IMG/VR virus record: IMGVR_UViG_3300039106_000654
Span: 1-50,568 of that record
Reading direction: 5' to 3' (one strand)
DNA: 50,568 bases
From: a virus
In this document: positions 1 through 50,568 of the stretch, piece after piece
Position numbering within the stretch: the stretch's first letter is position 1
Layout of the letters: each line of letters opens with the position of its first letter
Program-made: the position numbers and the translations under genes
Notes under the pieces: model-generated
The model's database searches: none
What the model saw: the letters and a program-made list of their open reading frames with translations, nothing else
What the model was told of the DNA's origin: nothing

Positions 1-100
1 TATTCTATCTGAATAGGGAGCGAAAACAGAAATATTAAGATCCATTTTTTCATTCCAACCAGATTCAAATAAAATAGAAGATTTAAAAGCAATAGATAGA

Positions 101-1129
101 TTGTCTTTGTCTAGTTCTATTTCTAATTCAATTACAGAAATTTTAAGTGAGCAGTATCCTGAAGCAATGGATAGGTTGATTGAAGGTGGAGTTAAATCAG
201 TAGATGTAAAAGACTTATTAAATATTCAACTTTGGTTAGAAGATTCTATTGAAAAATTAAATCAGTTAGGTTACACAGTAATAAACCGTGGAGACATAGT
301 AGATGATATTACTAACCAAATTAATGTATTAAATGATGTACTTAATTCTTTACAATTAATTAAATTAAATAAAAATGGAAAAATCAGCAGGCAACAACCA
401 AAAGAACTCAAAGAAATCTTTGGAACAGAAGGAAAAGTATCCAACAGGACTAATGTATCTAAGAATGCGAAGCCTGTCAGAAGAGAAACAGCGAGAGTTC
501 TTGGATCAGCTACAGATGAGGAACTCAAAAACCTTGTTAAACAAACAAGAGAAAAAGATGAATTAGAAGGTTTAGGAGAACCAACTAATGTTGAAGAATC
601 AAAAGCAATTGAAAATATAAACAATGCTACTTTAGATACTATTGAAGAAGTATATCAAAGAGGATATTTAGAAGCTGTTGAAAAAGGAGAAAATACTACT
701 GATATAGTAGCAGCCAAAAATAAAAGACTTCAAGAATTAAATACTGTTATTTCAATTAAAAATCTTAATAAAGGTGAATATCTTATTAGTAAAAATCCTA
801 TCTTTACAGATGTCTCTGGAGAAATAGTCATTGTTACTAAAGTAAAAAATGGTAAAGTAACTTTAAAAAATATTAAAACAGATATTTCTAAAGAATTTAC
901 AGAAGCAGAGCTTATAGAAAATTTTGAAAAAACAACTATGGAAGCAACACAACCAGAACCAGAAGTAACATTAACACCAGTAGATGTTGAAGATTCTAAA
1001 CAATCAAAAGATATTTTAAAAGAACTTCAAAATGAAGGTGAAACTCTTGCAAAAGCACAACAACAAGCAAAAGATTCTGATATGAAGTCTAGATGGGATA
1101 AATTAGGAGATAACTCAAAAACTTGTTAA
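101..1129 (+). CDS. Late-operon protein preceding virion RNAP, function unknown (5' end uncertain)
   Basis: I do not recognise a family. The product is hydrophilic and rich in Lys/Glu, with long predicted helices (about residues 50-100 and 135-215), a small beta-rich stretch near 225-275 (ISKNPIF...GEIVIVTKVKNGKVTLKN), and an acidic Pro/Glu linker near 283-300. Its stop lies one base before the RNA polymerase start, so it is in the same operon and probably belongs to the virion RNAP/cargo gene set. The start is uncertain: there is no ATG before base 168, the given start is a TTG, and the frame is open back to a TAG at 14-16. Either a non-ATG start is used or the gene is a fragment of a longer one that begins outside the window. 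Confidence 0.7.
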   Translation: MSLSSSISNSITEILSEQYPEAMDRLIEGGVKSVDVKDLLNIQLWLEDSIEKLNQLGYTVINRGDIVDDITNQINVLNDVLNSLQLIKLNKNGKISRQQPKELKEIFGTEGKVSNRTNVSKNAKPVRRETARVLGSATDEELKNLVKQTREKDELEGLGEPTNVEESKAIENINNATLDTIEEVYQRGYLEAVEKGENTTDIVAAKNKRLQELNTVISIKNLNKGEYLISKNPIFTDVSGEIVIVTKVKNGKVTLKNIKTDISKEFTEAELIENFEKTTMEATQPEPEVTLTPVDVEDSKQSKDILKELQNEGETLAKAQQQAKDSDMKSRWDKLGDNSKTC

Positions 1130-1130
1130 A

Positions 1131-4100
1131 ATGGCATGTAGTTTAAATAAACAGCAAATATTAGATTTGTATGAAGTTATATATGGTTCTATAAATGATA
1201 GGATGAATGATCCTAAATTACCAGCTATTAATGTAATTGAAATGGTACAAGATACCTATAGAGTTGTAAAAGAAGCTACAGAAGATCAAGTAAAAGCATT
1301 ATTTTATGCTCAGGCTCTTCCAGATATATTTCAGTTAGTTACACAAGATTCAGAGATAAATGATTATTTAGTTGATAATAACTTTGATTTTACTGGACTT
1401 GCTAAAATGAGAAAAAATTATTCTGATTTAGCTTTTGTTGGTAAAGATGTTGCTACTAAAAAAAAGAGTAAGCAAGAAATTGAATCTGAAATTAAAAATG
1501 TAAATAAAGAAAAAAAAGATTTCTCTCCTAAAATAGATGTAGATAATCAAGTACTTTGGTCTTATAATGAAAATAATGGAGCAAAAGTTACTAGTCCTTT
1601 AACAACATCTATCCAAGTTGCTTATGCAGCAAATCCAGAAGAAGTTTCTGAAGAAGATAGAAATGCTAAAGATCCAGAAAAAGAATTATTCTCTACTGTA
1701 ATTAAAAATATTGTTTATCTTTCTAAAGAAAGAGTAGGTGCTCAAGATATTGATTACAATGGAACTGTAATTGCATTAACTGCACAATTAACAAAAAATA
1801 TTCCAAGTGAATTACTTACAACTAGTGATAGAATTTTCTTAGAAAAAAATCCAGCTGATGCTGGAATTGCTTCTGTTATAACTGATACTAGTGGAAACTT
1901 TATATATTTTAAAGAAGATGGTTCAATAACTGATAATCCTCAAGAAGGAAGAATAGTTTATCAATATTTAAGAAAAGTAAATCTTGTAGATGGTAGATTA
2001 TTATTATCAAATAAATCTAATAGACATTATAACCTTGTTGAAGCAGAAGTTATTGCTACTAGACAAAAAAATGCTATAGAACAAGAAAGTAATGGTAAAA
2101 TTAAAGTAACAGAACAACAATATAAGGAACTTGTAAAAACTATTAGAGATACTCAAGATAAAGAAATGAATGATCTTTATCAGTTAAGAAACTTTATTAT
2201 AGAGTCAAATGGTGATATACAAGTAATTCTTCCAATATTAGGTGGAACTTTTGGTATACCAACAAAAGCTACTAAAGCAATGAGTTTAGAAGAGGCTGGT
2301 CTTACTGAAGAAGATATAAAAAATTATACAGGAGTAACTGTAGGTAAAAATTCTGGTAAACAATATGTAATTATACAAAAAAGTAAATCAGGATTAAAAA
2401 TTGATCAAGAAGTATTTTTACAAAGATCAGATATAGATAAAGAATTAGCTGAACAACTTGCTACAATCTTAACTACAACTGCAAAATTAAAAGGTAAAGA
2501 ACTTACACCAGATGAAAGAAAAGCTTATTTTGAAATTTTTATTAATAATGCTTTAGCTAAAGGTTCAAATACTAATAGAGATAGAATTAGAGCAAAAGTT
2601 TTAATAATTAATAATCAAAAAACTTTTAAGGTTGAATTAAATGGTAAAGATATTGAACAGGATGTTCTATTTACTGAAGAAGGAAAAGCTCTTATTATAA
2701 ATCATTTGTTAAATGCTAGACCAAAAGATAAAGTAAAAGATGCATTTTGGCCAGCAAATATTTCATATAATAATAAATATAAAGGTAAAACTTTTACAGA
2801 ATATACTGTTACTGGAGATAATATTACTGAAAGCACAAAAAATTATTTTGAAGCTATCAAACCTTATGTTAGAATTGAATATACATCTGAAACACTTGCT
2901 TTTAAAGATGGCTTAAATGCATATTTAAATTATGCAATACCAGAAGGAACAATTGAATATGATGGTATCATTCCTATTGGTAGACCAAAACCAACACAAT
3001 CAAAACCTACTTATAAGCCTAAGACTGATAAAGAAGCTCCAAAAGCTTTTCCAAAAAAACAACCTAGAACAAAACAAGTAACTGCAACAAAAACTTCTCC
3101 TAAAACAGAAACTGAAGCTAAAGCAATAAACATTCAAAATAATCCAGCAACTAGAGTAAGTTTACTAGATGATATTATTAATGGTTCATCTAATAGTGCT
3201 TTATATAAAAAAGAAGGATTAAATAGAACTAAGCTCAGAGATGTATTTTTAGGTAAAGCATTTACATCTAAAGCTGATAGACAAAGAGCTGAGACATGGT
3301 GGTCTAAATCACCTTTAAGTAAATTTATTAGTCTTGAAAGAATGACTGAAGTAGTAAACTCAGATGCATTTGCTACATGGTCTGGTTATGGTATTACTCT
3401 TTATGAAGGAGATGGTGGAACTATGGTTGATGTTTATCATGAAGCATGGCATGGTTTCTCTCAATTATTTTTAACTCAAGATGCTAAAATAAAACTTTAT
3501 CAAGAAGTTCAGTCTTTACCAAAATATAAAGACATGACTTTCTTTGAAATAGAAGAAGAAATTGCTGAAGAATTTAGATCATATGCAAAATCAGGAGGCA
3601 AAAAAGAAGTAAAAGGCTTTTTTGCTAAAATCTTTGATTCAATATATAAATTTTTACAAAAATTATTTGGAAAAACTACTAAAAAAGAAGTTGCTACAAA
3701 CTTACAAGAGATTGAATCAGTAAAAGAATTGTTTGATAATTTATACAGAGCCTCAGAAAATCCAGAGATTCTATCAACTTTAAAACCTTCTATGGATAAT
3801 GTTATGTTTGGGAAACTAAACAGAAGCAAAACTATCAATGATAATTTTACATTAGAAGAATCAAAAAAAGTATCTAGTGCAATGGACAGTATGATGTCTA
3901 TTATATTCCAAGCTCATAATAGAGATTTTAATACAACATCTTCTGCATTAAAACTTCTTAAAGATCCTGCTAATAAGAAAGATCTTTATAAAGATATCTA
4001 TAATAGATTTGAAAAATTAAGAATAGCTTATATTGGTGAAGTTGAAAAAGATAATGATTTATTAGTGGATCCTAAGTTTGTATATGACTATGAATTACTA

Positions 4101-7100
4101 TCTAAGATATTAGATAATTTTGGTAATTTATCAGATACATTAGAAGGAAGAGAAAAAAATAATGTAGTTGCATACCATATAGAGAAATCTGTATTCCGTG
4201 TACTTAGAGATCAGTATATTGAGATAGATGATCCAAGTAATATTGAAAAGAGTAATTTATTTAAACTCAATGATGGTAATACAATTTCTTCAAAAAAATT
4301 AGCTAGTGAAGATACTATGATGCTATTAGCTAGTGTATTTAAAGTTACTAGATTAAATGGTCAAATAGTTAATAATAGAGAGGGTCTTTTTGGTCTTCCA
4401 GAATTACAAAATGTTGATATTACATGGAATAAACTTGCTAAAATTTTACAAGGTTCTTTTGATGAAATAGATATGTATACTAGGCTTTTTGAAAATGCAG
4501 AAAATTTTCCTGATCTTCAACAATTACAAACTCAGTTACCAAATCCATTCTTGAATATTAATAGCTTAATGGGACAATATGAACCTATGGAGTTTGCTGC
4601 TGAAACTAATTTTTGGCAAGATTTTAAAAAACCAAGAATACCTACTGTTCAACTTAACTTAAATAAAGAAGAAACTAGATTAGAAGAAGGTGAAGGAATA
4701 GTTAAATCTTTTGAAGCAAGAGTTGCTAAAGCAAGTTTTGATGTTTATCAAGTTATGGAAGATTGGAAATCTAATTTTTATACAGCAGATGCTTCTATAA
4801 ATGAATATATAACAAAAGATCCTAAATATGGTAATAATATTCTAGATACTGCTAAAATTGTAAAAGATTTTGGTGATAAGAATGGTGTATTTATTAATAA
4901 ATTAGGTAATGAATTTTTAAAAACACTAGGAATAATATTAGATGAATCTAGTCCTGCAATTAAAGAAATTATAAATAATAGAACTGATCCTTTTGCTATT
5001 ACATTTGGCATAGATAGAATGTTTGAAGTAATAAAAAAAGTAAATAAAACAACAGGTAGTGATAGTTTTGCATTTAAAAAAAATCCACTTGAGTTTTTAC
5101 TTAAAGGATTACCTGAATCTCTTAGAGAAAGTCAAGAACAAAGTAATGATGTAAGAGGTAGATTAAGAGTATTAGCAGAAATACAAAATGCATTTTCTGA
5201 TAGTTACTCTAATTTTAGTGTTCAAACTCCTGAAGGAAATAGAGTTTGGGAACACATGTTGGATAATACTATTACAAGAATTGTTACTGCAATTAATTAT
5301 GCAGAAAATTGGCAAGAATTAACTACAGATGCAGCTGATCCTAATGGTAGGTTTAAACATATGAGATGGTTAAATGAAACTAACAATACTTTATCACCTT
5401 TTTCAAAAATTTTAAATTCTATATTTGATTTAGATCAAAAATCTCCAACATATGGAGATAAAATAACTGATACTAAAATTATTTTACAAAATGTTGGAGG
5501 TACACAAATGGTAAGTAACAGAAATGAAGGAGGTACTTCTACAGCAGCAATGGATGCTACTAGTAAGTATCTTCAAGAATTTCATACTATGCTATTAAGT
5601 GGAGTAGAAGAGTTTATGAGACATGCTTCTAAGAATACTGCTATGGGAATTACTGTAGATGGTGATATTCTAACTTATAATGGTAAGAAAGCTTCTAAAC
5701 TATATGTAGATATAGAATCTTTTTTAGAATATTCTGATGGAGAACAAAAAGCATATAATATTATTGAAGGATATATTTCTGGAGAAGCCAATAGAATTGT
5801 TAGATTTCAACAAAATTTGGATAAGTTTAAAAATTATGCTGGATATAACAGAAAAGTAAAAAGAAAAGATGGTGATAAAACATCTGTATTAGCAGGGCAA
5901 GCTTTTACTGCATTTGATGATGTACTTACACAACCAGTACAAAAAGAATTATATGCTATTCTTGATATAGTTTCTGAAGATAAGCTTAATGATTTTAATC
6001 TAATGACAGAATTAGATAATAATCCACAATTAAGAGATAAAATTAGAAGAGATGTTGAAGCATATTTTAATCTTGATACTGATGCTAATTTAGATAGACT
6101 TCAAAAAGCTAAGTATATTGATAAAGGTTTAATTGATAGAATAAAAGTTACTAATGATAAACTTACAGAAGAAGATATAGAAAGAGCTTTAGTAAAAGCT
6201 TATACATATAATTCTTTTATTCATAAATATGAGACAGTAATTCTTGCATATGGAGATTTAGCACAATACAATCATGCTAAAGAAGATTTTCATAAGCGTA
6301 ATGCTGGTTTGGCTTCTGGTGGTAGAGGATTTAGAGCAGATAAAAGAGCTCAAATACATCTTAGTTCTCTTAAAAATTATTATGCTGAAAGAAGAGGTTA
6401 TAATGTAAGAAACTATGATGGAACTTTAGTTACAGCTATAATGAAAGAAATGACTTTCAATTCTGTAATGTACAAAGAATACAGAGATGCAATTGAAGAG
6501 GCTGTATTTGAAAGAACTAAAGACAAGAAAAAAGCAAAAGAAATTGCAGATATCTCAGCATCAGAATACTTCAATGAAGATAAACCACAGATGAAAATTG
6601 CTGATGGTCAAGGTCTAATTTCATTTGAATGGTATAGAATACTTAAAAATGCTGAAGGAAATTGGAGTGCTGAACAAGAGTTACTGTATAGAAAAGTTTC
6701 ATTAGGAGAAAATATTACTGCAGAAGATGTGGTAGAGTTCTTTCCACCATATAAATTGCAGTACTTTGGTAATATAGAAGCAACTGGTCTTCCTATAAAT
6801 TCATTTCATAAATTTTCACTTGCACCAATAATTCCAGGAGTATGGAAAGAAGGTACACCAATATTTGATTTACATGAAAAAATGATGGAAGATCAAGTAG
6901 ATTATGTTTTATTTGAGTCTGGATCTAAAGTGTCACATCTTGGTTCTGGAGATCAAATACTTAATCCTGATGGCACATTTAATAAAGATGTTAAGTTTAC
7001 TAAAAATATAATTTTTGCTGATTTCTTAAAGAATCAAACTGAAATAAACTCAAGCTATAAAGATAAATCAATCTTTTCTACACAGATGAGAAAAATGATT

Positions 7101-10100
7101 TTAGAAGGTCTTTATGAAAGAGGTAAAATTAAGTCTACTAAATATAATGATATTACTAATGATAGAGTAAAAAAATATATACGTAATGTAGAAGAATACA
7201 CAAATCTATTAAAACTAGAACTTCTAGAAGAAATGGGTTATGAAGAAACTTCTCCAGGAGTTTATAAAGCAAAAGACAAGTCTAGTACAGGTAAGCTTTT
7301 AAATATGATTAGACAAAATCTTGAAAGAGAAGATCTTTTAAGTGATGATCTTATTGAGTTTATTGATGTATATGATGAGTCTGGAGAACTTGAACATGAT
7401 TTGTCTTTCCATCCAGAAGCTGCTAAGATAGAGAAGTTATTACTCTCTATGATTAATAAGAGAATTATCAAACAAAAAGTTTCTGGGGAACCACTAGTAC
7501 AAGTATCTGTAGGTCTTACTGCTGGTCAATTTACTAAACCTGATTTAAGAAAAGCAACAAAAGATGAAATAAAAAAGTGGGCATCAGCTACATATCTACT
7601 TCCTGGTTATCATAGAAAATCTAATGGTTATACTGCAGCATCCAAAGTAATGATTGCAATGCGTGGTACATATTATAATCTTTTCAATTTAGAATACCAA
7701 GATGGAGAAACTGTTGGTGTATACTTTGAAGATGGTAAACTGGATATGGATGCTTCATTAGCAAGATTAAATGAAAAGATTAAAGATGATGCTTGGTTAG
7801 ATGCAGACAATGAAGCTAACAGAAAAGCAATAACTCTTGTTGGTGTAAGAATTCCAGTACAAGGTCTTGCACAAATGGAGTTTGCTGAAGTGTTTGAATT
7901 TTTACCACCTCAAGCAGGAAATATTATCATTGTTCCAGCAGATATTGTTGCTAAGTCTGGGGCTGACTTTGATATTGATAAAATGACTACATATATTACT
8001 ACACTTGATGAACAAGGTAAAGTAATAAAAAGAGAATATAAAGACAATGATGAAATTAAAAAGCTTAGAGGAACTGATCAATTTTTGCAAGCTATTACTT
8101 TACAAAAAATAGCATTAGAAAATGAGATGATTCAGGATATGAAAAATATTTTGGAGCTTCCAGAAAATTATGCTTCTTTGATTATGCCAAACGGTACTTT
8201 TATTCTTAAAGAAATTGCAGATAAACTAGCATCAAAGGTCATGGAATATAATCCTAAGAAGAATAAAATGACTGAAGATACTGGAGAAATTAGTCCTACG
8301 AGAGTACTTGAAGCATTATATAATGTATACAAGCATGAATCAAACATTGTAGGTAAGAAAACTTTAGGTCTGGGAGCAATTGAAAATACATTCAATGTAA
8401 TCATGAATACTTTAGGTGCCTACATGCCTGATGAATATATTATCAGCAAAGAGGTAAGGAAAAGTAATATGCGGTTGAGACATAACAAAATGGATAAAAA
8501 CGGCAAAGAAGTTATTTCTATGTCAGACCTCTATGATGTTGATGGAACAAATAAAATCTCAGATGTTATATCACAAATGATGAACGGATGGGTGGACGTT
8601 GAAAAGGATGCATGGATCTTCTTTATTCAGGGTAACTATGAAGTTGCTCCAACACTACTCTATCTTATTAAAGCTGGTGTGCCAGTAAAAGAAGCAATTT
8701 ATTTTGTGTCAAATCCATTAGTTAGAGAATATGTAGATGAACAACGTCTTGCTAAATCTACATTTGCTGATGTGCTTGGTAAAAAACCTAAAAGTCCAGG
8801 ACTTGCAAAATATCAAGCTGCATCAAATATTATTAAAAAATACTTTGATAAAGATCAATTAGAAGGAACATCTAAAAATGATGAAAGATATTTAGCAGGT
8901 CAAAAGTTACTAAATGAGTTTTTTAAAGGTAAAAAGCAAAAGCACTTTACTGAAAATGAAATGTTAGATCTAATTGAAACAGATAATAGGAATAGTGATA
9001 TAGCAAAAGCAATGTTCTTACATTATCTAGAATTAGAACAACAAATTGGTGGATATACTGCACTTAAAATGAGTTCAAATCCAGATACATCTACAAAATC
9101 TACATTATCTGATGTTGAACAAACAGAAGCTAATTTAGAAAGTTTAGCATATGATACTAGAATTCCATCAGAAATACTTGATAGAATAATGAATGACTCA
9201 GTAATTAGTTCATTCTTTAATGGTCCTTTAGCATTGGCTATAAGTAAACCTTTATTTAAATTAAGATATGACAAAAACATTAGTGAGTATTTAATAGCAA
9301 AAAAAGATCAAATTAGAAAAGATCTTGAAATAACTTTTCCTGGTAAAAATATTGAATTTTTTAGTAATGTTTTTAGAAATGATATTGTAAGTTTTATTTT
9401 TCAAAATGCAATCAGAAAATATAATGGTTCAGATGTTTATAAATCTCTATCTCTTGAAACAAAAATTCCTACAGCATTAGTAAAAGAACTTACTAGAGGA
9501 GCATTTGTAAAAAATGGTACTCTTTATTTAGATATCAAAAAGCTTCAAAAAGAATTTAAAAATAAAGCATGGATAAAAGATTCAGAAGTAGATAATAATT
9601 ATGAAGAAAGAGGTTTATATCCTTTAGATCCTTCTACATTTATGACAGACTTGGATACAAACTTTAATGCTTATTTAAAATTTGTAGCTGAAAGAGAATA
9701 TTTAAGATCAATACAGCCTCTTACTATTGAGAATACTAAGTCAGATGAATTTCAGGAAGAATTAAAAACAACTAAAGATGTTTATCCAGATTTATCTAAT
9801 GAAAAAACAATAAGATATACATATGAAAAACTATTAGCATTAAAAGCATTAGATAATTCATATAACTTATTTAATGTATTTCAAGATAGAGATAATGCAT
9901 TTGCTATTAAACTATCAAAATTATTACAAAATAATCCTCAACTAGTAAGTGACTATCCTGTTTTAAGTAAATTAAAACTAGATTCAAATAAGAATGAAAA
10001 TGCATTTAATATTTTACTTGCAGACAAAGATTTTGATAATGATAAATCAAATCTTTATTCTAATGATCTTAAAAGATTAGCAGACCCTACAGTTAATAAA

Positions 10101-11075
10101 GTTGAAGATCCTGAAGAAAATACTAGAATAAGCAACATGTTTAAATATCTTAATATGTATGCTTTTTTACAAACAGGTCTTAATAAAACTAAATTAAGCT
10201 TTACAAACATTGTTGACTATACTAATTTTTTAGCAATAGTAGAAGATGAATCTGGTAAATTTATAGAAGCTCTAAATACAAATGGATTTGTTGTATTAGA
10301 TAATATCTATGATCAATTTACTAGACAGAATTCATCTTTAAATATTGATAAAAATAGATTTAAAGATTATCTATCAGATATGGACTATGCAAATCCAAAA
10401 AGAATAGCTCAAACACTTAATCCAACTGTAAAAAGATCTGCTCAAGAATCTACTGCTGAAGAAGATTCTACTAATATGGATGTTCCTGCTGAAATAAAAA
10501 GACTAGGTTTAAAATCTACTGAAGATTTAAATGTCTTTACATATAATGATACTAATGCTAAAAATGTATATTACTATACTAATATAGGAAAGAATAATCC
10601 TGATGTAGTATTTTTACATAATGTTAGTATATATGAAATAAGACCTAAGCAACGGGATGCTGGTGTAAATTTAGGTGGTTCATCAAACTTTATGACAGAA
10701 GTAGAAAGTATGTCTATAAATTTCCCTACTAATCTATTATCAGATGTAGTTAATGGAAAACAAATTTATTTACAAACTAGTGATTATCAGACATTAAAAA
10801 ATATTTGGGAAAAAAGAATTGATGTTATAAAACAAATTCAAGAAAAAGGTGGTAAAATTGCATTTCCTGAACAAGGTTTTGGAGACCCAAATACAATGCC
10901 TCAAGAATTATTTGTATATTTAAGCAAAAGATTATTTGAAGAATTTCAATATGTTAATCCTGGTTCTATTAAATATGAAGAAATTAAAGATATTGTAAGT
11001 TTATCTCAAGGAATTTCAGATGAGGAAATACTTATACAATTAGAATTAGAAGAAGACCCATTTAAATGTACATAA
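1131..11075 (+). CDS. Virion-packaged DNA-dependent RNA polymerase (crAss-like, two-double-psi-barrel type), giant protein
   Basis: A 3314-residue protein. Residues 2279-2283 read DFDID, the DxDxD metal-binding loop of the multisubunit-like/YonO-like RNA polymerase barrel. The flanks (RIPVQGLAQMEF, then IIIVPADIVAKSGADFDIDK) match the barrel block described for Cellulophaga phage phi14:2 gp66 and other crAss-like phages, where the polymerase is carried in the virion, injected, and transcribes early genes. A separate motif, HEAWH at 770-774, fits a zinc metallopeptidase (zincin) domain and may process the polyprotein-like chain. A Pro/Lys/Thr-rich linker lies near 620-670. The rest is not assignable by eye. 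It is the second gene of a tight late cluster (one-base gaps on both sides). The length is at the large end for this family, which suggests fusion with cargo domains. Catalytic assignment is strong; the zincin is inferred from the motif alone. Confidence 0.93.
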   Translation: MACSLNKQQILDLYEVIYGSINDRMNDPKLPAINVIEMVQDTYRVVKEATEDQVKALFYAQALPDIFQLVTQDSEINDYLVDNNFDFTGLAKMRKNYSDLAFVGKDVATKKKSKQEIESEIKNVNKEKKDFSPKIDVDNQVLWSYNENNGAKVTSPLTTSIQVAYAANPEEVSEEDRNAKDPEKELFSTVIKNIVYLSKERVGAQDIDYNGTVIALTAQLTKNIPSELLTTSDRIFLEKNPADAGIASVITDTSGNFIYFKEDGSITDNPQEGRIVYQYLRKVNLVDGRLLLSNKSNRHYNLVEAEVIATRQKNAIEQESNGKIKVTEQQYKELVKTIRDTQDKEMNDLYQLRNFIIESNGDIQVILPILGGTFGIPTKATKAMSLEEAGLTEEDIKNYTGVTVGKNSGKQYVIIQKSKSGLKIDQEVFLQRSDIDKELAEQLATILTTTAKLKGKELTPDERKAYFEIFINNALAKGSNTNRDRIRAKVLIINNQKTFKVELNGKDIEQDVLFTEEGKALIINHLLNARPKDKVKDAFWPANISYNNKYKGKTFTEYTVTGDNITESTKNYFEAIKPYVRIEYTSETLAFKDGLNAYLNYAIPEGTIEYDGIIPIGRPKPTQSKPTYKPKTDKEAPKAFPKKQPRTKQVTATKTSPKTETEAKAINIQNNPATRVSLLDDIINGSSNSALYKKEGLNRTKLRDVFLGKAFTSKADRQRAETWWSKSPLSKFISLERMTEVVNSDAFATWSGYGITLYEGDGGTMVDVYHEAWHGFSQLFLTQDAKIKLYQEVQSLPKYKDMTFFEIEEEIAEEFRSYAKSGGKKEVKGFFAKIFDSIYKFLQKLFGKTTKKEVATNLQEIESVKELFDNLYRASENPEILSTLKPSMDNVMFGKLNRSKTINDNFTLEESKKVSSAMDSMMSIIFQAHNRDFNTTSSALKLLKDPANKKDLYKDIYNRFEKLRIAYIGEVEKDNDLLVDPKFVYDYELLSKILDNFGNLSDTLEGREKNNVVAYHIEKSVFRVLRDQYIEIDDPSNIEKSNLFKLNDGNTISSKKLASEDTMMLLASVFKVTRLNGQIVNNREGLFGLPELQNVDITWNKLAKILQGSFDEIDMYTRLFENAENFPDLQQLQTQLPNPFLNINSLMGQYEPMEFAAETNFWQDFKKPRIPTVQLNLNKEETRLEEGEGIVKSFEARVAKASFDVYQVMEDWKSNFYTADASINEYITKDPKYGNNILDTAKIVKDFGDKNGVFINKLGNEFLKTLGIILDESSPAIKEIINNRTDPFAITFGIDRMFEVIKKVNKTTGSDSFAFKKNPLEFLLKGLPESLRESQEQSNDVRGRLRVLAEIQNAFSDSYSNFSVQTPEGNRVWEHMLDNTITRIVTAINYAENWQELTTDAADPNGRFKHMRWLNETNNTLSPFSKILNSIFDLDQKSPTYGDKITDTKIILQNVGGTQMVSNRNEGGTSTAAMDATSKYLQEFHTMLLSGVEEFMRHASKNTAMGITVDGDILTYNGKKASKLYVDIESFLEYSDGEQKAYNIIEGYISGEANRIVRFQQNLDKFKNYAGYNRKVKRKDGDKTSVLAGQAFTAFDDVLTQPVQKELYAILDIVSEDKLNDFNLMTELDNNPQLRDKIRRDVEAYFNLDTDANLDRLQKAKYIDKGLIDRIKVTNDKLTEEDIERALVKAYTYNSFIHKYETVILAYGDLAQYNHAKEDFHKRNAGLASGGRGFRADKRAQIHLSSLKNYYAERRGYNVRNYDGTLVTAIMKEMTFNSVMYKEYRDAIEEAVFERTKDKKKAKEIADISASEYFNEDKPQMKIADGQGLISFEWYRILKNAEGNWSAEQELLYRKVSLGENITAEDVVEFFPPYKLQYFGNIEATGLPINSFHKFSLAPIIPGVWKEGTPIFDLHEKMMEDQVDYVLFESGSKVSHLGSGDQILNPDGTFNKDVKFTKNIIFADFLKNQTEINSSYKDKSIFSTQMRKMILEGLYERGKIKSTKYNDITNDRVKKYIRNVEEYTNLLKLELLEEMGYEETSPGVYKAKDKSSTGKLLNMIRQNLEREDLLSDDLIEFIDVYDESGELEHDLSFHPEAAKIEKLLLSMINKRIIKQKVSGEPLVQVSVGLTAGQFTKPDLRKATKDEIKKWASATYLLPGYHRKSNGYTAASKVMIAMRGTYYNLFNLEYQDGETVGVYFEDGKLDMDASLARLNEKIKDDAWLDADNEANRKAITLVGVRIPVQGLAQMEFAEVFEFLPPQAGNIIIVPADIVAKSGADFDIDKMTTYITTLDEQGKVIKREYKDNDEIKKLRGTDQFLQAITLQKIALENEMIQDMKNILELPENYASLIMPNGTFILKEIADKLASKVMEYNPKKNKMTEDTGEISPTRVLEALYNVYKHESNIVGKKTLGLGAIENTFNVIMNTLGAYMPDEYIISKEVRKSNMRLRHNKMDKNGKEVISMSDLYDVDGTNKISDVISQMMNGWVDVEKDAWIFFIQGNYEVAPTLLYLIKAGVPVKEAIYFVSNPLVREYVDEQRLAKSTFADVLGKKPKSPGLAKYQAASNIIKKYFDKDQLEGTSKNDERYLAGQKLLNEFFKGKKQKHFTENEMLDLIETDNRNSDIAKAMFLHYLELEQQIGGYTALKMSSNPDTSTKSTLSDVEQTEANLESLAYDTRIPSEILDRIMNDSVISSFFNGPLALAISKPLFKLRYDKNISEYLIAKKDQIRKDLEITFPGKNIEFFSNVFRNDIVSFIFQNAIRKYNGSDVYKSLSLETKIPTALVKELTRGAFVKNGTLYLDIKKLQKEFKNKAWIKDSEVDNNYEERGLYPLDPSTFMTDLDTNFNAYLKFVAEREYLRSIQPLTIENTKSDEFQEELKTTKDVYPDLSNEKTIRYTYEKLLALKALDNSYNLFNVFQDRDNAFAIKLSKLLQNNPQLVSDYPVLSKLKLDSNKNENAFNILLADKDFDNDKSNLYSNDLKRLADPTVNKVEDPEENTRISNMFKYLNMYAFLQTGLNKTKLSFTNIVDYTNFLAIVEDESGKFIEALNTNGFVVLDNIYDQFTRQNSSLNIDKNRFKDYLSDMDYANPKRIAQTLNPTVKRSAQESTAEEDSTNMDVPAEIKRLGLKSTEDLNVFTYNDTNAKNVYYYTNIGKNNPDVVFLHNVSIYEIRPKQRDAGVNLGGSSNFMTEVESMSINFPTNLLSDVVNGKQIYLQTSDYQTLKNIWEKRIDVIKQIQEKGGKIAFPEQGFGDPNTMPQELFVYLSKRLFEEFQYVNPGSIKYEEIKDIVSLSQGISDEEILIQLELEEDPFKCT

Positions 11076-11076
11076 T

Positions 11077-14000
11077 ATGAGCTGTGATATAAAAGTAAAT
11101 TCAATAAAATATTTAATGAAACAAGGAGCTGTTGATAATCTTAGAGGGATTATTGATGAAAAGCTTTTTAATGAATTAAATGATCAATTAACAGCTCTTG
11201 CTGAACAAAAATATGGTTTACAAACACTTGGTGGTAAATTATTTAGTATTAAAGTAACTGAATATACAGATGCACGTAGATCTGCTTATTATAGAGATGC
11301 TAAATTTAAAATATATAGAGCTTTACCAAATGAAATAATTTTTGAAAGATTACAAGAACTATATGATGCTTATCAGGATAAACCCATGTTTATGAAAACT
11401 CCTGTAGTTGATTTTTCATTAAAAATTATAAATGCTTTAGATAAAATTAATAGAAATAAATTTGAAACATCTAAGCTTCAAGGTTGGTTAAATGACCTTC
11501 AAAAACAAGGAGTATCCGCACAGCAAATAGAATTATTTAAAGAAGTTGCTAAACCAGGAATGACTAAAGATGAAATAGCTACAGCTATTGCTTCTGCTTA
11601 TAGTTATACTGTTGAGATTAATACTTCTAAAGATACAAGTACTTTTTTAATACAACATGGGAATAGATATTTTGAATATGTAGATGAAGAACCTAATAGA
11701 GAATTAACTAAAGAAGAGTTTGAAAAAGAAAGTAATACTGAAAGATCTTCTCAATATTATTCTAACCTAACAGTACCAGGTGGTACTAATTATATAGAAA
11801 ATGAAATAGTTACACCAGATATTACACCTAATATTAAAGGTCATGCACAATTTAGTACTGATAAAGGTATTGGATGGTTTAGAAGTGATGATAAAAGTAT
11901 TCAAGATTATAAGACTAATGCTAAAAATATAGAGGAACTTGAAAAAGATTTAAATAGATTTCAGACAACTCCTATTCGTCAAGGTAAAAATGGAAATTGG
12001 TACATTGGATTACAAGGACCTTTTAAAACAGAAGGTGAAGCAAAAGCTTTTAAAGAAGATAGATTAAATAAAACATTAAATATTTTAAATTCTTCTTTTA
12101 AAACTCGTAGAATACTAGAAGTACAATCTGATTTATTTCAGAAAGGTAGAGATAAAACTAATCTAATTAATTATGAAAAAGAAGATTATAAATCTTACAC
12201 TAAAAATGGATACAATTACTTTACAATAAATGGAGAATTTTTTAAACAAAAAGAAGTAAGTGATAGTAATAAATTTTTACCTGGAAAAGAAGAAAAAATT
12301 ACTAAACAAGAATTTGAAAAGAATATAACAAAAGAAAAAACACAAAATCAATTTCTACAACTTCTAAACAAAGACAATAACTGGGTAACATTCTTTATTA
12401 AATCTATTATGCAAGATAGTGCTAAGAAAGGATATGAGAAAGTATTATTTCCTACTGGTAATACAGCTAGTAAAGTAGAAGGTCATACTACTTTAGAAGA
12501 ATATAAAAAAGAAAAACAAAATAGAATTAAGACTCTTGAAAAGTGGATAAAACAAGATGAAGAAACACTTGAACAAAATGAAAAAGGTGGCATTCGTACT
12601 CTTTATGGTGATAATGTTGAAAGAAGATATTTAAAAGAATTTGAACTTAGAGACATGGAAAACAAGGTTTCTAAAGCTTATTTTGAAATAAAACAACTTA
12701 AACAAGAACTTGAAAGAGTAGAAGGTCCAGAAGGATTTGGTGCTTTAGCACCTATTTATAATTTTTATGAGAACACTGTAACTAATATTCTTAAAAAACA
12801 GTTTGGTAAAGAACGTGTAAAACAAGTTACAGATGAGTATGGGAATACTTGGAATGAATTAACTATTGAACCTAATAAAGATCTTGATAAAATAATGTTT
12901 TTAAGAAATTCAAACAATATAGATTCAAAAATACAAGATATAAATGGTGTTTTATTTATGGATGTAAAACTAGATAATTTACAAAATGAAAGATCAAAAG
13001 AAGTTGCTGAAGTTCTTGCACAAAGACTTGCTTTAGGAATGGGTGTTCAATATAATAATGTAACTCAAGAAGAAGCAGCAGATATTTTAAAAAATACACA
13101 AACAAAATATAATGGAGAACCAGCATTTTATTATGCTGGAACTGTTTATACAGTAGGAGAAAATGTTAATGTATCTACAGTACTTCATGAATTTGCCCAT
13201 CCAGTTCTTCAAGCACTTAGAAAAACTAATAACATATTATTTCAAAAATTATATAATCAAGCTTTAGACACTGAAGAAGGACAAGGAATAAGATCATATG
13301 TAAAAGCAATATATCCAGAATTAAATGAATTTACAGATTTATTTAAAGAAGAAGTTCTTGCTTATGCTTTACAACTAAGAGCTGTAAATAAGATTAATAA
13401 ACAAATAGAATCAGAAGGTTTTGAAAGTTTTATGAATAAACTTTTAGCTTCTATAAAGCAATTACTTAGAAAAATATTTGGAAGTAAAGTAGATGTTTCA
13501 AAATTAGATGTAGACACTACATTAGAAGAAATGGCAGATATGCTTCTAGATAGTCAGTTTGAATTTAAAACTGATCTTCTTAAAGAAGAAGATCTTGTTA
13601 TGTATGCTAGAGATGTTATAGATAGAGCAAGAGAATTAACTAGTTTTTCTGATGTAAAATCTCAATTGAAAGTTGTAGAAGAAATGTATGATACTAATAA
13701 AAGAATTCTTTCTCAGGCTGAAAATTTTGTAGGAGATGCTGCATCTAAAAAATTCTTAAAAGAAAGTATATTTGAAAAAGGAACAAATAGATATATTAGA
13801 GAGGTTGTAAGTACATTAAAAGAAAATCTTAATACAGATACTGAAAACTTTACTGAAAATGAACTCATACAAAATGCATTAGATGCTGCTAAAAAAGAAT
13901 TAGATGTAGATCTTCAAAGAGCAGTAGCTCTTGTTAATAGTTTAGATAATATTAATAGCATGACTAAAAACATGCTTCTTGATATTTCAAGAATCAGTAA

Positions 14001-17000
14001 ATCAAATATAAATAATACAAGTTCTATTACTCTTTTAATGCTTTATAAGAATAATGGTCATGCATGGTTAAAAATGATAGAGGAAATTGATTCAGCTTTA
14101 ACTTCAGATGGAGATTTAATTGATAGTAAAAATCCTTTCTATCAAAGTTTGAATGAAATTGTTTTAAATATAACCCGTATAAATACAAATATTGCAAACA
14201 TACTTAAAAATAATAATGTTCAATTTTATGTTGAACTTACTAGTATTATGTCTAAGTATGTTCAAGATAAATTAAAAGAAAATCTTGGTACAGCTTTAAA
14301 GAAAACTTTTGTAGTTGGAGAATTAGAAAGAGAAGTGGATAATTTATATAATAAAGTTGTTCAACAAACTCTCAAAGATGAAGATATAGAAGAATTAATT
14401 CAAAAGGGTGTGCCAGCAAATGTTCTTAAAGGTTTTCTTCAAGAATATAAAGATTTAGTAGTTGATGAAGAAAAAATTACAGCAGCTCTTACTGGTGGAG
14501 CCAGGGATGTTACTTGGTTTAATAGATGGTTAGAAAGTTATAGTTCTAGTAATGATGTTGTAGCAGGACCATTAGCAATATTTATTGAGAATGAAAAAAC
14601 TCAAGTAAAAAATCTTGTTTGGCAACAATCAATGAAGTTTAGAAATAAATTGGAAGAATTATTACCTAAAGTAGGCTTTAGCAAGTTAAACTCAATTCAA
14701 ATGAGAGAAAAACTTGGATTTAAAGATAAGATACTTTGGTTTAATAAAGATACTGGAGAAACAGAAGAAAAAGAAATTTATTCATATTTAGATAAATTTA
14801 AAGATTATAGATATCACTATGATCTTTTAGATTGGAATGTTGAAGCAGCTAAAAAAACAGAAGATCCTTTAAAGATTGCTCAAGCAGTATTAGAATTTGA
14901 TGAATTTAAGAAAGATTATATGTGGCAAGAATTTGTCCCAGAAGTCTATGAAAAAGATGCTGTATTTAAAGATACTGAAATAGGTAAGTTAGCATATTAT
15001 GTAAGGAAGCAAAAGCTTCAAACTTATAATAACTTATTAAATAGTATGGAGAATGAATATGAAAGATTTGAACAATATTCTACTACACAAGCTGCATTTA
15101 GAGAGTATCAACAATTATATTCACTTACATATGAAGATAGTACTCCTAAAGTAGATGATCCGGCAAAAGGTATTTATGATTTAAGTATTGCTGAATTACT
15201 TATAGAACATAGAGCTAATACAAAACAATTTAATGAATGGAGACCAATAGAAGGATTACTTCAAAGTGCCTATAATGAATTTGTAGATTTATTAGCTACT
15301 AAAAATATAGTTGCTGGTTCTGCTGATTTTAAAAAAGAAATAGAAAAGTGGAGAAGACAAAATTTAAGAATGGAATACGATCCTATATATTGGGAAAGTA
15401 AAAATGCTTTAACAGCAGAACTTAGAGATCTTCAAGTTTCTGTATCTCAAGATTTTCAAATCATTAATGATCTAATATATAGTTATAGGGATGAACAAGG
15501 TCAACCTGATAGCAGTGCTATGGGTAAAGCTAGGTTAGAAAAAATTAGAGATGCTGAACAAGCTATTGCAGATTATAAATTTGAGTTTGATTCATCTACA
15601 GGTTTGTCAAAAGAAGATTCTGATGAGCTACGTGATTTATCATATAAAGCTAGAAAGGGACTTTTACAACCTGGTTCTCTTGAAACCAAAAGATATATGT
15701 ATCTTTTGGATATGAGGAAATCAGAAGGTATTAGTCCAGAAGATGCTGCTAGAATTACTGAAATATTTTCAGAATTAGCTGATTTATCTCAAAACATACC
15801 AACTGTATATTATTCAGAAGTATTAAATTATAATTTATCTAAACAAAACATCAAAGAATTAGATGAAGATGACATGGATAAGTTTATAAATGATGAAGAG
15901 TTTCAAGAAATTCTTAATGCTGATGAATCTTTTAGAGAATGGTTTGAATTAAATCATTATGTAGTTCAAACATATGATAAAAAACTTAAAGAATATGTTC
16001 CTACTTATAAAAGAACAAGAGCAAATTCTATATCTATACCAAAAGATTCAAGTCATATTAAATATACAGAAATAATTGATAAAGAAACAGGAGAACCTGT
16101 ACTTTTAATGGGTGTTCCAAATGCAAGACATTCAAGATTTGGTATTAAGAATGAATATAGAACAATTCCTTTTGGAGAAAACAAAGCAGATTATGTTGGA
16201 ACATACATTGATAATAAGAATCAATGGCTTCCAAGATTATATGAACCTGGATCAAAATATAATCCAAAAGATTCTAGGTTTATGAATGAAAGATATTTTC
16301 AAATGAAAGCTTCTAATAGTAATGAATATAAATTACTAGAAGCTATTAAGGAATATCATTTAGAAAATCAAAAGAATCAAAGTAACTATAGTAAATTATA
16401 TCTTGATATGCCTAGATATTCCATTAAGAAAATGGATATTTATCAAGCATTGCAAAAAAATACATATGGTCAAAGATTTTCTGAATTTGGTAAAACAGTA
16501 AAAGAATGGACTAATCAATTAGTAGGTAAATCTGTAATGGATTATGAGAATGATCTAAACTATGATCCTAAAAATAACTTAGTTAATACTGATTTAAATG
16601 GTACTGAAATTTCTTATGTTCCAGTGTCTGGTATTTATAATCTTGATATAAATGTGACTGATGCTGATGTATTTAGTACTTTATTTAGATATGCATTATC
16701 TATTCAAACACAAGGTAAACTCTTAGAAAGTTTACCACTTGTACAAAGTCTTGTAGATACATTAGAAGATCCTGAAAATGCACCAAAAGATTTAGAGAAA
16801 TTTGATAAAAATGTATACAATCTAAAAGGTTTATTAAAGAATGCAAAGAAAAAATTTGCAAGTAATAATAGATTAGGGCAAGTTAAATCTTTAATGGAAA
16901 GAGAATATGCTGGTAAAAAAGTAGAAGGTCTTGAAGAAACACATCCCCGTTTAGGTAAATGGATACAAAATATTCAAGGATTATCTTCTATGGGGTCATT

Positions 17001-18486
17001 AGCCTTAAATATACAATCAGATTTAAAAAATAAATATGGTGCCTATGTTCAGTTAATAATAGAAGGAATGGGTTCTGAGTTTATTAATTTAAAAGATATT
17101 GCTCTTGCTAGACCTTGGGCTGAAAAAGCTATGTTAGAATGGACTACTAAAGGAATTTATCAAACTGGTCCTGGTGCTATATCTACACAATTAATTCAAC
17201 TTTTTGATCCAACTTTTAAAGCTAAAGATGAATTTGGAAGAGAGATTGAAAGATCTTTAGTAAAAGATCTTGTAAATATGGAATGGTTATATATGCATAG
17301 AAAATTTGGTGAGATGCAAGTAGCTGTATCTTTATTTGGTTCATTTATGTATGGTCAAAAAATAGATCAAATTCTTGGAGATGGAACTAAGAAATCTATG
17401 AGATATATTGAAGCATGGGAAAAAGATGAAGATGGTATAGTTAAATTAAAGCCAGGTGTACATCCTGGATGGAGTCCTTTTACTGTTAAACATTCTTATG
17501 TTAAAGGTGAAACTTTGGAACAAATTGCTAAAAAGTATTATATACCTGTAGAAGAACTTAAAGCTAAAAATAGAATTAAATCTGAAATACAATTAGAAGA
17601 TGGGCAAGAAATAATTATTTCTAAGTCTGAATTATTTCATGGTTTAAAAAATAGAATTCAAGGTACATCAAGAAAATTATTTGGAGCTTATGATGATATG
17701 GGACAACCTGAAGGTAATAAAAATTTACTTTACAGAATGTTTTTCTTTATGAGAAAATGGTTTACTCCAATGTTAATGAATAGATTTGGTTTTGATTCTA
17801 AAACAGCAACATGGACAAGAGGAGGAGAAAGATATGATTGGGCAACATCATCCTATGGTAAAGGTTTTTATGTAACAGCATTTCAAACAATGCTAAAAAC
17901 TTTAAAATCAGGATTTAGAGATTATGCTTATTTAACTAACACAGAAAAAACTGCAGTGAGAAAAGCATCTGGTGAAGCATTTTTTACTATTGGTTTTGCT
18001 TTGTTAATAATAATGCTATTTGGTTTTGATCCAGATGATGAAGATAAATGGAAAAAACTTAAAAAAAGATCAGGAGCTATTAATGAAGATAATTTTAATA
18101 CTTATGGATTCTTTGTAAATCATATGTTATTATTAACATTAGGGGTACAAGCAGAAACAAGTGCCTTTATTCCACTTCCTGCTATTAAAGGAGTAAATTT
18201 AGGAGCAGATGATTATGTAAAAATGATAACTCAAACTACAACTGCTTGGTATAATACTGTTGTTTTGTATATTGATATTTTTGGAGATGCTTTAGATTTT
18301 GTTACTTTTTCTGAAATGGATAGATACAAGAAAGATACTGGTCCATATTCTTGGAAAGAAAAAGATTCATTAAAACTATGGGCAAAATTACTTAAAACAG
18401 TTGGTGCATCAGGAAGTACAGGAGATCCTTCAACTCAAATTGAATTTTTAATAAAAAATAGTTCAGCTAAGGGTGGAGCTAGATAA
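11077..18486 (+). CDS. Giant ejection/cargo protein: polyvalent-protein domain, zincin motif, LysM, membrane segment
   Basis: A 2469-residue partner of the virion RNA polymerase. Residues about 255-610 resemble the large polyvalent-protein associated domain of phage and conjugative-element proteins: LEVQSD near 347-352, then an aromatic/Lys block ending LFPTGN, then a PIYNFYE...LKKQFGKERV segment near 560-590. HEFAH at 704-708 is a zincin-type metallopeptidase motif. A LysM domain sits at about 2139-2185 (HSYVKGETLEQIAKKYYIP...), suggesting peptidoglycan binding. A hydrophobic segment near 2302-2318 is followed by an acidic patch (DPDDEDKW). Much of the middle is helical and charged. The arrangement fits a virion protein that enters with DNA and acts at the cell wall or membrane. 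It ends just before the bidirectional terminator, so it is the last gene of the late transcript. Confidence 0.85.
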   Translation: MSCDIKVNSIKYLMKQGAVDNLRGIIDEKLFNELNDQLTALAEQKYGLQTLGGKLFSIKVTEYTDARRSAYYRDAKFKIYRALPNEIIFERLQELYDAYQDKPMFMKTPVVDFSLKIINALDKINRNKFETSKLQGWLNDLQKQGVSAQQIELFKEVAKPGMTKDEIATAIASAYSYTVEINTSKDTSTFLIQHGNRYFEYVDEEPNRELTKEEFEKESNTERSSQYYSNLTVPGGTNYIENEIVTPDITPNIKGHAQFSTDKGIGWFRSDDKSIQDYKTNAKNIEELEKDLNRFQTTPIRQGKNGNWYIGLQGPFKTEGEAKAFKEDRLNKTLNILNSSFKTRRILEVQSDLFQKGRDKTNLINYEKEDYKSYTKNGYNYFTINGEFFKQKEVSDSNKFLPGKEEKITKQEFEKNITKEKTQNQFLQLLNKDNNWVTFFIKSIMQDSAKKGYEKVLFPTGNTASKVEGHTTLEEYKKEKQNRIKTLEKWIKQDEETLEQNEKGGIRTLYGDNVERRYLKEFELRDMENKVSKAYFEIKQLKQELERVEGPEGFGALAPIYNFYENTVTNILKKQFGKERVKQVTDEYGNTWNELTIEPNKDLDKIMFLRNSNNIDSKIQDINGVLFMDVKLDNLQNERSKEVAEVLAQRLALGMGVQYNNVTQEEAADILKNTQTKYNGEPAFYYAGTVYTVGENVNVSTVLHEFAHPVLQALRKTNNILFQKLYNQALDTEEGQGIRSYVKAIYPELNEFTDLFKEEVLAYALQLRAVNKINKQIESEGFESFMNKLLASIKQLLRKIFGSKVDVSKLDVDTTLEEMADMLLDSQFEFKTDLLKEEDLVMYARDVIDRARELTSFSDVKSQLKVVEEMYDTNKRILSQAENFVGDAASKKFLKESIFEKGTNRYIREVVSTLKENLNTDTENFTENELIQNALDAAKKELDVDLQRAVALVNSLDNINSMTKNMLLDISRISKSNINNTSSITLLMLYKNNGHAWLKMIEEIDSALTSDGDLIDSKNPFYQSLNEIVLNITRINTNIANILKNNNVQFYVELTSIMSKYVQDKLKENLGTALKKTFVVGELEREVDNLYNKVVQQTLKDEDIEELIQKGVPANVLKGFLQEYKDLVVDEEKITAALTGGARDVTWFNRWLESYSSSNDVVAGPLAIFIENEKTQVKNLVWQQSMKFRNKLEELLPKVGFSKLNSIQMREKLGFKDKILWFNKDTGETEEKEIYSYLDKFKDYRYHYDLLDWNVEAAKKTEDPLKIAQAVLEFDEFKKDYMWQEFVPEVYEKDAVFKDTEIGKLAYYVRKQKLQTYNNLLNSMENEYERFEQYSTTQAAFREYQQLYSLTYEDSTPKVDDPAKGIYDLSIAELLIEHRANTKQFNEWRPIEGLLQSAYNEFVDLLATKNIVAGSADFKKEIEKWRRQNLRMEYDPIYWESKNALTAELRDLQVSVSQDFQIINDLIYSYRDEQGQPDSSAMGKARLEKIRDAEQAIADYKFEFDSSTGLSKEDSDELRDLSYKARKGLLQPGSLETKRYMYLLDMRKSEGISPEDAARITEIFSELADLSQNIPTVYYSEVLNYNLSKQNIKELDEDDMDKFINDEEFQEILNADESFREWFELNHYVVQTYDKKLKEYVPTYKRTRANSISIPKDSSHIKYTEIIDKETGEPVLLMGVPNARHSRFGIKNEYRTIPFGENKADYVGTYIDNKNQWLPRLYEPGSKYNPKDSRFMNERYFQMKASNSNEYKLLEAIKEYHLENQKNQSNYSKLYLDMPRYSIKKMDIYQALQKNTYGQRFSEFGKTVKEWTNQLVGKSVMDYENDLNYDPKNNLVNTDLNGTEISYVPVSGIYNLDINVTDADVFSTLFRYALSIQTQGKLLESLPLVQSLVDTLEDPENAPKDLEKFDKNVYNLKGLLKNAKKKFASNNRLGQVKSLMEREYAGKKVEGLEETHPRLGKWIQNIQGLSSMGSLALNIQSDLKNKYGAYVQLIIEGMGSEFINLKDIALARPWAEKAMLEWTTKGIYQTGPGAISTQLIQLFDPTFKAKDEFGREIERSLVKDLVNMEWLYMHRKFGEMQVAVSLFGSFMYGQKIDQILGDGTKKSMRYIEAWEKDEDGIVKLKPGVHPGWSPFTVKHSYVKGETLEQIAKKYYIPVEELKAKNRIKSEIQLEDGQEIIISKSELFHGLKNRIQGTSRKLFGAYDDMGQPEGNKNLLYRMFFFMRKWFTPMLMNRFGFDSKTATWTRGGERYDWATSSYGKGFYVTAFQTMLKTLKSGFRDYAYLTNTEKTAVRKASGEAFFTIGFALLIIMLFGFDPDDEDKWKKLKKRSGAINEDNFNTYGFFVNHMLLLTLGVQAETSAFIPLPAIKGVNLGADDYVKMITQTTTAWYNTVVLYIDIFGDALDFVTFSEMDRYKKDTGPYSWKEKDSLKLWAKLLKTVGASGSTGDPSTQIEFLIKNSSAKGGAR

Positions 18487-18504
18487 TAATAGTGGGCGCG
18501 AAAA

Positions 18505-18540
18505 AAAAAGGGGAACAGCCGAAGCCATTCCCCTTAAACT
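18505..18540. terminator. Bidirectional terminator between convergent late and replication blocks
   Basis: AAGGGGAA at 18508-18515 pairs with TTCCCCTT at 18528-18535 across a 12-base loop. An A-tract lies on the left (18501-18509), which is a U-tract for minus-strand transcripts; the right side is AT-rich. It sits exactly between converging genes ending at 18486 and 18569. Confidence 0.8.
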
Positions 18541-18568
18541 TAACACCTACATTATGAAAATAGGTTTC

Positions 18569-19792
18569 TTAAAAGAAATCTGAAGTATTATCTTCTTTTT
18601 CTTCATTATCTTCTTCAATACTAAAATCTAAAATATCAAAATTAGCTTTTGTATCATCAGTACTCATAGTACTAGCATTCTCACCTGTCCATTCTTGATT
18701 CTCATCAATTTCAAATGGTGTATCATCTTTTTCAACAATGTGTTGTTCTGTCCAGATATCAGCATCATCATCATCATCATCTCCTGGATCTGAAGTTACT
18801 GTATTATGAAAGTCAATAGATTCAAATGTATTTCCCATAGGATCTGTATAAGAAACTAGTATTTCTTCAGCTTCATCTGCATTAATTAATAAGTCTAATA
18901 CTTCAACTACTTCAGCATGTTTGTATCTAAGATCTTCATCCATTAGATCTGCTTCTAGATCTGCTTCAGCTGCAGCAATCTGATCTAGTAAGTTAAGTTG
19001 ATTAGGATCAACAAAAGCTGTCTCATCTTCTATAACTTCAGGAGTTGCTGGAACTATCTGTGTAGGTTGGGTCCACTGTTGAAAGTTATTTATACTTGAC
19101 ATAAAATAATGTAGAACTCTTTGGTCTTCCATCCAAGTTTTAGGATGTGAATGTTGAAGAGCTATAGTCACATAACTATAAAAAGCCCATAGACTATTAG
19201 AATCTGCAAAGACATGACTAGGTCTGTCCATCTGTTGTCTTATAATACTAGCTTGTTCAGTAGTAAGAATCTGATATTCTGCAAATAAAATACCTAACAT
19301 TTGAGCTTGTCTTCTTTTGTTGAGAGTTATTCCTTTCATTATATCTTTATCTGCAGCTAACTGATTATAATACATATGAGCATTAGCTATTTGCTCTTGT
19401 ATAGTTTTAATAGTTTCTTCATCAGCTGTTCCAGTATGTTTTCTGGCCCAACTTCCCATATCACCACAAACCATTGTAGTTCCTGTAAGATTAATATAAG
19501 CTCCTACACCACATTTAAACCTTACTTGTTTATTATAACTGTTTGTCCATACAAACATCATAGATAACTCAGGGTCAGAATTAAAACTTAATTTATGAAT
19601 TCCTTGAGCAATCTGTCCATCAGCAGTGCATCTAAACTCCTCATCAAGGATTGAAAAACCTGCCGTAGCAAGTTCAGTATATACATAATCTATTACAGAC
19701 TGGTGGCTAATTACAGTGTAAGTAGCAGCATGATTTGGTAAAGCCACACTTACTAAGTGGGCTTTGGTACATTCGGCAATTTTCTTTGGCAT
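18569..19792 (-). CDS. DUF932-like phage protein with acidic C-terminal tail
   Basis: A 407-residue protein. Its N-terminal about 240 residues have the look of the DUF932 / phage-plasmid-like family: a repetitive beta N-part (ISHQSVIDYVYTELATAGF...), a central NSYNKQVRFKCGVG...MVCGDMGSWARKH block, and a helical region ending in a YSYVTIALQHSHPKTWMEDQ segment. The C-terminal third is very acidic, with six consecutive Asp near residue 340. DUF932 proteins are common in large phages and neighbour replication genes; their biochemical role is not settled. The gene lies 2 bases after the DNA polymerase and is the last gene of the minus-strand replication block. Family assignment is by recognition of sequence pattern only. 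Confidence 0.65.
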   Translation of the reverse strand: MPKKIAECTKAHLVSVALPNHAATYTVISHQSVIDYVYTELATAGFSILDEEFRCTADGQIAQGIHKLSFNSDPELSMMFVWTNSYNKQVRFKCGVGAYINLTGTTMVCGDMGSWARKHTGTADEETIKTIQEQIANAHMYYNQLAADKDIMKGITLNKRRQAQMLGILFAEYQILTTEQASIIRQQMDRPSHVFADSNSLWAFYSYVTIALQHSHPKTWMEDQRVLHYFMSSINNFQQWTQPTQIVPATPEVIEDETAFVDPNQLNLLDQIAAAEADLEADLMDEDLRYKHAEVVEVLDLLINADEAEEILVSYTDPMGNTFESIDFHNTVTSDPGDDDDDDADIWTEQHIVEKDDTPFEIDENQEWTGENASTMSTDDTKANFDILDFSIEEDNEEKEDNTSDFF

Positions 19793-19794
19793 AA

Positions 19795-21693
19795 TTAAAA
19801 TAATTTTAGTTGTGTTATAATAGGCTCAAGATCAAGTATTTCCTTATTAATCTTAGCTAAATAGTAATCATAGTTTATATCATAGTCACTAAAAGGTTTT
19901 TCCTCATAGTTAATTAGTAGAGTCTGAAGCCACTTTCCTGCTTCTATCTGTATCTCTCTATTATCAGTATTATTTTTCTTAATTACCTTAACTCCTGTAT
20001 TAGATATAAAGTATCTAATTGTTTGTTGTAATTTTTCTGTATTATAAGTTTGGTCTACAACTTCATGTTTATGAAAAGACCAATCTCCTTTAATTTTAAC
20101 TCCTCCACAAAAATCAAATATGTTTAAATTTTCTTTTATAAACTTTTCAGGTTTAATCCCATTTACAAAGTAATTATAAACTCCTTGAGCAATAATTGAA
20201 AAACTTTTGTTCTTATGAAGAGCTAAATCAGCAAACTCAAATCTACCCTTACACTTAGTTTTACCTTTCTCAGTAATAGCAATGTAATTATTTACATCAC
20301 CAAGAATAATCTTAGAATAAGTATCATGTTCAAGTTGTAAGCTTGTTATATCTTCCCATCTTTTACAAATTTCCATGTACTTGTCTACATATTCTCTTGG
20401 AATAATAGTTTCAAGACCATCTGTATTCTGCATTAATGGAATAGCATTTGGAATCTCTTCACAAATCATCTCATATAACATAGTAAGACTTAACTGACCA
20501 TTAATAGTAATCTTCATAGTAAACTCTGGATCATATAAGAAGCTATTAGCATCATTACTTAATCCATAGGTTGAGTTTAGGATAATCTTATATACATAGT
20601 TCTTAGGATCTGCTTTAGGAATCTTCTTTCTTTCTTCAAAGAACCATTCATACAGATCATAAAATGCTTTCTGTGGTAAATGAGCAGGTGCCCATTTATT
20701 TCTGATAGCAAGATTAGGATAGAAGCTTGTGACATCTGAGGTCATAATAACCATATCATCTTCAGCTGTATAAACTTTACTAGACCGTGCCCCATGGATA
20801 CCACCCAAACCATAATCAGTTTGGAGACCCTTATATCTTACAGAATACTTAAAGCCTCCTTTAGTTTCTCCTGTATAGATTATTACTTCTTGAAACTTCT
20901 TTAGAAGATTCTGAAAGGGAGCTGTTTTAAATTCAATATAAGGTAGTATGATATCTTTAACTACAATCTTATCTCTTTTAGTTCTCATCTGTCTAAGATC
21001 ATATTTCTTTATACCAGTCTTTTGACTTAAGAAATGTAAAAACAATTCTTTAGAAATCCGTGGCTCAGAAGCAGAATATAAATCTATACCATATTCCTCT
21101 GTAAGTGTTCTTCTCAAATCAATATTGCTTTTACTAAGCATCATGATCTGTTTAGTAGACTTAACATCATTCCAACAGTATTTAATTATCTCTGGTATTT
21201 GATCTGCAATAACTTCAGTAGTATGATGAATAGGCATATCCATTATATTGTGCCAATCCATAGTATACTGAATCCATTTTAATGAACTTCTTTTGGCTGG
21301 ATTATCCCAATGGTTTAATTTAAATACATCCAGTTGTCTAATATGCAAATCCCGCGGAGAGAATTCAGAGAATTCACCTTGGTTTTGTCTATTAATAATA
21401 TCTTGTGCTTTATTATACAGGAATCTGGCAATAGTATCACCATCTTGTTCTAAAAGTTGTTCCTTGTTTCTTAATATGTGTTCAGTAATTTGACTATCAA
21501 AACTTAAACCATTAAAACTTACATGCCATTCACTATAAGCAATATTCTTTTCTAGAAAAGTTACCAGTTCTAGAATATCATTTTTACTTTCATGTGCAAC
21601 AAATACTTCTTGGTCTTCAGATTTTGTGTCTTCAAAACAGGCTATGAAACAATTAGATAAAGTTTCATAATCCATAACATAGTTTGTCTTCAT
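19795..21693 (-). CDS. Family B DNA polymerase with 3'-5' exonuclease domain
   Basis: Replicative DNA polymerase, 632 residues. Exonuclease motifs: Exo I at D8/E10 (VMDYETLS), Exo II at 61-66 (NGLSFD), Exo III at Y172-D176 (YCWND). Polymerase motifs: motif A DVTSFYPNL with D320, motif B KIILNSTYG at 369-377, and motif C NTDG with D425, which has a single Asp rather than the classical DTD. A GLGGIHGA block just before motif A is typical of phage B-type enzymes. It is shorter than cellular family B polymerases. Crassvirales are known to carry either a family A or a family B polymerase; this one has B. No terminal-protein gene or TPR insertion is recognisable by eye. Confidence 0.95.
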   Translation of the reverse strand: MKTNYVMDYETLSNCFIACFEDTKSEDQEVFVAHESKNDILELVTFLEKNIAYSEWHVSFNGLSFDSQITEHILRNKEQLLEQDGDTIARFLYNKAQDIINRQNQGEFSEFSPRDLHIRQLDVFKLNHWDNPAKRSSLKWIQYTMDWHNIMDMPIHHTTEVIADQIPEIIKYCWNDVKSTKQIMMLSKSNIDLRRTLTEEYGIDLYSASEPRISKELFLHFLSQKTGIKKYDLRQMRTKRDKIVVKDIILPYIEFKTAPFQNLLKKFQEVIIYTGETKGGFKYSVRYKGLQTDYGLGGIHGARSSKVYTAEDDMVIMTSDVTSFYPNLAIRNKWAPAHLPQKAFYDLYEWFFEERKKIPKADPKNYVYKIILNSTYGLSNDANSFLYDPEFTMKITINGQLSLTMLYEMICEEIPNAIPLMQNTDGLETIIPREYVDKYMEICKRWEDITSLQLEHDTYSKIILGDVNNYIAITEKGKTKCKGRFEFADLALHKNKSFSIIAQGVYNYFVNGIKPEKFIKENLNIFDFCGGVKIKGDWSFHKHEVVDQTYNTEKLQQTIRYFISNTGVKVIKKNNTDNREIQIEAGKWLQTLLINYEEKPFSDYDINYDYYLAKINKEILDLEPIITQLKLF

Positions 21694-21731
21694 ATGCTAG
21701 TTCAGTTAAGCTGTTCCCCCAATTAATTAAT

Positions 21732-21762
21732 AAAAAAGTGGGTAGTTAGACTACCCACTTGG
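21732..21762 (-). terminator. Rho-independent terminator
   Basis: A perfect 10-bp stem, AAGTGGGTAG (21736-21745) with CTACCCACTT (21751-21760), loop TTAGA. On the minus strand it is followed by a run of T. It lies directly after the stop of the gene ending at 21771 and before the polymerase gene, so the polymerase is probably read through or has its own promoter. Confidence 0.85.
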
Positions 21763-21770
21763 TAGTCAGA

Positions 21771-22157
21771 TTATTTCTTTTCTTTTTTTGTTTCAGATAC
21801 TTCTTCAGATGCAGTTGCCATAAAAGATTTATAGTCAAACTTTTTTGCATTAATAGCAAAATGTTCTATAATATCTGTTATACCTGTTTGATCTTCTAGA
21901 TAGAATTCTTGAAATACATCAATTTTATTTCTATCTTGTTTTGTACCTTTTGATCCAGTAACTGGAAGACCATATTCATCTAATTTAGGAAGCATATGTA
22001 ATGCAGTTTTTGTTATTTTCAAAATAACTACAAATACTTTTGTTCCTGGATCAAATATACATTCTACATAGGGACATGATTCACTAATAGGAATCATTCT
22101 AAAGGTTTGGGCTTCTTGCCAAGTTGATTGGACAAGGATCATTGATTTTTCACTCAT
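21771..22157 (-). CDS. Conserved-looking phage protein, unknown function
   Basis: A 128-residue soluble protein with beta-rich N-terminal two thirds (VECIFDPGTKVFVVILKITKTA...) and a Lys/Glu-rich C-terminal tail. A segment LDEYGLPVTGSKGTKQDR looks like an exposed loop. No catalytic motif is visible. It is placed between the nuclease/unknown pair upstream and DNA polymerase downstream, and is followed by a strong terminator. The small size, tail and position would suit a nucleic-acid-binding or replication accessory protein, but that is inference only. Confidence 0.75.
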   Translation of the reverse strand: MSEKSMILVQSTWQEAQTFRMIPISESCPYVECIFDPGTKVFVVILKITKTALHMLPKLDEYGLPVTGSKGTKQDRNKIDVFQEFYLEDQTGITDIIEHFAINAKKFDYKSFMATASEEVSETKKEKK

Positions 22158-22185
22158 TTATTGGTTTTTTAAGTTAAGTATAAAA

Positions 22186-22752
22186 TTACTCTAAAATTTT
22201 TACATTTTGTAAATCTGCAACCTTAATTAATAAATTTTCTTTATCTAAATCAGGTTTACTACAGAGTTCACCTACTTCTTCTAAAAGTTTAACAGGTACA
22301 TTTAATAATTCAGCATAGTCTTCATAATGTTCTTTAGGATTTAAATAACTTGATATATAAATATAATTACCACTATTTTTATCAAAAAAGTTTAAAATTT
22401 TATATTTTGTTTTATCATTAAATTTACTATACTTCCCATTACTAAATTTTAACCAATCATCCTTTAAATCAGAAAAGTCAAATATAAATATATTATTTTC
22501 ATCATCTATTTTTATATAATCAAATAGTCTATTGTGCTTGAGCAAAATATTTTTTTCAAAATTTATATACTCATCATCATCTCTATTTTTATAGAGACAT
22601 ACTAATTTATTATCCTCGGTAGTATAAGCATCATTCCAACTAATATATGTTTCGCTGGGAATAACACTGCTTCCTCTTTTAATGTCTAAGAGCGGATATA
22701 AAAATATCTTAGATTTTTGGAAATATTTCCTATAAATAGCTTTAATTGCCAT
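22186..22752 (-). CDS. Hypothetical protein in replication block
   Basis: A 188-residue soluble protein rich in Asp, Asn, Tyr and Phe. A block PLLDIKRGSSVIPSETY near residues 19-35 looks conserved in character, followed by mixed alpha/beta sequence and a helical C-terminus with one Cys. No motif I can name. It starts 5 bases after the RecE-like nuclease stop, so it is translated from the same message. Confidence 0.75.
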   Translation of the reverse strand: MAIKAIYRKYFQKSKIFLYPLLDIKRGSSVIPSETYISWNDAYTTEDNKLVCLYKNRDDDEYINFEKNILLKHNRLFDYIKIDDENNIFIFDFSDLKDDWLKFSNGKYSKFNDKTKYKILNFFDKNSGNYIYISSYLNPKEHYEDYAELLNVPVKLLEEVGELCSKPDLDKENLLIKVADLQNVKILE

Positions 22753-22757
22753 AATTT

Positions 22758-23777
22758 TTACAATTTTACATTACCAATAGCTAGTTCATATGGTAGAGTA
22801 AAGTCCTTGTTTTCATAATGATATTTAACAATATCTATTATTTTATCAAAGTCTCTCAACCATGCTGCTAGACTTTCTTGTGACACTTGGAAAGGATAAA
22901 TCTGATTATATTTATCAACCACAATAAATGTTATCACTATATTCCAATCTTTTGCATCTTCCATTGATTTAATATACTCTTCATAGACTAAGTGGTAATA
23001 CATGCAAGCTTGAATCCAATACTTGTAATACTTAACTGTGTCTGGAAAGTCTAATAAACCTTTTCCTGTTGTTTTTAAATCACTAATAAATATAGTTTTT
23101 GAGTTTTTATCTATAACTACATTGTCTAAGATTCCTTTATATCCAAATGGTAAGTTGTTTACATTATGTTTAAGTGGCAACTCATTAAACACTGTAATGT
23201 GGGTATCTGAAATTTCTTTGTCTAAATAAAGTAAAGCTCTTACCTCCAGATTGCTCTTAAGCATTGCTACTGTTTCTATACAGTTAGCATAAATTATAGG
23301 ATCAACTAAGGCTTTATTTTGTTTAGTTTTAAGAAACTCAAAATAGTTTTTGTTTTGATCAGTAAGAATTTTATCAAGTCTTTGTTGATCAGTCTTTAGA
23401 GTTTGGTATAAGTTGCTATTTGAGAGATCTGTGAGTATTTCCTTTTGGAATTCCTCCAAAAGTAATGTATTATTTTCAATTGACAAGTAATTTTTAAAAA
23501 TATTATCAATTAATATTCTATTACTATCTGTGGGAAACTTATCAGGCATTAATATAAATTCCTTTTCAAAGTTCTCAGGCTCTAGAAGTAAGCAGTGTAA
23601 GACCCTACCTCCTACAAGGTGAGGGTCTATACTGTCTTCTCTCTGATTTAAAACATAGTGTGAATAAAAACTTCTAGGTGAAAATAGTAGCTTATTAATG
23701 CTACTATAGCTAAAGTAAAATTTATTCTTGTAAAATTGTGTTAGTTCTTCAGAACCAATCAATGTCTGTAGATTCAT
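22758..23777 (-). CDS. PD-(D/E)XK exonuclease, RecE / exodeoxyribonuclease VIII-like
   Basis: About 339 residues from the ATG at 23777. I prefer this start because the longer frame begins with TTG and overlaps the upstream gene by over 100 bases. Features: an N-terminal FSYSSINKLLFSPRSFY block, a GRVLHCLLLEPENFEK motif (the GxxxHxxxLEP signature of the RecE/PDDEXK_12 group), and the nuclease core GILDNVVID...ISDLKTT, giving the Asp and D-x-K residues. A QACMYYHLV helix follows, as in this fold. Role: likely 5'-3' DNA end resection for recombination-dependent replication together with the Sak4-like annealing ATPase encoded upstream in the block. Confidence 0.85.
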   Translation of the reverse strand: MNLQTLIGSEELTQFYKNKFYFSYSSINKLLFSPRSFYSHYVLNQREDSIDPHLVGGRVLHCLLLEPENFEKEFILMPDKFPTDSNRILIDNIFKNYLSIENNTLLLEEFQKEILTDLSNSNLYQTLKTDQQRLDKILTDQNKNYFEFLKTKQNKALVDPIIYANCIETVAMLKSNLEVRALLYLDKEISDTHITVFNELPLKHNVNNLPFGYKGILDNVVIDKNSKTIFISDLKTTGKGLLDFPDTVKYYKYWIQACMYYHLVYEEYIKSMEDAKDWNIVITFIVVDKYNQIYPFQVSQESLAAWLRDFDKIIDIVKYHYENKDFTLPYELAIGNVKL

Positions 23778-25005
23778 TTGTGCTTGTTTGATGGTTATTT
23801 GATTCTTCTTCTTTATAAGTGGCCAAATCTTTTTCAGCTGATTCTTCTTCTTCAAGAGCTATTAACTCTGACTTGAGTTCTTTTCTCTCAATATTTGTAA
23901 ATGCAGCTTCTATGAGTTCATCTTCCAAAACTTCCTCTTCAACTTCTATAGGATCCGGTCGTGTAGCAACACTATCTTCTTCAGGATTTATTAAATTAAT
24001 AGATGTTAGATTTAGTTTGTCAAGATACTCTTTCTTAATAGTTACTTCTTTAACTTCAAATACATCATCATAATATATATTTCTGGTAATGTCACCACTA
24101 TATTCCTGATATAATCTCTTAATCATATCTACAGTTAATAAACCTTTCTTGTCTATTATTTGAACAATGTCATCAGCATTTTGATTATTGACATCTCTTG
24201 GTTGCCAATTAAAATAAGTAAGCATAGACTTAAAATTCACATGATTCCTTGTATTGCTATTGTTTATCTTATATGCATTTTCAGATATTAGCATCAATAA
24301 ATATAATATACTATCTTCATATTTAGAATTTGCCATAATCTCCATAGCAAGTACATGATTATCAGAATCTGAACTGTCAAACATATTTTTAAGTTGCAGG
24401 AAAACTTCTTCATCTATTGTTGTAGAATCATCACCATTAATGTTGCTTAATAATTCTGCTTCACTGTAAATAGTTTTAACCTTAACTGTATTATACATTT
24501 CACTGTAATCAGGGTCTATAGTATAGATATAAGAACTAGAATAATCATTTCTAGAACCCTTAGCTAGTACATTATATATGTCATTATAATCACCAAAAAC
24601 ATCTGTTTCTCCAGTGCTATCAATAGCAGTTTCTAAATTTTGAATATAATATCCATCATCACATGTTTCTTTAATTCTTTCTAATGCAAAAGTAGAACTA
24701 ACTTTATAAGCCCATCTAGAATTAGTAATTTTTGCAATAGAGTTTCTACCTGCAAAAATTACATTTGCTTTAACAGGATCTCTTACAACCCTGATTCCTA
24801 AGTTTAATGCTAAATCTTTTAACTTAACTCTAGGAATATTAACTCCAGGTAATAAGTATATCATGTCTCCTTTTACAGGAACATATCCTTGTGCATTTAC
24901 AATTTCATTAAGATCATCTGCACCTTCTAGAAGTTCTAGTTCAAAAGAACTAATTGATGTAGGATCTGCAGACTGATTAAGTTTTATATTTATAAATTGT
25001 TTCAT
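23749..25005 (-). CDS. Hypothetical protein with acidic C-terminus
   Basis: About 418 residues from ATG at 25005; an upstream TTG start is possible but unnecessary. The N-terminal part (to about residue 120) is alpha/beta with GAGRN-like loops (VIFAGRNSIAK); the middle is helical; residues 345-400 are dominated by Glu, then a Ser/Thr/Asn tail. No catalytic motif is recognised. It overlaps the RecE-like gene by 29 bases, implying translational coupling and perhaps a shared complex. The acidic tail could mediate protein contacts or mimic DNA. Confidence 0.75.
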   Translation of the reverse strand: MKQFINIKLNQSADPTSISSFELELLEGADDLNEIVNAQGYVPVKGDMIYLLPGVNIPRVKLKDLALNLGIRVVRDPVKANVIFAGRNSIAKITNSRWAYKVSSTFALERIKETCDDGYYIQNLETAIDSTGETDVFGDYNDIYNVLAKGSRNDYSSSYIYTIDPDYSEMYNTVKVKTIYSEAELLSNINGDDSTTIDEEVFLQLKNMFDSSDSDNHVLAMEIMANSKYEDSILYLLMLISENAYKINNSNTRNHVNFKSMLTYFNWQPRDVNNQNADDIVQIIDKKGLLTVDMIKRLYQEYSGDITRNIYYDDVFEVKEVTIKKEYLDKLNLTSINLINPEEDSVATRPDPIEVEEEVLEDELIEAAFTNIERKELKSELIALEEEESAEKDLATYKEEESNNHQTSTNESTDIDWF

Positions 25006-25104
25006 ATTGTTCAAATATAAAGATAGAAGGAGTATTACCTCCTCCTACCTTAGTTTTAATTAGTTTAATGTTTTTTTTAAAGGGGTAAATGTTCTATCAC
25101 TGTT

Positions 25105-26274
25105 TTAGCTGATAGCCATCTTCACTACCTTAGTATTCTGCATTAGTTTAGCAAATTTAACTTTGTTACCATTTACTATTTCTTTGATCATATAATATCT
25201 AAGATCATTAGTAAATGCATCACATTCAGTAGTAAGTTTGGCTAATCTATCAGTAATAGCTGCTGGAACTGGTCCTCTTTCAGAAAGAAGCAATGAATAA
25301 TTTATTAATCTTGTTGCAATTACGCTAGATATATCTGCTCTAAACTCATCATCTTTACCAACTGCACTTGTCAAAGCTCCCATTACATATACTTCATCTT
25401 TAGTCAAGACATCTTCCGGGGAAATAATCCTATCTAGTTTATTATTAATAAACATAGTAAACATAGAACTAAAATCTGCTCCAACAGAACCTTCACCAAT
25501 CATTTGAATTAGAGGTAGGTCAGCCTCAAACTTTTCTATAGAACTAATAGCATTAAAGAAAGTAGTAATAGCTCTTGGATTTACCTTTTGAGTTACAAGT
25601 TCTGGATTCATCAACATAAAGTTAATACATCTACCATCTATCCTTGCAGTCTCAGCCCACTTAGACCATACATTAACATCATACTTTAGCTCAACAGAGA
25701 TAAATCTAGTTTTCTGAGCTACATCCAAACTAGTAACATTATAGTCTCCATTATCTGGATTGGTAGTCAAGATAACATGCCAGTTCTTTGGAAGTTTCCA
25801 AGAAACATATTCTTGTCTATCTAAGATTTCCATGGTTGCTTGCATAAATCTGTGATCAGCTCTAGTGTAGTCATCTAATACTAAGAATCCACCCTCACCT
25901 TTACCTTGAATCCACTCAGGTGCAGCATGAGACATTCTCTTAGCTCCAACTTTATATCCTTTCTTCATAGCTGCATCTATCTGAACTTCATTAATCCAGG
26001 TAGACTTACCATCAGCATTTGTAATCTCAAATTCTTTTACAGGAAAACCAACTAAATCACCTAATTCTTCTAACTGAGATAAATTAAGCTTTACAACTTG
26101 CATATTCATTTCTTTGCCCAACTGCATAATAGCAGAAGTCTTTCCAAGACCAGCATCACCTTCTATATTAATTGCTACAGGAACTTTACCTTCAGCTTGA
26201 ATATGTTGATTATTACCAACCATATGCTTTATAAAACTTTTTAACTCTTCTACATTCAATTGTACTTGATTCAT
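25105..26274 (-). CDS. MoxR-type AAA+ ATPase
   Basis: A 389-residue AAA+ ATPase. Walker A is GDAGLGKT at 39-46, Walker B is LVLDDYTRAD at 131-140, and a sensor-1-like Asn appears in ILTTNPDNGDYN. The arrangement (VVKLNLSQLEELGDLVG after Walker A, then HAAPEWI) matches the MoxR/AAA_5 group that acts as a chaperone-like remodeler with a von Willebrand A partner. The partner is probably the VWA/metallopeptidase-like protein at 27073-28251, now separated from it by a homing endonuclease. It starts 11 bases after the endonuclease stop. MoxR-VWA pairs usually remodel protein complexes; the phage target is unknown. Confidence 0.88.
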   Translation of the reverse strand: MNQVQLNVEELKSFIKHMVGNNQHIQAEGKVPVAINIEGDAGLGKTSAIMQLGKEMNMQVVKLNLSQLEELGDLVGFPVKEFEITNADGKSTWINEVQIDAAMKKGYKVGAKRMSHAAPEWIQGKGEGGFLVLDDYTRADHRFMQATMEILDRQEYVSWKLPKNWHVILTTNPDNGDYNVTSLDVAQKTRFISVELKYDVNVWSKWAETARIDGRCINFMLMNPELVTQKVNPRAITTFFNAISSIEKFEADLPLIQMIGEGSVGADFSSMFTMFINNKLDRIISPEDVLTKDEVYVMGALTSAVGKDDEFRADISSVIATRLINYSLLLSERGPVPAAITDRLAKLTTECDAFTNDLRYYMIKEIVNGNKVKFAKLMQNTKVVKMAIS

Positions 26275-26285
26275 ACTTTTTATTT

Positions 26286-26312
26286 TTATAGTTCTAATTT
26301 TATTACTTTACC
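26286..26312 (-). repeat. Recoded copy of the VWA gene 3' end inside the homing endonuclease
   Basis: The 27 bases coding GKVIKLEL plus stop here match the 27 bases at 27073-27099 at 22 positions. Most differences are at third codon positions; both encode identical residues and end in TAA. This copy is followed after 11 bases by the MoxR start, which looks like the original VWA-MoxR junction. Confidence 0.65.
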
Positions 26313-27026
26313 CTTACACTTAAATCCATGTGCAAGAGCTTTTCTAACTGTGCCTTCATTGGCATTTAATAATAGTGCAGCTTCTTTAATACTTGATACA
26401 ACAGTTGTTTCAACCCCATCAAATATGCTAATCTTCTTAATTGAATATGGTTTTCTATTTCTTTTAGAAATACTTGATATAACATCAAACTTTTCTTTTC
26501 TCCACTGGTATCCTCCAGCAGATTTAGTATCACCCTTTGCAGCATCTCCTATAGATGTTGCATTTCCATTAATAGCTAAAGCAGCTTCTTTTATTGTAAC
26601 ATATTCATTTACATAATTACCTTCCAAAGTATACTGATATACTTTTACTGAAGCATGATTTTCTTTACCTAACCTCTTATTTGTGTTAGCCATACTTAAC
26701 TTTTTTCTTGTTTCAATACTTTTTGCATGTGTTACAGGATTCCTCTCTACATTTACATCACAGTCATAGTACTCAATATAATAAGCTTCTCTTTCTATAT
26801 AATTATCACAAATTTCAACAAGTTTAAAACTGATATCATTAGGATATTTATTGTAGATATTTTGCAGAAAATCATTATAATGCCTTCCTCTTCTTAAAGT
26901 AAGTACATGTTGTTTATACCTATTATACAGATTAACACTGCTTCCAATGTATTTGTGAGAATTACACTCAATAAGGTATACTCCAGATTTTTTAACCAAA
27001 TCTTCTTTTAGTGTTGATAATTTCAT
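26286..27026 (-). CDS. GIY-YIG homing endonuclease with NUMOD-type DNA-binding repeats
   Basis: About 246 residues from ATG at 27026. The N-terminus has SGVYLIEC...HKYIGSS, the GIY-YIG catalytic signature, and a later EAYYIEYYD with the expected Glu. A helix-type segment SIETRKKLSMAN (NUMOD3-like) and two repeats of the form TIKEAALAINGN / SIKEAALLLNAN (NUMOD1-like helix-turn-helix) give DNA binding. It is free-standing between two genes normally expected to be adjacent (VWA and MoxR). Its last eight residues, GKVIKLEL, are identical to the last eight of the upstream VWA protein although the codons differ, suggesting insertion into the 3' end of that gene. Confidence 0.93.
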   Translation of the reverse strand: MKLSTLKEDLVKKSGVYLIECNSHKYIGSSVNLYNRYKQHVLTLRRGRHYNDFLQNIYNKYPNDISFKLVEICDNYIEREAYYIEYYDCDVNVERNPVTHAKSIETRKKLSMANTNKRLGKENHASVKVYQYTLEGNYVNEYVTIKEAALAINGNATSIGDAAKGDTKSAGGYQWRKEKFDVISSISKRNRKPYSIKKISIFDGVETTVVSSIKEAALLLNANEGTVRKALAHGFKCKGKVIKLEL

Positions 27027-27072
27027 ATACAAATATACACATAAAAAATGTGATCAAGTAATTAAATTGGAA

Positions 27073-28251
27073 TTAAAGTTCAAGTTTTATAACTTTTCCG
27101 GGAAGATCATCATTCATTTGTGATCTTTCTGACAAAACCCAAAGAACATGTCCCTTTGGTTTTACACGTGTATAGCATTCTCCATCAGTAAAATATACTA
27201 AACTAGTATATCTCTTTTGATTTTCATTATAATATTCTAAGACAGGATCAAATTCTGTTCCTCCTCTTCCTAATACAACTATTTCATTTTTACCTTTATA
27301 AGGCTCAATAGATCTAATAGAAGTATCACATTGAATTATAGTAATATCTACTCCTGCTTTATAAATATGATGAATCTCATTCATAAACTCAAGTAGTTCA
27401 TCATCATTTACAGATTGTGAAGTATCTACACCTAACAACATATGTTGTTTCATCTTAAGTTTAAGACCAGGACTTTCAGGGAACTTTCTATTCTCCTTTC
27501 TTCTTATCTTCTTAGTAAATACTTTTGTACTAACACCAGTAAACCTTCTCATATATCCTCTCCAATCAAACTTAGGTGCAACTATTTCTTCAATAGTAAT
27601 TACACCTTCTATTTCTCCTGGAATATTTCCTCTTTTCTTAATGGTCTGTTCTTTAGCATCTGATAAAACTTTCTGTATCTGTTTATCTATTAACTTTTTC
27701 TCAGCTTCACTAAGATCATCAAACTCTTCCCAGGTACTATGATCAGGGACATCCCCATTTTCTATATCATCTAGTAACTTATCCATAGGTTCATTACCAC
27801 AAGTACCATTCTTATCTTTTTCTTGTTGAAGCTCTTGTAGTTTTTTATAATAATATCTACAACCTGCTTTATAATCAAGATTAAGATCTTCATAATCTTC
27901 TATCATGATACCACCTTTAGGTAACCAATCAGTATCAATATATTGATTGATCTCCATATCCATAGCCACATTAGCTAGTTTTTTATCACTAAATGAACCA
28001 AAACTTGTTAGGTGACCAAAAGCTATATGTAAGAGCTCATGTTTTAACAATCCAAGTTGATGTTCTTCACTAAGACTTGTCCAAAACTCTTCATTTATTG
28101 CTAACTGGTAATTAATACCATTCTTACTTACTCCCGCTGTAGGTAAATCTTGTCTCCATGTTTTATTTAACATAATTAGAAAGAACCCATAATAGGGCTC
28201 TATTAACATTAATTCTTTTGCTATTTTGCTAAGACTTTGTACTTTGTCCAT
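27073..28251 (-). CDS. VWA-like protein with metallopeptidase-like N-terminus (DUF2201 type)
   Basis: A 392-residue protein. HELLH at 71-75 in LLKHELLHIAFGH is a zincin-like motif. The C-terminal third is a von Willebrand A-like domain whose MIDAS reads DTSQS with D276, S278, S280, followed by TDGE near residue 350. This two-part design is the DUF2201 (putative metallopeptidase/VWA) family, typically encoded next to a MoxR AAA+ ATPase, as here. The two probably form a chaperone-like complex that loads metals or remodels other proteins. A homing endonuclease gene has entered between the partners. The gene overlaps the upstream gene by 23 bases. The C-terminus GKVIKLEL is duplicated in the endonuclease. 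Confidence 0.85.
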   Translation of the reverse strand: MDKVQSLSKIAKELMLIEPYYGFFLIMLNKTWRQDLPTAGVSKNGINYQLAINEEFWTSLSEEHQLGLLKHELLHIAFGHLTSFGSFSDKKLANVAMDMEINQYIDTDWLPKGGIMIEDYEDLNLDYKAGCRYYYKKLQELQQEKDKNGTCGNEPMDKLLDDIENGDVPDHSTWEEFDDLSEAEKKLIDKQIQKVLSDAKEQTIKKRGNIPGEIEGVITIEEIVAPKFDWRGYMRRFTGVSTKVFTKKIRRKENRKFPESPGLKLKMKQHMLLGVDTSQSVNDDELLEFMNEIHHIYKAGVDITIIQCDTSIRSIEPYKGKNEIVVLGRGGTEFDPVLEYYNENQKRYTSLVYFTDGECYTRVKPKGHVLWVLSERSQMNDDLPGKVIKLEL

Positions 28252-28639
28252 CTCTTAATTTTATATTAATTTCAAATTTGTCAGCAGGATATCCCATCTG
28301 ACCTAAAAATCCAATCATACTTTCTGTAAATAACTCCATAAAAAGTTCTATAGATTGAATACTAGCATTATTCTTTATCATGTATGATAAACATCCTCCA
28401 CTAGATAATGCAGTATGAACACCGTATAGAATTTTATTTAATACTTTTTCACACTTAGGACAATTAGTTTTCCAATCTTCAGGAGTAACATTTCCAAATT
28501 TATAGAGTACAATTAGTTCTCCTATATACTTTTTTGTGTCAACTTTTTTTAAAGATTCAAATGCTATTATAGCATTTTCTTTATCAGATGACCTTAACAT
28601 ATTTAATAAGTTTTTTGTTTCTTCTTTGTTAAAAATCAT
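28229..28639 (-). CDS. Hypothetical protein upstream of VWA gene
   Basis: A 136-residue, mostly helical protein with a CPKCEK motif near residue 60 and further Cys (GGCLSY), which could bind a metal, though only one CxxC pair is present. It uses a TAG stop, rare in this window, located inside the VWA gene start (23-base overlap). Its own start overlaps the stop of the DUF6915-like gene. The tight coupling suggests it works with the VWA/MoxR pair, but no function can be assigned. Confidence 0.75.
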   Translation of the reverse strand: MIFNKEETKNLLNMLRSSDKENAIIAFESLKKVDTKKYIGELIVLYKFGNVTPEDWKTNCPKCEKVLNKILYGVHTALSSGGCLSYMIKNNASIQSIELFMELFTESMIGFLGQMGYPADKFEINIKLRDGQSTKS

Positions 28640-28980
28640 TAGTCTTCAATTTTTAAAGTTTTTATCATCCACTCTGTAGGTTTATTTATATTATCCACCC
28701 ACTCTTTTGCACTTGGAATATATCCATTGCAATCTTCCTTTACATGTTGTTCTCCAACATATCTTGTGTATACTTTTTTGCCATCAGAATTTTCAAAACT
28801 TGGTCCAAACTTTTTTTCACATTCAAATATTCCTTCACTGTGGTGTCTAAACATTCTGTGTTTAGAATGACCTATCCAAGCTTTAGTTTCATCAAACCAA
28901 TTATGAATCTCTATGTAATCAATTGGAAAACCTCCCCACTTTCTAGCAGAAGATTTTGCATGTTCCCATGGATGTGACAT
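28639..28980 (-). CDS. DUF6915-like small protein
   Basis: A 113-residue protein. The opening MSHPWEHAKSSARKWGG, then IHNWFDETKA, HRMFRHHSEGIF, and VGEQHVKEDCNG follow the pattern of the DUF6915 family seen in phages and bacteria. It is rich in His and Trp, with several conserved-looking His that could bind metal or form a nuclease-like site; no function is established. It overlaps both neighbours at start/stop codons. Confidence 0.8.
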   Translation of the reverse strand: MSHPWEHAKSSARKWGGFPIDYIEIHNWFDETKAWIGHSKHRMFRHHSEGIFECEKKFGPSFENSDGKKVYTRYVGEQHVKEDCNGYIPSAKEWVDNINKPTEWMIKTLKIED

Positions 28981-29384
28981 TATTCTAAAGTTTTATTAAT
29001 TAAATTACCATCATGATTATATGTTTCAGTTTCAGTAAAATAAATATTATTATTAATTTTATAGTTACCAGAAGGAATAGCAATAAGTACTGTTCCAAAA
29101 CCACCTTCATTATTCCACCAATCTTCTATATTATCTAAGATTTTTGAAGTAGCAAAGTCTTCTATATCTGAATAAAAAGATGTACTAAGATCTCTTAAAT
29201 TAAGAATATCTTCACTATACTGATCTAAACTTTCTAAATCTTCAAGAAATGTTACTTCTTGTGTTGTATATATAATATCATCAATTGCACCTGAATCTCC
29301 TCCACCTGAGTAGATTACTTTAATTCCGGTCACACCAAGGTCAGCCAACTGTAATAGAAGGCCTGTCATATCATTTTCTGTCAT
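28980..29384 (-). CDS. Small acidic protein, possibly DUF6878-like
   Basis: A 134-residue acidic protein. The segment VIYSGGGDSGAIDD near residues 23-36 and the Trp-rich EDWWNNEGGFGTVLI block resemble the DUF6878 pattern of small phage/bacterial proteins, but I hold this only tentatively. A second ATG at codon 6 could be the start. Its start lies 2 bases after the upstream gene's stop. Confidence 0.7.
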   Translation of the reverse strand: MTENDMTGLLLQLADLGVTGIKVIYSGGGDSGAIDDIIYTTQEVTFLEDLESLDQYSEDILNLRDLSTSFYSDIEDFATSKILDNIEDWWNNEGGFGTVLIAIPSGNYKINNNIYFTETETYNHDGNLINKTLE

Positions 29385-29386
29385 AG

Positions 29387-29812
29387 TTATTTTGTTTTGT
29401 AAAATCTGCCAAGAATATTGGCATTTAAATAATTTTCTTTTTCAAGCACTTCATATTTAAACTGGTGCTTTACTTCTTGATAAGTTAGTTCAGTTGCTGA
29501 ATAACAAATCATTAAGATCTCTCTTTTAATAATTAAACCTGCTTTGTGAGCTTCTTTTAGTTGTTGATTACTACTGTAGTAATTCATAAAACTAGGTTTA
29601 ATATCTCTAGTATATTTTTTTAATCTTTTATCAATAACAAGAGCTAAAGCTTTTTTACCAAGTTTCTTTTTTACATTAGAAAAGAAATTCTTTTTGCCTA
29701 TATAAGCATAAGTTTTTCCATTTAATATTACAGACATATGATAAATAAATCCAACACCCCCTTCAGGAATGTCAATTTCTATAAACTCTTTACCTTTGTA
29801 TATCCAACTCAT
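29387..29812 (-). CDS. GIY-YIG-like phage nuclease (putative)
   Basis: A 141-residue protein. GFIYHMSVILNGKTYAYIGKK near residues 16-36 resembles the GFxY...YIGKK signature of a short GIY-YIG-like protein family common in large phages, with a Lys-rich basic stretch after it, YYSSNQQLKEA, a REILMICYSATELTYQEV helix and NANILGRF near the end. Members are often annotated as putative endonucleases; activity has not been shown to my knowledge. It overlaps the primase gene by ATGA. It is unlike the NUMOD-bearing endonuclease at 26286. Confidence 0.7.
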   Translation of the reverse strand: MSWIYKGKEFIEIDIPEGGVGFIYHMSVILNGKTYAYIGKKNFFSNVKKKLGKKALALVIDKRLKKYTRDIKPSFMNYYSSNQQLKEAHKAGLIIKREILMICYSATELTYQEVKHQFKYEVLEKENYLNANILGRFYKTK

Positions 29813-30792
29813 AGTAGTACATTTCTTAATAAAGGTAGTAATTCTTTTCTTACATTTTCAATTCCATGAACTTTAATAGAATCAGATAAATCTTTTTCCA
29901 TCTTTAAAACTACATAATCAAAACCATACTTAGACTTATACTTTTCAGCAGCTTTAATTCCGGGCTCATCATTGTCAAAAAGTAAACAAATCTGTTTACA
30001 CTTAGAACTTATAGAACTCATAATATTTTCTGGGATCATAGTATTCTCACTGTCTGGTGCAATAGCTTCAGAATTAACAAACTTTAACTTATTATATGCC
30101 ATCAAATCTTTAAGAGATGAAGTTATAACAAGAAATGGTTTATCATATGTAAGCTGTTCAGAACCTTGAATATAATCTCTTACTTTAATAAACTTACTGT
30201 CTTTTACTTTAGGTTGATATATTTTATATAATGTTCCATCTTCTTTAAAGTAACCATAGATATAATTACCTTTGATAGTTATACTAGACAAAACTTCATT
30301 TTCATCTGTTTTTTGCATAATATAATATTCTAATGGACTAACATTATATTTTTCTAATAATTTAGAACCAATCTTATATCCCATCCAATATTTTTGGTCA
30401 AGAGTATTCCAGTGCCTAATTTCAAAGTCAGTAACTTTGTATCTGCTCTGTTGTTTATAAGAATTTATAGGGTTAATACCATTACTTAAAACATATTGAT
30501 TGTAATCTTCTATTATTTTAAAAGATGCATGTCCCCTAGTAGGTAGATTAAAAAGATTTTGTACAAGACTTAAACCATCACCTCCAATTCCAGAAGAAAA
30601 GTCTTTAAACTTATAGATGTTATTTCTATCCATGTAGATACACATAGAAGGAGTTTTCTCACGTAAATTAAATACAGATTTTATTTTAAGGTCTTGACCT
30701 GTAAGTTTTTCTGTTAAATTAAGATAGTGTTCAAATATCCACTCTCTTGGCACATCTGCCAAATCATAAATTAAATTTTTTGTTGAAATCAT
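29809..30792 (-). CDS. DNA primase with TOPRIM domain (DnaG-like)
   Basis: A 327-residue protein. An N-terminal segment SMCIYMDRNNIYKFKDFSSGIGGDGLSLVQ resembles the CHC2-type N-domain of primases but lacks the zinc Cys/His set. The C-terminal TOPRIM part has LLFDNDEPGIKAAEKY with the DxD pair D273/D275. The first TOPRIM motif reads LVITSSLKD (221-229), so the usual catalytic Glu position is Ser225 while D229 is kept. It should synthesise RNA primers for the family B polymerase with the DnaB-like helicase. A terminator separates it from the SSB gene upstream. The absent Glu is unusual for bacterial DnaG but may be tolerated in this phage family. Confidence 0.85.
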   Translation of the reverse strand: MISTKNLIYDLADVPREWIFEHYLNLTEKLTGQDLKIKSVFNLREKTPSMCIYMDRNNIYKFKDFSSGIGGDGLSLVQNLFNLPTRGHASFKIIEDYNQYVLSNGINPINSYKQQSRYKVTDFEIRHWNTLDQKYWMGYKIGSKLLEKYNVSPLEYYIMQKTDENEVLSSITIKGNYIYGYFKEDGTLYKIYQPKVKDSKFIKVRDYIQGSEQLTYDKPFLVITSSLKDLMAYNKLKFVNSEAIAPDSENTMIPENIMSSISSKCKQICLLFDNDEPGIKAAEKYKSKYGFDYVVLKMEKDLSDSIKVHGIENVRKELLPLLRNVLL

Positions 30793-30809
30793 AATAACCC
30801 ATTTTAAAA

Positions 30810-30841
30810 ATATAAGGGGAATTAGATAACTCCCCTTATAT
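30810..30841 (-). terminator. Terminator hairpin between SSB and primase genes
   Basis: An 11-bp stem built on TATAAGGGGA (30811-30820) and TCCCCTTATA (30831-30840), loop ATTAGATAAC, followed on the minus strand by a T-run. It lies directly after the SSB stop and may set SSB at a higher level than primase. Confidence 0.8.
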
Positions 30842-30849
30842 AAGAGGTG

Positions 30850-31521
30850 TTAGTCTAAACTGAAATCAGAAGAACTTTTAGTTGGAGTTGAGAAATCATC
30901 ATCATCACCAAATCCTTTTACTTCTTTTACTTCAATTTTCTTAAGATGTTTAGTTTCATCATAAGTCATTACATTATCACCATATGCATACTTTTTATTT
31001 TCTGCTTTTGGTAACCACATATCAAAGTTAATATAACCTGTTTTGCCTTCATATTCTTTTCCAGCAACACAAAAGTCAATATATTTATCTTTATATGGTT
31101 TTGCTTTATTTAATGCATCAACAAATTTCTCTATAGTTGCATGTTTACCATCTTCATTAATAAACCAATCATAAAACTCAAATGCTTTAGACAATCCTTG
31201 TAAAAACATAAGGATAGATCTATCTCTTTGAATCTTAATACCTGATTTAGTTTCACCATCTGCATAAGCATATTGGCTAGCTTTTACTCTACCAATCTGA
31301 CCTGCATAATGACCTTTGCTTTCATTATCCTTATCAATCATAAATCCTGTAAAACCTTCAATTGGTTCTGTTTCTACATGTAACATAAGATGTTTAGCAT
31401 TATCAATAAACTTAAAATCTTCTAGCTCAATGCTATTAATCTTTAGTAAATGATTTCCTGGACTAATTGTTTTTGGTTGTCCTGCACCACCTGTTCCTAA
31501 ATCTGTTGTACTTAATCCCAT
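30850..31521 (-). CDS. Putative single-stranded DNA-binding protein
   Basis: A 223-residue protein with a beta-rich, OB-fold-compatible core (LKINSIELEDF...LMLHVETEPIEGFTGFMID...IGRVKASQY), then a helix-rich middle, and an acidic, low-complexity tail ending near GDDDDFSTPTKSSSDFSLD, which is the usual protein-recruiting design of phage SSBs. It is located between the Sak4-like ATPase and primase genes and followed by its own terminator, consistent with high expression. The assignment rests on tail, size and context, not on a named motif. Confidence 0.72.
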   Translation of the reverse strand: MGLSTTDLGTGGAGQPKTISPGNHLLKINSIELEDFKFIDNAKHLMLHVETEPIEGFTGFMIDKDNESKGHYAGQIGRVKASQYAYADGETKSGIKIQRDRSILMFLQGLSKAFEFYDWFINEDGKHATIEKFVDALNKAKPYKDKYIDFCVAGKEYEGKTGYINFDMWLPKAENKKYAYGDNVMTYDETKHLKKIEVKEVKGFGDDDDFSTPTKSSSDFSLD

Positions 31522-31545
31522 TTTGTTTTTGTTTTTAATTATTAA

Positions 31546-32268
31546 TTATATGTATACTTTATCCCAGTGAATATTTAGTTCACCTTTTTCATTCATCTCA
31601 GAAATTACTATTTCTTGATCTCTTAAGTGCTCTGGTCTTGCACCACATGTTACTCCATCATTAGTTTTAAAACTTAAAATAGTTTGATTGTCTTTTCTAA
31701 ACATATACCCAATTGCATCAGCGTTTGCACAAATCAAAGATTTTATTTTACCTGTTAAATCTATATTAGCAGCCATTACCATCTCACCCTTATCATCTAC
31801 CTGTTTGTCTTTAATATGACCTGATAAAATAATATGGGGTGCTAAAGTATCAATAAAATCTAAAACCTGAAAGAAAGCTTGCCTTAAATATAAATATCCA
31901 GCACCATTAGCTAAAGTGAGAACATTTGTTCCATCATACTTACTACCCATTGGTGTTTGTTTATATAATTTGACAGCTAAAGGACCGATCATGTCTTCTA
32001 ATGCAGTTACTGTATCTATAGTAACATATTTATAAGGACATCCTGCTTCTTTAATAGCTTTACCTGCATCTAATAAATCTTGTAAAGAATTTATCTTGAT
32101 TTTAAGAGCTTCTACATATTCAGAACCATTTTCCAAATCTAAAATTAGATTATCTTCTAGTCCTGCAAATGCAGTTGTTTTACCTGTTTTAGGCTTTGAG
32201 TAGATAATTAATCTTTTAGGATTATTTCTTTCTACTTTTACTTTTTTAGTTGGAAGAACTATACTCAT
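31546..32268 (-). CDS. Sak4-like RecA-fold ATPase (single-strand annealing/recombination)
   Basis: A 240-residue P-loop ATPase of the AAA_24 / Sak4 group. Walker A is SKPKTGKTT near residues 24-32. LILDLENGSEYVEAL follows, then a Walker B-like YVTIDTVTALED. Sak4 proteins are short RecA-core proteins that anneal single strands with help from phage SSB. Here the SSB gene is immediately downstream, and a RecE-like nuclease lies further down the block, giving a complete phage recombination set. Confidence 0.88.
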   Translation of the reverse strand: MSIVLPTKKVKVERNNPKRLIIYSKPKTGKTTAFAGLEDNLILDLENGSEYVEALKIKINSLQDLLDAGKAIKEAGCPYKYVTIDTVTALEDMIGPLAVKLYKQTPMGSKYDGTNVLTLANGAGYLYLRQAFFQVLDFIDTLAPHIILSGHIKDKQVDDKGEMVMAANIDLTGKIKSLICANADAIGYMFRKDNQTILSFKTNDGVTCGARPEHLRDQEIVISEMNEKGELNIHWDKVYI

Positions 32269-32269
32269 A

Positions 32270-32887
32270 TTAATTTAGTTTAGATAATGCAATTGATAAA
32301 TCTTTAAAAATTTCTGAAATCTTTAAAAGAAGTTCTGATGCTGTTTCTGACTGTTTTCCATCTAAATTTAAATTTGTTGGTGTAGTAGCATATGCTTCAA
32401 CAAAATCAGGAAAAAGAGTTGGTGATGACTGTAATTTAGGCAATGAATCTGCTATAGCTTCAGCATCAAGTTTTCTCTTTTCCCATAGATTATAGGTAAT
32501 TTGAGAACCATCAGCTAAAATAGCAACTAATTCAGATGTTGGGATTACATAAGCAACATAACCTGTTCCTGATTTACCTAATCCTTCTTTAGTTTCATAC
32601 TCTTCAGCAAAATAAGGATTGTAAGTATATTTAAATAGTTGTCTATCTGTACTAGCAGGGACTAAATCTATTTCTTTATTATTACTGTCTCTAATAATAT
32701 CAATCAATTCAATAAAGATATCATTACCCTTATTTAGCTCTCCTTCAAAAAGTTGGATTTGTTTACCAAATTTACCTTTTGAAAAGAAAGCAGTTTTTAA
32801 TGCAAATGTTGGATCTGCTAGTTTGAGTTGCTTAAACTTTTCCATATGGAAAGTATAAAACTCATTTTCTTTTTCTTTTCTGTTCAT
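32270..32887 (-). CDS. Hypothetical protein between helicase and Sak4-like genes
   Basis: A 205-residue soluble protein with a mixed alpha/beta centre (VAYVIPTSELVAILADGSQITYNLWEKRK) and a helical C-terminus. No recognised motif. It stops one base before the Sak4-like start. A role in replication or recombination is inferred from position alone. Confidence 0.78.
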   Translation of the reverse strand: MNRKEKENEFYTFHMEKFKQLKLADPTFALKTAFFSKGKFGKQIQLFEGELNKGNDIFIELIDIIRDSNNKEIDLVPASTDRQLFKYTYNPYFAEEYETKEGLGKSGTGYVAYVIPTSELVAILADGSQITYNLWEKRKLDAEAIADSLPKLQSSPTLFPDFVEAYATTPTNLNLDGKQSETASELLLKISEIFKDLSIALSKLN

Positions 32888-32903
32888 ATATTTGTATTAA
32901 TTA

Positions 32904-33914
32904 TTACATACTTTGTGGTGGAAAATCTATCTCCACTATTCTTATAGTAGATCTATCAAGTTTACAAAAGAATAAACCTGTTAGGCCATTTCTAGATTTA
33001 AGAAAATGGAAAGCTAAAAGCTCTTCATCATTTACTATATATCTTTCAGGACCATAAAATCTTATTTTTCTTGAAAATGGTTTGTTAATACCTATTACAA
33101 CATCTGCATGTTGAAGTAAAGCATCAGCACCAAATAAATCAGAATCTAATACATAATTACCATACTGGCCATCTTTAGATCTATCAGGATGATCAATATT
33201 TCTATTGAGTTGACTAAGAACTATAAAAGCTATAGGATATTTCTTTTTCATCTTTGTAAGAGCTTCTCCTAATGAATAGAGCATTTCAAACTTATCTTTT
33301 TCTTGTTTTGCAACTCTAAATAAAGATGAGTGATCTATAGTAACTAAAGTATTTATATAATCATATATTGGGAAATCATTATTATCAACACTTTTTTGAA
33401 CTTTGTGTTGTTCCATATAAGCATGTATAGTTGCACACATTTCATCTACAGTACAGGGATCATATATTACATCAATCACATCTGTATGTTCTGTTTTCTC
33501 ATAAACTTCTATACACTTTTGGAAAACAGCTTTGTCAACTAGTTTTCCTTTACTCATTAGAGTATTGTAATCAGAACCTGTATTCATAGATAGTTTTCTA
33601 ATACCATTGGTTTCATCAACCATTTCAAATTGAAACTTTAATACTCTAAAGTCTTGGTCTGTGTTTTCTGATATAACATCATTAACCAATTGCTCCATAA
33701 ATAAAGTTTTACCAACTCCTGGTCTAGCCCCAACTACAGTAATTGTCTTCCACTCAAGACCATCACAAAATGCATCATTAAATCTAACCCAAGAAGTTTT
33801 TAAGGACTTTAAATCTCCCTGTCTTCTGGCTTTAATTTTTAGAATAGCTTTTCTTAAAGAGTCTCTTTCACTAATAGGCTGATAAGCCCGAGCTCCATTA
33901 TACAAATTTTCCAT
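32904..33914 (-). CDS. dnaB: DnaB-like replicative helicase (SF4)
   Basis: A 336-residue helicase core without a DnaB N-terminal domain. Walker A is GARPGVGKT at 62-70, the H2/Walker B region is LVTIDHSSLF, motif H3 is IAFIVLSQLNRNID, and a late GLTGLFFCKLDRSTIRI block fits H4. It unwinds the fork ahead of the family B polymerase. It is short compared with bacterial DnaB (about 470 residues), as in many phages. The genes upstream (a small membrane protein and an unknown with a winged-helix look) may include a loader. Confidence 0.92.
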   Translation of the reverse strand: MENLYNGARAYQPISERDSLRKAILKIKARRQGDLKSLKTSWVRFNDAFCDGLEWKTITVVGARPGVGKTLFMEQLVNDVISENTDQDFRVLKFQFEMVDETNGIRKLSMNTGSDYNTLMSKGKLVDKAVFQKCIEVYEKTEHTDVIDVIYDPCTVDEMCATIHAYMEQHKVQKSVDNNDFPIYDYINTLVTIDHSSLFRVAKQEKDKFEMLYSLGEALTKMKKKYPIAFIVLSQLNRNIDHPDRSKDGQYGNYVLDSDLFGADALLQHADVVIGINKPFSRKIRFYGPERYIVNDEELLAFHFLKSRNGLTGLFFCKLDRSTIRIVEIDFPPQSM

Positions 33915-33919
33915 AAAGA

Positions 33920-34111
33920 TTATTTTTCAAAAAGACTTATTGTTTTTTCTTTTGAAATATTATACAATAAGTGAAGTATGGTGATCATACTTTCAATTAC
34001 TAAGTATTCCCAAATTGATATTGGAAATATAAAATTGTGGATAACCACATATGCAAACAAACTACTTAAAACTGCAATGAGTAGTAAAATCCCTCTTGAC
34101 TTCCAATTCAT
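33920..34111 (-). CDS. Small membrane protein, two predicted TM helices
   Basis: A 63-residue protein with two hydrophobic stretches (about 7-27 and 30-52: GILLLIAVLSSLFAYVVI, then WEYLVIESMITILHLLY) and a charged C-terminus. It overlaps the upstream gene by ATGA and ends 5 bases before helicase. Function unknown; a membrane tether or modifier of host envelope is possible. Confidence 0.7.
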   Translation of the reverse strand: MNWKSRGILLLIAVLSSLFAYVVIHNFIFPISIWEYLVIESMITILHLLYNISKEKTISLFEK

Positions 34112-34695
34112 AATCTCCTCTCTTTAATAAATACTACTTCATCATCTAACACATTATCAATCATATTGCAGTAATCAGCTAATTCAGATTCCCAAGTTTT
34201 ATCAGCATTTTGTTTTCTAATAAAATATTGAGAAGTTCTCATGTAATCATAATTCTTTAAACTGTAATCATATATATACTTTTTTGTTGCTTTAAAAATC
34301 ATATCCCAATCATATTCATAATTCTCAAAGAACCATCTAAAAGAATTTTCTAGGTTTTTAGGATTTACTCTTGCATATTTTCCACTAGATAGTTTTCTAT
34401 TAGGAAATATCTCAACATAAATGTTTATGTTGTTAGTAAAGTTGTCGCCCAGTAAATCTTTAGTTGTTTTCTTTTTAGCCCTCTTAAAGAAGCTATCTAT
34501 TTCAGTTATAAAGATAATACTTTTACTTGTTAATTGCAAATTTTCTTCTAACCAACCCTCTTGTTTTAATTTTGTTACAGCTAAACTACTACTAACAAAA
34601 TTATGAGGTTTTGTACTATTTTTAATACAATGTAAAACATAAAAGCTATTAGGTGTTAATTCTTTTTCTATAAGTTTATTAAATATTTCTTCCAT
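34108..34695 (-). CDS. Hypothetical protein, possible winged-helix N-terminus, helicase-loader candidate
   Basis: About 195 residues from ATG at 34695; a TTG four codons earlier overlaps the UNG stop. The N-terminus (LTPNSFYVLHCIKN...AVTKLKQEGWLEENLQLTSKS) looks like a winged helix. The C-terminal half is helical with many aromatics (FRWFFENYEYDWDMIFKATKKYIYDYS...YMRTSQYFI). The pattern and position just upstream of the helicase recall phage helicase-loading or replication initiation proteins, but there is no decisive motif. Confidence 0.72.
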   Translation of the reverse strand: MEEIFNKLIEKELTPNSFYVLHCIKNSTKPHNFVSSSLAVTKLKQEGWLEENLQLTSKSIIFITEIDSFFKRAKKKTTKDLLGDNFTNNINIYVEIFPNRKLSSGKYARVNPKNLENSFRWFFENYEYDWDMIFKATKKYIYDYSLKNYDYMRTSQYFIRKQNADKTWESELADYCNMIDNVLDDEVVFIKERRL

Positions 34696-34697
34696 GT

Positions 34698-35411
34698 TTA
34701 CCAAATTATATCACTATTATGATATTTTTTTACTAATAATTGTGTTTTTAAAAATACATTATCAGAATTCCAATGTTTTTGTTTTGTATAAGCTGCACTA
34801 GCAGGATGACTTACAAAAAGTTTATGATTATTATCTCCGGTAAGATCTGCCCATTCTTGAGCTTTTTTACCCATGTAAATATATACAATATTTTCTTTAT
34901 TATGTGTTAAATAATCAAGTAAATATGCTGTAAAATCTTTCCAAATATCATAATGACTACCAATTTTACCTACTTCAACTGTCAAAGATGTATTAAGCAT
35001 TAAAATACCTTGGTTTGACCATCTCTTTAAATCTACATCTGTAGAACCAGGATTATCTCCATAAATAGTTTTATTTACTTCTCCTAAAATATATCTTAAA
35101 CTAGGCTGTAATGCATTAGTATTACTACAGCTAAATGATATTCCATCAGCAACTCCTAATTGTGGATAAGGATCTTGTCCTATTATTACTATTTTTAATT
35201 TATCTAATGGACATTCTTCAAATGCTCTAAATACCTGTTTTAGAGGTGGAGTAAAATTTTTATCTTCAATAGATAAATTATACAATTGCGTAAGTACTTT
35301 ATCAAAGTCTCCACTAAATATAAATGGTTTAAGTTTTTGTCCCCAACCTGATGGTTCAAGTTTATCAAACATTTTTTGTTTAATATCCTCAATATTTATT
35401 TTTTCTTTCAT
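34698..35411 (-). CDS. ung: Uracil-DNA glycosylase (family 1)
   Basis: A 237-residue enzyme that removes uracil from DNA. It has the catalytic block GQDPYPQLGVADG with D80, ADGISFSCS, GILMLNTSLT (the LLLN motif), and HPASAAY, in the place of the usual HPSP-type leucine loop region. Length is normal for UNG. It is the first gene of the minus-strand replication block and diverges from the plus gene at 35435 with only 23 bases between start codons. It probably repairs deaminated cytosine during phage replication. Confidence 0.93.
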   Translation of the reverse strand: MKEKINIEDIKQKMFDKLEPSGWGQKLKPFIFSGDFDKVLTQLYNLSIEDKNFTPPLKQVFRAFEECPLDKLKIVIIGQDPYPQLGVADGISFSCSNTNALQPSLRYILGEVNKTIYGDNPGSTDVDLKRWSNQGILMLNTSLTVEVGKIGSHYDIWKDFTAYLLDYLTHNKENIVYIYMGKKAQEWADLTGDNNHKLFVSHPASAAYTKQKHWNSDNVFLKTQLLVKKYHNSDIIW

Positions 35412-35434
35412 ATATTTGTTAAAATTTAAAGTTT

Positions 35435-35722
35435 ATGACCAAAATTAAAGAAATCAAAGATGATGCTATTATAAAAATAGAAGTTAATAAAGCTTTTTAT
35501 TTAATGATAAAATCATTATCTCTTTATCTTTTTACTAGTATAACTAATGAAGATAAAGATACTTATCTTAAAGATCTTTTATCTAAAGAATATAAAAATC
35601 TTGATGATCTTCAAAAAAATATTTATACAGTTATTTTATTACTTGCAGAAATTGAAAAACAAGGAACTGCACAAAATATGTATATAGAAAAAGAAGTAGA
35701 AGAAGTTACTAAGATAAATTAA
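35435..35722 (+). CDS. Small hypothetical protein, plus-strand island
   Basis: A 95-residue helical protein (KIEVNKAFYLMIKSLSLYLF..., LLLAEIEKQGTAQ) with a Glu/Val-rich C-terminus. It is divergent from UNG and its 3' end overlaps the converging NinB-like gene by 14 bases. No family recognised. Its isolated orientation implies its own promoter within the short gap. Confidence 0.72.
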   Translation: MTKIKEIKDDAIIKIEVNKAFYLMIKSLSLYLFTSITNEDKDTYLKDLLSKEYKNLDDLQKNIYTVILLLAEIEKQGTAQNMYIEKEVEEVTKIN

Positions 35723-36083
35723 TATTATATAATTCTCCTATTTCTATACAAGCTTGAATAGCTAATACTAGTTCATCTTTACTACAATCTGCAAAAGATT
35801 TAAGAACTATTGCTCCACCACCATCATAAGCTAAACCACATTTTTGTTTAACTAATACTTTCATTTCATCAAAAGTATATCCTGATTCAAGAGCTAACTC
35901 TCTAATACAGGCATGTATTTTTGCTAATTGTGCTACACTTTTATCACTAGAAGTAAGCCCTATAAACATCTCTACTTCCTGACCTTCTGGAAGTTTATCA
36001 AGAAACAATTTATAATTTAATTTTGATTTATCATTAGGATAAACTAACTTTCCACCCTGTTTAACTAATTTTACTGTAAACAT
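35709..36083 (-). CDS. Putative recombination protein, NinB-like
   Basis: About 124 residues from ATG at 36083; the longer frame would run into the divergent phosphoesterase gene. The core AQLAKIHACIRELALESGYTFDEMKVLVKQKCGL, followed by FADCSKDELVLAIQACIEIGELYNINL, resembles the NinB family, which has a compact helical fold that binds single-stranded DNA and assists phage recombination. The stop is TAG followed at once by an in-frame TAA. Confidence 0.65.
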   Translation of the reverse strand: MFTVKLVKQGGKLVYPNDKSKLNYKLFLDKLPEGQEVEMFIGLTSSDKSVAQLAKIHACIRELALESGYTFDEMKVLVKQKCGLAYDGGGAIVLKSFADCSKDELVLAIQACIEIGELYNINLS

Positions 36084-36112
36084 ATGATTATTTTTTTGTA
36101 TATTATATAAGT

Positions 36113-37153
36113 ATGACAAAAGCCATTAATAAAAAAGGATGTCCTGATAAAAACACAGACATTGTGTTTGAATACTTGGAAAAATTTCCAGAAGCTCCAT
36201 CTAAAACTTTAGCTAGAAAAATTTATACTGAAAATGTTGTATTTTTTAATTCATTTGAATCAGTATATCTTAAAGTAAGATATTATAGAGGACAATCAGG
36301 TAAACTAAAAAGACATAATATGAATCAAGGCCCAAATAATAAATTCATAAAAGAACTAAAGACCAAAGTTATGCCAAATAAGCTTACTTTACCAGAATCA
36401 CATACAAAAACACGTAATCAATTTACTTTTCCTACAGGATGTATGAGATTAGGTGTATTTGGAGATGTTCATATACCTTTTCATGATATTACAGCCTTAG
36501 AAACTATGTTTACTAAGTTTGAAGAAGAAAAAGTAGACTCTATATTTATTAATGGAGACTTGTTAGATTTCTATCAGCTATCATTCCATGAGAAAGATCC
36601 AAGAGTAGTACATTTTAAAGATGAGATAGAGGCAGGAAAAGAATTCCTGGCTTATGTCAGAGATAGGTTCCCTGATATTCCCATCTATTACATTACAGGT
36701 AACCATGAGAATAGATTTGAAAGATACCTTAGAATTAAGGCATCAGAACTATTAGACATGGATGAGTTCAGATTAGATGTTATTCTTCAAGTAGCTGCAC
36801 ATAGAATAGAATTTATTCCTTTTAGAAGTAAAGTAGTATTTGGTGATTACACTATAGAACACGGAGATAAAATACCTGGTGCTGGTGGTGTAGTACCTGC
36901 TAGAACACTTCTAATGAGACTTAAGTCTAATTCTATAGTGAATCACTTCCATAAGTCTAGTGAAAGCTCACAGAGAGTTTATGGAGTAGGTGAGCCAACT
37001 ACAATTAAAGCATATAGTTTAGGATGCATGTGTGATCTTGCTCCTGAATATATGGAAATAAATGAATGGAACCATGGCTTTGCTATACTAAAAAAAATTA
37101 AAGACAAAGTCTCAGTGACTAATTACAAAATAGAAGGTAATACCATACTATAA
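36113..37153 (+). CDS. Calcineurin-like metallophosphoesterase
   Basis: A 346-residue enzyme. The metal-binding motifs of the family are present in order: FGDVHIPFHD (GDxH), INGDLLDFY (GDxxD), ITGNHENR (GNHE), and later a GDKIPGAG and NHFHKS region providing His. The N-terminal about 95 residues look like a helix-turn-helix region followed by a basic linker (GQSGKLKRHN), which might target DNA or RNA. The substrate is unknown; such phage enzymes include nucleic acid phosphatases and repair nucleases. It is coupled to the next gene by an overlapping TAATG. Confidence 0.88.
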   Translation: MTKAINKKGCPDKNTDIVFEYLEKFPEAPSKTLARKIYTENVVFFNSFESVYLKVRYYRGQSGKLKRHNMNQGPNNKFIKELKTKVMPNKLTLPESHTKTRNQFTFPTGCMRLGVFGDVHIPFHDITALETMFTKFEEEKVDSIFINGDLLDFYQLSFHEKDPRVVHFKDEIEAGKEFLAYVRDRFPDIPIYYITGNHENRFERYLRIKASELLDMDEFRLDVILQVAAHRIEFIPFRSKVVFGDYTIEHGDKIPGAGGVVPARTLLMRLKSNSIVNHFHKSSESSQRVYGVGEPTTIKAYSLGCMCDLAPEYMEINEWNHGFAILKKIKDKVSVTNYKIEGNTIL

Positions 37154-37458
37154 TGTTTCTACCAGTAGAATTTAAAGATAAAGATGGTTCTTATTATGAG
37201 CAACTTAATGTTACTCACATTACTAGAACATCATTTATAAATAGAATGAATCCTGATGCAGGATCTAAAATTCATATGAGAACAGGTGAGGTATTAACCA
37301 CATCTGTTCCATATGATATATTATCTACAGCTATTGATGAATGCTGGAAATCAGCTGCATCAATGATTATGTTTTCTATTTTAGCAGAAAAAGCTAAAAT
37401 CTTATCTGTTAAGGATTTAGATCTTGAAGATCTTGAGCCATCTGCTTCAACAGAATAA
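37153..37458 (+). CDS. Small hypothetical protein coupled to phosphoesterase
   Basis: A 101-residue protein whose first half (VTHITRTSFI...GSKIHMRTGEVLTTSVPYD) is beta-rich and vaguely resembles FlbD-type small beta domains; the second half is helical and acidic. It starts at the phosphoesterase stop (TAATG) and its 3' end overlaps the converging gene at 37409 by 50 bases. Confidence 0.7.
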   Translation: MFLPVEFKDKDGSYYEQLNVTHITRTSFINRMNPDAGSKIHMRTGEVLTTSVPYDILSTAIDECWKSAASMIMFSILAEKAKILSVKDLDLEDLEPSASTE

Positions 37459-37666
37459 TACTTTCTTTATTTATAGTTGTTACTGCCCAGTCAGGGTTAA
37501 ATACTTCCCAACCATGAGTAGTACTATTATCACTGTCGGTAGAATCTAGTTCTAAACCTTCCATTAAATATAAAGAATAATAATAGTAATCATATCCATT
37601 ATTGCTTTCTTCATCTGTGACTGTGATTTTATTAAAACCAAGGTCAATTAAGTCTTGTTCTGTCAT
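37409..37666 (-). CDS. Small hypothetical acidic protein
   Basis: About 85 residues from ATG at 37666. It is rich in Tyr and Asp (NGYDYYYYSLYLME...DSTDSDNSTTHGW). No motif recognised. It overlaps the plus-strand gene on one side and the next minus gene by 23 bases on the other. Confidence 0.65.
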   Translation of the reverse strand: MTEQDLIDLGFNKITVTDEESNNGYDYYYYSLYLMEGLELDSTDSDNSTTHGWEVFNPDWAVTTINKESIILLKQMAQDLQDLNP

Positions 37667-37835
37667 CAATTAAAGTTTTAGTTATTTCTTTTGCAATATG
37701 CTTTGTACATTTAAATCTATTCTGAATGTACTGAGCTAGTAATTTAGGAAAATCACTTTCTGGAAATAGTTTAATATACTTTTCCATTTCAAGTTCCATT
37801 ACACTAGTAATAAAAGTTTTTTGAATCTTAGTCAT
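37644..37835 (-). CDS. Small hypothetical protein
   Basis: A 63-residue helical protein (MELEMEKYIKLFPESDFPKLLAQYIQNRF...). No family recognised. It is packed within a run of small minus-strand genes, one base after the preceding stop. Confidence 0.6.
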   Translation of the reverse strand: MTKIQKTFITSVMELEMEKYIKLFPESDFPKLLAQYIQNRFKCTKHIAKEITKTLIDDRTRLN

Positions 37836-37836
37836 A

Positions 37837-38247
37837 TCATCTAGCTTTCATAGTTTGTGTAAATACATCATGATTTAGTATTTCATTAGGATATGCTTCA
37901 GCTATTTTTGAATATTCTTCCTTAGCTTTATTATATATACCATGTTCTTTTACTCTTAATTGTCTAAGACTCATAATAGCTAAAGTTACTATACTCATGT
38001 TATCTTCATCTTCAGATTCCATCATACTAATTAAATTTTGAATTTCAGAATCATTAATATAATCAAATCTTTTAAGCAACTGTAATTCAGCCATATAAAT
38101 AAATGGTTTCCAGTATCCCTCTTTTGTACCTTTATCATACATATACCAGAGATAGTTTAAGTTACTTAAGTTACCATCTGCTCCTTTAGTAATATTATAA
38201 TGTTCTTCTACAATTTCTTTTGTAAGACTTTTCATTTCTTTGGTCAT
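37837..38247 (-). CDS. Small hypothetical helical protein
   Basis: A 136-residue, mostly helical and acidic protein with LSNLNYLWYMYDKGTKEGYWKPF near residues 26-48. No motif I can name. It overlaps the upstream gene by ATGA. Confidence 0.7.
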   Translation of the reverse strand: MTKEMKSLTKEIVEEHYNITKGADGNLSNLNYLWYMYDKGTKEGYWKPFIYMAELQLLKRFDYINDSEIQNLISMMESEDEDNMSIVTLAIMSLRQLRVKEHGIYNKAKEEYSKIAEAYPNEILNHDVFTQTMKAR

Positions 38248-38483
38248 TCTTCTAAATTTAAATTGTAATCATTTAAAATTTCTCTTATAAATTCCCGAAC
38301 CTTATCAGCCATATCTTGTTCTTCTGGTGTAGCTTCTCTATTATCAATAACAGCATATTTTGTGGCACTCCTTAACTTTTGATCAAGATCCCACATAGCA
38401 ATTTTCCATTTGTATCCATCTAATGCTACTCTAGCATCATTACCTTCTTCTTCAGAGTTAAACTCCAGGATTATTTTTCCCAT
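38244..38483 (-). CDS. Small conserved phage protein (DxxxALDGxKWxxAMWDLDQxLR type)
   Basis: About 79 residues from ATG at 38483; the longer frame overlaps the upstream gene heavily. The pattern KIILEFNSEEEGNDARVALDG then KWKIAMWDLDQKLRSATKY is a recurring small phage protein type I have seen in unrelated tailed phages, without a known function. Confidence 0.75.
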   Translation of the reverse strand: MGKIILEFNSEEEGNDARVALDGYKWKIAMWDLDQKLRSATKYAVIDNREATPEEQDMADKVREFIREILNDYNLNLEE

Positions 38484-38850
38484 CTTGTCTATATTTAATT
38501 TCTTTTCTAATAATGTCAAGGTGCCAATCTGCACCACCATAGTCAAGTACTGCCAGTAGATAGTCATCATCCATATCAGCTATAGGTATCCATGTTAATG
38601 GATCTCTTCCACCTTTACCTCTACTTCCTCTTACTGCATACTTCCGGACTAACTCATAGTCATCATCTGCATAGACATAATAAGTTTCAATCTTATCCAT
38701 ATCTACTGCACCATATCTTCCATAGTCATTGCCACCATCTGCCATAGCATTATTTGGGCAACCACATGTTACATAGTCATGTACTGTTCTACTTACTAAT
38801 ACCTTATTACACTCAAGGCATTTTACTGAGTTATATACTATCTGTCTCAT
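38458..38850 (-). CDS. Zinc-ribbon-like small protein, DUF7695-like
   Basis: A 130-residue protein. The N-terminus VKCLECNKVLVSRTVHDYVTCGCP, then DGGNDYGRYG, matches the DUF7695 pattern: CxxC, His-Asp, CxC, and a GGxDYxR motif. The Cys residues probably bind one zinc. The C-terminal half (DDDYLLAVLDYGGADW) is acidic. Function unknown. Confidence 0.75.
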   Translation of the reverse strand: MRQIVYNSVKCLECNKVLVSRTVHDYVTCGCPNNAMADGGNDYGRYGAVDMDKIETYYVYADDDYELVRKYAVRGSRGKGGRDPLTWIPIADMDDDYLLAVLDYGGADWHLDIIRKEIKYRQDGKNNPGV

Positions 38851-39079
38851 CTTCTTCTCTATATGTTAAATATTCATTATATCTTTCTTCCATAGCTTTT
38901 TTATCCCAATACTTACCACAAGCTAATTCATCTGCTATATCATACCCAAAATCTATTATCTGCTCCTTCTCCATTTCTATAGCTTTATCCCAACATTCTT
39001 TATTGTATTCAAAATGTTTTTCTGTCCAAGGTTCAGATAATAAGTTGTCCAATAACCATTCTACTGCTGTTTGTTTCAT
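38831..39079 (-). CDS. Small phage protein, MKxTAVxxL family (copy 2)
   Basis: An 82-residue acidic helical protein that starts MKQTAVEWLLDNLLSEPW and contains AIEMEKEQIIDFG, a pattern shared by many small phage accessory proteins (MK-TAVEWL...AKEMEKEQI). The upstream gene starts with the same MKxTAV and carries a related TEKEQM segment, so the two look like tandem paralogues. Confidence 0.75.
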   Translation of the reverse strand: MKQTAVEWLLDNLLSEPWTEKHFEYNKECWDKAIEMEKEQIIDFGYDIADELACGKYWDKKAMEERYNEYLTYREEDETDSI

Positions 39080-39291
39080 TGTTCTTGTTGTTTAATCAAT
39101 TCATCCTTCCACCATTGTTCTTGTTGTTTAGTCAATCCATCCTTCCACCCTCTCATATATTCTGCATGCATTTGTTCTTTCTCTGTATCTTCTGCATAGT
39201 CAAATGATATACACCATTCATCATAGTCAAATGGCTCATCTTTTTGTCCTTCTAGTATTCTTTTAAGTAACTGTACTGCTGTTTCTTTCAT
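39076..39291 (-). CDS. Small phage protein, MKxTAVxxL family (copy 1) with duplicated tail
   Basis: A 71-residue protein starting MKETAVQLLKRILEG, paralogous to the next gene. Its C-terminus ends in two near-identical 12-residue units (WKDGLTKQQEQW, then WKDELIKQQEQ), the product of a 36-bp tandem duplication that also contains the start codon of the following gene. Confidence 0.72.
   Translation of the reverse strand: MKETAVQLLKRILEGQKDEPFDYDEWCISFDYAEDTEKEQMHAEYMRGWKDGLTKQQEQWWKDELIKQQEQ
39078..39149. repeat. 36-bp tandem direct repeat at a gene junction
   Basis: Two units, 39078-39113 and 39114-39149, differ at only a few positions. The unit codes the C-terminal 12 residues of the upstream gene and carries the ATG of the downstream gene. 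Confidence 0.9.
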
Positions 39292-39335
39292 ATCATTTTT
39301 AGTTAATTATGGAGATTAATACTTAATTTTCATAC

Positions 39336-39371
39336 TTTGCGCTCATTTTACTTAATTTGCACTCAGTTTTA
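39336..39371. promoter_or_regulatory. Direct repeats upstream of small-gene run (putative operator/promoter)
   Basis: TTTGCGCTCATTTTA at 39336-39350 is repeated with few changes from 39356 (TTTGCACTCAGTTTTA), a 20-base period. They lie 45-80 bases upstream of the minus-strand gene starting at 39291, where a promoter for the run of small genes is expected. Confidence 0.45.
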
Positions 39372-39429
39372 TCATTTTTATTTAAGATATGGGGCAATTT
39401 TTACCACTTATCCTTTATCAAAATGTCAC

Positions 39430-39476
39430 ATATATTAGCTAGAATTGTGACAAAAAGGTATAAATAGCTAATATAT
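39430..39476. repeat. 12-bp perfect inverted repeat after the gene at 39480
   Basis: ATATATTAGCTA (39430-39441) and TAGCTAATATAT (39465-39476) are separated by 23 bases that include TTGTGACA. It could form a 3' hairpin of the gene ending at 39480 or be a binding site; the stem is AT-only apart from GC, so terminator strength would be low. Confidence 0.5.
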
Positions 39477-39479
39477 TAG

Positions 39480-39854
39480 TCACATTCCTTTTGCAATCAT
39501 ATTTATTATTTCTTCTCTTATTTCATCACTTAGTTTATAAGGTAAACTATATTCTTCTTTATTTTCTAATCTACATCTTTCTACTTCTTCCCATAATGAC
39601 TGATCATCATAACAAATAGGTTTTTCGTCATTAGTGGCTTGGTCATTTGCACCATCAGGATCTCTTTCATATAAATACCAATCAATCCAGTCTGCTCCTT
39701 CTTTACCATAATAAACTTTAAATAAAGTGTCTATTACATTACTAGAGTCATCTGTAAAATTAATAAGATCTATACCTAATGCATATAATTCATCAAGTTT
39801 TTTAGATTTATTCCTGAGCTTATCAAGAATATGTATAAATACTTCTTGTTTCAT
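39480..39854 (-). CDS. Small hypothetical phage protein
   Basis: A 124-residue acidic protein: a helical start (IHILDKLRNKSKKLDELYALGIDLINF), then a Trp/Tyr-rich segment GADWIDWYLYERD and CYDDQSLWEEVE. The pattern recalls small phage proteins with a WIDWFxxE motif of unknown function. It overlaps the upstream membrane-protein gene by 4 bases. Confidence 0.75.
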   Translation of the reverse strand: MKQEVFIHILDKLRNKSKKLDELYALGIDLINFTDDSSNVIDTLFKVYYGKEGADWIDWYLYERDPDGANDQATNDEKPICYDDQSLWEEVERCRLENKEEYSLPYKLSDEIREEIINMIAKGM

Positions 39855-40042
39855 TTTTTTCTTGTTTCTTTATAATCTATAATAAATCCTACTGCTACAA
39901 TTATATTCATACCAAAGGACATTAATATCTCATGGATGTCAGCATATACATTCATTGATAGATGTACATGACCAACCATCCAAAAAGGTATGGATAAGTT
40001 TTGGCTTACCCATACCAATAGATATTTTACAAAGTGTTTCAC
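39851..40042 (-). CDS. Small membrane protein, probably GTG start
   Basis: A 63-residue protein with two hydrophobic segments (YLLVWVSQNLSIPFWMVG, and GMNIIVAVGFIIDY). The start is a GTG sharing its first base with the TAG stop of the upstream gene. Function unknown. Confidence 0.6.
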   Translation of the reverse strand: MKHFVKYLLVWVSQNLSIPFWMVGHVHLSMNVYADIHEILMSFGMNIIVAVGFIIDYKETRKK

Positions 40043-41037
40043 TAATTAGACATAAAATTATAAGCAGCTGTGCTACCTGACATTTTAAACTCATATGTTT
40101 CTTCACCACAAGTTATATCATTAAGTCTTACTTTTACTAATGAAGCATTTTTAAAACTAGATAACATTTCATGTGTTTTCAAATTATCTACAAAAAATAC
40201 TGTTTTCTTACTTTCAGTAATATAACAATCTTTAATATTATATTTTTGATAAACTCCATTAACTAAAAAAGAAATATCTACACTAACTTTTTCATCACAT
40301 ACATAAACACCACCAATATAAAATGATATTTCATTTTTATAATTTTCAAGTTTTAACCATTGACTATCATCAATATTTGTATATGCAATTTTATATGGAT
40401 CATCTAATCCATTGTCAATCTTTTCATATGCCCATTGTGCACTTGCTGTATAACTAAATGATAGTCCTAATATTAATAATACTATTTTCCAATTATTCAA
40501 ATACTCTTTATTTTTCTTTCTAGCATATATACCAAGAGGTAAAAGAATAAATCCAATTAAAATTGGTAGTGTTAACAATCCTAAAATCATACAAAGTGTA
40601 GGTACATTTTTCTTAGCAAACCATGGCTTTGCATCTTCATTATTTTTATTAGCAATAGTTTCTAATACAGCACTATACTTTTTATTAAATTCATCATCAG
40701 ACATTACAATAACTGAAGATAAATGATTTACTAGATCCATAAAGTGATGATTTGCATTCTGCAATTCAACAGCATTATCAAAAGAACCTATCTTTCTTCT
40801 TATTTCTACTGTTACTTCTGTTGAAGTTTCTGATTTTTTTACAAGATTAAAGTCAATATATACACCAAGAGATAAAAATTCTGAGCATTCTAAAGTTACT
40901 TGGTTAAAAATAGCATTTACTTCAGTCACATTATATTTAGTATCAGATGCTGCAGTAATCTTTGGTATGCTCTTCATTACTTGGTCAATTGGAAATTCAA
41001 TTGTTATTGTTTTCTTTGGATTTGGTAGACTAAACAT
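40042..41037 (-). CDS. Two-TM membrane protein with SRPBCC-like cytoplasmic part and signal-peptide-like second half
   Basis: A 331-residue protein. Residues 1-115 (KKTITIEFPIDQV...LECSEFLSLGVYIDFNLV...EVTVEIRRKIG...HHFMDLVNHLSSV) look like a START/SRPBCC-type lipid or ligand-binding fold. TM1 is near 148-172 (MILGLLTLPILIGFILLPLGIY). The second hydrophobic stretch near 184-200 (KIVLLILGLSFSYTASAQ) ends like a signal-peptidase site, followed by a beta-rich region of about 130 residues with paired Cys. It looks like a fusion of a cytosolic protein and a secreted protein. Stop is TAG. Confidence 0.75.
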   Translation of the reverse strand: MFSLPNPKKTITIEFPIDQVMKSIPKITAASDTKYNVTEVNAIFNQVTLECSEFLSLGVYIDFNLVKKSETSTEVTVEIRRKIGSFDNAVELQNANHHFMDLVNHLSSVIVMSDDEFNKKYSAVLETIANKNNEDAKPWFAKKNVPTLCMILGLLTLPILIGFILLPLGIYARKKNKEYLNNWKIVLLILGLSFSYTASAQWAYEKIDNGLDDPYKIAYTNIDDSQWLKLENYKNEISFYIGGVYVCDEKVSVDISFLVNGVYQKYNIKDCYITESKKTVFFVDNLKTHEMLSSFKNASLVKVRLNDITCGEETYEFKMSGSTAAYNFMSN

Positions 41038-41063
41038 TTATTTGGTTTTTTAGTAGTTTATAA

Positions 41064-41132
41064 TTAATTTACTGATGGTGCACAATCTTCTGATCCTATG
41101 CAAGATCCATCACATTTACATATATACATCAT
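41064..41132 (-). CDS. 22-residue Cys-rich peptide (micro-ORF)
   Basis: MMYICKCDGSCIGSEDCAPSV... has four Cys in a CxC-x4-C-x5-C layout, suggesting a small metal-binding or disulfide peptide. The ATG overlaps the TGA of the preceding 45-residue gene, the same coupling style used by real genes here. Confidence 0.4.
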   Translation of the reverse strand: MMYICKCDGSCIGSEDCAPSVN

Positions 41133-41266
41133 ATGTCTTCTTCATTTTGTTCTTTCAGGAATTGCTCTTCTTCATGTTGTTTTTGTAACTCCTTAAGTTG
41201 CATATACTGTTCTAATGTTAAAGATTCTAAATCTCTTTCCAACATTTCCATATATATTTCTTTCAT
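41129..41266 (-). CDS. 45-residue coiled-coil-like peptide
   Basis: A short Glu/Leu/Gln-rich helix (MEMLERDLESLTLEQYMQL...) overlapping the upstream gene stop by ATGA and the downstream micro-ORF start by ATGA. Perfect coupling on both sides supports translation. Function unknown; probably a protein-binding peptide. Confidence 0.6.
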   Translation of the reverse strand: MKEIYMEMLERDLESLTLEQYMQLKELQKQHEEEQFLKEQNEEDI

Positions 41267-41700
41267 TCTTCCCATAACTTTAAATATTTTTCAATTACAG
41301 TTCTCCCAGCTATATTAATAGTACCTGTTTCTTTTACAGATGTATAATTTCTGAGTTTTTTATAAGTAGGTTCACTTAAAGTTACTACAACTGTATATAA
41401 TCTTTTTTGCCTATCTAATTTAATTTTTTCAGAAAAAATATAAGGAAACTTTTTCATATAATCTGCTGCTGCAGTTATAAAACCTTGATTATTTATTTTA
41501 ATTAAATTAGCTGCTTGATCTTTAGAAGCATGTACTGTACATCTATCTATATTAGTAATTGATGCAATATGTTCTTCAGTCATATTATACTTGTGTGATA
41601 ATATACCAATTAGATAATTTCTTTTATCTAAATATTCTCTTTTTCTGTGAGGTTGTAGCATACTTACTAACTCATCCTCAATATCTTTTGCTGTATACAT
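41263..41700 (-). CDS. DnaA-C-terminal-domain-like HTH protein
   Basis: About 145 residues from ATG at 41700, which directly follows the upstream stop; a longer start would overlap that gene. KRNYLIGILSHKYNMTEEHIASITNIDRCTVHASKDQAANL near residues 27-67 resembles the DnaA domain IV helix-turn-helix: a helical run, then DRCTVHASK in place of the signature DHSTVxHAxK. It may bind phage origin or regulatory sites. The C-terminal half is basic and beta-rich. Confidence 0.68.
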   Translation of the reverse strand: MYTAKDIEDELVSMLQPHRKREYLDKRNYLIGILSHKYNMTEEHIASITNIDRCTVHASKDQAANLIKINNQGFITAAADYMKKFPYIFSEKIKLDRQKRLYTVVVTLSEPTYKKLRNYTSVKETGTINIAGRTVIEKYLKLWEE

Positions 41701-41701
41701 A

Positions 41702-41881
41702 TTAAATAAAAAATGGAAATAATAATCCTTTAATTTCACCTACAATAGGTCCAATAAATAAAGAGGATAAAAAACCATGATCTTGAGAAAATTCATAACA
41801 ATAGTATGCAGCATAAATTTGTGCAACTAATAGATACAAAAGAACTGCATACAAAGGATATCTCCTTGTTTCTTCAGTCAT
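41702..41881 (-). CDS. 59-residue small membrane protein
   Basis: Begins with a polar MTEETRRYP, then a hydrophobic YAVLLYLLVAQIYAAYY segment and a second hydrophobic stretch GFLSSLFIGPIVG. The frame fills the gap between two genes exactly: it starts 10 bases after the 41892 stop and ends one base before the next ATG. Function unknown. Confidence 0.62.
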   Translation of the reverse strand: MTEETRRYPLYAVLLYLLVAQIYAAYYCYEFSQDHGFLSSLFIGPIVGEIKGLLFPFFI

Positions 41882-41891
41882 GATAATAAAT

Positions 41892-42167
41892 TTAAATTAA
41901 TTCTAAGTCAGCTTCTTTAACTGTGACTTCTTCTTCTTCTTTCATATTAGACAGGATATCTAATGGTAAGAATCTTGCAGCATCATATAACTCATAGGGA
42001 AAAGATTGAGATGAGAGTTGTACTTCTTTAAGAAGAACTCCATACTTGTTTTTTTCAAGTCCCATTCTTACTATTCTAGTAATAGTATAGGTAGTACCTT
42101 CAGTTATCCATTCTGAATCTGGTATTTTTTTTGGTTTATCTGAACTATCAATACAAATGGCCCTCAT
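41892..42167 (-). CDS. Small beta-barrel-like phage protein (MRAICIDSSDKP family)
   Basis: A 91-residue protein starting MRAICIDSSDKPKKIP, then WITEGTTYTITRIVRM...YGVLLKEVQL. The pattern is typical of small SH3-like proteins frequent in Bacteroidota phages, with unknown function; the C-terminus is acidic. It overlaps ClpS by 20 bases. Confidence 0.75.
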   Translation of the reverse strand: MRAICIDSSDKPKKIPDSEWITEGTTYTITRIVRMGLEKNKYGVLLKEVQLSSQSFPYELYDAARFLPLDILSNMKEEEEVTVKEADLELI

Positions 42168-42402
42168 AGGATTCTATCATTACTTTGATGTCCAAAGATA
42201 TTAAAGTTTGTGTTAATTCAAACATTTCATCCCAATTTCCATTCTTAATACTGCATTTACCATTGGTATGTGCAATTAATGCACATTGTTCTGCTTGTAT
42301 AGGTTCATAAGTACAAAACCTTATTAAACAAGCCATAATGTACGGGAAATCATGCACATCATCATTATACATAACTACTTTATATTGTCCTGGTATTTCC
42401 AT
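42148..42402 (-). CDS. clpS: ClpS-like N-degron adaptor protein
   Basis: An 84-residue protein. YKVVMYNDDVHDFPYIMACLIRF carries the NDD block (N13, D14, D15) that binds the alpha-amino group in ClpS. QCALIAHTNGKC with H45 matches the conserved His region (VHxxGKA in bacterial ClpS). Length and order fit the adaptor core without an N-terminal extension. ClpS delivers N-end-rule substrates to ClpAP; a phage copy could redirect host proteolysis toward or away from substrates. The host would need a matching ClpA/ClpC. Confidence 0.82.
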   Translation of the reverse strand: MEIPGQYKVVMYNDDVHDFPYIMACLIRFCTYEPIQAEQCALIAHTNGKCSIKNGNWDEMFELTQTLISLDIKVMIESYEGHLY

Positions 42403-42418
42403 AATATAATATAATCAA

Positions 42419-43510
42419 TTATAAACTAATATTATAGTTTTTCCAAAGTATTTTACTTTGATCAAAACCTTCTAATGCTTCTTTACACCACTTCTCATCA
42501 ACTGTCCCCATATAACATAGTATGTGTACAATAGATTTATCATCAGGATTTAACCGGAGCAATCTTCCTATTCTCTGACTAGCCTTACGCTCATTTCCAT
42601 ATGCATGCATAATAATACCTTGTTTAAGATTAGCAATATTAACACCTTCATTCAACTGCATAACAGTAGAAAGTTTTGTAATATTACCAGCCTTAAAATC
42701 TTCCAGATTTTCTTCAGATTTAGGATTATTACTATGATAACTATGAGTACACAATCTATCAGCTTGATCTTGAGTATTAGCAAATACAATACATTTAGTA
42801 TTAATATTGTTCATTAGTATTTTAGTGTATTTTTCTTTACTAGCATACTCCATCATAGCTTTCATTCTCATTACTCTAATGATATGTGCAGGACCGGAAC
42901 CTGTATCAATTCTATTACTCCAATAATTATAATTCAATTGTTCAGAAGTAATAAAAGACTTAGTTTTCATATCTACAGCATAATTCTTTGCAGTACCTAG
43001 TTCTAATTCATGTACTATGATCTGGTAATCATTTAGTATTCCATTTTCTATAGCTTCATCTGCTTTAAAAGTATATACTACAGGACAAAATTCCTGTACT
43101 AATTTACCTTTCTCAGAATCTTTATATTTTGGTGGAGTACCAGTAAGACCTAGTATCTTTCCTTTAAAGAACTGTAAAAATCCTCTATGACTATCAAGTA
43201 ATGAATGAGCTTCATCTAAATACACAGCATCAAAGTCACCAGGGTTATGTTTATTTAAACTTAGATAAGTTGTAAATGTAATCCTGTTTAACTGTTTTTG
43301 CATGTTAAAAGTTTCTGCATCATCTTTCCAAGATTGAAAGATAGATTTTTTAGGTGCAACTACTAATGTTCTCATAAGAGATGTAGTATTAAGTTCCATA
43401 TGTTTTAGGCCAACAAGGGTCTTACCGACCCCTGTGCCTAATACTATAGAACATTTATGTTTACCTTCAGTAGCTTTTAATGCTTCTGCTTGTATTTCTT
43501 CTCTGTTCAT
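42419..43510 (-). CDS. SF2 DNA helicase (DEAH-type)
   Basis: A 363-residue helicase. Motif I is LGTGVGKT near residues 24-31, motif II is YLDEAHSLLDSH (DEAH), motif III-like GLTGTPP, and motif VI is RIGRLLRLNPDDKS. These place it in the phage SF2 group related to RecG/UvsW-type or restriction-like helicases. A role in fork remodelling or recombination is likely. It overlaps the ParB-like gene by 4 bases. Confidence 0.9.
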   Translation of the reverse strand: MNREEIQAEALKATEGKHKCSIVLGTGVGKTLVGLKHMELNTTSLMRTLVVAPKKSIFQSWKDDAETFNMQKQLNRITFTTYLSLNKHNPGDFDAVYLDEAHSLLDSHRGFLQFFKGKILGLTGTPPKYKDSEKGKLVQEFCPVVYTFKADEAIENGILNDYQIIVHELELGTAKNYAVDMKTKSFITSEQLNYNYWSNRIDTGSGPAHIIRVMRMKAMMEYASKEKYTKILMNNINTKCIVFANTQDQADRLCTHSYHSNNPKSEENLEDFKAGNITKLSTVMQLNEGVNIANLKQGIIMHAYGNERKASQRIGRLLRLNPDDKSIVHILCYMGTVDEKWCKEALEGFDQSKILWKNYNISL

Positions 43511-44244
43511 TTTGTCAAATTAAATATATTTTTACTTATAAATGCTTCTGCAGCACCAGTATCACTCATTGCTTTAATAGTTTTAATGTGTTTATCAAGA
43601 TTAGTAAGTGATTTATCATGGTCATATATGCCCCAAGCACGTATAAATACTTGCAAGAAGTTGTGTTTTACCCAACGGTCAGCTCTTCCTATTTTAATAA
43701 AAAAATCATTAAATGCTTTGGCCATTGCATCTGATTCAGAATTGGTAATTTTAAAATGTCCAGATTTAATTAATTTAGATCCAGAAACTACAGCTGATGT
43801 ACCACGTGTACATATTGCAGCTAACATTAATGGCTCAATATTATATTTATTTCTCATTTTGAACAATTTTTGATAATCAGGTAAATAAGGTTTAAATGCA
43901 TTTACATAATTTATCAATGTCCATGACTTTGATGAGTTATTCATTTTAGCCATTTTTATAACTATTTCAATTTCATCTTCTACATCAAGAATAATGTATG
44001 GAATTTCTAATCCTTCTGCTACAAGACCAGTAAATAAATGTTGACCATCTGTAAGGTATAATTCTTTTTTACCAGATATAACATCTGTTTCAATACATAC
44101 CACAGGTCTAATAACACCCATAGTACGGATACTTTCAATCATTGTTTGCACATGACCTGGATTTAATATCCTATTATTATCTAAGAATAAAAATTTCTCA
44201 TAGTTTTTGCTATATTTTATATTAATTTTTGAGTTCATAATCAT
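43507..44244 (-). CDS. ParB/sulfiredoxin-like nuclease-domain protein
   Basis: A 245-residue protein with an N-terminal ParB-like fold: a NPGHVQTMIESIRTMGVIRPVVC block, then KKELYLTDGQHLFTGLVAEGLEIPYIIL. The DGQH replaces the usual GxRR-type motif. The rest is helical. Phage ParB-like proteins may act as CTP/ATP-dependent DNA clamps, nucleases or regulators; the exact role is open. Confidence 0.82.
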   Translation of the reverse strand: MIMNSKINIKYSKNYEKFLFLDNNRILNPGHVQTMIESIRTMGVIRPVVCIETDVISGKKELYLTDGQHLFTGLVAEGLEIPYIILDVEDEIEIVIKMAKMNNSSKSWTLINYVNAFKPYLPDYQKLFKMRNKYNIEPLMLAAICTRGTSAVVSGSKLIKSGHFKITNSESDAMAKAFNDFFIKIGRADRWVKHNFLQVFIRAWGIYDHDKSLTNLDKHIKTIKAMSDTGAAEAFISKNIFNLTK

Positions 44245-44260
44245 AAGTTTTTAAATCATA

Positions 44261-44671
44261 TTATTTTAAGTGTCCTAGTATTCTAGCCTCTGCAGGATGT
44301 TCATGTAAATGTTTGTGACAAGATCTACAAGCTGCTTTCCAAGTACTTTGTACTAAATAGAATGCATCTCTATTAGCTCCTGCAAAAGTGTGGTGCACAT
44401 CTGATGCACCACTACTACAGCAAGGATAATTAAGCTCACACATAGAGTGATCAGAAAGAAATCTTTCTCTTAGTTTAAGATACTCAGCATCTTTCTTTTT
44501 TCTTTTAGAAGAGACCTGAGGGATCTTATAGTCAGTTGGTTTCTGTATATTATCTTTATTCTTGGGATTTTGGCAACTCCAACAATATTTACAATATTTA
44601 AATCCCTCATGGTTCTTCCATATAACAGTCATCTTCTGACAACCATCACATTCTTTAAGCTTTGTTTGCAT
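44261..44671 (-). CDS. HNH endonuclease with zinc finger
   Basis: A 136-residue protein. N-terminal zinc ribbon: CDGCQK...YCKYCWSC. The HNH core: CELNYPCCSSGASDVHHTFAGANRD, then ACRSCHKHLHEHP, with the paired His (VHH) and the CxxCH arm. Its size suits a small phage HNH nuclease, similar to NinG/Rap-type or homing enzymes, but the position inside an operon argues for a phage function such as DNA processing. Confidence 0.85.
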   Translation of the reverse strand: MQTKLKECDGCQKMTVIWKNHEGFKYCKYCWSCQNPKNKDNIQKPTDYKIPQVSSKRKKKDAEYLKLRERFLSDHSMCELNYPCCSSGASDVHHTFAGANRDAFYLVQSTWKAACRSCHKHLHEHPAEARILGHLK

Positions 44672-45146
44672 TCTTTAGTCTTGGTAACTGATTTTGTTGT
44701 ACTTCTAAACTTAAAAAGTTTCTAGGAAGAACACCTTCAGCAATAAAGATAGTAATAATTTGTTGTTTATCAATACCCAAATCTTTAAAGTTTAAGGTAT
44801 TTTTAAATGTTGTATCTGTTTCTGTTTCAGACAGTAAGAACTGTGTAATTGGACTATTTGGAAACAAAGTTTTAAAAATAAAATTACTATAGCTTATAGT
44901 AGCTTGTTGTTTAAGTGTATTTAATACAACTTGAGCTCTTTTATATACATTAATTATTCTTTGTTTTTTCTTGCTACACATAGTATCAAGTTCTTCTTGG
45001 TTAATAGAAGAAAGACCATAGAGAGCTCTCTTATATAAATAATTCTGATAGTGTGAATAACTATCTTGCTCATATTGTGTATGAGTTTTGCCAGCATTAA
45101 GCTGATATTCTTTTATATTTTGTTTTAACTTTTCCATTTTATACAT
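44655..45146 (-). CDS. Hypothetical helical protein
   Basis: A 163-residue, mostly helical basic protein (KQNIKEYQLNAG..., CSKKKQRIINVYKRAQVVLNTLKQQ). No family recognised. A second ATG at codon 4 could be the start. Coupled to the HNH gene by a 17-base overlap. Confidence 0.72.
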   Translation of the reverse strand: MYKMEKLKQNIKEYQLNAGKTHTQYEQDSYSHYQNYLYKRALYGLSSINQEELDTMCSKKKQRIINVYKRAQVVLNTLKQQATISYSNFIFKTLFPNSPITQFLLSETETDTTFKNTLNFKDLGIDKQQIITIFIAEGVLPRNFLSLEVQQNQLPRLKNANKA

Positions 45147-45165
45147 TTTAATAATAATAAATAAT

Positions 45166-45192
45166 AAAAAAGGGCCATTTCTGACCCTTTTT
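45166..45192. terminator. Bidirectional terminator
   Basis: AAAAAAGGG (45166-45174) pairs with CCCTTTTT (45185-45192), loop of about 10 bases, with T-tract on either strand. It lies after the gene ending at 45211. Confidence 0.82.
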
Positions 45193-45210
45193 ATAAACCT
45201 TTAACTAATC

Positions 45211-45690
45211 TTAGATATTAAAATCATTAGCTGCTGCAGTTATAGCAGAACTATTAGTTTTATTTGTAGCTGCATAGGCAGCACGCAATTGCTCTACATT
45301 ATCATGCTTAATTAATTCATCTGTACCATTACCATTAAAACTAAAAATAGTTCTACGGTAAATTGGTAATCCTCCAAGTGTACAAACTATTCCAGTTTCA
45401 CCTGCAATTTTCAAATCACGCTCAGGATTCTTTTTGTTGAAAGGCTCAAGAGATTCTTGAACTACAATTTTACCATCAATTTCTTGACCAGCAAAAAATC
45501 CTGAAGCTTGAAGATCAGTTAATAATCCTGGTACAATTGCAGATACTGGTTTTCTTTTTAAGAAACCATTATCATCAATCATTGTTCTTACTTGTTCCAA
45601 ACGAATATATGCCCATTCAGGGTTATTTTCAGAAACATTTATTACTGCATTTGTTGTTGCGTCAGCTGTTACAATTACTTTTGAGTTCAT
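45211..45690 (-). CDS. Conserved-looking small phage protein, function unknown
   Basis: About 159 residues from ATG at 45690; a longer frame adds a low-complexity N-terminus. The sequence MNSKVIVTADATTNAVINVSENNPEWAYIRLEQVRTMIDD..., with GFLKRKPVSAIVPG and a TIFSFNGNGTDELI segment, looks like a folded soluble protein, possibly beta-sandwich. It is monocistronic, with a terminator behind, suggesting high expression. Confidence 0.78.
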   Translation of the reverse strand: MNSKVIVTADATTNAVINVSENNPEWAYIRLEQVRTMIDDNGFLKRKPVSAIVPGLLTDLQASGFFAGQEIDGKIVVQESLEPFNKKNPERDLKIAGETGIVCTLGGLPIYRRTIFSFNGNGTDELIKHDNVEQLRAAYAATNKTNSSAITAAANDFNI

Positions 45691-45799
45691 AATTTTAATT
45701 TTAAATAAATAAATAAATTGATTTTTTGAGTGCAATACTATACTATAGTTACTCAAACTAATAGTAAGTAGTAAATATTCCTATTGCAATAAGAATATA

Positions 45800-46066
45800 T
45801 TATATATCTGTGGGATCCTCTAAATCTATAATGTCATCAAATGAAATATCATCTAATACATTATACTCTTCATTCTCATCATTAGGTAAATATGAGAAAT
45901 CAAATTCTTTTTGATAGGTATTTTCTACTGCTGAACCTGTAAATGGATCAACAATATGTATACCATGATCTATGCTCATTAAAAACTGGATATCTTGATC
46001 AGTCATCTCTAGAAATTGCTCTATAGAAAGATAAATAACTTTTCCATTAGGTAACTGATATTGCAT
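45800..46066 (-). CDS. Small acidic protein
   Basis: An 88-residue protein: beta-like N-terminus (MQYQLPNGKVIYLSIEQFLEMTDQD) and a very acidic C-terminus (DDISFDDIIDLEDP). The acidity could mediate contacts with nucleic-acid-binding proteins. No named family. Confidence 0.72.
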   Translation of the reverse strand: MQYQLPNGKVIYLSIEQFLEMTDQDIQFLMSIDHGIHIVDPFTGSAVENTYQKEFDFSYLPNDENEEYNVLDDISFDDIIDLEDPTDI

Positions 46067-46155
46067 GTTTTTATATCTGTAGTAAAAATACGTGATAATT
46101 TTATGTATGATTGCTTGCAGAAAATAAAATATTGCAATATATAGCTAACAATAAA

Positions 46156-46177
46156 AGGGGGAATATTGCATCCCCCT
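46156..46177 (-). terminator. Terminator hairpin
   Basis: AGGGGGA (46156-46162) pairs with TCCCCCT (46171-46177), loop ATATTGCA. It is followed on the minus strand by TTTTATTG and lies after the stop at 46224. Confidence 0.78.
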
Positions 46178-46223
46178 ATTATTTTTGGAAAAGCATATTC
46201 TCAGAATATACTATTTTTAATAA

Positions 46224-46604
46224 TTAGTAAGAAACTCTTACATATATTTTATTTGGATAAGTTCCACCAAAAACATACTCTGTAACTGGACAAAGCCATA
46301 ATTGCATGTTATCTAATTCAACTAGATTATAGTACATTCCATAGTTAACAGGTGCATGACCAATCTCAGTGAGTAATTCTTGGTTAATTCCAGTATGTTG
46401 AGCAAGTAAGGTATAAGTTTGACCTTCAAATGTCTCATGACTAAATTCAATATTTATTTCATTACCATTATTTGATAAAAAATCAAGAAAAGTATCAGCA
46501 CCATCTACCATCATAAGATTGGCTTTTGTTCCTAGTCCTTGTTCAAGAAATTCAGGTAAATCTATATACCATATACCATTTTCTTTATAAAATCTTTTTT
46601 CCAT
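46224..46604 (-). CDS. Small phage protein, unknown function
   Basis: A 126-residue protein with beta-rich sequence (KENGIWYIDLPEFLEQGLG...LDFLSNNGNEINIEFS...YGMYYNLVELDNMQLWLCPVTEYVFGG). The N-terminal ENGIWYIDLPEFL block is distinctive and looks like a DUF of small phage/bacterial proteins (DUF6717-like), which I mention only as a possibility. Confidence 0.72.
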   Translation of the reverse strand: MEKRFYKENGIWYIDLPEFLEQGLGTKANLMMVDGADTFLDFLSNNGNEINIEFSHETFEGQTYTLLAQHTGINQELLTEIGHAPVNYGMYYNLVELDNMQLWLCPVTEYVFGGTYPNKIYVRVSY

Positions 46605-46608
46605 GCTT

Positions 46609-46821
46609 TTATTGGTTATACTTTTTATAATCTATAATCTTGTCTAATAGAGGTTGATTAAAGTTAGTAAACCATTTTCTATCAATATGTCTAGCTTTAA
46701 GTTCAGCAATATCATTAGGTATTACACTTTTAGCTCCTGTTAATACAGGATTATTATCCTTATCAACTAAATCTGCCTTAAGATTAAATCCTAAGACAGA
46801 TGTGATTACAATATTATCCAT
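46609..46821 (-). CDS. Small hypothetical protein
   Basis: About 70 residues from ATG at 46821, chosen because the longer frame overlaps the upstream gene. MDNIVITSVLGFNLKADLVDKDNNPVLTG... is beta-rich at first, then helical and basic. Function unknown. Confidence 0.65.
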   Translation of the reverse strand: MDNIVITSVLGFNLKADLVDKDNNPVLTGAKSVIPNDIAELKARHIDRKWFTNFNQPLLDKIIDYKKYNQ

Positions 46822-46823
46822 TA

Positions 46824-47072
46824 TTAAAAATTTATTATTACTGATATTAATATAGTTATAGAAAATAATATAAATGCCCAAGTCATATAGACAAAAGGTT
46901 TCATTAATTCTTCAAATTCTATTTCTTTTTCTACTTTATTTAAATCTATATGCAGATCAGAAGTTCTAATTGTTATTACTTCTGGATCTGCATCAGCTTG
47001 ATATGTTTCATTTAGTTTCTTTAACAAACTTAACCTATACAAGTAAAGTTTATTCAATTTTCTAAATAACAT
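46824..47072 (-). CDS. Tail-anchored small membrane protein
   Basis: An 82-residue protein with a charged, coiled-coil-like body and a single C-terminal TM segment (FVYMTWAFILFSITILISVIIN). It shares one base with the lipoprotein gene upstream, so the two envelope-directed proteins are made together. Confidence 0.68.
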   Translation of the reverse strand: MLFRKLNKLYLYRLSLLKKLNETYQADADPEVITIRTSDLHIDLNKVEKEIEFEELMKPFVYMTWAFILFSITILISVIINF

Positions 47073-47311
47073 TAGTATGAGTATCTTTGGTTAAACATAA
47101 CCTGAGTCACCTCTTCAGGTGCAACTCCTTCATTAAATGCAACCTCTATAAGAAATTCTGCATTGTCAGGATTTTCTATACTATCTTCCCAACTATATGC
47201 ATCACATTCTACATATTTTTTACCACTAGAGCAGCTTCCTAATATAAGAGCTACTGTTAGTATCAATAGGAAATATATTCCTACTGTTACTTTTATTTGT
47301 TTTGTTTTCAT
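47072..47311 (-). CDS. Small phage-encoded lipoprotein
   Basis: About 79 residues from ATG at 47311. The N-terminus MKTKQIKVTVGIYFLLILTVALILGSC has a positive start, hydrophobic core and an LGSC lipobox, so Cys27 would be lipidated. The mature part of about 52 residues is acidic with one more Cys. Candidate role: superinfection exclusion or envelope modification. It is not a typical o-spanin, being short and lacking Pro-rich or coiled-coil features. Confidence 0.75.
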   Translation of the reverse strand: MKTKQIKVTVGIYFLLILTVALILGSCSSGKKYVECDAYSWEDSIENPDNAEFLIEVAFNEGVAPEEVTQVMFNQRYSY

Positions 47312-47333
47312 ATGTTTCATAAATTTTAAATTG

Positions 47334-47546
47334 TTATATTAATTTTTTTAAATCATTATAGATATTATATTTTATTCTAACATCTTCTATATCCATGTTT
47401 GTATTCATGGCTAATTCTTTGTAATTTTCCAATTTTTCATCAAGAATCTTTATTACTTGATTTTTGCAATCTTCACTAATAATGTCAAAGATTTCTTTTA
47501 ACATACTGTTATACATAAGAGCTTTTAATTCATTTGTGTTTTCCAT
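47334..47546 (-). CDS. Small helical protein
   Basis: About 70 residues from the ATG at 47546 (or 72 from 47552). All-helical, acidic (IFDIISEDCKNQVIKILDEKLENY). No named family. Confidence 0.68.
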   Translation of the reverse strand: MENTNELKALMYNSMLKEIFDIISEDCKNQVIKILDEKLENYKELAMNTNMDIEDVRIKYNIYNDLKKLI

Positions 47547-47576
47547 AATCATATTTTTAAATTAATTAATAAATAA

Positions 47577-47596
47577 AAGGGAGATTATTCTCCCTT
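47577..47596 (-). terminator. Terminator overlapping the end of a gene
   Basis: AAGGGAGA (47577-47584) with TCTCCCTT (47589-47596), loop TTAT. The stop codon of the gene ending at 47585 lies in the hairpin loop. A TTTTATT tract follows on the minus strand. Confidence 0.82.
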
Positions 47597-48001
47597 ATTG
47601 TAAATACCACCAGCATGACACTTGTAATCACTATAGTCTGCATATTTTTCTGTCTTAGCTCTACTAGTTTTATAAGCAAATGAATCTATGTACATATCAG
47701 TAATTGTATATATACCATTTTTAGAATTCAAATGTATTTTATCACCTATTGCTAATTTAGGAATGTTGATTGCAGCAGCTCCAACTTCAGATTCTTCATA
47801 AAGAATTTCTGTTTCTTCCCAATAACTTTCTGGATATTCATCAAGGAATTCATCATAATCTGGATGATATTCTTCTTCATAATGTTCTTCATCAGAATAG
47901 TCTATTCTATCAGGATTATAATATTCTTCACATGCATTATATCCATCCGAGTGAATAGCATTATAAGTCTTAGGAAATAGTAATTTAATAAGTTTCTTCA
48001 T
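47585..48001 (-). CDS. Acidic small phage protein with C-terminal beta domain
   Basis: A 138-residue protein. The N-terminal half is packed with Tyr, Glu and Asp (DYSDEEHYEEEYHPDYDEFLDEYPES), the second half is beta-like (KLAIGDKIHLNSKNGIYTITDMYIDSFAYK). No family recognised. The acidic region may mimic DNA, an anti-host strategy in phages, but this is speculation. Confidence 0.7.
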   Translation of the reverse strand: MKKLIKLLFPKTYNAIHSDGYNACEEYYNPDRIDYSDEEHYEEEYHPDYDEFLDEYPESYWEETEILYEESEVGAAAINIPKLAIGDKIHLNSKNGIYTITDMYIDSFAYKTSRAKTEKYADYSDYKCHAGGIYNKGE

Positions 48002-48176
48002 GAGTATATAGTTTAAGTGAATAAATAAATAATACTCTCACAAGGTTGCAACCCTTGGCACTTACTATTTCAAAGTGCTTGTCATATTCTTCTCTAAGTG
48101 GAAGAACTCCTCCTGCTTGGATGAGAGTATAAAAAAGATTTTGTTGACACTTCCTTGTGAGTGTATTCCGATACAA
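47985..48176 (-). CDS. Doubtful ORF (63 codons, no ATG)
   Basis: This frame reads protein-like in its second half (VLPLREEYDKHFEIVSAKG), but it has only a TTG start and overlaps another ORF frame and the next gene by 17 bases. I cannot decide whether it is translated. A 7-bp inverted repeat and a short hairpin fall inside it. Confidence 0.25.
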   Translation of the reverse strand: MYRNTLTRKCQQNLFYTLIQAGGVLPLREEYDKHFEIVSAKGCNLVRVLFIYSLKLYTHEETY

Positions 48177-48285
48177 AATCTATAAAAATCTTAAGCAATC
48201 TATAAGTGGTTTCAAATGTGTACTTCTTCCTTTGCTGGCCAACACATTCTAGATACTTTTGGGTTTGCATTAGTATCCATTGCAA
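48094..48285 (-). CDS. Doubtful ORF (63 codons)
   Basis: Frame open for 63 codons starting with TTG or an ATG a few codons later; C-terminus SHPSRRSSST looks non-structured. It overlaps the micro-ORF 48212-48310 in another frame. Most likely only one of the overlapping frames, or none, is real. Confidence 0.2.
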   Translation of the reverse strand: MQWILMQTQKYLECVGQQRKKYTFETTYRLLKIFIDFVSEYTHKEVSTKSFLYSHPSRRSSST

Positions 48286-48310
48286 TTAGTATGATGATAC
48301 CAAGCCCCAT
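48212..48310 (-). CDS. 32-residue hydrophobic-start peptide (micro-ORF)
   Basis: MGLGIIILIAMDTNANPKV... begins with a hydrophobic stretch like a signal anchor and ends with a charged tail. Its ATG lies inside the structured motif at 48286-48347, which could hide the start. Only the start codon and frame support it. Confidence 0.3.
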   Translation of the reverse strand: MGLGIIILIAMDTNANPKVSRMCWPAKEEVHI

Positions 48311-48347
48311 CAAATAGGCATTTTTGCGGGAATAAGTATTATACTAA
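48286..48347. ncRNA. Structured RNA motif, copy 1 (candidate)
   Basis: TTAGTAT (48286-48292) pairs with ATACTAA (48341-48347), and ATAC (48297-48300) with GTAT (48336-48339). The core between carries CAAGCCC...GGC and CGGGAATAAG. A second copy at 48520-48585 keeps the core and both stems although the outer stem bases differ. Strand is not settled. Confidence 0.5.
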
Positions 48348-48491
48348 CTCTGACTTATAACTATCTTTAAGGAATAGTAAATCATCTAGAGAAAGAGTAT
48401 TAAGATAATCTGCATAAGCAGCCTTATCTAATTTCTTGTTTGATGCTTTATCTGCATCTTTAATAATCTGAGCAATCAATTGAAAAATCAT
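48339..48491 (-). CDS. 50-residue protein between two structured motifs
   Basis: MIFQLIAQIIKDADKASNKK..., helical, with YADYLNTLSLDDLLFLKDSY near the end. It has an ATG start and a TAA stop that lies inside the 3' arm of structured motif copy 1. Motif copy 2 lies just upstream of its ATG. Function unknown. Confidence 0.6.
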   Translation of the reverse strand: MIFQLIAQIIKDADKASNKKLDKAAYADYLNTLSLDDLLFLKDSYKSELV

Positions 48492-48519
48492 ACCTGTAAA
48501 TTTAATGGTATATAATCAT

Positions 48520-48585
48520 AGTAACAGTACCAAGCCCTGTCAATTGGCTATATTATTTAATTCCGGAAGTAAGTATTATGTTACT
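48520..48585. ncRNA. Structured RNA motif, copy 2 (candidate)
   Basis: AGTAACA (48520-48526) pairs with TGTTACT (48579-48585), and GTAC (48527-48530) with GTAT (48573-48576). The core CAAGCCCTGTCAA...GGC and CCGGAAGTAAGTATTAT match copy 1. It sits 28 bases upstream of the 50-residue gene. Confidence 0.5.
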
Positions 48586-48928
48586 CTAACTATATAGAGA
48601 GATAATACTAATATACTTTCTTACTTAATTGTCTAAGTATTCATACTAGCTATATACTATAAGTAATATAGGCTTTTTGAGTATTATTAGCTTACTTATT
48701 CATGAGTAAAAACAGTAAGAGTTTAATAGTTAATAACACTTTCACTCTTTTTCTCACAAATCTTATTTTATAACTACCTGATTACCAGTACCAAAGTCTA
48801 CTTTCTCCACAGGCTGGAGACTAATATATATAATACATATTATATTCTATTTATTTAGTATTGAGTAATTACTTGTGAGTACATAAACTGCACTCTAAGT
48901 GCATTTACTATATACTATAAAATAAAAA
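48586..48928. other. AT-rich region without a recognisable gene
   Basis: About 340 bases of very AT-rich DNA. I see no ORF over 25 codons with an ATG that looks coding. It has several short palindromes such as TGCACT/AGTGCA near 48888-48902, CTCCA/TGGAG near 48810, and repeated TATATACTATA strings. It probably carries promoters or 5' leader sequence. Confidence 0.5.
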
Positions 48929-48950
48929 AAATAATGCGTAAGCATTATTT
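48929..48950 (-). terminator. Strong terminator hairpin
   Basis: Perfect 9-bp stem AAATAATGC (48929-48937) with GCATTATTT (48942-48950), loop GTAA, followed on the minus strand by a long T-tract. It lies after the repeated leader motif rather than after an obvious gene. Confidence 0.8.
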
Positions 48951-48983
48951 CCATAACAAGTGAAGGGTTAGCAAAAAAAGAGG
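48941..48983 (-). promoter_or_regulatory. Repeated leader motif, copy A
   Basis: This stretch aligns with 49481-49523 at about 33 of 40 positions; core on the minus strand is TTGCTAACCCTTCACTT. Other copies lie just upstream of genes, so this may be a promoter or leader whose transcript would be ended by the adjacent hairpin. Confidence 0.5.
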
Positions 48984-49000
48984 GCTTTTATTTACTAAAA

Positions 49001-49026
49001 AAAAGTAGGACCTAAGTCCTACTTTT
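49001..49026 (-). terminator. Strong terminator
   Basis: Perfect 11-bp stem AAAAGTAGGAC (49001-49011) with GTCCTACTTTT (49016-49026), loop CTAA, T-tract on the minus strand, directly after the gene ending at 49033. Confidence 0.9.
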
Positions 49027-49032
49027 CTTGCA

Positions 49033-49458
49033 TTAGATTTCTTCTTCCAATGCACCAGCTTCTTCTGCTACAGGCACAAATGCACTTGCAACTGAATTAC
49101 TTGTCTTACCTGCAAACAGTTTATCTGCAAGTCTATCTGCAAATACACTTACAAGTTGCGGAGATATTGTTTCTAATATCTCTAACCTGCTAATGTCTTT
49201 TCTTGTTTCAGACTGGTCTAATGTATAGTTACCGTCTTGCTTAAGATACAATGGCAGTTCATCTCTAAATGCATCCATATACATTGTATGCATTTGTGGT
49301 TCACCAATTGCAGATTTCCTTGGATATGCTTTGAACTGTTTAGTGTTCACATATGCCTTAAGTTCTTCTGCTGTTCCCTTAATTGTGTAAATGTGAAAGG
49401 TTTTCCCTTTCTGCTCTCCATCTTTTCTGATGTAATTGCTTGCATAAATTGCCTTCAT
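49033..49458 (-). CDS. Early-region small protein, unknown function
   Basis: A 141-residue protein. The N-terminus MKAIYASNYIRKDGEQKGKTFHIYTIKGTAEELKAYVN is beta/alpha; GEPQMHTMYMDAFRDELPLYLKQDG follows; the C-terminus is Ala/Glu-rich and acidic. It has its own leader motif upstream (49481-49523) and its own terminator downstream, so it is a single-gene unit. Position beside the divergent control region and single-gene transcription suggest early expression. Confidence 0.8.
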   Translation of the reverse strand: MKAIYASNYIRKDGEQKGKTFHIYTIKGTAEELKAYVNTKQFKAYPRKSAIGEPQMHTMYMDAFRDELPLYLKQDGNYTLDQSETRKDISRLEILETISPQLVSVFADRLADKLFAGKTSNSVASAFVPVAEEAGALEEEI

Positions 49459-49480
49459 AATGTTAAAGTATTAAGTTTGT

Positions 49481-49523
49481 GGAATTATTTCCAAAATAAG
49501 TTAAGGGTTAGCAAGAAGAGGGA
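49481..49523 (-). promoter_or_regulatory. Repeated leader motif, copy B (upstream of the gene at 49458)
   Basis: On the minus strand it reads TTGCTAACCCTTAACTT then TTTTGGAAATAATTCC. It lies 23-65 bases upstream of the ATG at 49458. Likely a promoter or 5'-UTR element. Confidence 0.55.
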
Positions 49524-49530
49524 AAAAAAG

Positions 49531-49556
49531 AACTTATGACTTTTCAGTCATAAGTT
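49531..49556 (-). terminator. Terminator overlapping end of gene 49534
   Basis: Perfect 10-bp stem AACTTATGAC (49531-49540) with GTCATAAGTT (49547-49556), loop TTTTCA, then CTTTTTTT on the minus strand. The stem encodes the last residues and stop of the gene, as in the hairpin at 47577. Confidence 0.88.
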
Positions 49557-49782
49557 TTGCAGCTGTATTAATGTAGATGGCTTCATAGCCAGCTTCATTA
49601 GTATAGATGCGGTATGTAAGATCATAAAGGCCAGGAGACTTTATTAGCTTAGATACAGCAGCTTTGCTGATGCGTGGTAAGAACGCACCTGTATGTTTGT
49701 TTTTCAAAACATATAGGAAGGTGTGTGCTTTGCATGGATAGATGGCTACGATGCCATCTAGTAATGGAAGGAAAGGTTTCAT
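49534..49782 (-). CDS. Early-region small protein, unknown function
   Basis: 82 residues from ATG at 49782; the longer frame runs into the G-rich non-coding island and its translation has no protein character, so I reject it. MKPFLPLLDGIVAIYPCKAHTF...NKHTGAFLPRISKAAVSKLI is alpha/beta, basic. It has its own upstream motif (49811-49822) and terminator; it is the first minus gene next to the divergent region. Confidence 0.75.
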   Translation of the reverse strand: MKPFLPLLDGIVAIYPCKAHTFLYVLKNKHTGAFLPRISKAAVSKLIKSPGLYDLTYRIYTNEAGYEAIYINTAAKLMTEKS

Positions 49783-49810
49783 AGTAAATAAGTTTATATT
49801 TACTATGCAG

Positions 49811-49822
49811 TTAAGGGTTAGC
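49811..49822 (-). promoter_or_regulatory. Repeated leader motif, copy C (core only)
   Basis: TTAAGGGTTAGC, identical to the core of copy B, 28 bases upstream of the ATG at 49782. Confidence 0.5.
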
Positions 49823-49886
49823 CATGCTTGCCCAAAGAAAATCTTTTCTGAGGTAGGAAGAAAAGTTATTTCTTGTAGCAAGCACA

Positions 49887-50070
49887 GCATGTCCCAGCCT
49901 GGAGCTATGGGGGGTACACCCATGGCGCGGAGGGGCCGGGGGGCTGCTGCTAGGGATCCATCACCTGATCTCACATACTAAATTTCCAAATAACTTTGTC
50001 CAGTTTTTAGTGCAAGAAACTTGACATTCTGGGGGGCATCTGTAGTAGAAAGTGCCCGGGGGGTCTGGCT
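49887..50070. other. G-rich island with five G-runs
   Basis: Runs of G at 49909-49914 (6), 49932-49935 (4), 49938-49943 (6), 50031-50036 (6) and 50058-50063 (6), in an otherwise AT-rich genome. The block 49887-49960 is mostly G/C and non-coding. Confidence 0.7.
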
Positions 50071-50143
50071 ATTCTGAGGTACCTATAACAGTTCACCTTA
50101 CCCTAAAGGATAGGTACAGTGAGTATACTTTTATATAGGATTC

Positions 50144-50243
50144 TTTGTCACAAATTTAATTAGTATTTGTTACAGATTATGTCTCAAGTATCTACTATAT
50201 TTGCGACATAAGTTGTCACAATTATTTAAAGATTTGTGACAGA
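50144..50243. repeat. Cluster of TTTGTNACA boxes (putative operator sites)
   Basis: TTTGTCACAAA (50144-50154), TTTGTTACAGA (50167-50177), TTGCGACATAA (50201-50211), GTTGTCACAAT (50212-50222) and TTTGTGACAGA (50233-50243): four close copies and one degenerate copy within 100 bases. Because the box is nearly palindromic (TTTGTCACAAA), it suits a dimeric regulator. Confidence 0.55.
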
Positions 50244-50331
50244 ATTTTCCACCATAACCGGAATATAACCGTTTTAGTGATGGAAATTTTCCACTATAAG
50301 TACACAACCTGCATGAATTTTTCCAGAATAA
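50243..50331. repeat. Three iteron-like repeats AATTTTCCA...ATAA
   Basis: AATTTTCCACCATAA (50243-50257), AATTTTCCACTATAA (50285-50299) and AATTTTTCCAGAATAA (50316-50331). Candidate initiator binding sites. Confidence 0.5.
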
Positions 50332-50341
50332 ACATGCATAA

Positions 50342-50359
50342 TGTAACATATAAGTTACA
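50342..50359. repeat. Palindrome TGTAAC-6-GTTACA
   Basis: Perfect 6-bp arms at 50342-50347 and 50354-50359; a small operator-like palindrome. Confidence 0.45.
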
Positions 50360-50396
50360 AAAACATATACTTTTGTAAACTATATTACACATTATA

Positions 50397-50442
50397 AGGT
50401 TATAGCCTTACTGAAATCCAGTGTCATCAGGTTATATCCTTA
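50397..50442. repeat. 14-bp direct repeat upstream of the plus gene
   Basis: AGGTTATAGCCTTA (50397-50410) and AGGTTATATCCTTA (50429-50442), 32-base period, one mismatch. Adjacent to the promoter-like box. Confidence 0.5.
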
Positions 50443-50448
50443 TATTTG
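50441..50448 (+). promoter_or_regulatory. Bacteroidota-type -7 promoter box
   Basis: TATATTTG fits the TAnnTTTG -7 consensus of Bacteroidota sigma factor promoters, 31 bases before the ATG at 50480. No clear -33 TTTG box is visible, so it is tentative. Confidence 0.4.
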
Positions 50449-50479
50449 TTTAAGTAAATAAAATTTAGTATATTATTAT

Positions 50480-50568
50480 ATGAAGAAAATTGACATGGGT
50501 AAATATATTCTACTCATTGGTAATGATGCTACTGAAATCTTTGACTACTATAAAGTAGATGAGATGCA
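50480..50568 (+). CDS. Partial plus-strand gene, cut by the window edge
   Basis: 29 codons are visible: MKKIDMGKYILLIGNDATEI..., then FDYYKVDEM. Start supported by the promoter-like box and the divergent layout. Too short to assign; it would be the first gene of the rightward block. Confidence 0.6.
   Translation, partial: MKKIDMGKYILLIGNDATEIFDYYKVDEM

Follow-up and report, generated by a model that had tools for sequence, protein, structure and literature searches.

A 50-residue gene in a viral genome fragment is flanked by two copies of a repeated motif. What kind of element are these copies, on which strand would they act, and what could they do for the gene between them? The window analyzed here is the whole 50,568-base IMG/VR stretch. 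It contains two giant ORFs of 3314 and 2469 residues, matches to DNA polymerase, helicase and primase, and a DFDID-coding stretch, which together suggest, judging from sequence, a fragment of a crAss-like phage. The genes around the repeats are on the minus strand, and the repeats are described below as read on this gene-sense strand. To our knowledge, the control of small genes in crAss-like phages is largely open, and no description of a structured leader or conserved RNA in these phages was found in the literature searched or in the RNA library.

Two repeats and their first proposed fold

The copies lie at 48286-48347 (copy 1) and 48520-48585 (copy 2), as originally predicted. The core that they share, ACCAAGCCCNNTCAA, is exact at 48299 and 48529, and every other place in the window has at least three mismatches to it; the second shared block, RNTAAGTATTAT, is exact only at 48331 and 48568. 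Copy 2 is located directly upstream of the 50-residue gene, and copy 1 overlaps the stop codon of this gene and also holds the ATG of a micro-ORF. The 50-residue gene is real, since its homologues are present in about ten related contigs; the protein has no match in Pfam or PHROGs. For the 58- and 22-residue ORFs behind copy 1, no homologues were observed among the collected related loci, and a conserved gene immediately past this copy was not found.

Relatives were collected by scanning IMG/VR with sequence patterns and with the 50-residue protein. The first strict pattern yielded no match in IMG/VR, and a looser one yielded mostly chance matches, the real ones being L062 and L047 (the latter on the same contig as L033). 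A BLAST search of cultured phages with the region gave no match. The copy-2 element is present in ten contigs (L033, L034, L062, L122, L156, L250, L255, L259, L267, and L271), in each case upstream of a member of the 50-residue family.

According to the original prediction, each copy is closed by a 7-bp outer stem and a 4-bp inner stem, and outer arms that differ between the copies and still pair are a sign of selection on RNA structure. Both copies of the window indeed have the outer arms, with all of their bases paired. As evidence of structure, however, this pairing fails in the homologues. In the set of 11 copy-2 sequences, which includes copy 2 itself and in which the halves were joined and the inserts left out, the covariation score of the fold with both stems is 0.104 observed against a shuffled mean of 0.104, and 86% of its cells are paired, again the same in observed and shuffled alignments. 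A 7-bp Watson-Crick match arises between flanks of this length and composition in 118 of 2000 shuffles, that is, in about 6% per copy, and therefore the two copies alone are weak evidence. Folding of copy 2 is no better than that of shuffled sequence (z = +0.35), and that of copy 1 is better by a modest margin (z = -2.0). Because the inner GCC/GGC match never varies, it is uninformative either way. An alternative 5-bp AGTAT/RTACT stem was rejected, being kept in some homologues only.

A conserved minus-strand hairpin

When applied to the 11 homologues, RNAalifold picks not these stems but a hairpin that on the minus strand occupies 48312-48292 in copy 1 and 48542-48522 in copy 2 (Table 1). The 9-nt loop, GGCUUGRUR, is invariant across copies, and the 6-bp stem around it varies: UGACAG/CUGUUA in copy 2, UGAUGG/UCAUCA in copy 1, which is the most diverged instance of the hairpin, and UGACAG/CUGUCA in L156. 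In the alignment of 12 copies, window copy 1 included, 98.6% of cells are paired, and the covariation score is 0.278 against 0.180 in shuffled alignments, a value reached in none of 500 shuffles; slid versions of the hairpin, used as controls, score between 0.000 and 0.157. Three pairs are changed on both sides, two of them owing to window copy 1 alone. Compensatory changes, by which the first proposed fold could be judged, were seen in the set of copies of the 6-bp hairpin and not in the outer stem across homologues. The two structures are mutually exclusive in copy 2, because the hairpin uses part of the outer arm.

The hairpin set consists of about a dozen related copies, and the calibration of the models is rough. 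When the window copies were left out of the model, its best match in the window was copy 2 (E 5e-10), and copy 1 came second as a weak match (E 0.048, 18.9 bits); at E up to 1 the window contains no other match. The wobble pairs of the hairpin, read on the minus strand, are four G.U and no A.C. All of them being G.U on this strand points to a gene-sense RNA. An invariant GCC is located 3-4 nt upstream of the stem and could pair with the GGC of the loop, so that the modeled hairpin is probably an H-type pseudoknot; because the GCC/GGC pairing never varies, covariation is uninformative here and the pseudoknot is a proposal only.

Searches against Rfam 15 gave no match in the window at the gathering score, chance-level matches only in 48200-48700 and L034 at relaxed thresholds, and tRNAs only in eleven relatives. 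The earlier suggestion of an unclassified cis-acting structured RNA fits the covarying hairpin, its fixed spacing to the gene (see below) and the lack of an Rfam match, whereas the fold is another one. In the collections searched, the hairpin is found in phages only. The 84,980 genomes of bacteria and archaea that were scanned contain two exact matches to its sequence, which were rejected as true copies: they are located in ordinary-looking bacterial sequence without phage context and look like chance.

Table 1. Positions of the hairpin copies and of neighboring features (window coordinates unless a contig is named; stem arms in square brackets)
Feature	Position	Strand	Remarks
Copy 2 core GCC-AAU-[UGACAG]-GGCUUGGUA-[CUGUUA]	48522..48548	-	6-bp stem, 9-nt loop; ends 30 nt before ATG of 50-residue gene
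Copy 1 core GCC-UAUU-[UGAUGG]-GGCUUGGUA-[UCAUCA]	48292..48319	-	Loop as in copy 2; stem differs but is paired
50-residue gene	48339..48491	-	Preceded by copy 2; conserved protein family
End of 50-residue gene and half hairpin TATTCCCGCAA	48324..48341	-	Source of the CGGRANTAAGTATTAT part of copy 1
A5 module CTCTATATAGTTAGAGTAACATAATACTTACTTCCGGAATTAAAT	48555..48600	-	Separable half of copy 2 as first defined; inserted genes follow A5 in relatives
Element B	48033..48129	-	P1 UACUCUCA/UGAGAGUA; P2 CAAGG-GUUGCAA-CCUUG; variable interior
138-residue gene	ATG at 48001	-	Start codon 31 nt past end of element B
Terminator-like stem AGATTTTGT..ACAAAATCT	48131-48181		T-run and inner ACACT/AGTGT hairpin
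Element E	48771..48821	-	Highly conserved intergenic block with GACTTTGGTAYTGNNNNTCARRTAGTTA; also in 12 related loci
Element D	L034:6418-6530; L032:5803-5899, 6189-6311; L250:7303-7441	Mostly that of flanking genes	
Element C	L033:6302-6383; L034 near 6629; L163 near 2700		Long stem ATAGCAATG..CATTGCTAT around GTTCTACC

Spacing, possible gene exchange and neighboring elements

The distance from the end of the hairpin to the start codon of the 50-residue gene was measured in ten sequences and is 27-32 nt in nine of them; for L122, the tenth, the scan picked an ATG that lies in frame farther upstream. The leader sequences past the hairpin differ between two subgroups although the spacing is kept.

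Copy 2, as first defined, consists of two blocks, A5 (ending in TTCCGGAATTAAAT) and the hairpin. In some genomes these blocks adjoin or nearly adjoin, and in several relatives they are separated by entire genes or by another element. In L034, L250, and L156 a whole gene stands between them, the three genes being unlike one another, and in L255 and L259 there is a non-coding insert; the interval suggests a hotspot for the exchange of small genes. A5 is also found upstream of other genes in L032/L181 and L277. Copy 1 is composite as well: its 5' arm (gene sense) is coding sequence, in which the 50-residue gene ends with Glu-Leu-Val-stop, and next to it comes half a hairpin that stays whole in relatives (TTCCCGCAAG..CTTGTGGG). 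The motif TTGGTAYTGNTA was considered as a general promoter motif and rejected, as exact occurrences in 15 of 18 records mostly number one or two each, with a maximum of six.

Several other conserved elements are located nearby. Element B, with about 50 copies in related loci, has all 247 of 247 cells paired and five pairs changed on both sides. It stands near start codons in 7 of 55 cases, compared with 125 of 911 in the control; since element B is not generally so placed, fixed spacing is claimed for the hairpin alone. Element B has a conserved CCAAGC (48112-48129) to which the hairpin loop sequence GCUUGG (48528-48536) is complementary, and a contact between the loop and element B is possible. 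Element D is probably a more important find than the hairpin. It forms a three-way junction and a loop-to-tail pseudoknot of a UUCCC loop with a GGGA tail, replaced by UUCAC with GUGA in L162/L163; 98.8% of its cells are paired, and 68 cells in the 27 rows are doubly changed. It was not found in the window, and large contigs where it is present have one or two copies. With about 90 distinct copies in total and covariation in its pseudoknot, element D would support defining a new family of the Rfam type; at the gathering score, neither B nor D has a match in Rfam 15 in the loci scanned. For element E, a small hairpin is suggested, but the proposed pairing has no significant covariation. Element C, followed by a T-run in L163, is perhaps a terminator with internal structure.

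The hairpin, B and D alternate around the 50-residue gene. Upstream of it, most genomes have the hairpin, and L032 has element D in its place. Downstream, copy 1 is present in the window, B in L033, L034, L255, and L267, and D in L032, L122, and L250. This interchange of sequences is suggestive of a shared role. A tentative extension, which we consider possible rather than probable, is that this crAss-like clade has, in a single neighborhood of small genes, a cluster of unreported RNA families (the hairpin, B and D) that are interchangeable and maybe do one job. If true, the shared job could be, e.g., setting the message ends, stability or initiation of neighboring small genes.

Possible function and known systems

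The hairpin is a defined and testable site in front of a small gene that is conserved. By analogy with phage T4 gene 32, we propose that it is a leader RNA element controlling translation of the 50-residue gene or stability of its message, and we consider the chances of this proposal to be about even. Each copy would be a cis-acting minus-strand RNA with a hairpin of about 27 nt, probably an H-type pseudoknot. As part of the 50-residue gene's leader, copy 2 would be located close to the upstream limit of the ribosome-binding region, where a phage or host protein, or the folded RNA itself, may act to set translation or stability. Copy 1, immediately behind the gene, would be a second copy that has diverged.

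Other explanations of the same observations are less probable. The closed element of the original prediction, with the 7-bp outer and 4-bp inner stems kept by compensatory change, could point to arms present in both window copies, to seven of seven pairs kept in the aligned register in 5 of 11 homologues, and to elements B and D of the same cluster, which do have closing stems around variable interiors. Yet its covariation equals the shuffled mean, only four or five of the seven pairs are present in L267, L259, and L156, whole genes separate the arms in three contigs, and the gene-side arm of copy 1 belongs to a coding region; we regard this fold as very unlikely. A similarly low probability is given to a self-cleaving ribozyme or an RNase processing site between cistrons. 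The location between cistrons and the conserved unpaired nucleotides of the loop agree with such a site, but no Rfam ribozyme matches, and one 6-bp hairpin of 27 nt is a small structure for either role.

Two further readings are somewhat better placed, though still improbable. Hairpin promoters are known in phage N4 and serve as a precedent for a DNA-level site about 30 bp before the gene, either a protein-bound inverted repeat or a hairpin promoter of a phage RNA polymerase; such a site would also agree with the constant spacing ahead of the start codon and with an inverted repeat whose center is conserved. Against this, the window contains two copies and no genome-wide set, the wobble pairs are confined to the gene-sense strand, and it is the stem that drifts and the 9-nt loop that is conserved. 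A5 and the hairpin could instead be recombination boundaries at which small genes are exchanged, with conservation reflecting homology arms rather than an RNA function. We consider this improbable to the same degree: it would account for the different genes in the A5-hairpin interval of L034, L250, and L156, for the non-coding insert in L255 and L259, and for the swapping of the hairpin, B and D around the 50-residue gene, but it predicts neither compensatory stem changes nor a fixed spacing to the ATG.

The proposed leader RNA can be compared with several known elements. H-type pseudoknots in 5' leaders are the topology of preQ1-I and other small riboswitches. The hairpin would share with preQ1-I-type riboswitches the small H-type topology (predicted here) and the position in a 5' leader; it differs in having no sequence resemblance to them and no Rfam match, nor is a small-molecule ligand indicated for it. 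Element D, like the hairpin, is an intergenic structured gene-sense RNA, and in L032 it precedes the 50-residue gene. It combines a three-way junction with a pseudoknot, conserves about 65 nt and is present in about 90 copies, whereas the hairpin is a single one from about ten contigs.

The system that the hairpin may resemble most closely in its mode of action is the translational operator of T4 gene 32, and no membership in this type is claimed. The gene downstream of the T4 operator encodes a single-strand binding protein, whereas the gene here encodes a 50-residue protein without domain or phage-family matches. Single-strand binding proteins are much larger than 50 residues, and the product of the downstream gene here is not one of them. 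The T4 operator consists of a pseudoknot of about 28 nt followed by a less structured leader (PMC535899). The sequences of the two elements differ, and the common features would be a small pseudoknot (putative here), a leader and the start codon of a phage gene downstream. A further likeness is that in T4 a homing-endonuclease gene overlaps the gene 32 operator (PMC535899), just as genes adjoin the element here.
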